A stretch of DNA of 64,000 bases from Polaromonas sp. (GTDB taxonomy: Bacteria; Pseudomonadota; Gammaproteobacteria; Burkholderiales; Burkholderiaceae_C), in the NCBI GenBank assembly GCA_013298815.1, contig JAAFJF010000004.1, forward strand, positions 1-64,000. The letters run 5' to 3'. A program made the position numbers and the translations under genes. Below, one piece after another: positions 1 to 64,000 of this stretch. Under the pieces are notes generated by a model, which saw only the letters and a list, made by a program, of their open reading frames with translations, ran no database searches and was not told the DNA's origin. How positions within the stretch are numbered: the first letter of the stretch is position 1; every line of letters begins with the position of its first letter.

Positions 1-1263
1 CTGCAAGCGCAGGCACAAACCGAGGTGCAATGGTGGCATTCCATGACCGCCGTCAATGGCGAATGGGTCAATGACCTGGCCAAAGACTTCAACGCCAGCC
101 AAAAAGAATACAAAATTATCCCCACCTTCAAAGGCACCTACGACGAATCCATGACAGCCGCCGTCGCCGCCTTCCGCGCTGGTAACGCACCGCATATTTT
201 GCAGGTGTTCGAAGTGGGCACCGCTACCATGATGGCCAGCAAGGGCGCTGTAGTCCCCGTCGCGCAAGTCATGAAAGATGCTGGCCAAAAATTTGACCCT
301 AGCGGTTACGTCGCAGCCGTCGCTGGCTACTACACCGCGCCAAACGGCCAAATGCTGAGCATGCCTTTCAACAGCTCCACCACCGTGTTTTACATCAACA
401 AAGACGCTTTCAAAGCGGCAGGTATTGACACCTCCAAACCGCCAGGCACCTGGCCTGAAGTGGCGTTGGCAGCAGCCAAACTTAAAGCCAGCGGCCACAA
501 ATGCCCGTTCACCACGGCTTGGCAGGGTTGGACTCAGCTTGAGAGCTTCTCCGCCTGGCACAACGTCGAATTTGCGACAAAATCTAACGGTTTGGCGGGT
601 TTGGACGCCCGCATGAAGATCAACTCACCACTACACGTGCGCCACATTGAAAACTTGGCCAACATGGCCAAGCAAGGTTTGTTTGTCTACAAAGGCCGTG
701 GCAACGTGCCTGAAGCGAGCTTCATTTCTGGCGAATGCGCGATGGTCACCACCTCGTCTGGCTTTTACGGGAACGTGGCGAAAAACGCCAAGTTTGGCTA
801 CGGCTTGTCCACATTGCCTTATTACCCAGACGTTGCTGGCGCACCGCAAAACACCGTCATTGGTGGTGCCAGCTTGTGGGTCATGGCGGGTAAAAAGCCA
901 GCTGAGTACAAAGGCGTTGCGGCCTTTTTCAACTATATTTCCAGCCCCGAAGTGCAATCAGCCAGCCACAAACGCACGGGCTACCTGCCCGTCACCACAG
1001 CGGCTTACCAGTTGACTGAAAAATCTGGCTTTTACAAAGAAAAACCAGGAACCGACGTTGCCGTCACACAAATGATTCGCAAAGTAACAGACAAAAGCCG
1101 TGGCATTCGCCTAGGTAACTATGTCCAAATCCGCGCGGTGGAAGACGAAGAATTGGAACAAGTGTGGAATGGCAAAAAGACAGCACAAGAAGCGCTGGAC
1201 ACCATCGTCACCCGTGGTAACGAGCACTTGGCACGCTTTGAGGCGGCGAACAAAGGTAAATAA
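1..1263 (+). CDS. ugpB: sn-glycerol-3-phosphate ABC transporter, periplasmic binding protein (5' end missing)
   Basis: The reading frame is open from base 1, so the real start and most of the signal peptide lie outside the window. The first residues (LQAQAQTEVQWWHSM) look like the end of a signal peptide followed by the mature protein, so the GTG at 25 is not the start. About 420 residues are present, close to a full extracellular solute-binding protein family 1 protein. The protein would bind glycerol-3-phosphate or glycerophosphodiesters in the periplasm and deliver them to UgpAE. The call rests on overall similarity and on the order ugpB-A-E-C-Q downstream. Other family-1 sugar binders look alike, but the ugpQ neighbour favours ugpB. 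Confidence 0.9.
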   Translation: MQAQAQTEVQWWHSMTAVNGEWVNDLAKDFNASQKEYKIIPTFKGTYDESMTAAVAAFRAGNAPHILQVFEVGTATMMASKGAVVPVAQVMKDAGQKFDPSGYVAAVAGYYTAPNGQMLSMPFNSSTTVFYINKDAFKAAGIDTSKPPGTWPEVALAAAKLKASGHKCPFTTAWQGWTQLESFSAWHNVEFATKSNGLAGLDARMKINSPLHVRHIENLANMAKQGLFVYKGRGNVPEASFISGECAMVTTSSGFYGNVAKNAKFGYGLSTLPYYPDVAGAPQNTVIGGASLWVMAGKKPAEYKGVAAFFNYISSPEVQSASHKRTGYLPVTTAAYQLTEKSGFYKEKPGTDVAVTQMIRKVTDKSRGIRLGNYVQIRAVEDEELEQVWNGKKTAQEALDTIVTRGNEHLARFEAANKGK

Positions 1264-1275
1264 AAAGGTAAGTAA

Positions 1276-2157
1276 GTGGAAAAACGCGTTCAATTTCGAT
1301 CAACCTGGCTGCCCTGGCTGCTGATTGCGCCCCAGTTGGTCGTGATTCTCGTGTTTTTCTTTTGGCCAGCGGCGCAGGCGGTTTTACAGTCTTTTCAAGT
1401 GCAAGATGCGTTTGGGTTGTCTACCGAATGGGTGGGGTTTCAAAACTTTTTGCAGCTTTGGAGAGATGAAAGCTACTTGGCGTCCTTCAAAACCACCGCT
1501 ATTTTCTCAATTCTGGTTGCAATTTTGGGCATAGGCTTGTCGCTGCTGCTGGCTATTTTTGCCGACCGCATCATCAAGGGCGCGATGCTGTACAAAACGA
1601 TGTTAATCATCCCCTACGCCGTCGCCCCTGCTGTGGCAGGTGTGCTGTGGATTTTCATGTTTTCGCCGTCGTTAGGCGTGGTTGCCTACGCTTTGGGCAA
1701 AATTGGCATCAATTGGAACCATTTGCTCAACGGCACGCACGGCATGACGCTGATTGTCATGGCTGCCGTTTGGAAGCAGATTTCTTACAACTTTTTGTTC
1801 TTTTTGGCGGGTTTGCAGTCCATCCCCAAGTCGCTCATCGAAGCCGCCGCCATCGACGGTGCGAAGCCGTGGCGACGCTTTTGGACGATCCAGTTCCCGC
1901 TGCTCACGCCCACCACCTTCTTTTTACTCGTCATCAACATGGTGTACGCGTTTTTCGACACCTTTGCGATTGTGGATGCCACCACCCACGGCGGCCCTGG
2001 GCAAGACACTTCGATTTTGGTCTACAAGGTCTATTACGACGGCTTCAAGGCGATGGACTTGGGTGGCTCTGCCGCGCAGTCTGTGGTGTTGATGACGATT
2101 GTGATTCTGCTCACCGTGATTCAATTCCGCTTCGTTGAGAAAAAGGTAAATTACTAA
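1276..2157 (+). CDS. ugpA: sn-glycerol-3-phosphate ABC transporter permease UgpA
   Basis: A 293-residue inner-membrane permease with about six hydrophobic segments, the first starting near residue 12. The cytoplasmic EAA loop ([15 protein letters not shown], near residue 190) is the site that contacts the ATPase UgpC. It starts with GTG 12 bases after the ugpB stop, preceded by AGGTAAGTAA. It pairs with UgpE to form the channel for glycerol-3-phosphate. Length and motif are normal for the MalF-type permease family. Confidence 0.93.
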
Positions 2158-2170
2158 ATGGCCAATCATC

Positions 2171-3025
2171 ATGGTTGAGCGCAACCCCTTCCTCACCTTC
2201 CTAGCCCACGCCGTCATGTGGATTGGCGTGTTGATCGTCGCCTTTCCGCTGTATTTGGCCTTCATCGCCTCCACCCACACCGCGCAAGAAATCGTGCAAG
2301 CACCCATGCCACTTCTGCCCGGCAGCCACATGTGGGAAACCTACGTCAAAGCGTTGACGGGCGGCGGTGCGGGCGGTGGCGGCTCGACTCAGCCCGTGGC
2401 GCACATGATGTGGGTGAGCTTTGTGACGGCGATGGTGATTGCGATTGGCAAAATCACCATTTCTCTGCTTTCCGCCTTTGCTATTGTTTATTTCCGTTTC
2501 CCCTTCAAAACTCTGTTTTTTTGGATGATTTTTGTCACCTTGATGCTGCCTGTCGAGGTGCGCATTGGTCCGACCTACAAAGTCGTTGCCGATCTGGGCA
2601 TGCTCAACACCTACGCGGGTTTGACAGTTCCGCTCATCGCCTCGGCCACGGCCACATTTTTGTTCCGCCAGTTTTTCATGTCTGTGCCCGATGAGTTGAC
2701 CGAAGCATCGCGCATGGATGGCGCTAGCCCAATGCGGTTTTTCTTTGATATTTTGCTGCCGCTGTCCAAAACCTCCATCGCCGCGCTGTTTGTGATTCAA
2801 TTCATTTACGGCTGGAACCAGTACCTGTGGCCGCTTCTAGCGACGACGACAGAGAGCATGTACCCCGTGGTGGTCGGCATCAAGATGATGGTGGCGGGGG
2901 GTGATTCACAAAACGAATGGAACGTTGTCATGGCAACAGCCATTTTGGCCATGCTGCCGCCAGCCGCGGTGGTGATGTTGATGCAGAAATGGTTTGTTAA
3001 GGGCTTGGTTGATACTGAGAAATAG
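2171..3025 (+). CDS. ugpE: sn-glycerol-3-phosphate ABC transporter permease UgpE
   Basis: A 284-residue second permease subunit with six hydrophobic segments and the EAA loop (ELTEASRMDGASPM) near residue 175. An ATG directly after the ugpA stop (2158) runs into a stop after seven codons, so the start is the ATG at 2171. A glycine-rich stretch (GGGAGGGG) lies in the first periplasmic loop, near residues 65-73. It forms the membrane channel with UgpA and is cotranscribed with it. Confidence 0.92.
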   Translation: MVERNPFLTFLAHAVMWIGVLIVAFPLYLAFIASTHTAQEIVQAPMPLLPGSHMWETYVKALTGGGAGGGGSTQPVAHMMWVSFVTAMVIAIGKITISLLSAFAIVYFRFPFKTLFFWMIFVTLMLPVEVRIGPTYKVVADLGMLNTYAGLTVPLIASATATFLFRQFFMSVPDELTEASRMDGASPMRFFFDILLPLSKTSIAALFVIQFIYGWNQYLWPLLATTTESMYPVVVGIKMMVAGGDSQNEWNVVMATAILAMLPPAAVVMLMQKWFVKGLVDTEK

Positions 3026-3086
3026 TGAAAAACAGCCCTAAAACAAGCAAAACGCCGTGAAAACCCAGTTTTACCCCTCAAATATG

Positions 3087-3136
3087 ACTCTATCCAGCGT
3101 ATTTACTGCCTGAGCAGCTATTAAATTTATAGTAAA
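3087..3136 (-). repeat. Dispersed 45-50 bp repeat, copy 1 (intergenic, ugpE-ugpC)
   Basis: Reads on the plus strand CCAGCGTATTTACTGCC, then TGAGCAGCTATT, then an AT-rich loop ending in ATAGT. This is the reverse complement of the family consensus. It fills most of the 132-base gap between ugpE and ugpC. Confidence 0.85.
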
Positions 3137-3157
3137 AATATTGCGTTAATCTACAAA

Positions 3158-4165
3158 ATGGCTTCAATCTCCCTCAAAAACATCATCAAATGCTACGGCT
3201 CTGGCAAATCGGCGACGCAAGTGATCCACGGCGTGAATGCTGAGATTGCTGATGGCGAATTCATCGTCATCGTCGGGCCATCCGGTTGCGGCAAATCGAC
3301 GTTACTTCGCATGGTTGCGGGCTTGGAAGAAGTCTCAGGCGGCGAGGTGTGCATTGGTAGCCGTGTGGTGAACGATCTAGAACCCGCTGACCGCGACATC
3401 GCCATGGTCTTCCAAAACTACGCGCTTTACCCGCACATGAGCGTGTTTGACAACATGGCCTACGGTCTGAAAATCGCCAAAGTGCCGAAAGACGAGATCA
3501 AAACGCGCGTTGACAAAGCCGCTAAAATTCTTGAACTCGGCGGCCTGCTAGAGCGCAAACCGCGCGATATGTCTGGCGGCCAACGTCAGCGCGTGGCCAT
3601 GGGCCGCGCCATTGTGCGACAGCCGCAGGTGTTTTTGTTTGACGAACCGTTGTCCAATTTGGATGCCAAACTACGCGCCCAAACCCGCCTAGAAATTCAA
3701 AAACTGCACCGCGAGCTGGGCATCACCTCGCTTTTTGTCACCCACGACCAGGTCGAAGCCATGACCCTTGCGCAACGCATGATGGTGATGAATGCCGGCG
3801 TGATGGAGCAATTTGGCACCCCCGAAGAGGTCTACAACCGCCCTGCCAGCACCTTTGTGGCGAGTTTTATCGGCTCGCCGCCTATGAATTTGCTCAAATC
3901 CGCGCCAGATGGTAAATCGGGGCTAATCCTTGGCATCCGGCCCGAGCATTTGGATATTTCCACGTCGGGTTGGCCACTCAAAGTCGAAGCCATCGAGCTT
4001 TTGGGCGCGGAACGTTTGGTGTACGCCACGTTGAACGACGAGCGCGTCATCATCCGCTGCGATGAACATCAGCCCGCGCCAGCGATTGGCAGCACCATTT
4101 ACGCCATACCGCGAGCGGACAAAGTGCATCATTTTGACGCAACGACAGGCAAGCGCATCTCTTAA
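3158..4165 (+). CDS. ugpC: sn-glycerol-3-phosphate ABC transporter, ATP-binding protein UgpC
   Basis: A 335-residue ABC ATPase of the MalK/UgpC type. Visible motifs are Walker [10 protein letters not shown] near residue 40, the signature MSGGQRQR near 137, Walker B VFLFDEP near 157 and the H-loop VTHDQ near 191. The C-terminal part from about residue 240 is the shortened TOBE regulatory domain of this subfamily. It energises UgpAE from the cytoplasmic face. It is separated from ugpE by a dispersed repeat but is probably still in the same transcription unit. Confidence 0.93.
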
Positions 4166-4177
4166 ATGAGAGCCTCG

Positions 4178-4240
4178 TCATTCCCGCGAAGGCGGGAATC
4201 CACGGTGGCGGGACATGGATTCCCGCCTTCGCGGGAATGA
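4178..4240. repeat. Paired inverted palindromic repeat (REPIN/dRS3-like), copy A
   Basis: Two perfectly complementary 25-base arms lie at 4178-4202 and 4216-4240, separated by 13 bases. Each arm is itself an imperfect palindrome with the core ATTCCCGCGAAGGCGGGAAT. The layout fits REP-type doublets, and the core fits the ATTCCC-N8-GGGAAT pattern of neisserial dRS3 repeats. It sits between ugpC and ugpQ and could fold into a long hairpin. A related copy lies upstream of prfA. Confidence 0.9.
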
Positions 4241-4266
4241 CCGTTTTTTGCCTAGATAATTGACTT

Positions 4267-5025
4267 ATGCAAACCGTCACATCAGAAAATTGGCCATACC
4301 CGCGCTGGATCGCCCACCGCGGCGCTGGCAAACTCGCCCCTGAAAACACCCTCGCCGCCTTCAAACTAGGTGCTAGTCAAGGCTACCGCATGTTTGAATG
4401 CGATGTGAAGCTAAGCAGCGATGGCGTACCTTTTTTGCTGCACGACAGCACGTTGGAGCGCACGACGTCGGGCACAGGAATCGCTGGTGAGCAAACTTGG
4501 GCAAACCTCTCACAACTCGATGCCGGCAGCTGGCATTCACGAAGCTTTGCCGGCGAACCGTTGCCAACATTCGCTAACATCGCTCAATTTTGCCTAAAAA
4601 ACGGCTATTTCCTTAATATTGAAATCAAACCCTCGCCTGGTCAAGAAGCCGAAACCGGCAAAATCGTTGCCGAGCACGCCGCGCGTTTGTGGAAAGACGC
4701 TGACCGCCTCGACTTGTTCCCCCCTTTATTGACCTCCTTCCGCCCCGAATCCCTAGAAGCCGCCCAAGCCGCCGCCCCGCACCTGCCACGCGGTTTGCTG
4801 TTGGACACCCTGTGGAAAGGCTGGCTAGAAACCGCCTTGGTTTTAGATTGCAGCGCCATTGTCTGCAACCACGCACTGTGGGACACCTCATCCGTCACCC
4901 AAGCCAAAAGCGCAGGCTTTCGCAGCCTGAGCTACACGGTCAACGACGAGTGGGCGGCGCAGCGCTTGCTGGATTTAGGGACGGATGGGGTGATTACAGA
5001 TCGTGTGGATTTGTTTGTGCCCTAA
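4267..5025 (+). CDS. ugpQ: Glycerophosphodiester phosphodiesterase, cytoplasmic
   Basis: A 252-residue GDPD-family enzyme that hydrolyses glycerophosphodiesters to glycerol-3-phosphate and an alcohol. The HRGAGKLAPENT motif near residue 16, the metal ligands in FECDVK near residue 40 and the LLHDSTLERTTSG motif near residue 58 are all present. There is no signal peptide, as expected for UgpQ acting on diesters imported by UgpBAEC. The start ATG lies 6 bases after a GATAAT sequence and has no Shine-Dalgarno. It ends convergently with a 4-base overlap against the next gene. Confidence 0.92.
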   Translation: MQTVTSENWPYPRWIAHRGAGKLAPENTLAAFKLGASQGYRMFECDVKLSSDGVPFLLHDSTLERTTSGTGIAGEQTWANLSQLDAGSWHSRSFAGEPLPTFANIAQFCLKNGYFLNIEIKPSPGQEAETGKIVAEHAARLWKDADRLDLFPPLLTSFRPESLEAAQAAAPHLPRGLLLDTLWKGWLETALVLDCSAIVCNHALWDTSSVTQAKSAGFRSLSYTVNDEWAAQRLLDLGTDGVITDRVDLFVP

Positions 5026-5297
5026 GCCCGCCACCCCTGATACCACCACTGGCAAACCGCCGCCACAACGACCATCGCGCCATAAGTCGCCATCTTGCCG
5101 TCGGTGCTGAAAATGACCAATCCGGCGAATAAAACGCCTAAACATGCCAAGCTGGTAAACAGTATTTGCGACTTCAAGGGTCGTTTAAAGGGAGTTTTGC
5201 GCCAGATCAGGCGGCTAAAAAGAGGCACCATCACGCCCATGGCTAGGGCGGGCAGCGCGAAGTTGACGATATGGTTGAGAAGGTCGAAAAAGCTCAT
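5022..5297 (-). CDS. Small integral membrane protein, unknown function
   Basis: A 91-residue protein with three hydrophobic segments, roughly residues 12-30, 44-62 and 68-86, so probably a small inner-membrane protein. I do not recognise a characterised family. Its 3' end overlaps the ugpQ stop by 4 bases on the opposite strand. Its start is divergent from hemA with about 56 bases between them. It is kept as a gene because it fills the gap and its hydrophobic pattern is coherent. Confidence 0.6.
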   Translation of the reverse strand: MSFFDLLNHIVNFALPALAMGVMVPLFSRLIWRKTPFKRPLKSQILFTSLACLGVLFAGLVIFSTDGKMATYGAMVVVAAVCQWWYQGWRA

Positions 5298-5341
5298 AAA
5301 CCAAGTTTAAGCCAAGTCAAAGGACAAAATTTTAGAAAATT

Positions 5342-5347
5342 TATAAT
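5342..5347 (+). promoter_or_regulatory. -10 element of the hemA promoter, possibly giving a leaderless mRNA
   Basis: A perfect TATAAT ends 6 bases before the hemA ATG, which would put the transcription start at or next to the A of the start codon. The only -35-like sequence (AGGACA at 5321-5326) is weak and has a short 15-base spacer. There is no Shine-Dalgarno between the -10 and the ATG. Confidence 0.45.
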
Positions 5348-5353
5348 AGCGGG

Positions 5354-6664
5354 ATGGCAGTTTGGGCATTAGGAATTAATCACACCACCGCGCCGCTCGA
5401 TTTACGCGGGCGGTTTGCGTTTGCTATCGACCAAATTGAGCCGACTTTACACCGTATGCGCTCGGATTTGGGGCGTAGTTTGGCTCTGCCTAGTGATCAA
5501 GCACCCTTAGAAGCCGCGCTGATTTCTACTTGTAACCGGACTGAAATTTACATTGCCAGTGCTGAAGTTACTTCTACCATAAGCTCAAATGCCACGCTGG
5601 AATGGATGGCGCAGCTGGGCGGCGTGTCTCCCGCTGCTTTGAGAGCCCATTCGTACACCCTGCAAGACGGCTTAGCCGCCCGTCACGCTTTTCGCGTTGC
5701 CAGCGGGCTGGACAGCATGGTGCTGGGCGAGCCGCAGATTTTGGGACAGATGAAAGACGCCGTGCGCGTGGCCGGCGATGCTGGCGCGCTGGGAGCGACG
5801 CTCAACCAGCTGTTTCAGCGTAGTTTTTCTGTCGCCAAAGAAGTGCGCAGCAACACAGAGATTGGCGCACATTCCATCAGCATGGCAGCGGCGGCAGTGC
5901 GTTTGGCCGGTCAATTGTTTGAAGATTTGTCAAAAATCAAGGTTTTATTCGTCGGCGCCGGTGAAATGATTGAATTGTGCGCTACACATTTCGCAGCAAA
6001 ACAACCCAAATCCATTGCCATTGCTAACCGCACGCTGGAGCGCGGCGAAAAGCTGGCCAGCCGCTTTGGCGCAGAATCTATCCGCTTGGCCGACCTGCCC
6101 AGCCGCTTGCATGAGTTTGACGCCGTCATCAGCTGCACGGCCAGCACGCTGCCCATCATTGGGCTGGGTGCGGTCGAACGCGCGCTCAAATTACGCAAAC
6201 ACCGCCCCATCTTCATGGTCGATTTGGCCGTGCCGCGCGACATCGAGCTGGAAGTCAAAGCCCTGCAAGACGTGTATTTGTACACCGTAGATGATTTGGC
6301 TGGCGTGGTGCAAACCGGCCAAGCGAACCGCCAAGCGGCAGTAGCTGAAGCCGAAACCATTATCGACGCTGGGGTGCAAAGTTTCATGCACTGGCTGGAC
6401 CAGCGAAATCCGGCGACGGGAAGTGTGTCGCTGATTCAGCAACTCAATGCCCAAACTGACGACTGGCGCGAAGCTGAGCTGGCACGCGCCCGCAAGCTCT
6501 TGGCCAAAGGCGAGCCTATTGACGCCGTGCTGGAAGCGCTGGCCAAGGGTTTGACACAAAAAATGCTGCACGGCGCGTATGCCGAACTGCACGCCGGCGA
6601 CGCGACGGCGCGTGAGCACACCGCTCAGGTGGTGCAGAAGTTGTTTTTGCGTAAAGAGCGTTAG
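5354..6664 (+). CDS. hemA: Glutamyl-tRNA reductase
   Basis: A 436-residue enzyme that reduces Glu-tRNA(Glu) to glutamate-1-semialdehyde, the first step of C5-pathway tetrapyrrole synthesis. Motifs in order are GINHTTAPLDLR at the N terminus, the catalytic Cys60 in STCNRTEIY, GLDSMVLGEPQILGQ near residue 117, the Rossmann motif VGAGEMIE near 200 and a C-terminal dimerisation helix. The start is fixed by the conserved N-terminal sequence. It precedes prfA, as in many Burkholderiales, with an inverted-repeat pair between them. Confidence 0.96.
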   Translation: MAVWALGINHTTAPLDLRGRFAFAIDQIEPTLHRMRSDLGRSLALPSDQAPLEAALISTCNRTEIYIASAEVTSTISSNATLEWMAQLGGVSPAALRAHSYTLQDGLAARHAFRVASGLDSMVLGEPQILGQMKDAVRVAGDAGALGATLNQLFQRSFSVAKEVRSNTEIGAHSISMAAAAVRLAGQLFEDLSKIKVLFVGAGEMIELCATHFAAKQPKSIAIANRTLERGEKLASRFGAESIRLADLPSRLHEFDAVISCTASTLPIIGLGAVERALKLRKHRPIFMVDLAVPRDIELEVKALQDVYLYTVDDLAGVVQTGQANRQAAVAEAETIIDAGVQSFMHWLDQRNPATGSVSLIQQLNAQTDDWREAELARARKLLAKGEPIDAVLEALAKGLTQKMLHGAYAELHAGDATAREHTAQVVQKLFLRKER

Positions 6665-6710
6665 CTGAGCTAAACGTTTTACGACCCTTTACGACCTCAT
6701 CGTCGAACCG

Positions 6711-6804
6711 TCATTCCCGCGCAGGCGGGAATCCATGACCCCAAACGAATCCGACACCCTTTGAGCTTGAAATGACCTATGGATTCCCGCCTACGCGGGA
6801 ATGA
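6711..6804. repeat. Paired inverted palindromic repeat (REPIN/dRS3-like), copy B
   Basis: Arms at 6711-6735 and 6780-6804 are complementary over 25 bases with one mismatch and are separated by 44 bases. Each arm has the core ATTCCCGCG..CGGGAAT seen in copy A. Both copies are followed about 10-20 bases later by TAGATAATT and then by a gene start (ugpQ, prfA). The repeat unit may therefore extend into the promoter-like sequence. Confidence 0.88.
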
Positions 6805-6837
6805 AAGCCGTTAAAAGCATAGATAATTTAAAAACTA

Positions 6838-7932
6838 ATGAAACCTTTCCTACGACAACAGCTAGAACGCTACCCCATCCGCCTTGGTGAACTCAACTTC
6901 TTCTTGCAGCAAGAAGGCATCACCGACGACATGAAAAAGTATCTGGCACTGAACAAAGAGCATGCCGAAGTGACCACTGTGGCTGGACGATTTGAACTGT
7001 TTCTCAAGCGTGAAAAAGATTTAGCCGACGCCCAATCCATGTTGGATGACAACGACATGGCAGACATGCACGAGATGGCAAAAGAAGAAATCAAAGATGC
7101 CAAAGCCGACATCGCACAGCTGGAAGACGAGCTGCAAGGCCTGCTGTTGCCCAAAGACCCGGATGACGAGCGCAATGCGTTTGTAGAGATACGCGCCGGC
7201 ACGGGTGGTGACGAATCTGCGCTGTTTGCGGGCGACTTGATGCGCATGTACACCAAGTATGGCGAACGTATGGGCTTCAAAGTTGAGATCATGAGCGAGT
7301 CGTTTGGTGAAGTTGGCGGCTACAAAGAAGTTGTGCTGAAGATGTCAGGGGACAATGTTTACGGCAAACTCAAGTTCGAATCCGGCGGTCACCGCGTGCA
7401 GCGCGTGCCAGACACGGAGACCCAAGGCCGTATCCACACCAGCGCCTGCACTGTGGCGGTGATGCCTGAGCCGGATGAGGCGATTTTGATCACGCTGAAC
7501 CCAGCAGACTTGCGCATAGACACCTACCGCGCAAGCGGTGCGGGTGGCCAGCACATCAACAAAACGGATTCTGCCGTGCGCGTCACCCACCTGCCCACCG
7601 GCTTGGTGGCGGAGTGCCAAGATGGCCGCAGCCAGCACAGCAACAAGGCGTCCGCCCTGAAAGTGCTGCAAGCCCGTCTGAATGAAAAAGACCGCGCCGA
7701 GCGCCATGCCAAAGAAGCCGCCACCCGCAAAGGCCTGGTCGGCAGTGGCGACCGCAGCGACCGCATCCGCACCTACAACTTCCCGCAAGGCCGCCTGACT
7801 GAGCACCGCATCAACCTGACGCTGTACAAGCTGCAGTTTGTGATGATGGGCGAGATTGACGAGGTGGTTGAAGGGCTGCTGCTGGCGCGCAAGGCGGAAC
7901 AATTGGAAGAACTTGAGGTCAGCTCAACGTGA
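6838..7932 (+). CDS. prfA: Peptide chain release factor 1
   Basis: A 364-residue class I release factor that reads UAA and UAG and triggers peptidyl-tRNA hydrolysis. The GGQ catalytic motif is at residues 236-238. The tripeptide anticodon region lies upstream of it ([14 protein letters not shown], near 190). The start codon has no Shine-Dalgarno but fits the family N terminus. The stop overlaps the next gene by 4 bases (GTGA). The last 26 codons have a diverged second copy at 9949-10020, so this 3' end may be recombinant. Confidence 0.96.
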
Positions 7933-9950
7933 CAACCCTATCAAATCAATTGAATTACCGGGCTGATATTGACGGCTTACGGGCAGTTGCAGTTTTGTCT
8001 GTGTTGGCTTTTCACGCATTTCCAACCGTATTGCAAAGCGGCTTCATCGGTGTCGATATTTTTTTTGTTATTTCTGGTTTCTTAATTTCAAGTATTATTT
8101 TGAAAAGCTTGATTGAAGGCAGTTTTAGTTTTTCTGATTTCTATATCCGACGTGTTCAACGTATTTTTCCAGCGCTCTTGCTTGTCTTGCTGTGCAGTTT
8201 TGTTGTCGGTTGGTTCGCACTTTTACCTTTAGAACTGAAAGAGCTTGGAAAACATATTGCCGCAGGAGCAGGATTTAGCTCGAACTTTATATTACTCAGC
8301 GAGAGCGGGTATTTCGATAATCTTTCCGATTCCAAACCTCTCTTGCATCTTTGGTCGCTAGGTATTGAAGAACAGTTTTATCTTGTTTGGCCATTTGTGC
8401 TGTATGTAGCTTGGAAAACAAAGACAAATTTTCTGCTCGTAATTTCAATACTTTTGCTTTTTTCTTTCGCACTTAATGCAGGCAGAATTCACCATCACGC
8501 AATTTCAGTTTTTTACAGCCCACAATCTAGATTTTGGGAATTATTAATTGGCGCAGCCTTGGCTGGATTAATGTTAGAAAGTTCTAAATTTCATGCTTGG
8601 CTCAATTCACCAAAGTATGCGCATCTCATAGCAAAAAATGTGCTTTCTTTTAGCGGTGCAATGCTTTTAGCAATTAGTTATTTTTTATTAACCAAGGATA
8701 AGCGATTCCCAGGTTGGTGGGCCCTATTACCGACTCTGGGCACAGCACTGATGATTGCAGCTGGATCGCGGGCTTGGTTGAATCACGTAATGTTATCGAG
8801 TCGACTCTTGGTTTGGATTGGTTTGATCAGTTTTCCGCTCTATCTGTGGCATTGGCCGATGTTATCTTTCGCTCGTGTCATGCAAAACGAAATACCATCA
8901 GTTGAGATTCGAGTTGTTGCGCTACTCTTGTCATTTGTATTAGCTTGGCTGACCTATATTTTGCTAGAAAAACCCATTCGGCACGGCAGACAGGGCGACA
9001 TTACCTCTGGAGCATGCTCACCGATAGGATTTAAAACACCAGCAATACTGATGCTTTTAATGCTGCTTATTGGTCTAGTTGGTTATAACGCTTACAACAG
9101 AGATGGCTACCGATTCAGAGCTAGTTTTAAGAAATTTGAACTGCAAAATAATGGCTTTAATTGGGATGATTCAGCAAAGTATGCCAACGATACTAAGGAT
9201 GATCCACCCAATTTCAAACGTGATGTACTACTGATTGGCGACAGCCATGCGCAAGCAATCTTTGGTGGACTCAGTGAGTTATATAAAAAACACAGCACCC
9301 GCTTGCAACTTAGAGCAGGCGCAGCATGCCCCCCGTTTTATGACTTAACGGTTCAACATATTGGACATGCAGAAGAATGCAAAGATTTGATGAATGGATT
9401 CTTAGATGAAGCAATCAAAGACGACACCATAAAAACTGTCATTCTGACAAGCAGAGGTCCACTTTATCTAACAGGTCGAGGCTTTGGTGACGGTGATGCT
9501 ATTCACTTAAAGGTCAAATCAAAATTTGCGAATCCTACATCAGACGAAGACTACACCGATGTTTTTGCAGATGCCATGACAAGAACGCTTGACATGCTGA
9601 CCAATGTCAATAAAAAAGTTATTTTTATCGTTGATGCTCCAGAGATGGGGTTTGCGCCGGAGCTGTGCGTTGATGTCAGGCCCTTTAAACTCATTGACAA
9701 TAAAAAAACTACCTGTGGAATAAAGAAGGAAGTTTTTGACAAAAGAAATGCTAGTTACCTAACCATTATTGCGGCGCAAGCACAAGCCTTTCCACAGGTC
9801 AAATTCTTATACCCATCCAAGCACCTGTGCGACGATCAATTTTGTTACGCCAAAAAAGATGGCATTATCTTCTACCGCGACGATGACCATTTGTCATATG
9901 AAGGCGGTTTGAAGATGGGGCAATTATTAGAAAACGATATTTTCCAATGA
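7929..9950 (+). CDS. Membrane acyltransferase of the OafA/YrhL type with C-terminal SGNH domain
   Basis: A 673-residue protein. Residues 1 to about 350 form an acyltransferase-3 membrane domain with about ten hydrophobic segments, opening with the typical [19 protein letters not shown] and carrying [15 protein letters not shown]. Residues about 400-673 form an SGNH hydrolase-like domain with GDSHA near residue 435 and a DDDHLS Asp/His pair near 652. Such proteins O-acetylate lipopolysaccharide O-antigen, exopolysaccharide or peptidoglycan; the substrate cannot be told from sequence. The start is GTG, overlapping the prfA stop. The gene is clearly AT-richer than prfA and is followed by a duplicate prfA tail, both signs of acquisition. 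Confidence 0.9.
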
Positions 9951-10020
9951 AATTGATAAGGTGGTTAAAGGGCTATTAATGGCACGAAAAGCAGAACAAC
10001 TGAAAGTAAACGCTGCCTAA
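9949..10020 (+). pseudogene. Diverged duplicate of the prfA 3' end (last 23 codons plus stop)
   Basis: The frame starting at 9949 reads [18 protein letters not shown] and then KVNAA before TAA. The true prfA end at 7852-7932 reads [21 protein letters not shown] identity over the first 54 bases is 41/54 by hand count, and most changes are G or C to A or T. The fragment has no start codon, and its first bases overlap the acyltransferase stop. The similarity begins exactly at the Glu codon in both copies, so it looks like an insertion boundary rather than chance. Confidence 0.85.
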
Positions 10021-10071
10021 ATCGCAGATAATCAATTTACTTTTAGTTTCAAACTTATACAAGGAGTGAAT

Positions 10072-10755
10072 ATGGTAAATAATTTCTACCAGCTGAGGCA
10101 TGCTCTTGCTGTGGGGCTTTTGGCTGTCATGAGCGCAACTGCTGCGCAGAGCCAATCCATACAACAGCCCACATACAACGTCGGAGATTTGTGGACGCAT
10201 CGCTTAACGGACGGCTGGACTGGAAAAGTCAAACAAGAAACATCACAAACAGTGATTGGACTTTCGGGCGAGTTCATCAGAGTGAACAACGCTGTTAAAA
10301 CTTTAAACCCGCAAAGTGGTCAGTTGGCTGCGCCCACGCTCAATGACGCGTCGCAGCGCTCTAATTTCAACTTTTCCTACATCACTAACGGTCAAGTGAG
10401 CACTCGCGTCAATTTTGATTGGCCTTTGGTAGTTGGTAAAAAATGGACTTATGAACACGCTACCTCAAGCTCTAGCGCACTGGCTACGCCAGTCATTTTT
10501 AGCTACAAAACCAATGCTGAAGTTGTCAGCTATGAAGAGGTAGAAACACCAGCTGGCAAGTTCAAAGCCATGAAAGTTGTTCATAAAGCTTCATGGAAAG
10601 AAAGCGTTAACAACGAAGGGACACAGATACTGACTTATTGGTATGCACCTTTGGCCAAACGATATGTGAAATACACTTTTGAAACGTTCAGTCTTGATGG
10701 TTTGCCAGGCACGAAAGAGACAACAGAATTAATGTCTTACATCGCTCCAATGTGA
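10072..10755 (+). CDS. Secreted protein of unknown function
   Basis: A protein of about 227 residues with a clear signal peptide (hydrophobic ALAVGLLAVMSATAAQS, cleavage probably after AAQS near residue 27). The mature part is hydrophilic, with Tyr/Trp-rich blocks such as YNVGDLWTHRLTDGW and TYWYAPLAKRYVKY, suggesting a beta-rich periplasmic or outer-surface protein. I do not recognise the family. The ATG at 10072 is chosen because AAGGAG at 10061-10066 is well spaced for it, whereas a GTG at 10066 would overlap that ribosome site. A bidirectional terminator follows. Confidence 0.75.
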   Translation: MVNNFYQLRHALAVGLLAVMSATAAQSQSIQQPTYNVGDLWTHRLTDGWTGKVKQETSQTVIGLSGEFIRVNNAVKTLNPQSGQLAAPTLNDASQRSNFNFSYITNGQVSTRVNFDWPLVVGKKWTYEHATSSSSALATPVIFSYKTNAEVVSYEEVETPAGKFKAMKVVHKASWKESVNNEGTQILTYWYAPLAKRYVKYTFETFSLDGLPGTKETTELMSYIAPM

Positions 10756-10775
10756 TAGCCAATTAACTTGTGTCA

Positions 10776-10803
10776 TAAAAAAACCACCCGAGGGTGGTTT
10801 TTT
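10776..10803. terminator. Bidirectional rho-independent terminator
   Basis: An A-run, the stem ACCACC..GGTGGT closed over a CGAG tetraloop, and a T-run form a symmetric intrinsic terminator between two convergent genes, so it can serve both strands. Confidence 0.9.
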
Positions 10804-10833
10804 ACATTTTCATCTATGTCAATATCATCTGCA

Positions 10834-11757
10834 TCAATACGGTGTGGTCTGAGCCACACCATTTGCCTTGAACCAATTCACCGCGCGTTTAAACCCATCT
10901 TCTGCCGGCTCTTTGCGGTAGCTTGGGCGATAGTCGGCGTGGAAGGCGTGTGGCGCACCGTCGTAAACCACAAATTCTGATTTCTTTGCGGCGGCGCTAC
11001 CGGTAGCCAAAGCGGCTTTCATTTTGTCAACAGAAGCAACAGGGATGCCTGTGTCTGCACCGCCGTACAAACCTAAAACGGGCCCACTGATGTTACCAAC
11101 CACGTCAATCGGATTTGTTGGCGACAGCGGATTTGGCGCACCTTCCAAGCGGCCATACCATGCCACACCTGCTTTGACAGCTTTGTTATGAGCGGCATAC
11201 ATCCAAGTGATGCGGCCACCCCAACAAAAGCCGGTGATACCAATTTTGCTTGCATCGCCACCGTTCGCGGCAGCCCACTTTACCATGCCGTCCAAGTCCG
11301 CCATCACTTGATCATCAGGCACTTTGCTGACCACCTCTTTGATCAAATCTGCCATCACGTTGTACTTGGTTGGGTCACCTTGACGCGCAAAAAGCTCTGG
11401 CGCAATGGCCAAATAGCCCATTTTTGCAAATCGGCGGGCGGTATCTGCAATGTATTCATGCACGCCAAAGATTTCTTGAATCACCAATATCACAGGTAAA
11501 TTGGTTTTGCCCGCTGGTGCTGCCATGTAAGCTGGCACTTTGAAGCCGTTGACTTCAACCGTGATTTCTCCCGTTTTGAGGTCATCAGACGATGTTTTCA
11601 CTGCTGTTTGCGCCATGATATCGCCAGCAGCAGCGGTGTAGCCTACGCCCAATGCCACTTTCAGCGCTGTACGACGGGTGGCAGTGTGATGGTCTGAGCT
11701 GCTGTCTAGCAAAGATTGCGCATCGGTAATTTGGTTGTGTGTTGTCGCGCTGAGCAT
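10834..11757 (-). CDS. Dienelactone hydrolase family protein with Tat-like signal
   Basis: About 307 residues. The N-terminal region carries twin arginines (TRRTALKVALGVGYTAAAGD, near residues 28-47) before a hydrophobic stretch, as in Tat-exported members. The alpha/beta hydrolase core has QEIFG, the nucleophile Cys in GFCWGG, the acid Asp in YGGADTG and the His in APHAFHADY. The Cys nucleophile is characteristic of dienelactone hydrolases. The real substrate is unknown. ATG 11757 is preferred because GGAG lies 6 bases upstream; an in-frame TTG at 11769 would fall inside that site. It is convergent with the secreted-protein gene. Confidence 0.88.
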   Translation of the reverse strand: MLSATTHNQITDAQSLLDSSSDHHTATRRTALKVALGVGYTAAAGDIMAQTAVKTSSDDLKTGEITVEVNGFKVPAYMAAPAGKTNLPVILVIQEIFGVHEYIADTARRFAKMGYLAIAPELFARQGDPTKYNVMADLIKEVVSKVPDDQVMADLDGMVKWAAANGGDASKIGITGFCWGGRITWMYAAHNKAVKAGVAWYGRLEGAPNPLSPTNPIDVVGNISGPVLGLYGGADTGIPVASVDKMKAALATGSAAAKKSEFVVYDGAPHAFHADYRPSYRKEPAEDGFKRAVNWFKANGVAQTTPY

Positions 11758-11885
11758 GGCTTTCTCCAATATTTATAGGTGGTTAAGGGTAGTTTCTACA
11801 AAAGTATAGTATCTGCCTTTTCGGTTAACCTATGCAAATACCTAGTTTTTAAAGTTTACTTATCAAGAGGAAAGAGGAATTTACC

Positions 11886-12071
11886 ATGCCAACTATCCGC
11901 GTAGAACTACTCGAAGGCCGCACGCCAGAGCAAAAAACTGCTTTGGTCAGAGCGGTGACCCAAGCCACCGTAGACAGCTTGGGTGTTAAGCCAGAATCTG
12001 TTGACATTGTGCTTTTTGACATTCCGCGTCAAAATTGGGCGACGGGTGGGGTGCAGTGGTCTGAAAAATAG
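11886..12071 (+). CDS. 4-oxalocrotonate tautomerase family protein
   Basis: A 61-residue protein whose Met is followed by Pro, the catalytic general base of this family once Met is removed. The sequence PTIRVELLEGRTPEQK followed by an alpha helix is typical, and Arg residues suited to substrate binding are present. It would act as a small hexameric cytoplasmic tautomerase; the substrate is unknown. The ribosome site AAGAGGAAAG lies just upstream. It is divergent from the dienelactone hydrolase and 40 bases upstream of an SGNH hydrolase gene, probably cotranscribed with it. Confidence 0.85.
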   Translation: MPTIRVELLEGRTPEQKTALVRAVTQATVDSLGVKPESVDIVLFDIPRQNWATGGVQWSEK

Positions 12072-12111
12072 CATCCAACTGATGTAAAAACCGGTTTTCA
12101 GGAGGTGTGCC

Positions 12112-12969
12112 ATGGCTAGCATCGTGATGTATGGCAATGAATATTTCGGGCAAATCGACAATGGGTTGACGCCAGCGCACTTCAAATACAGGTTTTTGGT
12201 CGAGGGTGATTCGTGGATGGACCGCAGCTCCATGTTCCACACCTCACTCTTGCAATGCCTCGCGCCTGAGTTTGACGCTGAGAATGACGATGTGATGTTT
12301 GTCAACGTCTCCATGTTTGGCGACACCATGAGACGCATGGGCAGCCAGGCAACTGGAGATTTTGCCAGTTGGCTTAACGATGACTTGGGTTGGAAGTTTG
12401 ACGCCGTCTTGCTCAGCGCGGGCGGCAACGATTTCATCGATGCTGCCCGCGACCCCGCCGCTGGATTAGGCATTTTGAAAGACTTCAACCACCAGCCCCA
12501 ACCCGCCAGCGGCCATGGCTGCATTGACCGCAATGCCGTGGGCGAACTGGTCACCCGCTGGCTAGACCCGAACTTCAAGCGCCTGTACGAGGTGGTGCGT
12601 CGCAGCCGTTTTCACGCGGACATACCCATCTTTCTCAACAACTACGACACCCCAACTGCGCGGTACGCACCAGCATTTACAGGCGGACGCTCATGGCTGG
12701 AAGAAGCTTACAACACCAACCACATCCCCAAACACATGTGGCCAGATCTGACAGACAGCATCTTCAACGATGTGCAAACCACCATTGCTGGTTGGACGTT
12801 TGGGCGAAGCAAGGTGTTCACCGTGCCCACAGATGGCGTTTTGACGCCCTCGGCGGCAGGCTCGACGGGTAGCGACGCCGATTGGCTGAACGAAATCCAC
12901 CCCAACGCAGCAGGTTGGGCCAAATTAGCCAAAATTTGGCATGCTACACTTAAAATCACTCTAAATTAG
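12112..12969 (+). CDS. SGNH/GDSL-like hydrolase, cytoplasmic
   Basis: A 285-residue protein with the SGNH blocks in order: EGDSW (nucleophile Ser, near residue 34), a Gly in the SMFGDTM region, SAGGNDF (Asn, near 105) and DWLNEIHPN (Asp/His, near 265). No signal peptide or membrane segment is visible, so it probably acts in the cytoplasm. The substrate is unknown and could be an ester or a carbohydrate ester. The start has a strong site, CAGGAGGTG, ending 6 bases before the ATG. It lies in the block of accessory genes between prfA and prmC. Confidence 0.8.
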   Translation: MASIVMYGNEYFGQIDNGLTPAHFKYRFLVEGDSWMDRSSMFHTSLLQCLAPEFDAENDDVMFVNVSMFGDTMRRMGSQATGDFASWLNDDLGWKFDAVLLSAGGNDFIDAARDPAAGLGILKDFNHQPQPASGHGCIDRNAVGELVTRWLDPNFKRLYEVVRRSRFHADIPIFLNNYDTPTARYAPAFTGGRSWLEEAYNTNHIPKHMWPDLTDSIFNDVQTTIAGWTFGRSKVFTVPTDGVLTPSAAGSTGSDADWLNEIHPNAAGWAKLAKIWHATLKITLN

Positions 12970-13000
12970 TCTTAAATTAATCTTTTAGGTGTCAAAATAG

Positions 13001-13050
13001 CACTCTAGCCGGCGTTTTAACTGCCTAAGCAGCTATTATTTTTATAGCAA
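13001..13050 (-). repeat. Dispersed 45-50 bp repeat, copy 2 (intergenic, upstream of prmC)
   Basis: The plus strand reads CTCTAGCCGGCG, then TTTTAACTGCCTAAGCAGC, then TATTATTTTTATAGC, the reverse complement of the family consensus. It ends about 20 bases before the prmC start. Confidence 0.88.
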
Positions 13051-13071
13051 TCTTATCTTGCCTGCATATTC

Positions 13072-13899
13072 TTGAATATCCAATTCCACCTGCAAACGGC
13101 GTCCCAATCTGGCGCACCACCCGGCATAGACCGCTTAGACGCACAGCTGCTGATGCTGCACGCGCTGGGCCGAGCACAGTCTGACCGCGCTTGGCTCATC
13201 ACGCATGACGATGACGAGTTGAGCGAACCCACCGCCCTAGCCTTCCAAGGCTTTTGTCAACGCCGCTTGCAAGGTGAACCTGTGGCCTATATCGTCGGTT
13301 GCAAGCCCTTTTTCGGGATGGATTTACAGGTCGATCGACGCGTTTTGGTACCCCGCCCAGATACTGAAACTCTGGTGGAGTGGGCACTCACATTAGATAA
13401 AACCAAGACTGTTTTGGACATGGGCACGGGCAGTGGCGCGATTGCATTGGCACTCAAATCTGTCCGCCCTGATTGGCAAGTCACAGCCCTAGATGCAAGT
13501 AGCGATGCTTTAGCCGTGGCGCAAATTAACGCTAAGCGTTTGCATTTAAACGTTAATTTCCTACAAAGCTCATGGTTTGATGCGTTATCGAACGAGAAAT
13601 TCGATCTCATCGTTAGCAACCCACCCTACATCGTCGAAGGCGACTGGCACATGGCCGCGCTGGTGCATGAGCCCAAGCAAGCGCTCACTTCAGGCGCAGA
13701 CGGCTTGGACGATATTCGGCTAATCATCCAGCAAGCGCCCGATTTTCTGGCGTCTGGCGGTTGGTTGTTGCTAGAACATGGCTTTGACCAAGCGGTTGCT
13801 GTGCGGGATTTGTTGTCAGAGCGCGGCTTTAAGGCGGTGCAAAGCCAGCTGGATTTGGCGGGGATTGAGCGGTGTTCGGGCGGGCAGTGGCTTGAATAA
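13072..13899 (+). CDS. prmC: Peptide chain release factor N5-glutamine methyltransferase
   Basis: A 275-residue SAM-dependent methyltransferase that methylates the Gln of the GGQ motif in release factors, including PrfA encoded upstream. It has the N-terminal RLDAQLLMLHALGR helix region, PRPDTETLVEWAL, the SAM-binding motif VLDMGTGSGAIALAL near residue 113 and the catalytic NPPY at about 182-185. The start is probably TTG at 13072, as no ATG fits the family length. In relatives prmC normally follows prfA directly; here about 5 kb of other genes separate them. Confidence 0.93.
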   Translation: MNIQFHLQTASQSGAPPGIDRLDAQLLMLHALGRAQSDRAWLITHDDDELSEPTALAFQGFCQRRLQGEPVAYIVGCKPFFGMDLQVDRRVLVPRPDTETLVEWALTLDKTKTVLDMGTGSGAIALALKSVRPDWQVTALDASSDALAVAQINAKRLHLNVNFLQSSWFDALSNEKFDLIVSNPPYIVEGDWHMAALVHEPKQALTSGADGLDDIRLIIQQAPDFLASGGWLLLEHGFDQAVAVRDLLSERGFKAVQSQLDLAGIERCSGGQWLE

Positions 13900-14047
13900 A
13901 CGGAGATTTACTGCAATCTGAATTGAATTAAGGTGATTAAGGTTTGTTAAACTTGGTTACTTCTTAACTTGTGTGAACAAAAACTTATGTTTTTGCATGA
14001 ATCGCTTTTGGAAAGCGTACTGACATCACAACTAATTTTGGGATTAC

Positions 14048-16081
14048 ATGAAAACTGACGCGAAACGCTCGCAAAAAAATGCAAAAACCGGCGGCCCTGT
14101 TTGGTTTTTAACTGTTTTTATTTTGATTTGGGATGGTATGGTTTTTGGACTCATGCTCCCAGTCAGCCACATTCCATTTTGGTTTAAAGCGGTATTTGTT
14201 GTTGCTGGTTTTGTAGTTACTGTGTTGACAGTTTTTTCATGGCGTGCTCGAATTCTAGGCGGCAACGTACAGCTTTCCTTGTCTGCAGACCCTGTACCGC
14301 ACGGTTTGCAAGTGACTGCAAAGTTTGAACTATCAAAAGCAGTTACAGCCACCGACTGGTCAATTGAAACTAAATTTGAACAAAGCGATGGCGATGGGGG
14401 CTACAAAAGCCTGTGGAGTCAAACTTTCCCCGCTTTAAAAACCAGCTCACGGTTGGTAACGTCCTCTTTTGTTTTTCCAAACGACTATTCACCCCAAAAT
14501 ATGCCGTGGGCTGGCCCAAGCTACCGCAGAACATTGACGCTAAGGGCAGACAAACTCGCTTGGGATTATTTAATCGAAACCAGAGACGCTAGTAGCAGCG
14601 AACAGGTTTTTGAATCACGGGATCTAACGTCTGTTGGCAGCAACATGCCAACTTACACACCCGCCGATATTGAAAAATCAAAAAAATACAGGACAAGATT
14701 TCAATTTGTAAGTATTGCCGCGTTCGTTTTGATTGGCATAGCCCAATTCAGCAGTTTTTTTGATTTTGACTTTGACTTAGTCGGTCGTGCTAAAGCTAAA
14801 GTGGGGCTAGGTGCTTACAGCAGCCAAGTAACGACCGACGAGTTTGATGTTCGGGTGACTAACTACTTGATGAACAACTGGGCTTTTCGAGGGCGGCTGG
14901 TCGGTAAAGGTCGGGTTAGTAATGGGACGCTGCGCGTCCAACTAGAGAACCTTGAGATTCAAGCTACAAATGAATGCAAAGGCGAAGCCAAGAGATGCGA
15001 AATCTCTAGCGCGCGGTTATTGCTTTCAGATGATGGGGGTGACAGCTTCTCGACAAAAGCTGCTTCTGAACCAGTACCCATCAACGTCCAACTACGGGAC
15101 ATCACCCGTTGGAGCCTACCTTCTGAACTTATTGGCAAAGAGCTTGTTTTGCAGCTTCCTGCAAGCATAGATATAGACACGATGCGATTGAAACTGGAGA
15201 TTCGAACAGCCGCAGATTCAACCGTTTACCCAGATAGCGGTCCATATTTGGCTCTGCATCGCGCCCTGGCTAAAGCAAACAAACAGCAAGACCCATGCGA
15301 AAAAATCACAGATAGACGCAGGCTGGTACAAGCTGGCTGTGTACAGCAGCTTCAAGCAATGCACAATAAGCCGCTAGGAGTTCTGGACTCAATCTCGGCA
15401 TCAAGCCAACAAGCATGGCATGCAACCCGCCAATATGCCAGCAAACTAGGCCTAGGCGCTGCACCCAAAGCTGATGTGGAAACGCTAGACAACTTGTTAC
15501 TTGAAGCCATCCAGAGTGAAAATTTCGCGACAGCGCAGTCATTATTGAAGCTGGGGGCGAGCGCTAATGCAGAAGATTCTTACCAAGTCGGACGCACCGC
15601 CCTAGGCTATGCTGCAGCCACAAAGAATATTGAATTGGTTGAGCAATTGCTTCAAGCTGGCGCAAAAGCAAACGAGCGTAAGCTGAACGACCGAGGGCAA
15701 ATCGTCACGCCTTTGACGCAAGCTTTGCGCGCAGACGCAGCCAATACGATTGAACGCCTCATCAAAGCGGGAGCAAGCATTCACACAGATGACCCCGCTG
15801 GCTGGACACCCATGCACATAGCCGCCTACGAAAGCTCAAAGCTGTCGCTAGAAGTACTGGTGAAAGCCGGTGCAGATGTGAATGAGCGTACTCCTGCTTA
15901 TCGACAGCAAAATGTGCTGCAAACCGCCTTGCAATTTGGTGATTTTGATACGGCAAGTACCCTTTTAAAACTAGGTGCAGATCCTCTGTTTAAAGACAGC
16001 CAAGGGGAAAATGCATGTGGCTGGGCAAAGTTTTTTAAACGCAGTGAAAAAATTCAGGCTTTGGTTTGCAATCCTTCGTAA
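14048..16081 (+). CDS. Membrane-anchored protein with C-terminal ankyrin repeats
   Basis: A 677-residue protein. Two hydrophobic segments lie near residues 17-37 and 44-66, then a beta-rich region of about 130 residues, a third hydrophobic segment near 218-238, a second beta-rich region to about 400, and four or five ankyrin-like units from about 480 to the end (for example GRTALGYAAATKNIELVEQL, GWTPMHIAAYESS). The region after the first two segments resembles DUF3592-type membrane proteins. No catalytic motif is seen. Ankyrin repeats suggest a protein-binding scaffold. It separates prmC from grxD and is somewhat AT-rich, so it may be acquired cargo. Confidence 0.72.
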   Translation: MKTDAKRSQKNAKTGGPVWFLTVFILIWDGMVFGLMLPVSHIPFWFKAVFVVAGFVVTVLTVFSWRARILGGNVQLSLSADPVPHGLQVTAKFELSKAVTATDWSIETKFEQSDGDGGYKSLWSQTFPALKTSSRLVTSSFVFPNDYSPQNMPWAGPSYRRTLTLRADKLAWDYLIETRDASSSEQVFESRDLTSVGSNMPTYTPADIEKSKKYRTRFQFVSIAAFVLIGIAQFSSFFDFDFDLVGRAKAKVGLGAYSSQVTTDEFDVRVTNYLMNNWAFRGRLVGKGRVSNGTLRVQLENLEIQATNECKGEAKRCEISSARLLLSDDGGDSFSTKAASEPVPINVQLRDITRWSLPSELIGKELVLQLPASIDIDTMRLKLEIRTAADSTVYPDSGPYLALHRALAKANKQQDPCEKITDRRRLVQAGCVQQLQAMHNKPLGVLDSISASSQQAWHATRQYASKLGLGAAPKADVETLDNLLLEAIQSENFATAQSLLKLGASANAEDSYQVGRTALGYAAATKNIELVEQLLQAGAKANERKLNDRGQIVTPLTQALRADAANTIERLIKAGASIHTDDPAGWTPMHIAAYESSKLSLEVLVKAGADVNERTPAYRQQNVLQTALQFGDFDTASTLLKLGADPLFKDSQGENACGWAKFFKRSEKIQALVCNPS

Positions 16082-16206
16082 AATTTAAACTTAAAACAAT
16101 TTAAATTTAAGGCAAGAATACGCCCTTTATTAGAAAAGCGATAATACGGCTATGGTTAGCTATCATTTTTCACCTACCTTTTATTAGATTCAGTAAGGAC
16201 TTCTCC

Positions 16207-16542
16207 ATGTCAGACACCCAAACCCGCATCGACCAATTGGTCAAATCCAACGACGTTGTATTGTTCATGAAAGGCAACGCCAGCTTCCCGCAATGTGGCT
16301 TTTCTGGCCGTGCGATTCAAATTTTGAAAGCCTGCGGCGTGGACACTAAAGGTATTCAAACCATCAACGTGCTGGAAGACGACGAAGTGCGCCAGGGCAT
16401 CAAGGAATACAGCAACTGGCCGACGATTCCGCAACTCTACGTCAAGGGTGAGTTCATCGGTGGCTCTGACATCATGATGGAAATGTATGAAAGCGGTGAG
16501 TTGGTGCAGGCGCTGGGAACTACGCCACCTGGCTTGAATTAA
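16207..16542 (+). CDS. grxD: Monothiol glutaredoxin, Grx4 family
   Basis: A 111-residue CGFS-type glutaredoxin with the active-site CGFS at residues 30-33 ([10 protein letters not shown]). [16 protein letters not shown] provides the glutathione-binding TVP-like loop and the GG motif. It carries and transfers [2Fe-2S] clusters, usually with BolA-type partners. The position after prmC fits the Burkholderiales order. A strong terminator follows. Confidence 0.95.
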
Positions 16543-16560
16543 CCGATTTTTCTCTCATTG

Positions 16561-16596
16561 AAAAGCGCCCTCACGTGATTGTGGTGGCGCTTTTTT
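16561..16596 (+). terminator. Rho-independent terminator after grxD
   Basis: The stem AAAAGCGCC..GGCGCTTTT, continued by a TCAC/GTGG inner part and followed by a T-run, forms a strong intrinsic terminator 18 bases after the grxD stop. The A-run on the other side could also serve the minus strand. Confidence 0.88.
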
Positions 16597-16607
16597 GCGG
16601 CTTAAAT

Positions 16608-16653
16608 GCTATTTAATCTGCAGCTACTCAGGCAGCAAATACGCTGGCTAGAG
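16608..16653 (+). repeat. Dispersed 45-50 bp repeat, copy 3 (intergenic, grxD-GST)
   Basis: Reads GCTATTTAATCTGCAGC, then TACTCAGGCAGCAAATACG, then CTGGCTAGAGC. The second hairpin half is ATCTGC rather than ATAGC. It lies between the grxD terminator and the 3' end of the glutathione transferase gene. Confidence 0.88.
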
Positions 16654-16668
16654 CAATAAATAGGCTAT

Positions 16669-17301
16669 TTAAAGGCTAAAAGATGGCCGCAAAGCCATCT
16701 CTTGACGCCACCGCAGCAAATTCACATGTTGCTCACCAGGCTTCACCCGCACCACGCGAGCAAAGTCGACGGCGACGACGGCGGTGATGTCAGCGATGCT
16801 GAATTGGTCTGCCGCTATAAAACTCCTACCTGCCAGATGTGCGTCCAGCATGTCCATGAACTGCTGAACTCGGGCGAGCCCACGCTGCGCAAGTGCTGGG
16901 ATTTGGGCATAGTCCACGGGGCCGGGCAAGGCGCGGTTTTCCATAGCGGGGGCGCTGTTGCGCAGGGCTTCGGCGATGGCGAGCAAGCCTTCAAATTCAA
17001 CGCGCCAGTGCCAGCTGGCGATGTCGGCTTTTTCTGTTGGCGTCGTTCCTTGCAACGGCGGATGTGGGTAGCGGGCTTCTAAATAGGTGGCAATGGCGGC
17101 GTTGTCGGTGAATACATCGCCCTCTTCCGTACGCAGCGCGGGCACAGTGCATTGCGGGTTGATGGCACGAAAGGCGTCGCTGAGCTGCTCTTTGTTGCGC
17201 AAATCGATGTGCACAGTCTCAAAGGCGATGCCCTTTTCAGCCAGCAAAATGCGGGCGCGGCGCGGGCTGGGGGCGGTGGCGCAGTCGTAGAGGGTAATCA
17301 T
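16669..17301 (-). CDS. Glutathione S-transferase family protein
   Basis: A 210-residue cytosolic GST. The N-terminal thioredoxin-like domain starts ITLYDCATAPSPRRARILLAEKG and has the conserved cis-Pro in CTVPALRTEEG and the glutathione-contacting FTDNAAIATYLE. The C-terminal helical domain follows from about residue 88 with the FSIADITA capping-box motif. It conjugates or reduces electrophiles; the substrate is unknown. The start overlaps the stop of the upstream YghU-like gene by 4 bases, so the two are translated together. Confidence 0.88.
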   Translation of the reverse strand: MITLYDCATAPSPRRARILLAEKGIAFETVHIDLRNKEQLSDAFRAINPQCTVPALRTEEGDVFTDNAAIATYLEARYPHPPLQGTTPTEKADIASWHWRVEFEGLLAIAEALRNSAPAMENRALPGPVDYAQIPALAQRGLARVQQFMDMLDAHLAGRSFIAADQFSIADITAVVAVDFARVVRVKPGEQHVNLLRWRQEMALRPSFSL

Positions 17302-18182
17302 GGCTTAGCGCCTGCATTGACCGCAGGATTAACCACAGATTGAACTTTGGTTTGAAAATCGCTGGCATCGTGCCGCTCATGCAATTGGCTCTCTGGTTTG
17401 CCCATGACGCGGTTCACCATGCGGCCACGCTGCACAGCGGGGCGCTTGGCGATTTCTTGCGTCCAGCGCTGCACGTTTGTGTAGGTTTGCACTTGTAAAA
17501 ACTCGCCCGCCTCGTACTGCAGCCCCATCGCCAGCGCGCCGTACCAAGCCCACACGGCCATGTCGGCGATGGTGTAGTCGTCTCCAACCAAATACCGGTT
17601 GTCTGCCAAACGGCGGTCTAAAACGTCCAGTTGGCGTTTGACTTCCATGGCGAAACGGTTGATCGGGTATTCCATTTTGGTGGGTGCGTAGGCGTAAAAA
17701 TGGCCAAAACCACCACCCAAATATGGCGCACTGCCCATTTGCCAAAACAGCCAAGACAGGCATTCCGCCCGTTTTGCGCCATCTTTGGGAATGAAAACGC
17801 CAAACTTTTCCGCCAAATGCAGCAAAATAGCGCCCGATTCAAAGACCCGAAAAGGGGTGGGCCCGCTACAGTCCATCAGCGCCGGAATCTTAGAGTTAGG
17901 GTTCACCGCCACAAAGCCGCTGCCAAACTGGTCGCCCTCGTTGATGCGAATCAACCACGCATCGTATTCAGCCCCCGTGTGGCCGGCTTCCAGCAGCTCT
18001 TCCAGCATCACGGTAACTTTTACGCCGTTGGGCGTTGCCAGTGAATACAGCTGGAATGGGTGCTTGCCAACTGGCAGGTCTTTTTCATGCGTAGACCCCG
18101 CTATGGGTCGGTTGATATTGGCAAACTTGCCGCCGCTGGCTTTATCCCAAGTCCAAACGGAGGGCGGTACGTATTCGGTCAT
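17298..18182 (-). CDS. yghU: Glutathione-dependent disulfide-bond oxidoreductase, YghU type
   Basis: A 294-residue member of the nu-class GST family. It has the typical N-terminal extension YVPPSVWTWDKASGGKFANINRP-like (split: YVPPSVWTWDK then GGKFANINRPIAG), the thioredoxin fold from HPFQLYSLATPNGVKV, the NSKIPALMD cis-Pro loop and the ESGAILLHLAEKFG glutathione site. These enzymes reduce disulfides and organic hydroperoxides with two bound glutathiones. It lies 3 bases after a TetR gene and overlaps the next GST, so the three form one operon. Confidence 0.88.
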   Translation of the reverse strand: MTEYVPPSVWTWDKASGGKFANINRPIAGSTHEKDLPVGKHPFQLYSLATPNGVKVTVMLEELLEAGHTGAEYDAWLIRINEGDQFGSGFVAVNPNSKIPALMDCSGPTPFRVFESGAILLHLAEKFGVFIPKDGAKRAECLSWLFWQMGSAPYLGGGFGHFYAYAPTKMEYPINRFAMEVKRQLDVLDRRLADNRYLVGDDYTIADMAVWAWYGALAMGLQYEAGEFLQVQTYTNVQRWTQEIAKRPAVQRGRMVNRVMGKPESQLHERHDASDFQTKVQSVVNPAVNAGAKP

Positions 18183-18185
18183 TTT

Positions 18186-18767
18186 TTACCTTTCAACATC
18201 AGATTCTGCAAATACCCTACAAACCAGATCAGCACTGATTTTCACCAACTCTGCGACGTTGAAAACATCGCTTTTCTCGCTTTGATGCAATACTAACTCA
18301 TGGATACCGCCAACCAGTGCAATGGACAAATCATCAGAAATCGGCGGGGCATTCAAGCGGGCGTTGTTGACGGTTTCAGAAATAAATTGTGCAATTTCCT
18401 GATGCATGCGGCGTCTGACCTTCAGCCCATCCGCGCCTAGAGCGAGAATGTCGATAAAAAGCGCGCGCATCAAAACGGGGTTTTTCGCCATCCAGCCAAA
18501 ATAGGCCGTCAGCGCGTCTTGCACTTGGTCGCGCCACGGTATCTCAGGCTTGACTTGGCTTTTGAGGACCAGCAAAGCATCTGAGCTGACGGATTCGTAC
18601 AAAGCCATCAAACAATCTGCTTTGGTAGCGAAATGCTCGTAAAAAGTCCTTCTAGAGACGGCCGCTTCCGAAACGATGTCTGCAATCGTCGTGACGCTGT
18701 ACCCTTTGGTGCTGACACAATGCGCCATACCTTGCAGGAGCCGCTGTAAATGCTCAGTATCAGACAC
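18186..18767 (-). CDS. TetR/AcrR family transcriptional regulator
   Basis: A 193-residue protein. The N-terminal helix-turn-helix (GYSVTTIADIVSEAAVSRR then TFYEHFATKADCL) is typical of TetR regulators, and the C-terminal ligand domain is not recognisable to a specific inducer. It heads the operon with two glutathione transferases and is divergent from a ferritin-like hydrolase gene. Two inverted repeats in the shared control region (18813-18830 and 18847-18866) are likely binding sites. A role as repressor of a detoxification response is an inference. Confidence 0.88.
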   Translation of the reverse strand: MSDTEHLQRLLQGMAHCVSTKGYSVTTIADIVSEAAVSRRTFYEHFATKADCLMALYESVSSDALLVLKSQVKPEIPWRDQVQDALTAYFGWMAKNPVLMRALFIDILALGADGLKVRRRMHQEIAQFISETVNNARLNAPPISDDLSIALVGGIHELVLHQSEKSDVFNVAELVKISADLVCRVFAESDVER

Positions 18768-18812
18768 GGGGCTTGTTGCTAAGTTTTGGGGGATTCATGC
18801 TTTGATTTTATA

Positions 18813-18866
18813 TGGTACTTGACAATACCAGCCTACTGACGAATAATTGGTACCAACTAGTACCAA
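18813..18866 (+). promoter_or_regulatory. Promoter with two candidate TetR operators
   Basis: TTGACA at 18819-18824 and AATAAT at 18842-18847 are separated by 17 bases and point to the gene at 18900. Site 1, TGGTACTTGACAATACCA (18813-18830), has complementary TGGTA/TACCA ends and covers the -35. Site 2, TTGGTACCAACTAGTACCAA (18847-18866), has complementary TTGGTAC/GTACCAA arms and touches the -10. Both share the GGTAC half-site, so binding by the adjacent TetR protein is likely. Confidence 0.72.
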
Positions 18867-18899
18867 GCTCAATATTGCCAAATCAAGGGAGTCATCAAA

Positions 18900-19718
18900 A
18901 TGTCTGATTTAGTCATTCGCCGTCTGCTGGTCGACATGCAACAACCTATTGCCCGCCACTGGTGCGCGGGCGATGCCTTTCGCAGCGCCTTTTTTAACGC
19001 GCTGTCTATGAGCTTTCCAGTCGGGGAGCAGTTTTTTATCGACTCCGTTAAAAACGGACTCAAAGCAATGCCCGAATCTGAGCAGGAGCCCTACAAAAAA
19101 GAAGTTCAAGGCTTTGTTGGCCAAGAAGCAACGCACAGACGGCTGCATAGCCTCTACAACGAGCATCTTACGCAGCTTGGCTATGTCAATTCATGGGAAC
19201 CACGCATTAAAAAGAACTTAGGCATGATGGCGCAAGCCAACGTGCGCCACTGGCTGGCTGTTACCGCCGCCAACGAACACTTCACCGCTATCTTGGCTGA
19301 ATGGTTGCTGCGTAACCCTGAAATACTGGGCACACAAGATGAGCGCTTAGCAACGTTGTGGCTTTGGCACAGCGCCGAGGAGTCTGAACATCGCTCTACA
19401 GCGTTCAATATGTACCGCGCTTTGAACGGCAATGAGGCATGGCGCCTCAAATGGTTTCGCCGTGTCAGCGCTGTCTTTTTACTGGATGTCTTGCGACAAA
19501 CTGCTGCGAATTTGCATAAAGATGGCGCGCTGTTTCGGCTGTCTACATGGCAAAGCGGGTTCTCATTTTTGTTTGGTCAGCAAGGCTTGGTTAGGCAAAC
19601 CTACAAGCCTTGGAAGCAATACTTCAAGAGCGATTTTCACCCTGCGCAACAGGACGATGAGCTCTCCCGCCAATGGCTATCGGACAACAGCTTGAAGTTC
19701 ACGCCAGTGGGAGCTTAG
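18900..19718 (+). CDS. Ferritin-like metal-dependent hydrolase (PF10118 type)
   Basis: A 272-residue protein of the uncharacterised metal-dependent hydrolase family. Helices carry candidate di-metal ligands: FFNALSMSFPVGEQFF, GQEATHRRLH (ExxxH near residue 80), NEHFTAILAEWLL and SAEESEHRSTAF (ExxEH near 163). The pattern resembles diiron ferritin-like proteins, but no activity is established for the family as far as I know. A strong promoter with two operator-like palindromes precedes it, so it is probably co-regulated with the divergent TetR-GST operon. Confidence 0.78.
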   Translation: MSDLVIRRLLVDMQQPIARHWCAGDAFRSAFFNALSMSFPVGEQFFIDSVKNGLKAMPESEQEPYKKEVQGFVGQEATHRRLHSLYNEHLTQLGYVNSWEPRIKKNLGMMAQANVRHWLAVTAANEHFTAILAEWLLRNPEILGTQDERLATLWLWHSAEESEHRSTAFNMYRALNGNEAWRLKWFRRVSAVFLLDVLRQTAANLHKDGALFRLSTWQSGFSFLFGQQGLVRQTYKPWKQYFKSDFHPAQQDDELSRQWLSDNSLKFTPVGA

Positions 19719-19730
19719 ATAAACAACGGC

Positions 19731-20153
19731 CTACGGGTTTAAGACCTCAAGCATCAACTTCTGCAAATTCTCATCATTTGCGGGAACAACAATATGCTCA
19801 ATTTGCTGCGCCACGTCAGCGCTTTCAAACGCCTGCGCCCAAGAGACCAATGTGCCCGTTTTTGACGCCATCAATTCAATGGTTAAGCAAAAAACAGGTT
19901 GCATGGGGTGTTCAACCACCACTTTTTGATTCAGCACAATCTCGCCAAACACATTGTCATTCGGGTAATTAGCACCGTCAGGCCCATGCATCACCAAGTT
20001 CCAGCGACCGCCGGTTTTGAACTCGCAAACGCTAACCGTGTTTGTAAACCCCGCCGGCCCCCACCACCTCGCTAAGCGCTCAGGAGTGCTGATGGCGGCG
20101 AAAACTTGCGCTGGTGTGGCGGGGATGTCAAGGGAGTGGTTGAAGGTGGTCAT
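19731..20153 (-). CDS. SRPBCC (AHSA1/CalC-type) domain protein
   Basis: A 140-residue protein with the N-terminal pattern LDIPATPAQVFAAISTPERLARWWGPAGF, given here as LDIPATPAQVFAAIS and WWGPAGFTNTV, followed by beta strands with GRWNLVMHGPDG and FGEIV. This is the START-like fold of the activator-of-Hsp90 homologue family. Bacterial members often bind small hydrophobic ligands; the function here is unknown. It is convergent with the ferritin-like gene, 12 bases away. Confidence 0.85.
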   Translation of the reverse strand: MTTFNHSLDIPATPAQVFAAISTPERLARWWGPAGFTNTVSVCEFKTGGRWNLVMHGPDGANYPNDNVFGEIVLNQKVVVEHPMQPVFCLTIELMASKTGTLVSWAQAFESADVAQQIEHIVVPANDENLQKLMLEVLNP

Positions 20154-20190
20154 TTAGGGCTTTCGATGCAAGTTTTTGCTTGATATTCTG

Positions 20191-20580
20191 CTACTTTAGT
20201 CTCTCCAACTTACCTTTGCGCTTAACAATGTTTTTGTAATCCCACTGAATATCCCGCGCCTTAACCAGCCAGCGCGCCAAATTCGGCAAATCAACCTGCT
20301 CTACCGTAGCAAACCGCGCCTCCGCCGCCTTAAAGCTGCCTTCGTTTTTCAGCCCAGGCTCGTCAAACGTCTGCCCACTCCAAAACAGCAGCCGAACTCC
20401 ACCCTTCAACTTGCTGTACCCAGCCACAGGGTTGCCGTCTAAAAACCAAACGGGGTGAGCGTGCCAAATTTTGTTTTCTGCTTCGGGTAGATGCATGCAA
20501 ATCTCTTGCGCCAACAGGTCGCAAATGGCTTGGTCAGCGAGGGCTTGGGAGGTGTTGTAGGTGGTTATGTCGGGATTCAT
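20191..20580 (-). CDS. DUF1801 domain protein
   Basis: About 129 residues with features of the DUF1801/YdhG-like fold: EAENKIWHAHPVWFLDGNPV, a GGVRLLFWSGQ strand pair and a C-terminal Lys-rich helix. The function is unknown. The ATG at 20580 is chosen because GGAG stands 6 bases upstream; an in-frame start at 20601 would place that site inside the gene. Confidence 0.75.
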   Translation of the reverse strand: MNPDITTYNTSQALADQAICDLLAQEICMHLPEAENKIWHAHPVWFLDGNPVAGYSKLKGGVRLLFWSGQTFDEPGLKNEGSFKAAEARFATVEQVDLPNLARWLVKARDIQWDYKNIVKRKGKLERLK

Positions 20581-20614
20581 GGGTGGCTCCAACTTCGTCA
20601 AATACTAACTCAAA

Positions 20615-21307
20615 TCACCCTGCAAACTCCCACTTCTTCTTCGCCCCCAGCACGGCATCTGGATACGCCGCCTTCCCACGGCTGCCGTTGTAGCGGCCTA
20701 GGCCTAGGAAGAGGTCGCCGTTTTCGCGGTCTAGGTAGTGGCGCAGGATGACGCAGCCGAAGCGGATATTGGTTTGCATGTTGAAAAGATGGTCAGTCTT
20801 ATGTTTACCATCATCTTCAGCCAGCACACGCAGCCAAAACGGCATAATTTGCATGTAGCCGCGCGCGCCTACCCAGCTGATGGCGTATTTGCGGAAGTTG
20901 CTTTCTACTTGGATCAAACCCAGCACCAAAGCGGTGTCCAGCCCCGCACGCTTGCTTTCGTACCAAACGGTTTGCAAAAACTCTTTACGGGTTTGAAAGT
21001 CGCGTTTTTTGGGCTTCAAACGATCGCTCATCTCAGCAAGCCAACGCAGGTATTTTAGGTAAGACTCGGTGTCTTTGAATTCAGCTGGTCCAGGTATAGG
21101 CGGCGCAGTATTATGAACGGCAGCCCGCAAAGCGATGCGAACTGAGTCCATCATGGGCTCCTCCAGCTGCCTGCCAGCCTGAGATTGCTCCGAAAATAAT
21201 AGCGGTATAGGCAGTAAATACGCTGGGCGAAGTGCTTTTAGCAGTACTTTTCGCCTGTTTATTTTATTTATATCACTAAAATCAGCGCAATTCTCGTTCA
21301 ATCTCAC
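20615..21307 (-). CDS. Soluble lytic transglycosylase (SLT domain), secreted
   Basis: A 230-residue peptidoglycan-cleaving enzyme. The catalytic Glu lies in [14 protein letters not shown] near residue 146, followed by [12 protein letters not shown] and the [10 protein letters not shown] motif typical of the SLT fold. The N terminus has basic residues and then a hydrophobic stretch ([14 protein letters not shown]) that acts as the signal; this stretch is encoded by a copy of the dispersed repeat. The start is GTG, overlapping the proS stop by 4 bases (GTGA), so it is translated with proS. Confidence 0.88.
21185..21231 (+). repeat. Dispersed repeat, copy 4 (inside the lytic transglycosylase gene)
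   Basis: The plus strand reads TTGCTCCG-AAATAATAGC, then GGTATAGGCAGTAAATACG, then CTGGGCG. It is antisense to the gene and encodes the hydrophobic part of the signal peptide in frame. Confidence 0.8.
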
Positions 21308-23046
21308 ACCTTCAATTTAGAGGTGATGTGTGCAAACACTTCGCCCACTGTTACTTTGGTTGCTTCCGCATCGCGGCGGTGCTGGTATTCGACTTGGCCT
21401 TCTTTCAGGCTCTTGTCGCCGATGGTGACGCGATGCGGCACGCCTATCAGCTCCCACTCGGCAAACATGATGCCCGGGCGCTCGCCACGGTCGTCCAAGA
21501 TCACGTCAACGCCTGCAGCCATCAACTCAGCGTAGAGCTTCTCGCCAGCGGCTTTGACGTCTGGGCTGCGGTCTGGGCCGACCATGCAGATGACGACGGT
21601 GAATGGCGCAATCGCATCTGGCCAGATGATCCCTTTGGCGTCGTGGTTTTGCTCAATCGCAGCGGCAGGCAAGCGGGTGATGCCGATGCCGTAGCAGCCC
21701 ATTTCCAAGAACTGCGGCTTGCCGTTGTTATCTAAAAACGTGGCGTTCATGGCTTTGCTGTACTTGGTGCCAAGCACGAAGATATGGCCTATTTCAATGC
21801 CGCGCTCGATGGCTAGGATGCCTTTGCCATCGGGTGAGGCATCGCCAGCGACGACGTTACGGATGTCTGCGACTATTTCTGGCGCTGGCAAATCACGTGT
21901 CCAGTTCACGCCTGTCATGTGGAAATCGACCTCGTTTGCGCCGCAAACCCAATCGGTCATGACGGCCACTTCACGGTCAACGACGAGTTTGACGGGTAAT
22001 TTCAAACCAATTGGCCCCAGATAGCCAGGCTGGCAGCCAAAATGCGCCTCGATTTCAGGCACGGTGGCAAAGCGGAAATCAGTCAAACCGGCCAGTTTGC
22101 CAACTTTGACTTCGTTCATGTCGTGGTCGCCACGCAGCAGCAAGAGCCAGACTTGGGTTTTAACGACTTCGCCTTTGTCGTTTTTAGCGTCTGTGGCTAA
22201 AACGAGAGATTTGACGGTTTGTTGCAAAGGCAAACCCAGCAGTTCGGCCACATCGGCACAGGTGGATTTACCCGGTGTGGCGGTTTTGGTCATGGTTTGC
22301 GTGCCAACTTTGCCCGAAGCCACGGGTGCTGCCGCTTCGGCTTTTTCCATGTTGGCGGCATAGTCGCTGCCGGTGCTGTAGACGATGGCGTCTTCACCCG
22401 TGGCGGCGATGACTTGGAATTCTTCGCTCAAATCGCCGCCAATCGCGCCGCTGTCGGCTGCGACGGCGCGGTAGGTCAAGCCAAAGCGGTCAAAAATCTT
22501 GCGGTAGGCAGCCGCCATGACTTGGTAGCTGGCTTTGGCGCTGTCCATGTCGCGGTCAAAGCTGTAGGCGTCTTTCATGGTGAACTCGCGGCCGCGCATC
22601 AAGCCGAAGCGTGGGCGGCGTTCGTCGCGGAATTTGGTTTGGATTTGGTAGAAGTTTTTGGGTAATTGTTTGTAACTTTTGATTTCTTGCCGCGCAATAT
22701 CCGTCACGCATTCTTCACTGGTGGGCTGCACAATAAAATCTCGGTCATGGCGGTCTTTGATGCGCAGTAACTCCGGGCCATTCGTGGTAAAGCGACCTGT
22801 TTCTTGCCACAGCTCAGCGGGTTGAATCACCGGCATGGTCAATTCAATAGCGCCTGCACGGTTCATTTCCTCTCGCACAATGGCTTCTACCTTGCGAATC
22901 ACGCGCAAACCCATGGGCATGTAGGTGTAAATGCCGGCACCCAGTTTTTTGATCATGCCAGCGCGCATCATCAGCTGGTGGCTGGCGATTTCAGCGTCGG
23001 CTGGGGCTTCTTTGAAGGTGGAGATAAAGAATTGGGAGGCTTTCAT
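21304..23046 (-). CDS. proS: Prolyl-tRNA synthetase
   Basis: A 580-residue class II synthetase that charges tRNA(Pro). The N-terminal catalytic part has [20 protein letters not shown]-type motif 1 sequence, [20 protein letters not shown] motif 2 and a YGIGITRL motif 3 region. A central insertion (about residues 230-400) matches the YbaK-like editing domain of bacterial ProS. The C-terminal anticodon-binding domain contains [10 protein letters not shown]. The start ATG is divergent from rppH. Length is normal for bacterial ProS. Confidence 0.97.
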
Positions 23047-23144
23047 GGCGGGCTTTTAAGGGACGTAAAGTTGGTCGAAGGGAATTTGCAGAATACTTGA
23101 TTGTAATTTCTTAGAATTTTCGGCTGAATTTTCCAGAGAATCTC

Positions 23145-23172
23145 TTGCGAGAGCCCATGCTCTGTGCATAAT
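23145..23172 (+). promoter_or_regulatory. Candidate rppH promoter
   Basis: TTGCGA (23145-23150) and CATAAT (23167-23172) are separated by 16 bases, and the rppH ATG lies 30 bases downstream. A TCTC-TTGC-GAGA hairpin overlaps the -35. Confidence 0.45.
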
Positions 23173-23202
23173 GGACTCAATATAAAAATTTAGGGTTTGA
23201 TT

Positions 23203-23925
23203 ATGCTTGACCGCGAAGGGTTTCGACCCAATGTCGGCATCATCTTGCTCAACCAGAAGAATCAAGTATTTTGGGGCAAACGCATTCGCACCCACTCGTG
23301 GCAGTTTCCGCAGGGTGGCATTGACCGGGGTGAAACCCCCGAGCAGGCCATGTTCAGAGAATTGCACGAAGAAGTGGGGCTCCACCCGGAGCATGTGCGA
23401 ATTGTGGCTCGAACACGTGACTGGTTGCGCTACGAGGTGCCAGACAGGTTCATACGACGCGATGCGCGTGGCTTTTACAAAGGCCAAAAACAGATTTGGT
23501 TTCTACTCCAGTTGACCGGCTTTGACACGAATGTTAACCTGCGTGCGACCGATCACCCTGAGTTTGACGCGTGGCGTTGGAACCAGTTTTGGGTGCCACT
23601 AGATGCCGTGGTTGAATTTAAGCGTGGCGTTTACGAGATGGCTCTGACCGAGTTGTCGCGCTATTTGCCGCGCAGCGACCACGGACCAAGGCATCTGCGT
23701 GCGGATTTAAGGCATGACTTGCACGATGCACAACATGGCCACCACGATCAGCACGTCCACCGCGGTATGAATAGCCAAGTTGCTCACATGGAAATGCCCC
23801 CTGGCGGCAGTTACGAGCCTGACCCAGAGACGAGTTATGGTGCGGTGTTGTCCGCCTCTGAAGCAGAAGCCAATCTACCCGAACCTACACCTGCTGACCC
23901 CACGAGGCAGAGGTCTGAGCTATGA
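23203..23925 (+). CDS. rppH: RNA pyrophosphohydrolase
   Basis: About 240 residues. The Nudix box [20 protein letters not shown] is intact near residues 39-60, and [15 protein letters not shown] at the N terminus is typical. The enzyme removes pyrophosphate from 5'-triphosphate mRNA ends and so starts decay. A C-terminal tail of about 70 residues rich in His, Asp and Pro goes beyond the Nudix domain, as in other betaproteobacterial RppH. ATG 23203 is preferred over the in-frame TTG at 23197 because of the family N terminus and the GGG site upstream. Confidence 0.94.
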
Positions 23926-24458
23926 CATTTTTCGTTCGCTTTGCTACGCTTGTGGTCATCGGTTTTACGTTTGCTACATCTGGTTTCGCGCAGCTTTTGG
24001 CAACGGACCCCGATTGGAAAGAAAACGAAGCCCCGGCGCCTGCAGCCTTGAATTTAAAGGGCTTGGTACCGTTCGAAGTATCAACAGCATCAAATTTAAC
24101 TTGGGCGTTAGACCCCACAGCGGTCGTGATAGTTGGCGATGGCTTAGTGCGTTACGTAGCCGTGGCGCGTAGTCAAAGCGGCGTTGTGAACGCTTTGTAT
24201 GAAGTGATTAACTGCAGCAGCGGGGAGCTAAAAACCTATGCAAGAATCGTTGCAAAAGAAAGCGATGCTGCATCAAAAGCATGGGCTGTAGTGGATGACC
24301 CTAAGTGGAAATCGCTCTATGATGCGCCGTCAAAACACGCTTTGGTGTTGGCTAAACAAGGCGTTTGCACAGGTAACACAGCAGCTCAAAATATCAATGA
24401 AATCGTTACGTCTTTGAAGAGAACGACAGTCGTCTTCAAAAACAAAGCTGCGCCCTGA
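23922..24458 (+). CDS. CNP1-like family protein, exported
   Basis: A 178-residue protein with a signal peptide ([20 protein letters not shown], cleavage after FAQ) and the family-typical [20 protein letters not shown], followed by two conserved Cys ([13 protein letters not shown] and KQGVC) that may form a disulfide. The function of the CNP1-like family is not known to me. The start overlaps the rppH stop (ATGA), so it is translationally coupled. The same pairing occurs in other Burkholderiales. Confidence 0.85.
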
Positions 24459-24475
24459 TTCTGCGCTGGACAAGT

Positions 24476-25606
24476 TCAGCTTATTTTTGACAGCACCATG
24501 TTGTCGCGGTGAATCATCTCTGGCTCTGCAGCGTAACCCAGTACTTTTTCAAATTCGCTTGAGGCTTTGCGGCAAATCAAACGCGCTTCTGAGCTGGCGT
24601 AATTGGCTAAACCGCGGGCGATTTCCGACCCTGCTGCATCACGCACGGCAATCACATCACCACGCGAAAAGTCGCCATCAACACCTGTCATGCCAATCGG
24701 CAGCAAGCTGGTGCCCACGCTTTGCAACTTACTGACGGCACCTGCGTCCACAGTGACAGAACCGCGCAGCTGCAAATGGTCCATCATCCATTGCTTACGG
24801 GCTTGGTTTTTCTGGGTTTGTGCGATTAAAAGCGTACCGATTGCTTCGCCTTGCGACAAGCGAACCAAGACTTCAGGCTCGGCACCCCAGGCAATCACTG
24901 TGGAAGCACCCGATCCAGCTGCGCGCTTGGCCGCCAAAATTTTGGTGATCATGCCGCCCTTGCCAATGCTAGAACCTGCGCCGCCAGCCATGACTTCTAG
25001 CGCTGGGTCTCCTGCTTGCGCTTGGTCTACAAATTTAGCTTGCGGGTCTTTACGAGGATCGGCTGTGAACAGCCCTTTTTGGTCGGTCAGGATGATATAG
25101 GCATCGGCCTCCACCAAATTGGCGACCAAAGCGCCTAAAGTGTCGTTGTCGCCAACCTTGATTTCTTCGTTGACGACGGTGTCGTTTTCGTTGATAACGG
25201 GGACAACACCGTGTTTGAGGAGCGTCAAAAGCGTCGATCTGGCGTTCAAATAGCGCTCACGGTCGGCCAAATCAGCGTGGGTGAGCAGCACTTGGGCTGA
25301 GCCTAGCGAGTTTTCACGCAGCTTGGTCTCGTACATCTGCGCCAAGCCCATCTGACCGACGGCGGCGGCGGCTTGTAGCTCGTGGATGGCACTGGGCCGC
25401 GTTGTCCACCCAAGACGCTTCATACCCTCGGCAATCGCACCGCTGGACACCATGATGACCTCGCGACCATCAGCCCGCAGTTTGGCGATTTGGCTGCACC
25501 AGTGCGCGATGGCAGCCTCGTCCAAACCGCGGCCCTCGTTGGTCACCAAACTTGAGCCGACTTTGACAACAATGCGTTTTGCGCTTTTTAATAGCGTTTT
25601 GGTCAT
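24476..25606 (-). CDS. proB: Glutamate 5-kinase
   Basis: A 376-residue enzyme that phosphorylates glutamate in the first step of proline synthesis. The N-terminal amino-acid kinase domain begins [19 protein letters not shown] and contains [16 protein letters not shown]-like and [20 protein letters not shown] motifs. The C-terminal PUA domain covers about residues 280-376. It follows obgE on the same strand after a dispersed repeat. Convergent with the CNP1-like gene, 17 bases away. Confidence 0.96.
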
Positions 25607-25655
25607 AAATTAGTGTGATTTTGCAATAAAAATGCACTTTTGGAGGATAAATACG

Positions 25656-25706
25656 ACTGTAGCCAGCGTATTTACTGCCTAAGCAGCTATTCAAAACATA
25701 GCAAAA
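25656..25706 (-). repeat. Dispersed repeat, copy 5 (intergenic, proB-obgE)
   Basis: The plus strand reads TGTAGCCAGCGTATTTACTG, then CCTAAGCAGCTATTC, then AAAACATAGCAAAA. It occupies about half of the proB-obgE gap. Confidence 0.9.
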
Positions 25707-25726
25707 ATTAGCCCCTCCAGAAAATA

Positions 25727-26803
<1,077 letters not shown>

Positions 26804-26831
26804 TTAGTTGATGTGTTCGGATGTCGACAAA

Positions 26832-26862
26832 GCAAAAAGCCCGCGCTGAGCGGGCTTTTTGC
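26832..26862 (-). terminator. Terminator between rpmA and obgE
   Basis: GCAAAAAGCCCGC and GCGGGCTTTTTGC pair perfectly over a GCTGA loop and carry T-runs on either strand. On the minus strand it ends or attenuates the rplU-rpmA transcript before obgE. Confidence 0.85.
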
Positions 26863-26880
26863 AACGCAAAGCGAAATTAC

Positions 26881-27144
26881 TTAAGCTTGTACGGGTGTTA
26901 TATTCACGAATTGCTTGTTCAACGCGCCTTTAGTACCAAAAGATACAGTGCCGTCTTTCAATGCAAACAAAGTGTGATCAACACCGATGCCAACATTGTT
27001 GCCCGGGTGAAACTTGGTACCACGTTGGCGCACGATAATCGCACCAGCAGAGATGAGTTCACCACCAAAAGCCTTCACACCAAGCATTTTCGGCTTGGAA
27101 TCACGGCCATTTCGCGTCGAGCCGCCGCCCTTTTTTTGTGCCAT
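26881..27144 (-). CDS. rpmA: 50S ribosomal protein L27
   Basis: An 87-residue ribosomal protein with the family N terminus [16 protein letters not shown] and LGVKAFGGE, followed by [13 protein letters not shown]. The N-terminal arm reaches the peptidyl transferase centre. AGGAG lies upstream of the start (TCAGGAGAAAGAAA). The end VNITPVQA is normal. Confidence 0.97.
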
Positions 27145-27193
27145 TTTTCTTTCTCCTGAAAGTTTCTAGAAATTAATAAAAATTAACTAGAAA

Positions 27194-27844
27194 TTATTTT
27201 TTAACACCACCGACGAGAGCGTCAGTGAGAGCTTTGAACTCTGCCATTTTGCCGTCACGCAGCAAAGCAGCTTGTTCTGCCCAAGATGCTGGATTAGCCA
27301 AGCTGAAACGGCCGCCAGATGCTTTAAGCATGGCTGACACGTCATCTGCTTTAGCTGCAGCCAACAGAGCGAATGTTGAAATACCGCCGTCAACCAAGAC
27401 TTTAGCAATCTTTGGGCCGATGCCTTCGATGATTTCCAAATTGTCTTTGCCGCCTTTGGTGGCAACGCTAGAAGCGAGAGCTTTTGGCGCAGGGATAACT
27501 GCTGCAGCCTCTGCCTTAGATACGCCGCCCTTGCCATCAGCAATAGCTGCGATGAACAATTCGGTGTAGCTTTGGCGATGGCCTTGGCGTTTTTGATAAT
27601 GCTTACGACGGCGCATTTTGAAAATGTGCACTTTGTCGAATAAGCCGTGAGACAGCAATGTTGCTGTAACAGTTGCACCGGATACCAAGGGCGCACCAAC
27701 CACGAGATCGCTGCCGTTACCGACTGCCAACACTTGATCAATCACGACTTCTTGGCCTACATCCGCAGCAATCTGTTCTACTTTAATTTTTTCTCCAGCG
27801 ACAACACGAAACTGTTTGCCACCGGTTTTTATGACCGCGTACAT
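27194..27844 (-). CDS. rplU: 50S ribosomal protein L21 with fused helix-hairpin-helix C-terminal domain
   Basis: A 216-residue protein; ordinary L21 has about 103. Residues 1-103 are a complete L21 ([20 protein letters not shown] start, [22 protein letters not shown]). A flexible Ala/Lys-rich linker covers about 104-134. Residues 135-180 hold a helix-hairpin-helix unit ([20 protein letters not shown]), and a helical tail follows ([16 protein letters not shown]). The frame is continuous with no sign of a frameshift. Similar L21 fusions are known to me from Bacteroidetes, where the tail resembles DUF4332-type domains. The extra domain may bind RNA or DNA; that is an inference. Confidence 0.93.
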
Positions 27845-28002
27845 AATAACCTTCCTAGAAGTTCTACGGAAGGATTTCCATAGAGCCTTAAATTATAGCA
27901 TGGTTTGCACCTATAGCGCTACTCTAACCAAGTCAAGAGACCGCCCAGCTTGAGGGTGTAGCGCATCTACGTCAACCCTACCAAAGGGCTCTCGGGGCTT
28001 TC

Positions 28003-28008
28003 TATAAT
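28003..28008 (+). promoter_or_regulatory. -10 element upstream of ispB
   Basis: A perfect TATAAT lies 25 bases before the ispB start. No good -35 is visible. The divergent rplU side has its own TATAAT on the minus strand at 27892-27897. Confidence 0.4.
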
Positions 28009-28033
28009 AGGGAAACTTCACGGTAATCATATT

Positions 28034-29017
28034 TTGTCTGCTCAATTTAGCTCCAGTTCAGCCGCTATTCACCTCGTTGCACCCGACATGCTTGAGGTCG
28101 ATAAGGTTATAGCCAACCGTCTTTCGTCAGAAGTGCCCTTGGTAGGGCAAGTATCTAGATACATCATATCTGCGGGGGGGAAACGTCTGCGGCCCGTTTT
28201 ACTGCTTCTAATATGCGGCGCCTTGGGTTATACAGGCGAACAACGTTACAACTTGGCAGCTGTGGTCGAATTCATACATACCGCTACGCTTTTGCACGAT
28301 GATGTGGTCGATGGCTCGGAAATGCGTCGCGGATTAGCCACAGCCAACGAATCTTTTGGCAACCCAGCAAGCGTATTGGTGGGTGACTTTTTGTACTCCA
28401 GGGCATTTCAAATGATGGTTGACGCCGGAGATATGCGCATTATGCAAATTTTGTCAGATGCAACCAATGTAATTGCAGAAGGCGAAGTGATGCAATTAAT
28501 GAATATGCACGACCCAGACCTGGATGAAGCTGGATACTTACGCGTTATCCGCTCAAAAACCGCAAAACTATTCGAGGCAAGTGCTAGGTTAGGCGCTATT
28601 TTGGCAAAATCAGATGCATCCATAGAAGAGGCTTGCGCTCAATACGGGCAAGCATTAGGAACAGCTTTCCAAGTCATAGATGATGTTTTAGACTACGACG
28701 GTGACCCCGCTGTGATGGGCAAAAATCTTGGTGATGACTTGCGTGAAGGAAAAGCAACCCTACCTCTGATTATTGCCATGCAACGTGGCACTGCTGATGA
28801 AAGAAATATGATTCAACAGGCCATAGAAACTGGGGATTTGTCTCAATTAAACATCATATTGAAGACTGTACGTGAAACGGGCTCCTTAGAGGCTTCTCGT
28901 CTTGCTGCCGCCTCTGAAGCGCAGAAAGCTATAGAAGCAGTGGGTCAGCTAAAACCTAGCCAATACACAGATGCTTTATTACAATTAGCAAGCCAATTGC
29001 TGATTAGGCACGCATAA
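28034..29017 (+). CDS. ispB: Octaprenyl (polyprenyl) diphosphate synthase
   Basis: A 327-residue trans-prenyltransferase that builds the side chain of ubiquinone. The first Asp-rich motif is LLHDDVVDGSEMRRG near residue 85 and the second is QVIDDVLDYDGD near 215. The conserved GGKRLRP is near residue 50. The start is TTG at 28034 by family length; the first ATG is 18 codons further in. It is divergent from rplU and followed by pilC. Confidence 0.95.
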   Translation: MSAQFSSSSAAIHLVAPDMLEVDKVIANRLSSEVPLVGQVSRYIISAGGKRLRPVLLLLICGALGYTGEQRYNLAAVVEFIHTATLLHDDVVDGSEMRRGLATANESFGNPASVLVGDFLYSRAFQMMVDAGDMRIMQILSDATNVIAEGEVMQLMNMHDPDLDEAGYLRVIRSKTAKLFEASARLGAILAKSDASIEEACAQYGQALGTAFQVIDDVLDYDGDPAVMGKNLGDDLREGKATLPLIIAMQRGTADERNMIQQAIETGDLSQLNIILKTVRETGSLEASRLAAASEAQKAIEAVGQLKPSQYTDALLQLASQLLIRHA

Positions 29018-29082
29018 TCAATTTAATATGCCAAATTAATAATAGGCTTGAATACACTTGTATCTTAATCATCTAGGAACTT

Positions 29083-30300
29083 ATGGCAACCACTGCAAGT
29101 AACAGCGTTAAAGAATTTGTCTTCGAATGGGAAGGCAAAGACCGCAAGGGAAAGCAGGTTCGCGGCGAAATTCGCGCTGCAAGCGAAAACATAGTTCAGG
29201 CGACACTAAGGCGCCAAGGCGTCTTGCCGACAAAAATTAAAAAACGCTCTACGCGGTCTGGCAAAACAATCAAACCCAAAGATATTGCCATATTTACACG
29301 CCAGTTTGCAACGATGATGAAAGCTGGGGTACCGCTGCTGCAAACATTCGATATTGTTGGTCGCGGCAACCCAAACCCCAGTGTCACTAAACTTTTAAGT
29401 GATATTCGAGCTGAAGTTGAAACAGGTACTGCGTTGAGTTCTGCATTCAGGAAGTATCCGAAATATTTCAATGCTTTGTATTGTAATTTGATCGAAGCAG
29501 GTGAAACAGCCGGTATTTTGGAAGCCTTGCTTGACCGTTTAGCTACCTACATGGAAAAAACGGAAGCTATCAAATCAAAAATCAAATCTGCTTTGATGTA
29601 TCCCATCGCTGTCGTGGTGGTTGCCTTTGTGGTTGTCACTATTATTATGATTTTCGTGATTCCCGCATTTAAGAGCGTCTTTAGCTCATTTGGAGCAGAC
29701 TTACCCGCGCCCACCCTATTTGTCATGGCTATGAGCGATTATTTTGTTCAGTACTGGTGGCTGATATTTGGTGTTATCGGCGGTGGCATTTACTTTTTTA
29801 TGCAAGCTTGGCAGCGTAATGAAAAAATGCAAATGGCTATGGATAGGATTTTGCTCAAAGTACCAGTTTTTGGTATCTTAGTGGAGAAATCCTGCGTGGC
29901 TCGCTGGACGAGAACTTTATCCACCATGTTTGCTGCAGGTGTGCCCTTGGTAGAAGCGCTCGATTCTGTGGGAGGTGCTGCAGGCAACTCCGTATACCTG
30001 AATGCAACTAGCAATATTCAGCGTGAGGTGTCGACTGGTACCAGTTTGACAGCGGCGATGACCAATGCAAATGTCTTTCCTTCCATGGTGCTACAAATGT
30101 GCGCCATCGGTGAAGAGTCAGGTACGATTGATCACATGCTAGGAAAAGCAGCTGATTTTTATGAGTCTGAAGTTGACGACATGGTGGCCGGCCTGTCTAG
30201 CTTGCTAGAACCTATCATTATTGTGTTTTTAGGTACCCTTATCGGTGGGATTGTAGTTGCCATGTATTTACCGATTTTCAAATTGGGGCAAGTCGTTTAA
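29083..30300 (+). CDS. pilC: Type IV pilus inner-membrane platform protein PilC
   Basis: A 405-residue protein with two GspF domains (about residues 70-195 and 270-395) and three hydrophobic helices (near 170-195, 220-240 and 375-397). The N-terminal FEWEGKDRKGKQVRGEI and FTRQFATMMKAGVPLLQ are typical. It anchors the pilus assembly machinery and contacts the PilB/PilT ATPases, which are not in this window. It overlaps pilD by 1 base. Confidence 0.95.
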   Translation: MATTASNSVKEFVFEWEGKDRKGKQVRGEIRAASENIVQATLRRQGVLPTKIKKRSTRSGKTIKPKDIAIFTRQFATMMKAGVPLLQTFDIVGRGNPNPSVTKLLSDIRAEVETGTALSSAFRKYPKYFNALYCNLIEAGETAGILEALLDRLATYMEKTEAIKSKIKSALMYPIAVVVVAFVVVTIIMIFVIPAFKSVFSSFGADLPAPTLFVMAMSDYFVQYWWLIFGVIGGGIYFFMQAWQRNEKMQMAMDRILLKVPVFGILVEKSCVARWTRTLSTMFAAGVPLVEALDSVGGAAGNSVYLNATSNIQREVSTGTSLTAAMTNANVFPSMVLQMCAIGEESGTIDHMLGKAADFYESEVDDMVAGLSSLLEPIIIVFLGTLIGGIVVAMYLPIFKLGQVV

Positions 30301-31151
30301 TGTTGTCTTTGGAAATTGTGCAAGCCGGTGTTTTCGGCATCTTGGGCTTGCTGGTAGGCAGCTTCTTAAATGTTGTCATCTACCGCCTGCCCAAAATGAT
30401 GGAAAGGCAATGGGCAGATGAGGTTGCTGAATTCAAAGGTGAAACGCAGACAGATAAAGCTGTGTTTAATCTAATGCTGCCGCGCTCCAAGTGCCCGAAA
30501 TGTTCACATCAGATTAAGTGGCACGAAAACATTCCCGTACTAAGCTATATATTTTTACGCGGCAAATGCTCTGCCTGTCAAACACCGATTAGCTTGCGAT
30601 ACCCGACTGTCGAAATGGTCACAGGCGCGCTTTTCTTTTATTGCATTTGGCGTTGGGGACTCACAGCTACAGGTTTAGCTTGGTGCGGTTTCAGTGCAAT
30701 CTTACTTTCTTTGTCCTTGATTGACTGGGACACAACTTTGCTTCCTGACGATATGACACTACCGCTGCTATGGGCTGGTTTGTTGTTAGCCGCTACAAAG
30801 GTAACAAATACATCGCTCGAATCCGCTGTTTGGGGAGCTGCCGCTGGTTATTTTTCGCTATGGTTGATTTATTGGGTATTTAAGCTCGTCACTGGCAAAG
30901 AAGGTATGGGCTATGGTGACTTCAAACTGTTCGCAGCGCTTGGTGCGTGGTTTGGTTGGCAAGCATTGATTCCGATTATTTTGATAGCTTCAGTCATTGG
31001 TGCAATTATTGGTATTGCGCTTAAATTTTCCAGCAAATTACGTGAAGGTGGATATATCCCTTTCGGACCGTTTTTAGGACTTGCCGGTTTCAGCGCCATG
31101 TTTTTTGGGCCACAAGCTATTTTGAAACTTATAGGCCTGGCGTCACTTTAA
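30300..31151 (+). CDS. pilD: Prepilin peptidase / N-methyltransferase PilD
   Basis: A 283-residue aspartic membrane protease that cleaves and N-methylates type IV prepilins. It has the N-terminal GLLVGSFLNVVIYRLP, the zinc-binding two-CxxC region (CPKCSHQIKWHENIP, GKCSACQTP), a first catalytic Asp in the DWDTTLLPDD region and the second in GMGYGDFKLFAALG. Seven or eight hydrophobic segments are present. The start overlaps the pilC stop (TAATG). Confidence 0.95.
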   Translation: MLSLEIVQAGVFGILGLLVGSFLNVVIYRLPKMMERQWADEVAEFKGETQTDKAVFNLMLPRSKCPKCSHQIKWHENIPVLSYIFLRGKCSACQTPISLRYPTVEMVTGALFFYCIWRWGLTATGLAWCGFSAILLSLSLIDWDTTLLPDDMTLPLLWAGLLLAATKVTNTSLESAVWGAAAGYFSLWLIYWVFKLVTGKEGMGYGDFKLFAALGAWFGWQALIPIILIASVIGAIIGIALKFSSKLREGGYIPFGPFLGLAGFSAMFFGPQAILKLIGLASL

Positions 31152-31152
31152 T

Positions 31153-31800
31153 TTGACAACTCGAATGCCGCAGCAACTAACGCGTTTAGGATTAACTGGC
31201 GGTATTGGCAGCGGCAAAAGTACAGTTGCCAGTATGTTTGCAGTTTCAGGCGCCTTAGTTATTGATGCCGATGCCATCTCACGCAGCCTTACTTCACCTC
31301 ACGGCGCTGCTGTACAAACGATCAAACAAAGATTCGGTGAAGCTATGGTCAATGCAGATGGCAGCTTAAGTCGTGATCTTATGCGTGAACTAGTATTTAC
31401 AGACGTTGGCGCAAAAAAACGCTTGGAAGCGATCATCCACCCATTAGTCAAGCTTGAAATGCAGCGACAAGACCAAGCGGCTGTTACTACGGGTGCCAAA
31501 CTAATTGTGTATGACATACCGCTTTTGGTTGAATCTCAAAATTGGAGAGCAAGCTTGGATAAGGTTTTGGTGATTGATTGCCTGGAACAAACACAAGTCA
31601 AACGCGTCATCCTGAGAAACACCTTTAAACAAGAGAATGTAGAGAAGATAATTGCTAGCCAAGCCAGTCGAAAAATGCGTAACAATGCAGCGGATATCTT
31701 GATATTCAATGATAGTATCAGCGTCGAACACCTTCGAGAGCAAGTAACGCATGTGGCTCAGCATTTACTGCGGCCATTCGATGAACGGAAAAAATTGTGA
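31153..31800 (+). CDS. coaE: Dephospho-CoA kinase
   Basis: A protein of about 215 residues that performs the last step of CoA synthesis. The P-loop GLTGGIGSGKST is near residue 14, and VIDADAISR and the lid region HPLVKLEM are present. The start is TTG at 31153, one base after the pilD stop; an ATG at 31165 is also possible and keeps the P-loop. The end overlaps zapD by 4 bases (GTGA). Confidence 0.94.
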   Translation: MTTRMPQQLTRLGLTGGIGSGKSTVASMFAVSGALVIDADAISRSLTSPHGAAVQTIKQRFGEAMVNADGSLSRDLMRELVFTDVGAKKRLEAIIHPLVKLEMQRQDQAAVTTGAKLIVYDIPLLVESQNWRASLDKVLVIDCLEQTQVKRVILRNTFKQENVEKIIASQASRKMRNNAADILIFNDSISVEHLREQVTHVAQHLLRPFDERKKL

Positions 31801-32552
31801 TCCTCTACGAATACCCATTTAACGAAAGAATCCGGACTTACCTTCGACTGGAGCACCTGTTCAACCGTCTAGCCGAATTATCGTCACGCGATTCGGCGCT
31901 TGATCATCATTACGCATTGACCACCATATTTGAGGTCATGGATGTAGGCTCTCGTGCTGACCTGAAATCTGACGTGATGAAAGACTTAGAAAAACAAAAA
32001 CAAGTTTTCAATAGCTACCGCGGTAACCCAGCGATAGCAGAAGGTGCGCTTGATGAAGTGATTCATGGATTAGAGCACTGCTTTTCTGCACTTAATAATC
32101 TTGCAGGAAAAGCAGGGCAATCTCTGACCGAAAACGATTGGCTGATGAGTGTTAGAAGCCGTATGGGTATTCCTGGTGGCACTTGTGAGTTTGACCTGCC
32201 AGCGTACTACGCATGGCAAAACATGACATGTTCACGTCGTCAAATAGATATTTCACGCTGGTCTGAGCCTTTAGCACCATTAGCAAATGCCATACATTTA
32301 CTCCTAAAAATATTGCGCGAATCAGGCTCTGCACAAAAAATGATAGCTACTGGTGGTCAGTTTCAACAAAACTTACCACAAGGAAAACCTTATCAATTAC
32401 TGCGTATGCGGATTGATTCATCTTTGGACTTGATACCTGAAATCAGTGGTAACAGATTGATTGTGATGATCCGCTTGATGCGTCAAGACAGTGAAGAACG
32501 ACTACATCCAAGCGCTGAGGATGCAGCCTTCGAATTGACACTTTGCTCATGA
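31797..32552 (+). CDS. zapD: Cell division protein ZapD
   Basis: A 251-residue FtsZ-associated protein that bundles FtsZ filaments. The N terminus [20 protein letters not shown] and the central [16 protein letters not shown] are diagnostic of the family. The start is GTG, overlapping the coaE stop. It belongs to the pilC-pilD-coaE-zapD-yacG operon. Confidence 0.95.
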
Positions 32553-32731
32553 GCTTAAATCAACCGTTCAAAATCGTTACCTGTCCACAATGCGCTGGTG
32601 AGAGCATATTTGCAAATAGCAACGTTTACCGCCCCTTTTGTAGTGAGCGCTGTAAAAATATAGACTTCGGCTCCTGGGCAAGTGAAAGTTTTCGCATGCC
32701 AGCCGATGCACCACCTGATGATCAAGTATAA
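32549..32731 (+). CDS. yacG: DNA gyrase inhibitor YacG
   Basis: A protein of about 60 residues with a four-Cys zinc site (VTCPQCAGE and [13 protein letters not shown]) followed by the conserved [13 protein letters not shown]. In E. coli YacG binds GyrB and inhibits gyrase. The ATG at 32549 overlaps the zapD stop (ATGA) and is preferred over a TTG six bases upstream. It is the last gene of the operon. Confidence 0.92.
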
Positions 32732-32759
32732 GGTGATGCAAAATTACAATGAAATATGT

Positions 32760-32809
32760 CTCTAGCCAACGTATTTACTGCCTGAATAGCTACAAAAATA
32801 ATAGCAAAT
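32760..32809 (-). repeat. Dispersed repeat, copy 6 (intergenic, yacG-mutT)
   Basis: The plus strand reads CTCTAGCCAACGTATTTACTG, here CTCTAGCCAACG then TATTTACTGCCTGAATAGC, followed by TACAAAAATAATAGC. It lies between two convergent genes. Confidence 0.88.
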
Positions 32810-32837
32810 TTTAAAATCTATTAATTAACCCAGCTAG

Positions 32838-33284
32838 CTAAATCTGTTCATTTTCTAACCACTGAAGCACAGGAACAGTACCCGCCAACACAGGTTCAAC
32901 TTGAACCGGTAAACTTTGCCATGAAAATTGCTGCGATTCACGCATCTGCAATTGACCCGTCCAAGCAGTTATTTTGCAAAAAGATAAACGAACCAAGGCA
33001 TGTGGATAATCAACCAGACTAGTGCGCCAGATTTGCGTATCTAGGATAGTGACGCCAATCTCTTCTATCAACTCTCGTCGAAGCGCTTCTTCGACAGTTT
33101 CTTTGGCTTCCAATTTCCCGCCTGGAAACTCCCAATAACCCGCATAAGCTTTGCCAACAGGTCGCGTTGTCATCAAAAAATCGCCATTCGAGCGGATCAA
33201 AATCCCAACAGCAACTTCTGTGACAGGTCTCTTGCCTAACGTTGTTCGAGCAATGTCCGGGTCAACGATCTTGATGTCTTCCAC
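32838..33284 (-). CDS. mutT: Nudix hydrolase, MutT family
   Basis: A 148-residue protein. The Nudix box GGKLEAKETVEEALRREL continuing with IEEIGV is intact, preceded by AVGILIRSNGDFLMTTRPVG and GYWEFPGGK. It most likely hydrolyses 8-oxo-dGTP and related nucleotides. It follows the DUF815 ATPase directly with no gap, so the two are cotranscribed. Confidence 0.9.
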   Translation of the reverse strand: MEDIKIVDPDIARTTLGKRPVTEVAVGILIRSNGDFLMTTRPVGKAYAGYWEFPGGKLEAKETVEEALRRELIEEIGVTILDTQIWRTSLVDYPHALVRLSFCKITAWTGQLQMRESQQFSWQSLPVQVEPVLAGTVPVLQWLENEQI

Positions 33285-34151
33285 TCAAGCGCGTCCAGCA
33301 AAATCTCGTGCAAATTGATAGGCGACCCGACCACTTCGAGAGCCCCGCTCAAGCGCCCAAACCAAGGATTGAGGGCTTGCTTCGGGGGTCTTTTCAATAT
33401 CAATGCCAAAGAATTTCAACCACTGAGCCACAATAGCAAGGTATTCTTCTTGGTTGAATGGGTAGAAACTAACCCACAAACCGAAGCGCTCGGACAATGA
33501 AATTTTTTCTTCTACGCCCTCGCCCGGATGTACTTCACCATCTTCAGTATGCTGATAGGTCAAGTTTTCTTTCATATATTCAGGCAGCAAATGCCTGCGG
33601 TTGCTGGTGGCGTATATGAGCACATTAGGCGATGCAGCTGCAATAGAACCATCTAATATTGACTTCAAAGCCTTGTAACCAGGTTCGCCTTCTTCGAAAC
33701 TCAAATCATCGCAATAAACAATGAATTTTTCAGGCCGATCGGACACGACATCGACAATATCAGGCAAATCAACCAAATCAGCTTTATCAACTTCAATCAA
33801 ACGCAGTCCGAGGGTAGAGAATTCATTCAAACAAGCTTTGATCAGCGATGATTTACCCGTGCCGCGTGCACCAGTCAGCAACACATTGTTGGCAGATTTA
33901 CCTTCTACGAATTGTTTGGTATTGCGCTCAATCTTTTCTTTTTGAGCGTCAATTTCCTTCAGGTCATCCAAACGAGTCACACCTATATGACGTACTGGCT
34001 CTAAAGTACCATGGTTATTGCTGCGTTTTCTATATCGGAAGGCAATGGCGGCATTCCAGTCTGGCGCTCCCAATGCTTGCGGTAGGATGGCTTCAAGTCG
34101 CGCTATGAGTGATTCAGCGCGCAGTAAAAAACGTTCAAAATTTTCGTTCAT
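33285..34151 (-). CDS. DUF815 family AAA-type ATPase
   Basis: A 288-residue P-loop ATPase. Walker A GARGTGKSS lies near residue 95, and the Walker B-like strand KFIVYCDDLSFEEGE near 145. The N terminus has FRYRKRSNNHGTLEPVRH, typical of the family. The C-terminal region contains LVWALERGSRSGRVAYQFARD. The cellular role is not well defined. It stands between argJ and mutT, the usual Burkholderiales arrangement. Confidence 0.88.
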   Translation of the reverse strand: MNENFERFLLRAESLIARLEAILPQALGAPDWNAAIAFRYRKRSNNHGTLEPVRHIGVTRLDDLKEIDAQKEKIERNTKQFVEGKSANNVLLTGARGTGKSSLIKACLNEFSTLGLRLIEVDKADLVDLPDIVDVVSDRPEKFIVYCDDLSFEEGEPGYKALKSILDGSIAAASPNVLIYATSNRRHLLPEYMKENLTYQHTEDGEVHPGEGVEEKISLSERFGLWVSFYPFNQEEYLAIVAQWLKFFGIDIEKTPEASPQSLVWALERGSRSGRVAYQFARDFAGRA

Positions 34152-34163
34152 ATCAAAATCAAC

Positions 34164-35408
34164 TTAAGAACGATAATCCGCATTGATTTTGACGTAATCG
34201 TAAGACAAATCACACGTCCAAACTGTTTCACTGGCTTGACCACGTCCTAGCACCACGCGCACAGTGATTTCAGATTGCTTCATAACGCGTTGGCCCTCTG
34301 ACTCTTGGTAGCTCGGATTACGCCCACCTTGGGTAGCGACATTAACATCATCCAAAAAGAGATCGATTTTGGTTTGATCAAGATCGTCAATGCCAGCATA
34401 ACCAACTGCAGCTAAGATACGCCCTAAATTCGGATCACTAGCAAAAAAAGCAGTTTTCACTAAGGGTGAATGTGCAATTGCATATGCAACTTTACGACAT
34501 TCTTCACTGCTTATCCCGCCATCAACTTGAATTGAAATAAATTTAGTCGCACCTTCACCATCGCGCACAATTGCTTGCGCCAAGTGACGCGCCACTTCGA
34601 GCATGGCGGCTTTTAATGCTGCACCTTCGGTACTCGCCCAATTTGAAATCGGCACATTAGAAGCTTTATTAGTTGCGATGACAACGAATGAATCGTTGGT
34701 AGATGTATCGCCATCTACAGTCACGCAATTGAAAGAGCCGTTAGCAAGCTCCATAGCTAACTGTTGCATAGCCCCAGGGGCAACGCAAGCATCTGTCGCC
34801 ATAAAGCCCAACATCGTCGCCATATTTGGTCGAATCATCCCTGCACCTTTGCTGATGCCTGTGATGCTGATTGTCTTGCCTGCAATTTGCACTTGCTTGC
34901 TGAAAGCTTTAGGTACTGTGTCTGTCGTCATAATCGCTTCTGCAGCACGCAACCAATTGCTCGTTTTAGCATCGCCGATAGCAGCATCTAAACCAGCCGC
35001 AATACGATCGTACGGTAATGGCTCCATGATGACACCGGTCGAAAAAGGCAATATCTGCTGTGGACTAAATCCCAGCTTATCAGCTAAAGATTTACAAGTA
35101 GACCGAGCTCGCATCAAGCCATCTTCGCCAGTACCGGCATTAGCATTTCCTGTATTAATGACCATGGCACGTATGCCGCCGGCGCCTGTGACCGTATTTA
35201 ATGCCAAATGCTCTCTACAGATCTGGACGGGTGCGGCACAAAACCTGTTTTGTGTAAATACCCCAGCGACCGAGGCGCCCTCATCTATCAATACTACTGT
35301 TAAATCTTTCCTGTTGGCCTTGCGAATACCCGCTTCTGTTACACCAATTCGAAGTCCTTTAATATCCAACAAAGAAGAAGCAAGAGGAACAGCTAAGTTA
35401 ACAGGCAT
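34164..35408 (-). CDS. argJ: Bifunctional ornithine acetyltransferase / N-acetylglutamate synthase
   Basis: A 414-residue enzyme that transfers acetyl from N-acetylornithine to glutamate in the cyclic arginine pathway. The autocleavage site lies in [17 protein letters not shown], with the Thr of MATM as nucleophile near residue 197. [11 protein letters not shown] and [18 protein letters not shown] are family motifs. It lies just downstream of secA on the minus strand. Confidence 0.96.
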
Positions 35409-35417
35409 GTTATGCTT

Positions 35418-38171
35418 TCAGGCTAGTTTACCGTGACATTGTTTGTATTTTTTGCCGCTACCGCATGGGCAAGGCTCATTGCGACCAACGCGAGGAATGC
35501 TATCGGTGGCTACAGCAGAGGTAGACGAATCAAGCAGGGTCATTACCTCACCCGTTTCAGTGGGTGCTGTATAGGTAACATTGGCTATATTTTCTGCGCG
35601 ACTTTCCATATCATCTGCCACACGTTCAATCTCCTCACTAGATTGAACTTTGACAGTCATCAAAACCTTGGTGACATCAAATTTAACGGCATCTAAGAGC
35701 TGACCAAACAATTCAAAGGCTTCACGCTTGTACTCTTGTTTAGGCTGCTTTTGAGCATAACCACGCAAATGAATACCTTGGCGCAGATAATCCAATGCGC
35801 TCAAATGGTCACGCCAGTGACTATCGATATTCTGCAGCAAAACCATGCGCTCAAAATGCGTGAAATTCTCTTCACCAATTTGATCAAGTTTATTGTTAAA
35901 GCTTGAATTGGCTGCATGAATGACTTTCTCTAAAACTTCCTCATCCTCAATGGCAGACGCTGCTTGTACCTCTTGTCGCAAAGGTACGCTGATTTGCCAA
36001 TCTTGAGCCAGTATTTTTTCTAGGCCATCCAAATCCCATTGCTCTTCAACTGTATTTGAAGGCACGTATTGACGCACCAAATCAGTAAAGCAACCTTCGC
36101 GCAATGACTTGATTTGCTCACTTAGGCTAGCAGCATCCAAAATATCATTGCGTTGCTGATAGATGACTTTACGCTGATCGTTAGCTACATCATCATACTC
36201 TAGCAATTGCTTACGGATGTCAAAATTACGCGCCTCAACTTTGCGCTGAGCACTTTCGATACTGCGCGTCACAATGCCAGCCTCGATAGCTTCACCATCA
36301 GGCATTTTTAGCCTATCCATGATGGATTTAACGCGATCACCTGCAAAGATCCGCATCAAGGAATCATCTAAACTCAAGAAGAAACGTGACGAGCCATTGT
36401 CCCCTTGGCGGCCAGATCGACCACGCAATTGGTTATCGATACGGCGAGATTCATGACGCTCAGTCGCCACAATACGTAGCCCCCCCACGGACTTCACAAA
36501 CGCATGCTCAGAAGCCCAAGTCGTTCGTAACTGCTCAATTTGAGTTGCTTTTGCTGCATCATCAAGCGACTCGTCTTGAAGCACAGCGTCAATTGACATT
36601 TGCAAATTACCGCCAAGCACAATATCGGTACCGCGGCCAGCCATGTTGGTAGCGATAGTGATCATCTTTTGGCGACCAGCCTGCGCCACAATATCAGCCT
36701 CACGGGCATGCTGCTTGGCATTAAGAACTTGATGCGGTAAACCCTCTTTGGTCAACAGTTGATCAATGATCTCCGAGTTCTCGATCGACGTTGTCCCCAC
36801 CAAAACAGGTTGTCCGCGCTCGTAACAATCTCGAATATCTTTGACAGCGGCTTCATATTTTTCGCGCGTAGTTTTGTAAACTCGATCCAACTGGTCTTCA
36901 CGCTGGCTTGGGCGATTCGGCGGCATCACAAGTGTTTCTAAGCCATAGATTTCTTGGAATTCGTAGGCTTCTGTATCTGCCGTACCAGTCATGCCGGCCA
37001 ACTTGCCATACAAACGGAAATAATTTTGGAACGTGATGGATGCCAGCGTTTGATTTTCTGCTTGGATCGTTACGCCTTCCTTCGCTTCAACCGCTTGATG
37101 CAAACCATCGCTCCAACGACGGCCAGACATCAAGCGCCCAGTAAACTCATCCACGATGACGATTTCACCCTCTTGTACAACGTAATGTTGGTCGCGATGA
37201 AATAAATTATTCGCACGCAGTGCAGCGTACAAATGATGCACCAAGGTAATGTTGGCAGGGTCATACAAAGTTGAACCTTCAGGAATCAAGCCCATGTTGT
37301 ACAAAACACGTTCAGCGTTTTCATGACCCATTTCGGTCAAGAATACTTGCTGCGTTTTTTCATCTAGTGTGAAATCACCCGGCTTGGTGACTCCCTCGCC
37401 AGTACGTGGATCGGCTTCACCTTCTTGTCGGGTCAATGTAGGCGCTACTTTGTTCATAGCAATATACATTTCAGTGTGATCTTCCGCTTGCCCACTGATG
37501 ATCAGTGGCGTTCTGGCTTCGTCGATCAGAATGGAATCAACCTCATCGACAATTGCGTAATTCAAGCCGCGTTGCACACGGTCGCCAGCTTCATAAACCA
37601 TGTTGTCGCGAAGATAGTCAAACCCGTACTCATTGTTGGTGCCGTAGGTAATATCAGCAGCATAGGCAGCTTGTTTTTCTTCGCGCGGCATATTGGGCAA
37701 ATTGATGCCAACGCTCAAGCCTAAAAAGTTATACAGCTTACCCATCCAACGTGCATCACGATTGGCGAGATAGTCGTTCACAGTCACAACATGAACACCT
37801 TTTCCCGTCAGAGCATTCAAGTACACAGGCAAAGTGGCGGTCAGAGTTTTACCTTCGCCAGTGCCCATTTCAGAAATTTTGCCATAGTGCAATGACATGC
37901 CGCCTAGCATTTGCACGTCAAAATGGCGCAACTTCATGATGCGCTTTGATCCTTCGCGCACTACAGCAAACGCTTCTGGAAGGACCGCATCAAGCGACTC
38001 ACCTTTTGAAACTCTGTCTTTAAACTCTTCAGTCTTGCTTTTTAACTGCTCATCGCTGAGCAACTCTAGCGAGGGCTCTAAAGCATTAATCTTAGTAATG
38101 ACTTTGCGATATTGCTTAAGCTGCCTGTCATTACGGCTGCCAAAAATTTGCGTGAGAAAGTTACTTGCCAT
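35418..38171 (-). CDS. secA: Preprotein translocase ATPase SecA
   Basis: A 917-residue motor of the Sec system. Motifs include the Walker A-containing [12 protein letters not shown] near residue 97, the [15 protein letters not shown] Walker B region near 208, [13 protein letters not shown] near 505 and the C-terminal zinc ligand set [16 protein letters not shown] that binds SecB. The start at 38171 gives [16 protein letters not shown], the family N terminus; an in-frame start five codons upstream does not match relatives. Confidence 0.97.
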
Positions 38172-38333
38172 GAATACTTGAGCCAACTAACGTGCTTGTC
38201 ACACGTAAGCCAGAGTCGCTAGTTAATGTTATTAATAATAAATGGGGGCAATCAAACGAATTTCAACTTTTGACTACGGCAACCAATCACTTCAGATTTT
38301 ACCTTTGCCAGCGTACGAATCTCGAAAAATCAA

Positions 38334-39311
38334 TTATTTGCTAGATTTTGAGTTCATAAGCGTAGAGCGCAGCACTTTGTCGTTTTTAGCAACCAAATCG
38401 TCAACCATGGTTTGGCCAGCCGTCAAAAACTTTTGTGGATCTTGGGGAACACCTTGGACTAGAACTTCAAAATGCAAATGCGGTCCCGTTGAACGTCCCG
38501 TCGTGCCGACTTCAGCAATTTTTTTACCACGCTTTATCAAATCGCCCTTTTTCACAAAAACTTGCGATGCGTGTGCGTAACGGGTGATCAAATCATTACC
38601 ATGGTCAATTTCAACCATGTTTCCGTATGCGGGATGGTATTCTTGGGTAACGACAACGCCTCCTGCAGCAGCGACAATAGGTGTGCCTGTTGAGGCCTGA
38701 AAATCTAGTCCTGTGTGCAGTGCAGATCCGCCATTGATGGGGTCTATCCTCCAACCAAAAGATGAGCCTAAATTACCCGAAGAAACTGGATGCTGCGTAG
38801 GAATTAATAATTTTTTAATTTTTAAGTCAAACAAACGTGATTCAACCACCGTCAACATGTCAACTCTCTGCCCGGTATACGTCTCTAGGTCGGACAATGC
38901 CTTTTGAAGCTCATCCATGCTTAAAGGCCTTGCAGAGACTAGCGCGCCACCACTACCAGCTTTGCGGTGCTCTGTCACAGGCAAACCAGCTAATCCAGAC
39001 ACTCGCTCGCTTAAGGCATCAAGCTGCAACATCTTGGCCTGCATCTCACCTACTCTTTTTGCCATAGCGTCAAGATTTTCACGCAGGAAACGCTCGCGTT
39101 GAATTGAGTCGTCTTTAGCCACCAACTTCACCAGACTACCCACAATAGGCCAACCTTCACGCGCAGCGGTTAGAAACACCCAGTGGTAAAGCCCAACAGA
39201 AACCAGCATCAAGCAAAATGCGCTCAGTAGTCCTGCCAACAAAAGCTTGGTTCCACTTAGATGCATGGCCTTGCTTTTTGCCATCCAAGCGTCAGTGATA
39301 ATCAAATGCAT
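38334..39311 (-). CDS. M23 family metallopeptidase, membrane-anchored
   Basis: About 325 residues. A hydrophobic segment near residues 21-45 anchors the protein in the inner membrane and is followed by a coiled-coil-like region (residues 65-130). The LytM domain has the zinc ligands in ALHTGLDFQA and GPHLHFEVLV. It probably cleaves peptidoglycan cross-links or regulates amidases. ATG 39311 (MHLIITDAW) matches the usual N terminus better than one five codons upstream. It lies between secA and dciA. Confidence 0.9.
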   Translation of the reverse strand: MHLIITDAWMAKSKAMHLSGTKLLLAGLLSAFCLMLVSVGLYHWVFLTAAREGWPIVGSLVKLVAKDDSIQRERFLRENLDAMAKRVGEMQAKMLQLDALSERVSGLAGLPVTEHRKAGSGGALVSARPLSMDELQKALSDLETYTGQRVDMLTVVESRLFDLKIKKLLIPTQHPVSSGNLGSSFGWRIDPINGGSALHTGLDFQASTGTPIVAAAGGVVVTQEYHPAYGNMVEIDHGNDLITRYAHASQVFVKKGDLIKRGKKIAEVGTTGRSTGPHLHFEVLVQGVPQDPQKFLTAGQTMVDDLVAKNDKVLRSTLMNSKSSK

Positions 39312-39337
39312 ATCGCATGCTCCCAAATACTTGACTC

Positions 39338-39658
39338 ATGAACCGCCGCAACACACCTTACTCGATTCAAGAGGCAACTCAGGAATCGCCTACTTTAGCA
39401 AAACTTATTGATTTGTCTCGCGAATCTAATGCTATGCTGCAGTCTATCTTGCCACTAATCCCTCTACCCTTGAGAACAGTTATCAAAGCAGGCCCTACAG
39501 GTACGACTGCTGAAGGTACTACGTGGTGCTTGATAGTTGAGGGGAACGCTGCGGTTGCCAAATTAAGGCAGCTACTGCCTAAATTTCAAGCACACTTGCT
39601 TTCAAAAGGAAAGCAAGTTGCTGAGATTCGTTTAAAAGTAAAAGCTAATGACTTTTAA
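39338..39658 (+). CDS. dciA: DciA family (DUF721) protein
   Basis: A 106-residue protein of the DUF721 family, whose members (DciA) help load the replicative helicase DnaB in bacteria without DnaC. The KH-like pattern includes a helix with SIL-PLIPLPLRT and the strand WCLIVEGNAAVAKLRQLLP. It is divergent from the M23 peptidase, 26 bases apart, as is common in Burkholderiales. Confidence 0.82.
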   Translation: MNRRNTPYSIQEATQESPTLAKLIDLSRESNAMLQSILPLIPLPLRTVIKAGPTGTTAEGTTWCLIVEGNAAVAKLRQLLPKFQAHLLSKGKQVAEIRLKVKANDF

Positions 39659-39668
39659 ACGGTTAAAA

Positions 39669-39744
39669 TGGTGCCGATTATCGGAGTCGAACTGATGACC
39701 TACCGCTTACAAGGCGGGTGCTCTACCAACTGAGCTAAATCGGC
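39669..39744 (-). tRNA. tRNA-Thr (anticodon TGT)
   Basis: A 76-base cloverleaf on the minus strand. The acceptor stem GCCGATT pairs with AATCGGC, the D arm is GCTC..GAGC, the anticodon loop is CTTGTAA with anticodon TGT, and the CCA end is encoded. The anticodon stem has one C-T mismatch at its outer pair and the T stem has one A-C mismatch; both are tolerable. Confidence 0.96.
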
Positions 39745-39805
39745 GTATCTCTTATTCTAACTCGAAATTCTAGCAACTCTTTGGAGCCGATTAGAAAATT
39801 TCAAA

Positions 39806-40231
39806 TTACTTGACAATTTTTAACGTAGGGCGGGTTGAAATAGGCGCTTTGGAGATGGGTTCTGCCTTACTGTGGACTACTTCTTGTGGTACAGCTTCTT
39901 CTAAAACAGGTAAATTTGGGAATGCCATTCCTTGGCTATTTTCACGCGCGTAAATAGCAACCACGCGATTTACTGGAACTGAAATGTCACGTGCTACACC
40001 TGAAAATCGAGCCTTAAACTCGATGTAGTCGTTACCCAATTTCAAACCGCTTGTGGCATCGAAACTTAGATTTAAAACAATCTCTTTATCTTTGACATGC
40101 TCTTTGGGAACTTGTGTATTGTTATCGACATGTACAGTGATTAACGGTGTGAATCCGTTGTCGATGCACCATTCGTGCAAGGCACGAATGAGATAAGGAC
40201 GCGTAGATGTGGATTCAGTAGAGTTAATCAC
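39806..40231 (-). CDS. sspB: ClpXP protease specificity-enhancing factor SspB
   Basis: A 141-residue adaptor that hands ssrA-tagged proteins to ClpXP. The substrate-binding fold begins STRPYLIRALHEWCIDNGFT with ITVHVDNNTQVP, and FKARFSGVARDISVPV is conserved. The C-terminal tail is flexible and ends PTLKIVK, the ClpX-binding peptide. It follows sspA after 27 bases on the same strand. Confidence 0.93.
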   Translation of the reverse strand: MINSTESTSTRPYLIRALHEWCIDNGFTPLITVHVDNNTQVPKEHVKDKEIVLNLSFDATSGLKLGNDYIEFKARFSGVARDISVPVNRVVAIYARENSQGMAFPNLPVLEEAVPQEVVHSKAEPISKAPISTRPTLKIVK

Positions 40232-40258
40232 AATACATTCTCGATTGATGAATAAAGA

Positions 40259-40870
40259 TTATTTACGCATCACTTTTTCAGACGGTGTCAAAGCTTCGAT
40301 ATATGCAGGACGCGAGAAAATGCGTTCGGCGTATTTAAGCAAGGGCGCAGCATTTTTGCTGAGTTCGATGCCGTAAAAATCCAAACGCCACAGTAGTGGT
40401 GCAATGGCAACATCAAGCATAGAGAAATTATCACCCAGCATATATTTATTCTTCAAAAAGACTGGTGCAAGTTGGGTCAAACGGTCACGAATATGTGAAC
40501 GTGCTTTCTCCAAAACTTTGTCGTTACCTTTGTTTGCGCGATTCTCTAATGTGCTCACGTGAACAAACAACTCTTTCTCAAAATTGAGCAAGAACAAACG
40601 CACGCGCGCGCGGTCCACTGGATCGCCAGGCATCAATTGAGGATGCGGAAAACGTTCATCAATATATTCGTTGATGATATTTGACTCATACAAAATCAAG
40701 TCACGCTCCACCAAAATTGGCACTTGGCCATAGGGATTCATCAAGCTGATATCTTCTGATTTGTTGTACAAATCAACATCACGAATTTCAAAATCCATGC
40801 CTTTTTCAAACAAGACAAAACGGCTACGATGAGAAAAAGGACACGTTGTTCCCGAATAAAGCACCATCAT
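40259..40870 (-). CDS. sspA: Stringent starvation protein A
   Basis: A 203-residue GST-fold protein that binds RNA polymerase and affects stress transcription. Features are LYSGTTCPFSHRSRFVLFEKG, the NPYGQVPILVERDLILYESN block and the helical PGDPVDRARVRLFL. Two consecutive ATG codons are possible starts; the first is used. It lies between petC and sspB, the standard petABC-sspAB order of betaproteobacteria. Confidence 0.94.
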   Translation of the reverse strand: MMVLYSGTTCPFSHRSRFVLFEKGMDFEIRDVDLYNKSEDISLMNPYGQVPILVERDLILYESNIINEYIDERFPHPQLMPGDPVDRARVRLFLLNFEKELFVHVSTLENRANKGNDKVLEKARSHIRDRLTQLAPVFLKNKYMLGDNFSMLDVAIAPLLWRLDFYGIELSKNAAPLLKYAERIFSRPAYIEALTPSEKVMRK

Positions 40871-40988
40871 GGTGAGGACTCCTAAAAATCAAAAAGAGTG
40901 GGAAGCTATTCAAAAGCTACCCACTCCGAAAACTCGACCTAAACGCTGTTGTCAGTCGAATCAAAAAGGCTTACTAACTGGCAGACGC

Positions 40989-41756
40989 TTATTTAACATC
41001 TTTCCAGTAGGAAGCATTTAAACGCCACGCAACTACTGCGAACATCAACAAAAACAACAACACCCATACGCCTACGCGAACGCGGGTGGATTGTGCTGGC
41101 TCTGCCATCCACTGCATGTAGCCTACCAAATCGCCGATGGCTTGGTCGTACTGCAAAGGCGTCATTGAACCTGGCTTGACCTGCTCCCATTTGCCAGAGA
41201 AGACTTGTGTTTTATGTCCATGCTCTTCAACTTCATTAAAAACAGGTTTACGCTCGCCTTGCAGCTCCCACAACACGTGGGGCATCGCCACATTCGGGTA
41301 GGCCAAATTGTTCCAACCTGTTGCTTTGGTTTCGTCACGGTAGTAAGTACGCAAGTACGTGTACAAATAGTCAGCCCCGGTACCACCGCTACCAGCGCGT
41401 GAACGCGCAATGACAGTCAAATCTGGCGGGTTTGCACCAAACCAATCTTTAGCTTGCTTAGGATCGATCGCTGACTTCATAGTTTCACCGACTTTGTCAG
41501 TAGCAAACAACAAGTTTTCTTTGATTTGTGCTTCCGTCAAACCAATGTCTTTCAAGCGGTTATAACGCATGTAAGCTGCCGAGTGGCAGTTCAAACAGTA
41601 ATTGACAAAGAGTTTAGCGCCATTTTGCAACGAAGCCATGTCGTTTACTTTGTTGGGCGCTTTGTCCCAATGCACACCTTCTGAACTAGCATGAGCGGCT
41701 ACAGCCAAGCCCAAAGACAACATCAAACCAATAAGATTAAGGAGTAATTTTTTCAT
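40989..41756 (-). CDS. petC: Cytochrome c1 of the bc1 complex
   Basis: About 255 residues. A signal peptide (LLLNLIGLMLSLGLAVAAHAS) precedes the heme-binding NYCLNCHSAAYMRYNRL, a distal Met ligand is available in the C-terminal part (NVAMPHVLW), and a C-terminal anchor helix is present (VWVLLFLLMFAVVAWRL). It passes electrons from the Rieske protein to soluble cytochromes. GGAG lies 10 bases before the ATG at 41756; an upstream in-frame start at 41780 would overlap petB. Confidence 0.95.
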   Translation of the reverse strand: MKKLLLNLIGLMLSLGLAVAAHASSEGVHWDKAPNKVNDMASLQNGAKLFVNYCLNCHSAAYMRYNRLKDIGLTEAQIKENLLFATDKVGETMKSAIDPKQAKDWFGANPPDLTVIARSRAGSGGTGADYLYTYLRTYYRDETKATGWNNLAYPNVAMPHVLWELQGERKPVFNEVEEHGHKTQVFSGKWEQVKPGSMTPLQYDQAIGDLVGYMQWMAEPAQSTRVRVGVWVLLFLLMFAVVAWRLNASYWKDVK

Positions 41757-41776
41757 TTTCAGTATTCTCCTTCTAG

Positions 41777-43186
41777 TCAATGCGCAGCAAAAATTATGCG
41801 ATCAGGTACCGTTTTAGGCGTACCCAACTTGCTCCACCAAGGCATCAACAAGAAGAAGCCGAAATAAAACAATGTACCAATCTGTGACACACGTTCACCA
41901 ATAGCTGATGGCGGCTGTACACCCAAGTAACCCAAAACAAGGAAGTTAATAACAAAAATACCATACATGTATTTATGCCAATCTGGGCGGTAGCGAATTG
42001 ATTTCACAGGGCTGTTATCCAACCAAGGCAAGAAGAACAAAATAATGACCGCGCCGCCCATGACGACCACGCCCCAGAATTTAGCGTCAATTGCCAACAT
42101 CATGGCGCTAACACCAACCGCAACAACGACAGCAGCACCCTTGAACAATGTGGGCAATTTAGATTTAAGCGCAGCAAACGCAGCTGCACCCAACACACAA
42201 GCAATCAAGGCATACATCATTTGCGATGTGATAGCACGCAACATTGAGTAATACGGCGTGAAGTACCACACTGGAGCAATGTGTGCAGGTGTTTTCAACG
42301 GGTCTGCAGGTATAAAATTGTTGTACTCTAAGAAGTAACCACCAAACTCTGGCGCGAAGAAGATGATGGCTGTGAAAACCATCAAGAACATGCTGACCGC
42401 AAAAATGTCGTGCACCGTGTAGTAAGGGTGGAACGGAATGCCGTCCACAGGGTGACCAGCAGCATCTTTGGGTGCGTTAGGGCCTTTGATTTCAACGCCG
42501 TCTGGGTTGTTAGAGCCAACTTCATGCAAGGCAATGATGTGCGCCGCAACCAATCCGAGCAAAACCAAAGGTACAGCAATCACATGGAAGCTAAAGAAGC
42601 GGTTCAAAGTTGCATCGCCCACCACATAGTCACCACGAATCAGCAAAGCCAAATCTGGGCCGACAAAGGGAATAGCAGCAAACAAGTTAACAATCACTTG
42701 AGCGCCCCAATAGCTCATTTGACCCCATGGCAACAAGTAGCCCATGAAAGCCTCAGCCATCAAGCACAAGAAAATTGCGCAGCCGAAAATCCAAACCAAT
42801 TCGCGTGGCTTTCTATAGCTACCATAAATTAGTCCACGGAACATATGCATGTAGACCACAACAAAGAACATCGACGCGCCCGTTGAATGCATGTAGCGTA
42901 CCAACCAGCCCCACGGCACATCCCGCATGATGTACTCAACAGAAGCAAACGCCAAAGCAGCGTCTGGCTTGTAATGCATGACCAAAAAGATGCCGGTAAC
43001 GATCTGGATTACCAGCACCAAGAGCGCCAATGAGCCAAAAATGTACCAGAAGTTGAAGTTTTTAGGAGCGTAATACTCACTCAAATGCTCTTTGTAGAGC
43101 TTGCTAGCTGGGAAACGGTTATCTACCCAATTCAGCAATTTTTCGCCGGCTGGGGCGTTCGGAGAAATTTCGTTATAGACGGCCAT
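41777..43186 (-). CDS. petB: Cytochrome b of the bc1 complex
   Basis: A 469-residue membrane protein with about eight to nine helices. Heme-ligating His residues are in YMHSTGASMFFVVVYMHMFRG and FFSFHVIAVPLVLLGLVAAHI, shown here as split motifs, and the Qo-site PEWY-like region reads APVWYFTPYY (PVWYF in place of PEWY). It oxidises ubiquinol. It is flanked by petA and petC with short gaps. Confidence 0.96.
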   Translation of the reverse strand: MAVYNEISPNAPAGEKLLNWVDNRFPASKLYKEHLSEYYAPKNFNFWYIFGSLALLVLVIQIVTGIFLVMHYKPDAALAFASVEYIMRDVPWGWLVRYMHSTGASMFFVVVYMHMFRGLIYGSYRKPRELVWIFGCAIFLCLMAEAFMGYLLPWGQMSYWGAQVIVNLFAAIPFVGPDLALLIRGDYVVGDATLNRFFSFHVIAVPLVLLGLVAAHIIALHEVGSNNPDGVEIKGPNAPKDAAGHPVDGIPFHPYYTVHDIFAVSMFLMVFTAIIFFAPEFGGYFLEYNNFIPADPLKTPAHIAPVWYFTPYYSMLRAITSQMMYALIACVLGAAAFAALKSKLPTLFKGAAVVVAVGVSAMMLAIDAKFWGVVVMGGAVIILFFLPWLDNSPVKSIRYRPDWHKYMYGIFVINFLVLGYLGVQPPSAIGERVSQIGTLFYFGFFLLMPWWSKLGTPKTVPDRIIFAAH

Positions 43187-43198
43187 GATTTTTATACC

Positions 43199-43795
43199 TT
43201 AAGCTTTTTTATCTTCGCCAATTATCAAGCGAGAGTCAGACAAATACATGTGCGGGGGTATTTCTAGGTTATCAGGCGCAGGCTTGTTTTTGTAAACGCG
43301 GCCTGCCATGTCGAACGTCGAGCCGTGGCAAGGGCACAAAAAGCCGCCTGTCCAATCGTTGGGTAGCGAAGGCTGTGCGCCTGGTGTGAACTTGTCAGAT
43401 GGTGAGCAGCCCAAGTGCGAGCAAATACCTACAGCAACAAAAATTTCAGGCTTGATAGAGCGTGCTTCATTTTGAGCGTAGGTGGGCGTCAACTCCGCAG
43501 GTTTGCGCTCTGATTTGGGGTCGGCCAGCTGGCTGTCTATGCCTTTAAGGGCCGCCACTTGCTCTGGCGTGCGCTTGACAATCCAAACCGGCTTACCGCG
43601 CCACTCAACGGTCAACTTTTCGCCCGGTTTTAGGGCTGAAATATCTACTTCAACTGCTGCGCCAGCCGCTTTGGCTCGCTCGGAAGGGGAAAAACTGCTG
43701 ACGAAGGGGACGGCTGCGAAGCCTGCGCCCACTGCGCCTGCACAGCTGGAGGCTATAAGCCATGTTCTTTTACTGGTATCGACGCTTGCGCTCAT
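43199..43795 (-). CDS. petA: Ubiquinol-cytochrome c reductase iron-sulfur (Rieske) subunit
   Basis: A 198-residue Rieske protein. The [2Fe-2S] ligands are in CSHLGCSP and FLCPCHGSTFD. The N-terminal anchor/signal helix (KRTWLIASSCAGAVGAGFAA) has the single-Arg form usual for betaproteobacterial Rieske proteins. It is the first gene of petABC-sspAB, all on the minus strand. Confidence 0.96.
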   Translation of the reverse strand: MSASVDTSKRTWLIASSCAGAVGAGFAAVPFVSSFSPSERAKAAGAAVEVDISALKPGEKLTVEWRGKPVWIVKRTPEQVAALKGIDSQLADPKSERKPAELTPTYAQNEARSIKPEIFVAVGICSHLGCSPSDKFTPGAQPSLPNDWTGGFLCPCHGSTFDMAGRVYKNKPAPDNLEIPPHMYLSDSRLIIGEDKKA

Positions 43796-43970
43796 AGGTG
43801 CATTCTTTTGTGTAATTTAACGAAATGGGATGCAAATCAAGGGGTAACCCCATATTGTAGCTGACCGCTCAAAGCAAAATCAACTCAAGGGTCGCTTTAA
43901 AGGTGGTTCAAAGTTTGCCAAAACATCACTTTTTGATCGTTTTTTTAATGCTTTTGTTATCAAAAAAGCC

Positions 43971-44001
43971 AAGTTGACAGTCAACTTACAAAGGTCATAA
44001 T
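43971..44001 (+). promoter_or_regulatory. mscL promoter with palindromic operator candidate
   Basis: TTGACA (43974-43979) and CATAAT (43996-44001) are separated by 16 bases, about 40 bases before the mscL start. A perfect 17-base inverted repeat, AAGTTGACAGTCAACTT (43971-43987), covers the -35 element. Confidence 0.7.
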
Positions 44002-44041
44002 CGCGCCGTTAGCTTTTTAACAAAACTCAAGGAAACAAATT

Positions 44042-44470
44042 ATGAGCATGATGTCTGAATTTAAAGAATTTGCCCTCAAGGGTAACGTGATGGACTTGGC
44101 TGTCGGTGTGATCATCGGCGGTGCGTTTGGCAAAATCGTTGACTCCTTCGTAGGTGACTTGATCATGCCTATCGTTGGCAAAATCTTCGGCGGTACTAAC
44201 TTTACGGAAATGTACGTGATGCTTGCCCCCCCAGTCAAAGCCGTTGAGGGCGCGACCAGCTACGCCTCACTTAAAGCGGCAGGTGCCAACCTGTTCGCTT
44301 ACGGTAACTTCCTGACCATCGTGGTGAATTTTGCGATTCTGGCATTCGTTATTTTCTTGATGGTCAAGCAAATGAACAAAATGAAACGAGCAGAGCCAGC
44401 AGCACCTGCGCCAGCGACACCGGAAGACGTCGTTTTGCTCCGCCAAATCCGCGATAGCTTGGCAAAATAA
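44042..44470 (+). CDS. mscL: Large-conductance mechanosensitive channel
   Basis: A 142-residue channel with two transmembrane helices. The first contains [20 protein letters not shown] and the second [19 protein letters not shown] charged C-terminal helix follows ([14 protein letters not shown]). It opens under membrane tension during osmotic downshock. AAGGA lies upstream of the start. Confidence 0.97.
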
Positions 44471-44487
44471 ACGCTCTCTTGGGCTTT

Positions 44488-44513
44488 AGTTCCCCTTCAT
44501 CTGAAGGGGAACT
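44488..44513 (+). terminator. Perfect hairpin after mscL
   Basis: A 12-base stem AGTTCCCCTTCA / TGAAGGGGAACT with only a TC between the arms lies 18 bases after the mscL stop. There is no T-run, so it may stabilise the mRNA end or act as a weak terminator. Confidence 0.5.
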
Positions 44514-44531
44514 TGAGACAAAATTGCCCTT

Positions 44532-44582
44532 AATTTGCTATAATTTTAATAGCTACTCAGGCAGTTAATACGCCGGCTGAAG
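44532..44582 (+). repeat. Dispersed repeat, copy 7 (intergenic, mscL-pdxA)
   Basis: Reads TTTGCTATAATTTTAATAGC, then TACTCAGGCAGTTAATACG, then CCGGCTGAAGG. It is a close match to the consensus, between two convergent genes. Confidence 0.92.
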
Positions 44583-44611
44583 GCATAAAACAGCCTTAAA
44601 TCAAGCCCCCA

Positions 44612-45730
44612 TCAACATTTGACTAATTTTTTAGCCATTTTGATAGCGGCTATCAAACTAGCAGCATCTGCAATACCCTGCCCTGCAATGTCAAAAGCCG
44701 TGCCGTGGTCTGGACTTGTGCGCACCAACGGCAAACCCAGCGTCACGTTTACCCCCTGCTCTACGCCAAGGTACTTAACAGGGATCAACCCTTGGTCGTG
44801 GTACATCGCGATCACAACGTCAAACTCGCCTAACTGCTTGATATTATTGAATAATTTATGCCGTGCTCGCATAAAAACCGTGTCTGGCGCAAACGGGCCA
44901 TGCACATCAATACCCTCTTTTTGAGCCGCTAAGATGGCCGGGGAAATGACCTCCATCTCCTCCCGCCCAAACAAACCGCCCTCACCCGCATGTGGATTTA
45001 AACCCGCCACAGCAATGCGCTGGCGAGGTTTTTGATGACCCGTTGGCTGGAAATTCTGTGGGGAATCTGCGACAGCATCCCCCTTCGTTCTGTGCAAAAA
45101 ATCACAGGTTATGCGAATAGTTTCAATCACGTTTTCGTAAGATACTGCCTCAATCGCGTCGCGCAGTGACATGTGAATGCTCACCAAAACGGTGCGCAAC
45201 TCCTCATTTGCCAGCATCATCCGGACTGGCACTTCTTTGATAGATTTGCCTAAAAATTCAGCAGATTCAGCCTGCAGCAGCTCGGTATGCCCGGGAAACT
45301 TCACCCCAGCCAGAGCCAAGGCCTCTTTGTGCAGCGGCGCAGTCACCAGCGCAGCAATTTGCCCCTTCAAGGCCGCCCTAGCCGCCCAAACCACCGCATC
45401 AGCCGCAGCTTTGCCTGAGGCAGCACTGATTTCCCCTAACTTATAAGCGTTGGAAATATCCGTTCTCGGCTCACCTATTTGTAGCACTCTAAGCAATGAA
45501 TATGCTGGCTGAGTGTCAATTTCAGCCTCGGGAATCGCTGCGATGCGCATAGCTGAGCCGACAAAACCCGCCGCCCGCTGCATGACCGCCACATCACCAA
45601 CCACAAAGCAGTTCTTAGTCAGCTCCGGCTCTTGCATGAACGCTTTGACGATGATTTCAGGCCCAATGCCAGAAGGGTCGCCCATGGTGATGGCGATAGC
45701 AGCGTTGGGAGCATTGGGTACTTGGCTCAT
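44612..45730 (-). CDS. pdxA: 4-hydroxythreonine-4-phosphate dehydrogenase
   Basis: A 372-residue enzyme of pyridoxal phosphate synthesis, longer than the usual 330-345. The start AIAITMGDPSGIGPEI, metal ligands in KFPGHTELL, LNPHAGEGGLFG and MYHDQGLIPVKYLG are intact. Extra residues occur near 68-85 (QPAYSLLRVLQIGEPR), where DNA matches the dispersed repeat, and near 215-235 (GDAVADSPQNFQPTGHQ). It overlaps the Nif3-like gene by 4 bases. Confidence 0.94.
   Translation of the reverse strand: MSQVPNAPNAAIAITMGDPSGIGPEIIVKAFMQEPELTKNCFVVGDVAVMQRAAGFVGSAMRIAAIPEAEIDTQPAYSLLRVLQIGEPRTDISNAYKLGEISAASGKAAADAVVWAARAALKGQIAALVTAPLHKEALALAGVKFPGHTELLQAESAEFLGKSIKEVPVRMMLANEELRTVLVSIHMSLRDAIEAVSYENVIETIRITCDFLHRTKGDAVADSPQNFQPTGHQKPRQRIAVAGLNPHAGEGGLFGREEMEVISPAILAAQKEGIDVHGPFAPDTVFMRARHKLFNNIKQLGEFDVVIAMYHDQGLIPVKYLGVEQGVNVTLGLPLVRTSPDHGTAFDIAGQGIADAASLIAAIKMAKKLVKC
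45478..45514 (+). repeat. Dispersed repeat, copy 8, partial (inside pdxA)
   Basis: The plus strand reads TTGTAGCACTCTAAGCAATG, continuing AATATGCTGGCTGAG. It matches the 3' two thirds of the consensus with several changes. It is antisense to pdxA and is read through in frame. Confidence 0.65.
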
Positions 45731-46542
45731 GCGGGGTTGTCGATTTCTATGAATTCATGTTCAATTTCCAGCTGAGCGGCCACATGCGCCGCTACCGCTG
45801 GCGCACCGTAGCGCTCAGTCGCGTGGTGACCGCAAGCAAAATAGGCAACACCGCATTCGCGAGCTAGATGGGCTTGGGGTTCGGATATTTCACCCGTGAT
45901 GAAGGCGTCTGCGCCAGCGGCGATGGCGGCTTCGAAGTAGCTTTGCGCGCCACCCGTGCACCATGCAATATTTTTAAATGCTACATTTTTCATAGCTGCT
46001 GAGGCAGTAAATACGCTGGTAACTTGCCTTTTTAAGGTGTTTTCTAGGTGTTTTTGAAGATTTTCAGCGTAAAAAGGGTGATTTTGAGTGTTTTTCTCGC
46101 AGCTTTGCGCAATATTTGCTATCCAACCCAATGATTGCTCACCAAAGTGGGTAATTTCGCCTCGCTCCCAGGCTTTTGGCGTGATAAATCCGAGTTTCTG
46201 CCCCAATTGCGCGTTATTACCCAGCTGCGGGTGGGCGTCTAGTGGTAGGTGGTAGGCGTAAAGGTTGATGTCGTGGGTGAGCAGCAGTTTCAGGCGCTCT
46301 TTCATCCAGCCAGTGACCACGCCGGTTTGTCCGCGCCAATACAGGCCGTGGTGGACAAAGATGGCATCGGCTTTTGCCTCTATTGCCGCTTCTATCAGAG
46401 CGCGGCTAGCAGTGACGCCAGAGACGATTTTGCGTATCTGCGGCTTGCCTTCAACCTGCAAGCCATTGGGTCCGTAGTCGGCGAAGCGTTCGGGCTGCAA
46501 CAGAGTGTTGAGGGCTTCGAGTAGGGTTTGTCTGTCCGTCAT
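45727..46542 (-). CDS. Nif3-like dinuclear metal center hexameric protein
   Basis: About 271 residues of the NIF3/YbgI family. Metal ligands lie in DAIFVHHGLYWRG, AYHLPLDAHPQLGNN and the C-terminal CGHHATERYG, and WCTGGAQSYFE is conserved. The biochemical role is unsettled; some homologues act as GTP cyclohydrolase-like or hydrolase enzymes. The start MTDRQTLLEALN at 46542 fits the family; an 89-codon upstream open extension runs into the divergent protease gene and is not used. The segment before WCTGG is encoded by a dispersed repeat. Confidence 0.9.
   Translation of the reverse strand: MTDRQTLLEALNTLLQPERFADYGPNGLQVEGKPQIRKIVSGVTASRALIEAAIEAKADAIFVHHGLYWRGQTGVVTGWMKERLKLLLTHDINLYAYHLPLDAHPQLGNNAQLGQKLGFITPKAWERGEITHFGEQSLGWIANIAQSCEKNTQNHPFYAENLQKHLENTLKRQVTSVFTASAAMKNVAFKNIAWCTGGAQSYFEAAIAAGADAFITGEISEPQAHLARECGVAYFACGHHATERYGAPAVAAHVAAQLEIEHEFIEIDNPA
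45976..46020 (+). repeat. Dispersed repeat, copy 9 (inside the Nif3-like gene)
   Basis: The plus strand reads AAATGCTACATTTTTCATAGC, given as AAATGCTACATTTTTC then ATAGCTGCTGAGGCAGTAAA, then TACGCTGGT. It is antisense to the gene and encodes TSVFTASAAMKNVAF in frame. Confidence 0.85.
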
Positions 46543-46660
46543 GAATTTTGTCACGCTAAATCGTATGAATCGTATGGAATTTTCCCATTGTGCCCCTACT
46601 TTGCTAATAACAAAGACCAGCAAATGCAATTTGCCACTTTTACATGGACAATGAGGCACT

Positions 46661-47875
46661 ATGAAACGATTTTGGCTTTTTTTCTCACAAGCAGTGACTG
46701 TTTTGTTAGCGGCACTATTTATCATCACCACCTTGAAACCTTTGTGGCTGGGCAATTCGACAGCATGGCTGGGCAGCTCAAAAACGCAAGTGGCTGGCAT
46801 TTCGGTCACCGAAGCGCCCGCTCAAGTAGCAGGCGCTGCGCCCGTGGGTAGCTTTCGCGCAGCGGCACAAACAGCGTCTGCAGCCGTGGTGAGCTTAAAT
46901 ATCAGCAAAAACGCTGTGAAAAACTCGCGCATGGACGATCCGTGGTTCAAGTTTTTCTTTGGCGAAAGAGGCGAAGGCAACCCAGGTGGCAATCAGGGCT
47001 CGGAGCCTCAGCAAGCAGGCTTGGGCAGCGGCGTGATTGTGAGCGCGGATGGGTATATTTTGACCAACAACCATGTGGTTGAAGGTGCAGACGAAATTGA
47101 AGTGATCTTGAATGACAGCCGCCGAGCTATTGCTAAGGTCATCGGAACCGACCCAGACTCTGATCTCGCCATCCTTAAAATCTCGCTCGATAAATTACCT
47201 GCCATCGTGCTGGGTAATTCTGATTCGCTTCAAGTGGGCGACCAAGTGCTGGCCATTGGTAACCCATTTGGCGTAGGGCAAACTGTGACCAGCGGCATTG
47301 TGAGCGCTCTGGGTCGTAATCAGTTAGGTATCAATACGTTCGAGAACTTTATCCAAACCGATGCCGCCATCAACCCCGGTAACTCTGGCGGCGCTTTGGT
47401 CGATGTGAATGGCAATTTGCAGGGTATCAATACCGCGATTTACTCACGCTCTGGCGGCAGTTTGGGCATTGGCTTTGCGATTCCAGTGTCCACCGCCAAA
47501 CAGGTGATGGAAGGCATCGTCAAAGACGGCGTGGTGACGCGCGGTTGGATTGGTGTGGAGCCGCAAGATTTGTCGCCTGAGTTGGCTGTTACGTTTGGAA
47601 TCAAAAATTCATCTAAATCTGGCGAAGCTTTACAAGGCGTCATCATCACTGGCGTTTTGCAGGGTGCGCCAGCGGCCAAAGCGGGCATCGTTCCTGGGGA
47701 CATTATTGTGAGCATTGCTGGAAAACCGGTTCGTAACGTTTCGGAACTTTTGACACAAGTGTCTAACATCAAACCGGGAAACAGTGAGAAATTTGGCATT
47801 ATTCGCAAAGAAACACCCTTAGAGTTGACAGTATCTGCTGGCACGCGTCCACGACCTAAGGGGCAGCCGCGTTAA
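46661..47875 (+). CDS. DegS/AlgW-type serine protease (trypsin domain plus one PDZ)
   Basis: A 404-residue S1C protease anchored by an N-terminal hydrophobic helix (VTVLLAALFIITTL). The catalytic His is in LTNNHVVEGADEI, the Asp in GTDPDSDLAILKI and the Ser in NPGNSGGALVDVNG. A single PDZ domain follows from about residue 295 (IITGVLQGAPAAKAGI). One PDZ and a membrane anchor favour a DegS-like role in envelope stress sensing over a DegP-like role, but the partner anti-sigma factor is not in the window. GAGGCACT precedes the ATG. Confidence 0.9.
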   Translation: MKRFWLFFSQAVTVLLAALFIITTLKPLWLGNSTAWLGSSKTQVAGISVTEAPAQVAGAAPVGSFRAAAQTASAAVVSLNISKNAVKNSRMDDPWFKFFFGERGEGNPGGNQGSEPQQAGLGSGVIVSADGYILTNNHVVEGADEIEVILNDSRRAIAKVIGTDPDSDLAILKISLDKLPAIVLGNSDSLQVGDQVLAIGNPFGVGQTVTSGIVSALGRNQLGINTFENFIQTDAAINPGNSGGALVDVNGNLQGINTAIYSRSGGSLGIGFAIPVSTAKQVMEGIVKDGVVTRGWIGVEPQDLSPELAVTFGIKNSSKSGEALQGVIITGVLQGAPAAKAGIVPGDIIVSIAGKPVRNVSELLTQVSNIKPGNSEKFGIIRKETPLELTVSAGTRPRPKGQPR

Positions 47876-47951
47876 AGTACGGCAAGCAAACCATTTTGAA
47901 GTTGGTTTGGACTTTTAGAACAACTCAATGCTAACAACTAAGGAATCGAAC

Positions 47952-48647
47952 ATGAACAAACTCACCTTACTAAAAATCGCCAGCGCTGCGCTTTTGGCCA
48001 CTGCTGGCATGGCTGCTCAAGCCGCTGGTCCAGATTGGAGTTTGATCATCACTGGGCCAGGCGTCGTTGTTCCTCCTGCGCCTGCGCAAGTAGCGCCTGT
48101 GCGTGTTGCACCTGTCGTGGTGGCACCGCCAGTGGCTATGCCACCGCCGGCTAGTACTGCTGCAGTCCAAGGACACAGAGATAATCGTGCAGACGATGGA
48201 TGGGAACGCAACCGTGATCGGGACCGTCAGTTTCAAGACCGTTTTCAAGAGCGCTTCCAAGAACGTGAACAGTATTACCTTGAGCGCGAGCGTGCTTTCC
48301 AAGCCCGCGAAGCTGCTTTTTTAGAGCGCGAGCGTCAGCGCCAACTGGTGGTTGACAATAACCGCGCAGCTGCAGCCGCCATCAACGACCGCCAAGATGC
48401 GCAGCTAGACCAAGTGGTTGATGGCGTTAACAGTGGCCGTATCACCCGTGACCAGTTCACAGCAGTTATGGCGCAGCACAAAGACATTCGCAACAAAGAG
48501 CGTGATTTCTTGAAAGACGGCTTCTTGTCACAGCCAGAATACCAAGCTTTGCAGGCCGATCTGGACCGCGTAGACCAAGCCATCCGCTTTGCAGTGCGTG
48601 GTCGCCCACAGCCACGCGAGCGTATTTATTACCCGCAAAATCGTTAA
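47952..48647 (+). CDS. Secreted Pro/Val-rich and Arg/Glu-rich coiled-coil protein
   Basis: About 231 residues. A signal peptide (LKIASAALLATAGMAAQAAG) is followed by a low-complexity region of Pro, Val and Ala (PPAPAQVAPVRVAPVVVAPP), then a charged segment of Arg, Asp, Gln and Glu with heptad-like spacing (residues 75-140) and a helical tail. I do not recognise a characterised family; it is probably periplasmic. ATG 47952 fits the signal peptide. A terminator follows 22 bases after the stop. Confidence 0.75.
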   Translation: MNKLTLLKIASAALLATAGMAAQAAGPDWSLIITGPGVVVPPAPAQVAPVRVAPVVVAPPVAMPPPASTAAVQGHRDNRADDGWERNRDRDRQFQDRFQERFQEREQYYLERERAFQAREAAFLERERQRQLVVDNNRAAAAAINDRQDAQLDQVVDGVNSGRITRDQFTAVMAQHKDIRNKERDFLKDGFLSQPEYQALQADLDRVDQAIRFAVRGRPQPRERIYYPQNR

Positions 48648-48669
48648 TTGGATTTAAGCTAGCCAGCAG

Positions 48670-48709
48670 AGCCGCAAGACCTAAAATTCTTGCGGCTTTG
48701 TTGTTTTTT
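48670..48709 (+). terminator. Rho-independent terminator before the ahcY operon
   Basis: AGCCGCAAG (48670-48678) pairs with CTTGCGGCT (48689-48697) and is followed by TTGTTGTTTTTTG. It ends the secreted-protein transcript just before the ahcY promoter. Confidence 0.9.
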
Positions 48710-48719
48710 GGTTTGTAGA

Positions 48720-48725
48720 TATAAT
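48720..48725 (+). promoter_or_regulatory. -10 element of the ahcY operon promoter
   Basis: TATAAT sits 10 bases before the riboswitch P1 stem, so transcription would begin near 48732. The best -35 candidate, TTGTTG at 48698-48703 with a 16-base spacer, lies in the T-run of the upstream terminator and is weak. Confidence 0.55.
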
Positions 48726-48733
48726 TAGGGTTA

Positions 48734-48836
48734 ATCCGAGGAGCGATGCAGTTCAAATAAGTTGAACGAGGCTCGGACAGCATGTTTGGTTGAAGCACTA
48801 AAGTTCAACGGCACTGCACCAACCGCGCTCACCCAC
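48734..48836 (+). promoter_or_regulatory. S-adenosylhomocysteine (SAH) riboswitch
   Basis: The block CCGAGGAGCGATGCAG is the hallmark 5' core of SAH riboswitches. CCGAG (48736-48740) pairs with CTCGG (48772-48776), GTTCAA with TTGAAC forms an inner stem, and the 3' block ACGGCACTGCACC then CCGCGCTCACC supplies the conserved partner of GAGCG for the pseudoknot. The element lies about 90 bases upstream of ahcY. In known cases SAH binding raises expression of ahcY and methyl-cycle genes, which fits the ahcY-tlyA-metF operon here. Confidence 0.9.
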
Positions 48837-48840
48837 TGTT

Positions 48841-48876
48841 CTGTGAGGTGAGTTCCCCCAAAGAATTTCCTCACAG
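48841..48876 (+). promoter_or_regulatory. Hairpin between riboswitch and ahcY, possible expression platform
   Basis: CTGTGAGG (48841-48848) and CCTCACAG (48869-48876) form a perfect 8-base stem with a 20-base loop. There is no T-run. The ahcY ribosome site GGAG (48917-48920) is outside it, so any switch would act through alternative pairing not visible by eye. Confidence 0.5.
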
Positions 48877-48926
48877 CCGCCGTGGTTAACCTTATCTATT
48901 TAACCTTTAAATATTTGGAGTGAGCT

Positions 48927-50471
48927 ATGAAGCCTCAAGCAAAGTCATCGAAATCAAAAACTACTGCTGAGAAAAAAACAGCACCAAAATCAACCAAGCC
49001 AGCTGTAACAGCTAAAGCTTTGGTAGATGCCGTCGTCGCAGCTGCCAAGCAAGACTACGCCGTTGCAGACATGAGCCTTGCTGCTTTTGGCCGCAAAGAA
49101 CTGAACATCGCAGAGACAGAAATGCCAGGCTTGATGTCTATCCGTGAAGAGTTCGCCAAAGCACAGCCGCTCAAAGGCGCGCGTATCACTGGCTCTTTGC
49201 ACATGACGATTCAAACCGCTGTGTTGGTTGAGACATTGCAAGCTTTGGGTGCTGAAGTGCGCTGGGCTTCATGCAATATTTTCTCGACACAGGACCACGC
49301 TGCTGCCGCTTTGGTCGCTGCTGGCACACCAGTATTTGCCTACAAAGGCATGAGCTTGGACGTGTACTGGGATTACACCCACCGCATTTTTGAATTCACC
49401 GGCAAAAAAGGCACAGCTGGCGAAGGTCCAAACATGATTTTGGACGACGGTGGCGATGCTACTTTGTTGATGCATTTGGGCACACAGGCTGAGAAAGACC
49501 TCAAAGTCATCTCTAAGCCAGGCAGCGAAGAAGAAATTTGCCTTTTCAACGCCATCAAAGCCAAACTGAAAGTTGACCCAACTTGGTACAGCCGCCGCCT
49601 GAAAAACATCTTGGGCGTGACGGAAGAAACGACCACTGGCGTGTTGCGTTTGAACGAAATGTCTGCCAAGGGCACTTTGAAAATTCGCGCTATCAACGTT
49701 AACGATTCAGTGACCAAGTCAAAATTTGACAACTTGTACGGCTGCCGCGAATCTTTGGTTGACGCGATCAAACGCGCTACCGACGTGATGATTGCCGGCA
49801 AAATTGCTGTGGTTGCAGGCTACGGCGACGTGGGTAAAGGTTCAGCACAAGCACTGCGCGCTTTGAGCGCACAAGTGTGGGTGACTGAAGTCGACCCGAT
49901 CAACGCTCTGCAAGCCGCGATGGAGGGCTACAAAGTCGTGACCATGGAATACGCCGCTGACAAGTGCGACATTTTTGTATCCGCCACCGGTAACAAAAAC
50001 GTCATCACCTACAAGCACATGGACGCGATGAAAAACAACGCCATTGTCTGCAACATTGGCCATTTTGACAACGAAATCGATGTTGCATCACTCGCCAAAT
50101 GCAAGTGGGAAGAGATCAAGCCACAAGTTGACCACGTAATTTTCCCGAAATCTGGCAAGAAAGCTGCCAAGCGCATCATCTTGTTGGCACAAGGTCGTTT
50201 GGTGAACTTGGGCTGTGGTACAGGCCACCCAAGCTTTGTGATGTCTTCCAGCTTTGCGAACCAAACGATTGCACAAATCGAGTTGTTCACCAAGCCAAAA
50301 GATTACAAAGTGGGCCAAGTGTATGTTTTACCTAAGCATTTGGACGAAAAAGTTGCTCGCTTGCACCTGAAAAAGGTAGGCGCTGTGTTGACTGAGTTGA
50401 CCACAGAGCAAGCTGACTACATTGGCGTGAGCAAATCAGGCCCGTATAAGGCTGATACATACCGTTATTAA
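48927..50471 (+). CDS. ahcY: Adenosylhomocysteinase (SAH hydrolase)
   Basis: A 514-residue enzyme that splits SAH to adenosine and homocysteine. The NAD-binding motif [17 protein letters not shown] is near residue 294, substrate residues occur in [11 protein letters not shown] and [11 protein letters not shown], and the C terminus ends [12 protein letters not shown] as in the family. The first 40 residues are a Lys/Ala/Thr-rich extension ([17 protein letters not shown]) not needed for the core. The start has TTGGAGTGAGCT upstream and is under the SAH riboswitch. Confidence 0.97.
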
Positions 50472-50512
50472 TTAGTATTCATTGACGTTTTAAACAAACT
50501 TTAAACGTTAAT

Positions 50513-50570
50513 ATTTGCTATACTTATAATAGCGCTACTGGCAATAAAAATGCTGGATAGCGCTATTTTT
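50513..50570 (+). repeat. Dispersed repeat, copy 10, diverged (intergenic, ahcY-tlyA)
   Basis: Reads TTTGCTATACTTATAATAGC, then GCTACTGGCAATAAAAATG, then CTGGATAGCGCTATT. The 5' hairpin and the general spacing are kept, and the right half has extra changes. It sits 20 bases before tlyA. Confidence 0.75.
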
Positions 50571-50590
50571 ACCTCTAAGACTACTATTTA

Positions 50591-51664
50591 ATGCGTGCAG
50601 ATCAACTTCTTGTCCAACGTGGCTTAGCCAGCACCCGCGCACAAGCGCAGCGGCTCATTGCCAGCGGTGTGCAATGGCTCAAACTGGGTCACCACCACAC
50701 CGCGCAAGGGGCGATGACAGGCGCTGAAATCGGCGCTGCCAGCAGCTCTGGCTCCGCACTCTATTGGCAACGCATCGCCAAAAACGGCGACATTTTGCCC
50801 GATGACGCGCAAATTGAGTTGCTCAACGATGCTGAAGCCCGCTACGTCTCGCGCGGTGGTTTGAAGCTTGAAGGTGCTCTACAAGCGCTTGGTTTATCTG
50901 TCAAAGACGCAACGTGCTTAGACGTGGGTCAATCTACTGGCGGGTTTACTGATTGCCTGCTCCAACAAAGCGCAGCACGCGTTGTGGGCATTGACGTTGG
51001 ATTTGGGCAGTTGCATGACAAGCTGCGCTCGGACGAACGCGTTTTGTGTTTCGAGCGCGTGAATGCGCGTGAGCCTGGAGTGATTGCAGCTGAAATTGCT
51101 AAGCTATTGGCTGGTGAAGATGAGGGAGAAGGCGACGATTTTGGTTCCGCGTTTGACGATGATAACTACGATGATGCCGAATTCACTCCTAAAAACATAG
51201 CTACACAGGCAATAAATACGCTGGCTAACATATCAAATGCTGAGGTAAATAGCGATATTTTTGAGCCTGAATTCGTAGCCGAATTCGATTTCATCGTGGG
51301 CGACCTGTCGTTCATCTCTCAAACCCTCGTCTTACCCGCTATTGCGCCACTGTTAAAACCCAACGGCTGCTTGGTGATGTTAGTCAAACCGCAGTTTGAG
51401 CTGAATTTTGGTCAAGTCGGCAAAGGCGGCATCGTGCGCGAAGCGACTTTGTATGAGCAAGTTGAAAAGCGTGTACGCGATGCTTATGCAGAACAAGGTT
51501 TGACCGTTCACGCTTGGCTAGAGTCACCCATTCAAGGTGGTGACGGCAACCGCGAGTTTTTTATCCATGCTTCTAAAATAACAGCAGAGGTAAAAACCAA
51601 AGTCTCGACCACTGCAGCCACTAAAGTAAACGCAAAACCAAAAGTTATAGCTAAAACAAAATAA
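50591..51664 (+). CDS. TlyA-family RNA methyltransferase with acidic insertion
   Basis: A 357-residue protein; TlyA-family rRNA 2'-O-methyltransferases usually have 240-270. The N-terminal S4 domain (MRADQLLVQRGLASTRAQAQ) and the FtsJ-like domain (YVSRGGLKLEGAL, CLDVGQSTGGFTDCLL, KPQFE) are present. Between about residues 176 and 234 there is an acidic low-complexity insertion (GEDEGEGDDFGSAFDDDNYD) followed by a segment encoded by the dispersed repeat. A Lys/Ala/Thr-rich tail ends the protein. It probably methylates rRNA and lies between ahcY and metF. Confidence 0.88.
   Translation: MRADQLLVQRGLASTRAQAQRLIASGVQWLKLGHHHTAQGAMTGAEIGAASSSGSALYWQRIAKNGDILPDDAQIELLNDAEARYVSRGGLKLEGALQALGLSVKDATCLDVGQSTGGFTDCLLQQSAARVVGIDVGFGQLHDKLRSDERVLCFERVNAREPGVIAAEIAKLLAGEDEGEGDDFGSAFDDDNYDDAEFTPKNIATQAINTLANISNAEVNSDIFEPEFVAEFDFIVGDLSFISQTLVLPAIAPLLKPNGCLVMLVKPQFELNFGQVGKGGIVREATLYEQVEKRVRDAYAEQGLTVHAWLESPIQGGDGNREFFIHASKITAEVKTKVSTTAATKVNAKPKVIAKTK
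51196..51229 (+). repeat. Dispersed repeat, copy 11, partial (inside tlyA)
   Basis: Reads CATAGCTACACAGGCAATAA, continuing ATACGCTGGCTAAC. It matches the consensus from the second hairpin half to the end. It is read in frame as IATQAINTLAN within the insertion of the TlyA-like protein. Confidence 0.85.
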
Positions 51665-51686
51665 GACAACTTTGAGAAAAATCAGT

Positions 51687-52520
51687 ATGACAACTAATTT
51701 GCCAATCAGTTTAGAGTTTTTTCCTCCTAAAACGCCCGAAGGTTTTGAGAAGCTGCGCGTGGTACGCCAAGCTTTGTACCCTTTGAAACCCCAGTTTTGC
51801 TCCGTCACTTTCGGCGCAGGCGGATCGACGCAAGCTGGCACGTTTGGCACGGTCAATGAAATTTTGGCTGAAGGCGTGGACGCTGCGTCGCACTTCTCGT
51901 GCGTAGGGGCAACCAAAGCCACGGTACGCGAGCAATTGGCAGAGTTACGCGCCAATGGCGTGAAACGCTTGGTAGCGCTACGCGGTGACTTACCTAGTGG
52001 CTATGGCGCGGGTGGTGAGTTTCACTACGCCAGCGACTTGGTCGAATTCATCCGTGCTGAAACTGGCGATGCGTTTCACATCGAGGTTGCCAGCTACCCA
52101 GAAATTCACCCGCAGGCCAAATCGCCAGAAGCGGATATGCAGGCCTTTGTCACCAAGGTCAAAGCGGGTGCGGATTCGTCTATCACCCAGTATTTTTATA
52201 ACGCGGCAGCCTACTTTCACTTCATGGAAGAGTGCGCCAAACACAACATCACTATTCCGGTGATTCCTGGCATCATGCCCATCACCAGCTCGACGCAGCT
52301 GATGCGCTTTTCAGACGCTTGTGGCGCAGAGATTCCACGCTGGATTCGTCTGCGTTTGAACGCTTTTGGCGACGATACCGCCTCTATCAAAGCCTTTGGC
52401 TTGGATGTAGTGACCAGCTTGTGCGAAGAGCTGATCAAAGGCGGTGCGCCAGCGATTCACTTTTACACCATGAACCAAAGCGCTCCGACCTTAGCGCTTT
52501 GTAAAAACTTGGGGCTATAA
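51687..52520 (+). CDS. metF: 5,10-methylenetetrahydrofolate reductase
   Basis: A 277-residue FAD enzyme that makes 5-methyl-THF for methionine synthesis. The start ISLEFFPPKTPEGFEKL with the catalytic Glu, VTFGAGGSTQAGT, RGDLPSG, and TQYFYNAAAYFHFMEEC are typical. The ATG at 51687 is preferred over an upstream in-frame TTG at 51672. With ahcY it closes the methyl cycle under the SAH riboswitch. Confidence 0.96.
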   Translation: MTTNLPISLEFFPPKTPEGFEKLRVVRQALYPLKPQFCSVTFGAGGSTQAGTFGTVNEILAEGVDAASHFSCVGATKATVREQLAELRANGVKRLVALRGDLPSGYGAGGEFHYASDLVEFIRAETGDAFHIEVASYPEIHPQAKSPEADMQAFVTKVKAGADSSITQYFYNAAAYFHFMEECAKHNITIPVIPGIMPITSSTQLMRFSDACGAEIPRWIRLRLNAFGDDTASIKAFGLDVVTSLCEELIKGGAPAIHFYTMNQSAPTLALCKNLGL

Positions 52521-52580
52521 CTTGGGGCTATTGCTAGCCTAAGTCTACTCAGCCTGTTGCGAGTCCATTAAACTCGCGAT

Positions 52581-53477
52581 ATGGCTACCAATCTAAACGG
52601 GCAACTTGTCGTTGCCATTTCATCCCGCGCTTTGTTCGACTTTGAGCAAGAGAACGAGGTTTTTGAACAAGGCGATGACCGCGCTTATATGGACTTGCAG
52701 TTGTCCAAACTGGACGAACCCGCCAAACCTGGCGTAGCTTTTTCATTGGTTCAGAAGCTGCTGGCGTTCAATTCAGGCGATATCAAGAGGGTAGAAGTTG
52801 TCATCTTGTCGCGCAATGACCCTGTCTCTGGCATGCGGGTTTTCAGGTCGGCGCAGCATTATGGGCTCAACGTGCAACGCGGTACTTTCACCCGTGGCCA
52901 GCCGCCGTGGCGCTACCTCAAACCTCTGCATGCTAATTTGTTTTTATCCACGCATTTGAGCGACGTACGCGCCGCGCTAGAAGCTGGCGTACCCGCAGCG
53001 CAGGTGTACCCGCAATCTACCCACGCCAGCAGCGCGCATCCCAACGAAGTGCGCATCGCTTTTGACGGTGACGCTGTGCTTTTCAGCGACGAGGCTGAGC
53101 GTGTTTTTCAAGAACAAGGTTTATCAGCCTTCCAACAGCACGAAAAAGACAACGCCAACTTGCCACTAAGCGGTGGCCCGTTCAAACCGCTGCTTGAAGC
53201 CCTGCACCGTTTACAGCAAGAAGGCACACCAACCATGCGGCTACGCACCGCCCTCGTCACCGCCCGTAGCGCACCCGCGCATGAGCGAGCGATTCGTACC
53301 TTGATGAATTGGGACATCGAAGTGGATGAAGCTATGTTTTTGGGCGGTTTGGCCAAGGGTGAGTTTTTACGTGAATTTGAACCAGACTTTTTCTTTGACG
53401 ACCAAACCGGCCATGTCAATTCTGCCGCCATGCATGTGCCATCTGGGCATGTGGCCAGTGGTGTGTCAAACAACTGA
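52581..53477 (+). CDS. 5'-nucleotidase (cN-I type, PF06189)
   Basis: A 298-residue cytosolic nucleotidase. The N-terminal ISSRALFDFEQENEVFEQG and the central VRIAFDGDAVLFSDEAERV (catalytic Asp pair), then GPFKPLLEALHRLQ, match the family; a C-terminal FFDDQTGHV follows. It dephosphorylates nucleoside monophosphates. The start ATG has no Shine-Dalgarno and a weak -10-like TAAACT ends 6 bases upstream. An adenosine-linked role next to ahcY is possible but unproven. Confidence 0.87.
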   Translation: MATNLNGQLVVAISSRALFDFEQENEVFEQGDDRAYMDLQLSKLDEPAKPGVAFSLVQKLLAFNSGDIKRVEVVILSRNDPVSGMRVFRSAQHYGLNVQRGTFTRGQPPWRYLKPLHANLFLSTHLSDVRAALEAGVPAAQVYPQSTHASSAHPNEVRIAFDGDAVLFSDEAERVFQEQGLSAFQQHEKDNANLPLSGGPFKPLLEALHRLQQEGTPTMRLRTALVTARSAPAHERAIRTLMNWDIEVDEAMFLGGLAKGEFLREFEPDFFFDDQTGHVNSAAMHVPSGHVASGVSNN

Positions 53478-53510
53478 ACGCACTAAATCATCACTTTTAG
53501 AGGAACTGAA

Positions 53511-55316
53511 ATGCAGTTATTTGCGAAATTTCAATCGTTCAAGGCCTTCGTCCAACGCGTTGTCAAATTGGCAATGCCTTACTTTCAGTCTGATCAAAAA
53601 TGGCAAGCGCGCAGTTTACTTCTGGCCATCGTACTGCTGAATTTAGCGACTGTGTACATGGCTGTGCAGTTCAACGACTGGAACGGCGTGTTTTACGATG
53701 CGCTGCAAAACAAAGACGAGCCCGTGTTTTGGAAACAGCTCACTCGCTTCACCTATCTGGCTTTTGGCAGCATTGTGATCGTGGTCTATAAGTTTTACCT
53801 CACACAAGTGCTAGAAATGCGTTGGCGGCAGTGGATGACGACCTATTATTTACAGCGCTGGCTAAGCAACCAAACTTTTTACAAGCTAGAGCTCACGCGT
53901 TTTACAACGCTTGCGGGGGTTGACCAGAACTCTATCAATACCGACAACCCAGACCAACGGATCTCGGAAGACGTGAACCAGTTCACCACGCAGACGATTT
54001 CGTTGTGCATGGGTTTACTCAATTCTGTAGTTACTTTGGTTAGTTTTGTAGGTATTCTTTGGGGGCTCTCTGGCGCATTTTCATTTGTCTTGGGCGGCAT
54101 CAGCTACACCATTCCAGGTTACATGCTTTGGGCGGCTGTGGCGTATTGCCTCGTTGGCAGTGTGCTGACGCACTACATTGGCAAATCGCAGATCAGCTTG
54201 AACTTTTTTCAACAAAAGTATGAGGCAGATTTCCGCCATCACATGGTGCGCGTGCGTGAGTACAGCGAATCTATTGCTTTAGACAAAGGCGAAAGCGTAG
54301 AGAAGACTCAGCTCGATACGCGGTTTACGACGGTCATCAGCAACTATCTAGCTCTTATCAAAGCGCAAAAGAACCTGATTTGGTTTACCAGTTTTTTTGG
54401 TCAAGCTGCTATTATTTTTCCGTTCCTCGTTGCAGCGCCGCGTTTTTTCAGCGGGGCGATTCAACTGGGGCAATTGATGCAAATTTCTAGCGCATTTGGG
54501 CAGGTGCAAAACTCGCTAAGTTGGTTTGTAGACAGCTACAGTGGTTTGGCTAGCTGGCGCGCTACAACAGACCGTTTGACCAGTTTTGACGAAAGCATGG
54601 CAAAGAGCGAAGCACTCATGGCGACACAAACCGTCAGCAGTGTCGATTCAAACAGCTTATCGACCACCGATTTAACGCTATCGCGCCCTAACGGTAAGGT
54701 GCTGCTGGCAAATGCGGCGCTCACCGCCCGTGTGGGCGATGCTATTTTGCTCAACGGCCCCTCGGGCAGCGGTAAATCGACACTATTCCGCGCCTTTGCA
54801 GGTATCTGGCCATTCAGCAAAGGGCAAATTCACATGCCTGCAAACGCGATGTTTATCCCGCAGCGACCTTACTTTCCAAACGGTTCATTGCGCGATGCAC
54901 TGGCCTACCCCGAACCAGCAGCAAAATATGACGATGCAGCGCTGCAAACAGCGCTCACAGATGCCTTGTTGCCGCAATTGGCGAATCGCTTGGACGATAA
55001 AGAAGCGTGGGGGCAAATGCTTTCAGGCGGTGAGCAGCAGCGTTTAGCCATTGCCCGTGTGTTGCTCAAAAAACCGCAATGGATTTTTGCCGATGAGGCA
55101 ACCAGTGCATTGGATGTGGAGGCTGAAAATACCCTCTATAAACGACTTATAGCCGGCGTATTACTTGCTAAAGGCGCTATTATTTCTATAGCTCATAGGC
55201 CTAGTGTCGCAGCTTTTCACAACACAACGTTGACGCTTGAAAAGGCTATTGCCACCGATGCTTCAAACGCGTCAACTGCAGCGACTTACTCGGTAGCCGC
55301 TATCCACCGGTCATAA
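53511..55316 (+). CDS. ABC transporter, fused permease and ATPase (SbmA/YddA type)
   Basis: A 601-residue exporter-like half transporter. The membrane domain (residues about 20-330) has six hydrophobic segments and the family motifs [30 protein letters not shown] and [16 protein letters not shown]. The ATPase domain has [15 protein letters not shown] near residue 420, [16 protein letters not shown] near 503 and [11 protein letters not shown] near 524. The substrate is unknown; peptides, heme or vitamin B12 derivatives are known in the family. AGAGGAA lies upstream of the start. The H-loop region is encoded by a dispersed-repeat copy, and the 3' end overlaps queC by 31 bases on the other strand. 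Confidence 0.9.
55149..55193 (-). repeat. Dispersed repeat, copy 12 (inside the ABC transporter gene)
   Basis: The plus strand reads TAGCCGGCGTATTACTTGC, then TAAAGGCGCTATTATTTC, then TATAGC. It aligns without gaps to copy 2 at 35 of 43 bases by hand count. It encodes [16 protein letters not shown] in frame, up to the H-loop His. Confidence 0.78.
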
Positions 55317-55987
55317 CCCTTAGCTCGTAAATCGCAGGCTGGGCATTCGCCGCAGCCGTAACCCCAAGCTTGGCGATGCACACGGTCGCCAAGATAGCAG
55401 GTGTGGGTGTGTTCAATGATCAAATCGACCAAAGGCGGCCCGCCAAGGGAAGCGGCCAAGGCCCAAGTGTCGGCTTTGTCAATCCACATCAGCGGCGTTT
55501 CTATCAAAAACCGCTTGTCCATCCCTAAAGAAAGCGCCAATTGCATTGCTTTCATGGTGTCGTCGCGGCAGTCGGGATAGCCAGAAAAGTCCGTTTCGCA
55601 AACACCAGTCACCATCACTTGCAAGTCACGCCGGTAGGCCAAGGCAGCAGCCAAGGTCAAAAATAGCAGATTGCGACCTGGCACAAAGGTGTTTGGTAGT
55701 CCTGAGCTTTCCATTTTGAAAGCCACATCACGCGTCAGCGAGGTTTCACTCACCTGCCCAAGCACGCCCAAATCGAGCAAGTGGTCTTCACCCAGTTTGT
55801 GCGCCCACTGCGGGAATTGCAGCTTGATTTGCTCTAAGACACGCAGACGGGCTTCCAGCTCAACGCTGTGCCGCTGGCGATAGTCAAACGCAATCGTCTC
55901 GACACGTTCATACTTGCTCAGTGCAAGCGCTAAGCAGGTGGTGGAATCTTGACCACCGGAAAATAGAACGAGTGCGCTGGTATGCAT
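55286..55987 (-). CDS. queC: 7-cyano-7-deazaguanine synthase
   Basis: A 233-residue enzyme of queuosine synthesis that converts 7-carboxy-7-deazaguanine to preQ0. The PP-loop [15 protein letters not shown] is near residue 9. The C-terminal zinc site has four Cys in HTCYLGDRV and [14 protein letters not shown]. It is convergent with the ABC transporter, with a 31-base overlap. Confidence 0.96.
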
Positions 55988-56059
55988 AGGTTTGCAGAGC
56001 TTTTAAGGAAATACTGATTTAAAAGCTTAATTTTAAACCCACCATTACACTTGATCACT

Positions 56060-56659
56060 ATGAGTAACTGCCTCAATCGCAACATCAGTCCTATCGTCCT
56101 GTCGACCACGCTGAACATACCCGAACCTACCGCTCGGCTAAACGCCGATTGGGAGCGCGACATAGCTTCGCAATTATGTTTAGAAGTTGGCGACGTAAAA
56201 GAACTGTCCTTAGCCAGAACACGATTACGTTGGGATGGCTTTGAACCATGTTTACAAGCCATGGCGAATTGGACACATGATGTGGGTCTGCAAGATGTAC
56301 TGAGCAACGCTGACATGGCACTGATGGCATGCCGTGGCGCAAGGTATCACCATGATGCCGAGCAATATGGTGGATCAGCCTTTTGCAATCTCTTTTTGAG
56401 TGAAGACAAAAGCTTAGATTTACATTTTCCGCATGCTGGGCTGCGAATTCCATTGACCAGAGGCACGGCAGTTATTTTCGATACAGGTCAGACCCATGCA
56501 GTAGTCAAGCGCAGCAGCAACGGCTTTAATGAGGCCGACTTCCCATCTGGCAGTGATTGCTCGCTCGTTTTTTTAACCTGGGAGCTGCCTCTTGAGAGCA
56601 CCGTGGTCAAGAAAACAGGTGTCGCAAAAGCACTGCAGATTGCATTTACTCCACGGTGA
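56060..56659 (+). CDS. 2-oxoglutarate/Fe(II) oxygenase-like protein
   Basis: About 199 residues. The double-stranded beta-helix shows an HxD pair in [12 protein letters not shown] near residue 94 and the distal His in [13 protein letters not shown] near residue 139, with the Arg/Lys expected to bind 2-oxoglutarate. It probably hydroxylates a small molecule or protein; the substrate is unknown. The ATG at 56060 is used, with an in-frame TTG at 56051 possible. It ends convergently inside the 3' end of glmS (14-base overlap). Confidence 0.75.
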
Positions 56660-58538
56660 CCGATTTCGCTAAGTTGCGCGGTTTATCAACATCTGTCCCC
56701 TTCGCCAGCGCCGTGTGATACGCCAGCAATTGCAAAGGCACAACGTGTAGCAATGGGCTGAGTGACCCATAGTTTTCAGGCATGTGGATGACATGCAGGC
56801 CATCCCCGTTTTCGATTTTGGTATTTGCATCAGCCAACACATACAGCACGCCACCACGGGCACGGACTTCGTGCATATTGCTTTTCAATTTTTCCAAGAG
56901 CACATCATTTGGTGCCACAGTGACCACTGGCATTTCGCTAGTGACCAGCGCCAATGGGCCGTGTTTCAGCTCACCTGCGGCGTAGGCTTCGGCGTGGATG
57001 TAGGTGATTTCTTTGAGCTTCAATGCGCCTTCAAGTGCAATCGGGTAATGCATGCCGCGCCCCAGGAAAAGCGCGTTGTCGTGTTTTGCAAAGTCTTCCG
57101 CCCAGCTGATGATTTGTGGCTCTAGCGCCAGCACAGCTTGCAACGCCGCTGGCAAATGACGCATGGCGACCAGATGTGCGGCCTCTTGCGCGTCAGTCAA
57201 GCGACCTTTGCTTTGTGCCAATGCCAAAGTGAGCAAAAACAGACCCGCCAGTTGTGTGGTGAAAGCTTTGGTCGATGCCACGCCGATTTCAACACCCGCT
57301 CGGGTGATGTAAGCGAGTGAACATTCACGCACCATGGCGCTGGTGGCGACATTGCAAATCGTCAGCGTGTGCTTCATACCTAGAGATTGCGCATGACGCA
57401 GCGCTGCCAAAGTGTCCGCCGTTTCACCTGATTGGGTAATTGTGACGACCAAGGTATTGGCATCCGGCACAGAGTCGCGGTAGCGGTATTCACTGGCCAC
57501 CTCCACTTGCGTTGGAATTTGCGCAATGCTTTCTAACCAATACTTGGCTGTACAGCCACTGTAATAGCTGGTGCCGCAGGCGAGGATGAGTACTTTATCG
57601 ATCTTTTTGAACACGGCATGGGCGTTTTCGCCCGATTTGTGGGCCATCAGCGCATCAAACAGCTCTGGTGCTATAGCATCAACACCTTGCAGGGTATCGG
57701 CGATGGCTCTGGGTTGCTCAAAAATCTCTTTTTGCATGTAATGGCTATAAGGGCCAAGTTCGGCTGCGCCACTGTGCGCCAAGACGGTTTTGACGACACG
57801 TTCTTGGGGGCTCAAAGGCATATAAGCTTTATCTAGAATCCAATACTTACCCAGCTGCAAATCAACGATATCGCCCTCTTCAAGGTAAACAATTTGGTCT
57901 GTCACCCCTGCTAAAGCCATGGCATCACTGGCCAAATAATTGGCATTATCTGTTTTGCCGACACCCAAAATGAGTGGCGAGCCAGCACGTGCGCCAATGA
58001 TGCGATGTGGTTCGTCTTTGCAAAAAACCGCAATGGCGTACGCGCCGTGCAATTGTGGCAATGCAATTTCTACAGCTTCTAGTAAATCGCCGTTGTATAG
58101 ACTGTCTATCAAATGGGCAATGACTTCTGTGTCCGTTTGGCTAACGAAAACATAACCTTTAGCGCGCAGCGCAGCGCGTAATTCATCATGGTTTTCGATG
58201 ATGCCGTTATGTACAAGTCCAATTTTTCCAGATTTGCTAGAGCTGTCCCCAGTGCTTTCACTAGGACCAAAGCTGAAATGCGGGTGCGCATTACCCTCGC
58301 TGGGCACACCATGTGTCGCCCAGCGCGTATGCGCAATGCCTGTGTGACCTTCAAATTGTTCTGCGGCTATTTGCTCTTGAAGTTCTGATACGCGCGCCGT
58401 ACTACGGGCGCGCTTCAATCCACCTGCATGCACCGCAACACCGCAAGAGTCATAGCCGCGGTATTCCAACCTCGCCAAACCTTGCACCAAGACAGGGACA
58501 ACATCTTTTGTAGACACGGCAGCGACAATTCCGCACAT
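56646..58538 (-). CDS. glmS: Glutamine-fructose-6-phosphate aminotransferase (isomerizing)
   Basis: A 630-residue enzyme that makes glucosamine-6-phosphate for peptidoglycan and lipopolysaccharide. The start MCGIVAAVS puts the catalytic Cys directly after Met, which fixes 58538 over an upstream start two codons away. The glutaminase domain has AHTRWATHG and a short insertion ([15 protein letters not shown]) before LVHNGIIEN. Two SIS domains follow ([15 protein letters not shown]), and the C terminus ends [11 protein letters not shown]. Confidence 0.97.
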
Positions 58539-58618
58539 AAGCAACCTCTTTTGAATTGATTTAGATTGGTAGACATATTACGACCATTAAAAAATAATTA
58601 ATCGTCATATTTTCTGTT

Positions 58619-58670
58619 TATTTGAAATTTAATTACATGCACGTATAAAATAGTTATTAAATTTCAAATA
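58619..58670 (+). promoter_or_regulatory. lrp-type gene promoter inside a perfect 15-base inverted repeat
   Basis: TATTTGAAATTTAAT (58619-58633) and ATTAAATTTCAAATA (58656-58670) are perfect reverse complements, 22 bases apart. A promoter TTGAAA (58622-58627) -16 bases- TATAAA (58644-58649) fits between, with transcription predicted to start at the right arm. The ribosome site AGGA begins at the last base of the right arm. This layout suits autoregulation by the Lrp-type protein. Confidence 0.68.
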
Positions 58671-58680
58671 GGATGTCTTT

Positions 58681-59178
58681 ATGAATGAAATAGTATTAAA
58701 AAATGCGATTGATAGCATAGACATAAAACTTCTTGATTTATTGCAGACCGATGCCAGCGTGAGCAACCAAAGTCTTGCAGAAAAAGTGCACATTTCACCG
58801 CCCACTTGTCTGCGTCGCGTGAAAGCCTTTCGAGATAACGGTTTGATAGAACGACAGATTGCTATTTTGAGCACAGACAAACTGTCTGCCATTCAAGGAT
58901 ATGGGCTAACAGCTTTGGTAGAAATCACACTAGACAGACAAGGCGCTGAACATTTAGAGGCTTTCGAAGCCAGGGTGATTCAAGACAACGCCGTGCAACA
59001 GTGCTACCGCGTCTCCCCTGGGCCAGATTTTTGCTTGGTGGTTTATTGTGCCGACATGCCAGCTTATTTAGCACTAGCAAATCGATTATTCACGCAAGAT
59101 GCGAACGTTCGCAATGTGAAGGCCTTTTTTAGCATCAAGCGCGCTAAATTTCAGACCAAAATAAATATAAAGATGTAA
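58681..59178 (+). CDS. Lrp/AsnC family transcriptional regulator
   Basis: A 165-residue regulator. The helix-turn-helix is IDIKLLDLLQTDASVSNQSL then AEKVHISPPTCLRRVKAF. The C-terminal RAM domain has the ligand-binding strand pattern CYRVSPGPDFCLVVYCADMP. The amino-acid ligand and target genes are unknown. It is divergent from glmS and probably controls itself through the inverted repeat just upstream. Confidence 0.93.
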   Translation: MNEIVLKNAIDSIDIKLLDLLQTDASVSNQSLAEKVHISPPTCLRRVKAFRDNGLIERQIAILSTDKLSAIQGYGLTALVEITLDRQGAEHLEAFEARVIQDNAVQQCYRVSPGPDFCLVVYCADMPAYLALANRLFTQDANVRNVKAFFSIKRAKFQTKINIKM

Positions 59179-59200
59179 AAAATCAGTTAAATACGCGTTT

Positions 59201-59247
59201 ACCCAGCGTATTTACTGCCTAAAAAGCTATTAAAAATATAGCAGAAA
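59201..59247 (-). repeat. Dispersed repeat, copy 13 (intergenic, after the Lrp gene)
   Basis: The plus strand reads ACCCAGCGTATTTACTGCC, then TAAAAAGCTATTAAAAATA, then TAGCAGAAA. It is the reverse complement of the consensus, next to a bidirectional terminator. Confidence 0.9.
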
Positions 59248-59248
59248 C

Positions 59249-59284
59249 AAAACAGGGCAAAAACATTACGTTTAGCCCTGTTTT
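59249..59284. terminator. Bidirectional terminator between lrp and the CsgG-like gene
   Basis: AAAACAGGGC (59249-59258) and GCCCTGTTTT (59275-59284) form a stem with A- and T-runs on the outside and a 16-base loop. It can end both convergent transcripts. Confidence 0.85.
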
Positions 59285-59317
59285 CAAACCCCAGTGTAAT
59301 GGGGTTATCTGTTTTAA

Positions 59318-60142
59318 TTATCGACCGACTGGCAGCTGACCACCTTTGCCCAGACCACCTTTAACTTCTTGCGCTTTGTACTGGCGCAAAGAAATCACCA
59401 TGCCGTTGTAGGCATCCATGAACGCAGCGGCAATCACTTTACCCTGTGGAGTGTTGGTATACGCACCCAACCCGCCCGCACCAGCAGTACCAAACAATGC
59501 ACCAAAACCACCAAAATCTGTTTTAGAGGCTGAGCCTTCAGAAGCTGCGATTTGTACACTTGATCGGTTGTCAATCATCGTCAGCAAGACACTCGCCTCA
59601 CGTGTTTTTGTAGCACCGCCCACCATAGCCAAAGCACGGCCAGCACCACCACCAATCAAACCGCCTAGCAACATACCTGCACCGCCTGTATCGTTGGCGC
59701 TAAAAGTAATATCAGGTGAAAGACCAAAATCAGACGAGACCATTTGGCCTTTGCCAAAGTTGCTTCCTGCACGCATTTCGCCCGAGTTTTGTAATGCGCG
59801 CTCGCGATTCATAGCGGCCATGCCAGAAGCACCACGCTCTACAACCACAAAGCAATTAGATTGTTGAATCATCAAACGCAGCAATCCAGCTGTTGGCGGC
59901 AAACGGTATTCGTTGCGAAGTGTGTAATACCATGGTGCATCTACATTCTCAATCAAAGAAACTGTACCCAACGGTGCTGCACAACGCTCTAAAGCAGAGT
60001 TTGCACCAGCAGTGGTGCTACCTGCCGCACTACCTGTTGCTACAGTTTTAGCAGCTGGATCGCCCATTTGAATTGGAGGCGATTGGCAAGCGGATAAGAA
60101 CCCAAGCGCGGCAACAGCTACAGATAATTTTAAGAATTTCAT
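59318..60142 (-). CDS. CsgG/HfaB-like outer-membrane lipoprotein
   Basis: A 274-residue lipoprotein with lipobox LSAC at about residues 16-19. The body has NEYRLPPTAGLLRLMIQQSN, CFVVVERGASGMAAMNRER, then DITFSANDTGGAGMLLGG and a glycine-rich segment (GGLIGGGAGRALAMVGG), consistent with CsgG/curli-assembly type pore proteins. A second Gly-rich stretch (FGGFGALFGTAGAGGLGAY) is unusual for CsgG. No curli genes are nearby, so the role is uncertain. Confidence 0.78.
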   Translation of the reverse strand: MKFLKLSVAVAALGFLSACQSPPIQMGDPAAKTVATGSAAGSTTAGANSALERCAAPLGTVSLIENVDAPWYYTLRNEYRLPPTAGLLRLMIQQSNCFVVVERGASGMAAMNRERALQNSGEMRAGSNFGKGQMVSSDFGLSPDITFSANDTGGAGMLLGGLIGGGAGRALAMVGGATKTREASVLLTMIDNRSSVQIAASEGSASKTDFGGFGALFGTAGAGGLGAYTNTPQGKVIAAAFMDAYNGMVISLRQYKAQEVKGGLGKGGQLPVGR

Positions 60143-60273
60143 GCTTTTCCTCGTAAGTAAGTTAGTACATTTGTGAATTTACCATGCATTTAGCACTACT
60201 TTCAGCCATTAACAATTAAAATCAAGGGTTTATACCCAAAGGTACAGGCCTTTTTGGCTCCTGTAAGTTTTTA

Positions 60274-61830
60274 ATGTCAGATTCATCACATAACCAAGCC
60301 CCCTCCGCAGTTCAAGCCGCAACTGAATTACGCGATGAGAATCAATTGATATCCGAGCGTCGTGAAAAACTCAAAGCGATTCGCCAAGCGCAGGTCGATG
60401 GAAAAGGCGTAGCTTTCCCTAACGACTTCAAACCGCAAGACCGTGCTACCAAACTGATTGCCAGCTACGACGGTGAGGCCAAGGATGAATTAGACCCGCA
60501 AAAAATAGTGGCCAGTGTGGCAGGACGCATGATGCTCAAACGCGTGATGGGCAAGGCCAGCTTTGCGACTTTGCAGGACAGCACAGGCAAGATTCAGATT
60601 TATGTGACGAACGAAGGCGTGGGTGAAGAACTGCACAGCAGCTTCAAACACTGGGATTTGGGTGACATCGTGGCTTGCGTGGGTACGCTGTTCAAAACCA
60701 AAACTGGCGAACTATCCATCCACGCCACCGAAGTGCGCCTGCTGACCAAAAGCCTGCGCCCCCTGCCCGACAAGTTCCATGGTATGGCTGACCAAGAGAC
60801 CAAATATCGCCAGCGCTATGTCGATTTGATCACCGACGAGTCCGCACGTAACCGCTTCAAGGCCCGTAGTAAAGCGGTGAGCGCGATTCGAGAGTTCATG
60901 GTTGCCAACGAGTTTTTAGAGGTAGAAACGCCTATGTTGCACCCCATCCCAGGTGGTGCAAATGCCAAACCTTTCAAAACACACCACAACGCTTTGGATC
61001 AAGAGATGTTCTTGCGCATCGCGCCCGAACTGTACCTGAAGCGCCTGATTGTGGGTGGTTTTGAACGTGTGTTTGAAATCAACCGCAGCTACCGCAACGA
61101 AGGCATCAGCGTGCGCCACAACCCCGAATTCACCATGATGGAGTTTTACGCGGCGTACTGGGATTACAACGATTTGATGGCCTATACCGAAGCCATCATC
61201 CGCGACGTGGCGAAAAAAGCAACTGGCTCGCTGCAACTGACTTATGGTGGCAAATCTGTAGATTTGAGCCAACCATTTGAACGCTTGACCATCGTGGAAG
61301 CAATTGTGAAGCATACCGAGGCGGGTACCAATGTGCATGATGCAGCTTGGTTGACCAATGCCCTGCGCAAAATCGGTATGTCTGAAGAAAAGCACAAATT
61401 GTCGACCCGCTCTTTGGCCAGCTTACAAGTGTTGTACTTTGAAGAAACGGTAGAAGAAAAGCTGTGGCAACCGACCTTCATCATGGAACACCCAACCGAG
61501 ATTTCACCGTTGGCTCGCGCAAATGATGACCGACCAGAAGTGACCGAGCGCTTTGAGCTGTACATCACCGGACGTGAATTTGGCAATGGTTTCAGCGAGC
61601 TGAACGATGCCGAAGACCAAGCCGCCCGCTTCAACGCACAAGTTAGCGCCAAAGACAGCGGAGATGACGAAGCCATGTTCTACGACCATGACTTTGTTCG
61701 CGCTTTAGAGTACGGCATGCCACCTACTGGCGGTTGCGGTATCGGTATTGACCGTTTGATGATGCTGTTGACCGACAGCCCAAGTATTCGGGATGTGATT
61801 TTGTTTCCCGCTTTGCGTCGCGAAGTTTGA
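60274..61830 (+). CDS. lysS: Lysyl-tRNA synthetase, class II
   Basis: A 518-residue enzyme that charges tRNA(Lys). The N-terminal OB-fold carries [20 protein letters not shown]. Class II motif 1 ([21 protein letters not shown]), given here as [14 protein letters not shown], motif 2 ([20 protein letters not shown]) and motif 3 ([14 protein letters not shown]) are present. The ATG at 60274 fits the family N terminus. Confidence 0.97.
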
Positions 61831-61843
61831 AGCTCACCGTTGC

Positions 61844-62380
61844 GTGAAGTATCTTGCGCACTATTCTGAGGGCGTTCAGTCACAAGTTAGAGAGCTGATT
61901 GCGAATAACAAGCTGGGCGATTTGCTTCTCAAAAAATACAGCGCCACACATAGCATTCGCAACGACAAATCATTATTTGACTATGTGATGTCGCTTAAAA
62001 ATGAGTTTTTACGGGGTGCAGACCCACTCAGTAAAGTGGCTTTTGACAGCAAGCTCAAAGTCATCCAGCATGCGCTGGGAACGCACACCACGATATCGCG
62101 TGTGCAGGGAAACAAACTCAAAGCCAAGCGCGAAATTAGGGTGGCAACGCTGTTCAAAGACGTGCCCATTGAATTGCTCAGAATGATTGTTGTCCACGAA
62201 CTTGCGCACATCAAAGAACGTGAGCATGACAAGGCGTTTTACAAGCTTTGCACTTACATGGAGCCGCAATACCACCAGTATGAGTTGGATTTGCGGCTGT
62301 ATATGACATACATGGATTTGCCGAAAATTAATGGAGCAAACCCTCAATTGTGGCTACAAAGTACAAGTTTGGGTGCTTGA
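61844..62380 (+). CDS. YgjP-like M48-type metallopeptidase (DUF45)
   Basis: A 178-residue cytoplasmic protein. The zinc site HELAHIKEREHDKAFY near residue 123 has HExxH plus the more distal His, and RVATLFKDVPIELLRMIV precedes it. YgjP-type proteins are small minigluzincins whose natural substrate is unknown. The start is probably GTG, 13 bases after the lysS stop, so it is likely cotranscribed with lysS. Confidence 0.82.
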   Translation: MKYLAHYSEGVQSQVRELIANNKLGDLLLKKYSATHSIRNDKSLFDYVMSLKNEFLRGADPLSKVAFDSKLKVIQHALGTHTTISRVQGNKLKAKREIRVATLFKDVPIELLRMIVVHELAHIKEREHDKAFYKLCTYMEPQYHQYELDLRLYMTYMDLPKINGANPQLWLQSTSLGA

Positions 62381-62393
62381 AGTAGCGCGAGAT

Positions 62394-63494
62394 TCAGTCA
62401 CTTTTCGTTTTTACTGGCACGCGTAAATCATCCAAGTAATCTCGTGCGATGTTCAGCGTAGCTTTGTTACCAATGTCGTCAATGTGTGTTTTGAGCCATT
62501 TTTTAGTGGCATCACGTCCCATGTCACGCAGCTTGTGAATCATCTGGCTGTTGGTCGATATTTTGCTGGCGGCGTTGTAATCTTCCAGCAGCTCACCACC
62601 GTCAATGCGATGCATCAGCACGTCTTTGTAGTGGCTAGCATCTAGCTTGCCCTGAGCAATCAAACGTTTCACAAAATCAATGGCACGCATTTCAGCCAGT
62701 AATCCAGCGTTGAAGGTGATTTCGTTCATACGATCCATGATCTCAGCAGCCGTCGTCGGCAGTTTGTCGCGCTTGATCGGGTTGATTTGGACCAACATGA
62801 TGTCGCGGCTGGCGCAGTTGTAAATCAAGGGGTGAATGGCTGGGTTACCTGAATAGCCACCATCCCAGTAGTGTTCGCCCTCAATTTCAACGGCTTTGAA
62901 AAGCGTGGGCAGACAGGCTGATGCCATGACAGCTTTTGCGGTCACACGCTTGCCGCTGAAGACTTCGGCTTTGCCAGTCGAAACACCAGTAGCGACAACA
63001 TATAGTTTCAGATTTTTGAGTGCTGCAATCGCGTCAAAATCAATATGCTTTTCTAAAAATTCTTTGAGTGGGTTGATGTCTAAAGGGTTGTTTTGATACG
63101 GCGACATGGATTGCGTCATCGCCGTTGACCACATATTGGTCATAGACGACATCATTTGTCCCAAGGGTGATGCCTCACCGCCGAAAGCGCCCAAGCTACC
63201 CAGCAGCATATCGAATGGCGCACGTTGTGCTTCGCCCACAGCCCCCATGCTGACGACACCATTCCAAAAATTCGCCAACGATGCACGGGCAGCGTCATTG
63301 GAGCTACTTTTGTTTTTCGCTTGCGCAAAACCATGCGCCAAAGCCACAGCATTCATTGCACCTGCACTGGTGCCGCTGATGCCTTCTATCGATACTCGAC
63401 CATCTTCCAGCAAAGCATCCAAGACGCCCCATGTAAAAGCCCCGTGCGAGCCACCGCCTTGTAAGGCAAGATTCATGACAGGGGAATTTTGCAT
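62394..63494 (-). CDS. Patatin-like phospholipase
   Basis: About 366 residues. The oxyanion motif LALQGGGSHGAFTWGVL, the nucleophile in GISGTSAGAMNA and the catalytic Asp in YWDGGYSGNPA form a complete Ser/Asp dyad. No signal peptide is visible. It would hydrolyse membrane phospholipids or related acyl esters. The start at 63494 overlaps the nagZ stop (TAATG); a 19-codon upstream open stretch lies inside nagZ and is not used. Confidence 0.88.
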   Translation of the reverse strand: MQNSPVMNLALQGGGSHGAFTWGVLDALLEDGRVSIEGISGTSAGAMNAVALAHGFAQAKNKSSSNDAARASLANFWNGVVSMGAVGEAQRAPFDMLLGSLGAFGGEASPLGQMMSSMTNMWSTAMTQSMSPYQNNPLDINPLKEFLEKHIDFDAIAALKNLKLYVVATGVSTGKAEVFSGKRVTAKAVMASACLPTLFKAVEIEGEHYWDGGYSGNPAIHPLIYNCASRDIMLVQINPIKRDKLPTTAAEIMDRMNEITFNAGLLAEMRAIDFVKRLIAQGKLDASHYKDVLMHRIDGGELLEDYNAASKISTNSQMIHKLRDMGRDATKKWLKTHIDDIGNKATLNIARDYLDDLRVPVKTKSD

Positions 63495-64000
63495 TAAGGA
63501 AGCAAACTCAAGGCTTGCATATACGACGGCTGCACCATCAAAGCATCCCATTCGGGTGCGGGTGTCACTGGCAGCAGCGCCATGCGACGCAAATTGCTGG
63601 CTTCACAGGGCAACCATTGTTGCTTCACCACGGCTTCAACCATACCGTTGATCAACTCATCAACGGCTTCGCCACCGTCGACAGATTGGTTACAGAGCAG
63701 CACCATATCGCAACCGGCATTGAGAGCCTTAACCGCAGCTTGGGTGTAGCTGACGCGAGCGCCGTCAATCAAGCGAGCGGCTTCCATGCTCAGATCGTCG
63801 CTAAAAATCGCGCCGGTGAAGCCACACTGGCCACGCAAAATATCACCCAACCACTTAGAAGAAAAACCAGCAGGTCGGCTGTCCACTTTAGGATAGATAA
63901 CATGCGCAGGCATGACGCTGGTGAGGCTGCTTGACAGCCAGTTGTACGGCGCAGCATCGTCTGCCAAAATGGCTTTCAGGCTGCGTTTGTCAAAAGGAAT
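63494..64000 (-). CDS. nagZ: Beta-N-acetylhexosaminidase NagZ (3' part only)
   Basis: The frame is open to base 64000, so the N-terminal part is outside the window. About 168 C-terminal residues are visible: LPFDKR-type sequence (IPFDKRSLKAI), VMPAHVIYPKVDSRPAGFS, and GAIFSDDLSMEAARLIDGA, which match glycoside hydrolase family 3 NagZ. It removes GlcNAc from muropeptides during peptidoglycan recycling. It overlaps the patatin gene by one base. Confidence 0.92.
   Translation of the reverse strand: MPFDKRSLKAILADDAAPYNWLSSSLTSVMPAHVIYPKVDSRPAGFSSKWLGDILRGQCGFTGAIFSDDLSMEAARLIDGARVSYTQAAVKALNAGCDMVLLCNQSVDGGEAVDELINGMVEAVVKQQWLPCEASNLRRMALLPVTPAPEWDALMVQPSYMQALSLLP

Follow-up and report, generated by a model that had tools for sequence, protein, structure and literature searches.

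The locus considered here raises the question of how a dispersed DNA repeat could come to lie in frame within the ATPase of an ABC transporter. The question has two parts: (i) whether the segment is truly a member of a repeat family, or a conserved peptide that happens to be written in similar letters; and (ii) if it is a member, by what route it entered the codons. The window refers throughout to the whole stretch of 64,000 nucleotides of Polaromonas sp. DNA that was analyzed, and its features are collected in Table 1.

The host protein is an ordinary member of the SbmA/BacA-like ABC transporters, and the repeat is a feature of its codons at the DNA level. Pfam scores are above cut-off for PF06472 (192.7 bits), PF05992 (138.8 bits) and PF00005 (67.5 bits), and among solved structures the chain 6tqe is closest (E = 1.2e-94). 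Because the ISVSHRP of 6tqe aligns with ISIAHRP in the window's protein, the repeat site can be placed at the H-loop, with the catalytic histidine as residue 562. A convergent ORF (55286-55987, minus strand), presumably QueC judging by motif, overlaps the 3′ end of the transporter gene with its own end by about 30 bases.

Table 1. Transporter gene and repeat copies in the window
Feature	Position	Strand	Score or basis
ABC transporter ORF, 601 aa (ABC_membrane_2 / SbmA_BacA-like membrane part, ABC_tran ATPase)	53511..55316	+	Pfam scan
Repeat core, 45 bases, in ABC gene	55149..55193	+	40.0 bits; 35/45 vs 13005 copy
Weak left arm of repeat	55128..55148	+	left-arm score -1.7
Repeat copy	3090..3134	+	68.8 bits
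Repeat copy, reference of the earlier note	13005..13049	+	64.4 bits
Repeat copy	16607..16651	-	52.4 bits
Repeat copy in ORF 20614-21307 (-), same position in relatives G003, G068, G069	21186..21230	-	43.2 bits; orthologues
Repeat copy	25659..25703	+	63.8 bits
Repeat copy	32762..32806	+	61.4 bits
Repeat copy	44536..44580	-	63.1 bits
Weak repeat copy	45468..45512	-	21.3 bits
Repeat copy	45979..46023	-	56.0 bits
Repeat copy	50516..50560	-	45.0 bits
Repeat copy antisense in ORF 50590-51664 (+), common to G003	51184..51228	-	49.4 bits; orthologue 49 bits
Repeat copy	59199..59243	+	64.2 bits

The repeat consists of a core of about 45 bases and a left arm of about 20 bases. Its palindromic half, GCTATTATTTTTATAGC with at most 3 mismatches, is matched 11 times in the window, where 0.12 matches are expected; a 32-base core has 254 matches in the genome and 0 in the control; and 13 sites in the window reach at least 20 bits, the transporter site included. 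Scores come from eight genome samples, each with one 45-column model from whose training the H-loop copies were left out. The smallest sample (G061) comprises about 120 kb and the largest (G062) about 460 kb, and the models of G005 and G061 are built on only 22 and 21 copies; the PWM thresholds were set by us, and ORFs are greedy calls rather than annotation.

By these measures, the segment in the transporter gene is a real coding member of the family. It is identical to the copy at 13005-13049, on the same strand, at 35 of 45 positions without gaps (35 of 43 if only the inner stretch is counted), and it fills codons 547-561 in frame, the next codon being that of the switch His562. Its score was obtained with a model trained on copies outside the transporter gene, under which no other sense-strand stretch of that gene scores above -23.1 bits, and a model made from spacer copies alone still gives the site 35.0 bits. 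The 7-base spacer between GCTAT and ATAGC, which is fixed in the family, is present in this copy, and the gene's two ATA codons both fall within the repeat segment. The in-frame dispersed repeat described in the earlier note is therefore confirmed.

A simple alternative is that amino-acid constraint and chance together produced the resemblance, the conserved H-loop peptide merely looking like the palindromic half of the repeat. The 3′ half does encode the conserved AIISIAH, for which GCTATTATTTCTATAGC is one possible coding, and this likeness may have seeded exchange. When the segment was resampled synonymously with the gene's own codon usage, however, the mean score was -7.2 (sd 8.4), and none of 200,000 recodings reached 40.0 bits; of nine further orthologues resampled in the same way, eight likewise had none in 200,000, and one (L010) had 6. 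Many orthologues write the same H-loop motif in other codons, and the unconstrained 5′ half matches too, differently by genus. Unless the codon null is badly off, chance combined with codon constraint is therefore rejected, and we consider it very improbable; amino-acid constraint alone, the explanation that the earlier note had set against its own proposal, fails on the same resampling.

The repeat is patchy over Comamonadaceae and occurs in genus-specific 'dialects'. The core AGCAGCTAT-N7-ATAGCA, with at most 1 mismatch, was found in 77 of 200 genomes of this family, ten or more times in 43. With a spacer of 7 bases there are 237 matches in G000 and 214 in G003, compared with 1 and 1 for a spacer of 6, and the 6-base control gives at most 2 in any genome. 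A left block specific to the window's genus, TAGCCRGCGTATTTAYTGCC, has 430, 225, 221 and 459 matches in four genomes of that genus and 0 in 14 others; a Rhodoferax-type block, TAGCCCYCGT-N6-TGCGCAAG, has 222 matches in G062 and 220 in G065, with 0 to 4 in the window's genus. In one genome of the window's genus (G001), the 225 matches to the genus left block contrast with just 5 matches to the right palindrome that the dialects have in common, which may represent a sub-dialect or a loss of the right half. Copies in the G003 sample are spaced close to randomly (CV 0.87), Watson-Crick covariation in the GCTAT/ATAGC stem is not clear, and viral contigs had 0 and 2 exact repeat matches.

At the H-loop, one and the same set of codons is written in the own-genus dialect here, and in Rhodoferax it is written in that genus's dialect. 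Under the model of its own genome, the H-loop site scores 40.0 bits in G000, 54.4 in the sister species G003, 49.3 in G005, and 51.1 and 46.5 in the Rhodoferax genes L070 and L080. Three of these five sites are above the 75th percentile or the median of true copies (G003 being above its median), and the G000 site is in the lowest quarter, between the 5th and 25th percentiles. Genes of the window's genus reach 40 to 56 bits when scored with own-genus models (about 30 for L010) and 15 to 27 with Rhfx61, a Rhodoferax model. For L070 and L080 the scores are 51 and 47 with the models of their own genomes, and 18 with the G000 model. Where groups with different dialects have a coding site in common, the own dialect scored higher in 35 of 36 leave-one-out comparisons (18 sites or pairs), a figure to be read with the facts that some pairs come from the same genes, the transporter included, and that sites were chosen by own-model score, which favors the own-dialect result.

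When 85 orthologues of the transporter were scanned whole, sense-strand matches of at least 20 bits fell at two places only, the H-loop and the linker between the membrane part and the ATPase, all in frame 0. The H-loop copy is present in 17 of the 85 rows, from 15 genomes, and these include other genera, so that the site does not go back to one event that happened recently in this genome alone. A linker copy is likewise found in 17 of the 85 rows, some of which have both; it is located at about residue 360 of the orthologues (e.g., L266:9759-9803 in G065) and is length-neutral. Two antisense matches overlap the H-loop (L011 and L085), and these are from one genome, the rows L011 and L085, like L013 and L099, being duplicates. 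Among the 29 of 81 rows scored with all eight models, those of Variovorax, Hydrogenophaga, Comamonas testosteroni and Limnohabitans gave no H-loop signal, and of the Polaromonas rows in this set three had no signal and two a weak one. In the rows from these four other genera the flanks are conserved and the peptide is similar, which is the pattern that the earlier note had proposed to look for in relatives.

All of the genomes with an H-loop copy for which a genome count was made carry the repeat family (the genome of L073 was outside the count), and four genomes with few or no matches (G073, G074, G075 and G076, with 1, 20, 1 and 0) have no H-loop copy. In a quick tree of the gene, rows with the H-loop copy form clusters yet remain patchy, with 4 changes counted against other labelled rows only, so that the tree would fit one origin of the copy as well as several. 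Two orthologues come from records titled Gammaproteobacteria (L085) and Klebsiella pneumoniae (L146); their transporter genes are close to Comamonadaceae (66% and 49% to A1), and the titles may be wrong.

The protein length is normal, as had been supposed. Twelve of the 13 nearest orthologues align gapless with the window's protein, the exception (L014) having 20 extra residues, and nine more distant rows have 2 to 4 residues fewer, in an alignment made without rows L022, L029, L031, L034 and L036 (wrong ORFs) and without L033 and L037. The distance from the DE motif to the SIAH motif is equal in 78 of 81 rows, whether the copy is present or absent; this count omits L090, L111, L127 and L135, where the motif could not be placed, and the shortened L132, L139, L144 and L145. 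These lengths and the DE-SIAH spacing speak against plain insertion at the H-loop site. The earlier proposal that native sequence was replaced is borne out better for the DNA than for the protein, in which the H-loop residues G-A-I-I-S-I-A-H are kept.

The H-loop copy is ordinary within its genome, and unusual as a general phenomenon. Of the 424 modelled copies, 197 (46%) are within ORFs as we called them, and 37 of 95 in this genome, which does not agree with the earlier remark that repeat sequence inside a catalytic domain is out of the ordinary. Copies in ORFs scoring at least 30 bits (n = 174) favor one frame on each strand (72 of 90 sense and 63 of 84 antisense). Coding copies span most of the element, since the left arm averages +6.1 in ORFs compared with 12.4 in spacers and -16.0 for random sequence in G000; the H-loop copy, at -1.7, has a weak one. 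In G003, copies of 50 and 52 bits (L167:3979-4023 and L156:449-493) are found in well conserved domains with native residues kept, and we take the host domains, from their motifs, to be adenosine deaminase and lipid A acyltransferase.

Comparison with orthologues that lack the copy (at least 55% identity, n = 68) gives a mixed picture. Only 31 are gap-free (46%) against a background of 87%; in 5 the orthologue is shorter by 11 to 15 residues, and the remainder show small differences. Because the gap-free rate is under the background, these coding sites are indel-prone, and insertion may account for some of the copies. When the copy is present in both orthologues, gaps are absent from 56 of 61 comparisons. 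For the 31 pairs without gaps, native-residue identity is 0.39 as compared with 0.14 for swapped copies, and is higher in 30 of 31. Among 399 orthologous spacers, 35 have a copy on one side only, and the copy side is longer by a median of 64 bases, although some cases are counted from both sides and a longer spacer may just have room for more copies. Many coding copies are thus length-neutral with native residues, and spacer copies look inserted. Closely related pairs show piecemeal differences, which point mutation could give.

The spacer copies with their 64 or so additional bases, together with the few coding copies that have 11-15 extra residues, are what would be expected if a REP/MITE-like mobile repeat had entered the gene by insertion and the fold had tolerated it. 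A Y1 transposase (RAYT-like) gene, present in 23 of 23 genomes tested, could be in keeping with this, and repeats adjoin it in 3 of 9 carriers (G000, G003 and G061). However, genomes that lack the repeat have the Y1 gene just as regularly, the other six carriers have no adjoining repeat, the H-loop site lacks extra length in 78 of the 81 rows counted above, and native residues are kept. We regard such an insertion as improbable for the H-loop. In G000 (contig C71), the repeats at L280:544-588 and 1379-1423 flank the genome's single Y1 gene, and in G003 and G061 one repeat is beside it.

It is also conceivable that the transporter gene was itself the source of the repeat family, given that its H-loop site is occupied in several genera. 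The left arm, though, is strong in spacers and weak in the transporter copy, a single seeding would not track later genus-specific forms, and other genes host copies equally well; we give this origin very little credence.

The best reading, and one that we consider moderately probable, is that the codons were overwritten in place by recombination with the repeat family, with protein selection as the filter. On this view, DNA that bears the repeat would recombine with the gene or serve as template for its conversion, so that codons are replaced at unchanged length, and selection on the ATPase would retain G555, A556, I557, S559, I560, A561 and His562. If exchange is ongoing, the site would follow the dialect of its own genus. 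The distribution of scores in the G000 sample is two-peaked, with 92 windows of at least 25 bits and 10 between 0 and 25; the scarcity of half-formed sites favors copying, together with decay, over slow build-up. Family membership, the excess over codon constraint, the presence or absence across genera, the unchanged length at this site and the dialect match are direct results; that recombination wrote these codons, rather than successive selected point mutations, is our inference, as is any driver of the process. Counting against overwriting are the commoner indels at coding sites, the insert-like spacer copies, the piecemeal differences, the weakness of the G000 site and the choice of dialect-test sites by own-model score. 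No donor copy, conversion tract or tract ends were identified.

An alternative that we think rather unlikely, while taking it seriously, is evolution in place by selection or drive for a recognized DNA signal, in the manner of DNA uptake sequences, where mutation and preferential uptake or binding would pull sites toward the motif as the protein is kept. Genus dialects, length-neutral coding sites, variable protein regions, both orientations and the frame preference would all be accommodated, and the uptake sequences of Neisseria, as described in the accessible text of two reports, share several such features and often arise by recombination (PMC2397512; PMC3630211). The core, at 45 columns and 34-52 bits, is nevertheless far above the 10-mers searched in what is accessible of PMC3630211; there are few intermediate scores, the spacer copies look inserted, and no receptor is known. 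ComEC is found in 32 of 32 genomes, with the repeat present or absent, and is therefore non-discriminating. Overwriting by recombination remains our preferred explanation for the H-loop copy.

The comparison with Neisseriaceae can be extended. In the accessible parts of those reports, the uptake sequences are like the present repeat in having hundreds of copies, genus-linked dialects and in-gene sites, and new uptake sites are too diverged from their homologues for point mutation (PMC3630211; PMC2397512). They are unlike it in that the motif here is much longer, and Comamonadaceae have 0 occurrences in the survey as far as it is accessible (PMC3630211). A broader proposal, which we advance tentatively and hold to be doubtful, is that Comamonadaceae have a signal system for uptake or recombination whose recognition sequence, roughly 65 bases long, exists in genus dialects, and which would keep rewriting genes in place down to the codons beside catalytic residues. 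The H-loop copy would then be one of hundreds, and the shift of dialect at fixed coding positions would mark changes of the recognizer.

Two other repeat families invite comparison, each as characterized in the accessible text of its report. Rickettsia palindromic elements likewise place a repeat-encoded peptide in frame in unrelated genes; they are in-frame insertions of about 150 bases, whereas the site here is length-neutral and keeps native residues (PMC10969869). The betaproteobacterial repeat element BRE is, like the present repeat, dispersed in Comamonadaceae and relatives with some coding copies, but is about 90 bases long with 69% G+C and up to 29 copies, while the present repeat is shorter, A+T-rich in parts and far more frequent (PMC3110155). 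Identity with BRE is rejected on length and G+C.

The repeat family is known but unstudied, its Polaromonas form being in print, in the accessible sections of the source, as a motif without assigned function. In Polaromonas naphthalenivorans CJ2, the statistical motif ATAGCT(N)22CAAAAG has 125 copies, of which 101 are intergenic, 18 in genes and 34 between convergent genes (PMC5217627). Read on the other strand, as CTTTTG(N)22AGCTAT, it agrees in both sequence and spacing with the consensus from the Polaromonas sample G069, on which the match rests. The in-gene share is 14% for the CJ2 motif and 46% here, the former counted with an exact motif and the latter with a model and our own ORF calls. 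Dialects, a comparison of coding sites and other genera are not given in the accessible sections of that source (PMC5217627), and a search of the open-access literature brought up no report of such dialects, or of coding copies that leave protein length unchanged, for Comamonadaceae.

Bacterial repeats are usually viewed as spacer elements or as insertions. Here, one family has left length-neutral, in-frame traces in many genes, with native residues kept and genus-specific forms followed, even next to a catalytic histidine. It offers a direct test bed for concerted repeat evolution in bacteria and for the question whether protein change can be driven by signal-like sequence. It also calls for caution, because residues in such segments may reflect pressure at the DNA level and not protein function.

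Two further elements of the window may be mentioned. An SAH riboswitch lies at 48732-48837 (47.2 bits), and another short repeat, of the CGTCATTCCCGCG-GGCGGGAATCCA type, occurs at 4176-4202 and 6709-6735, the two copies being 96% alike.
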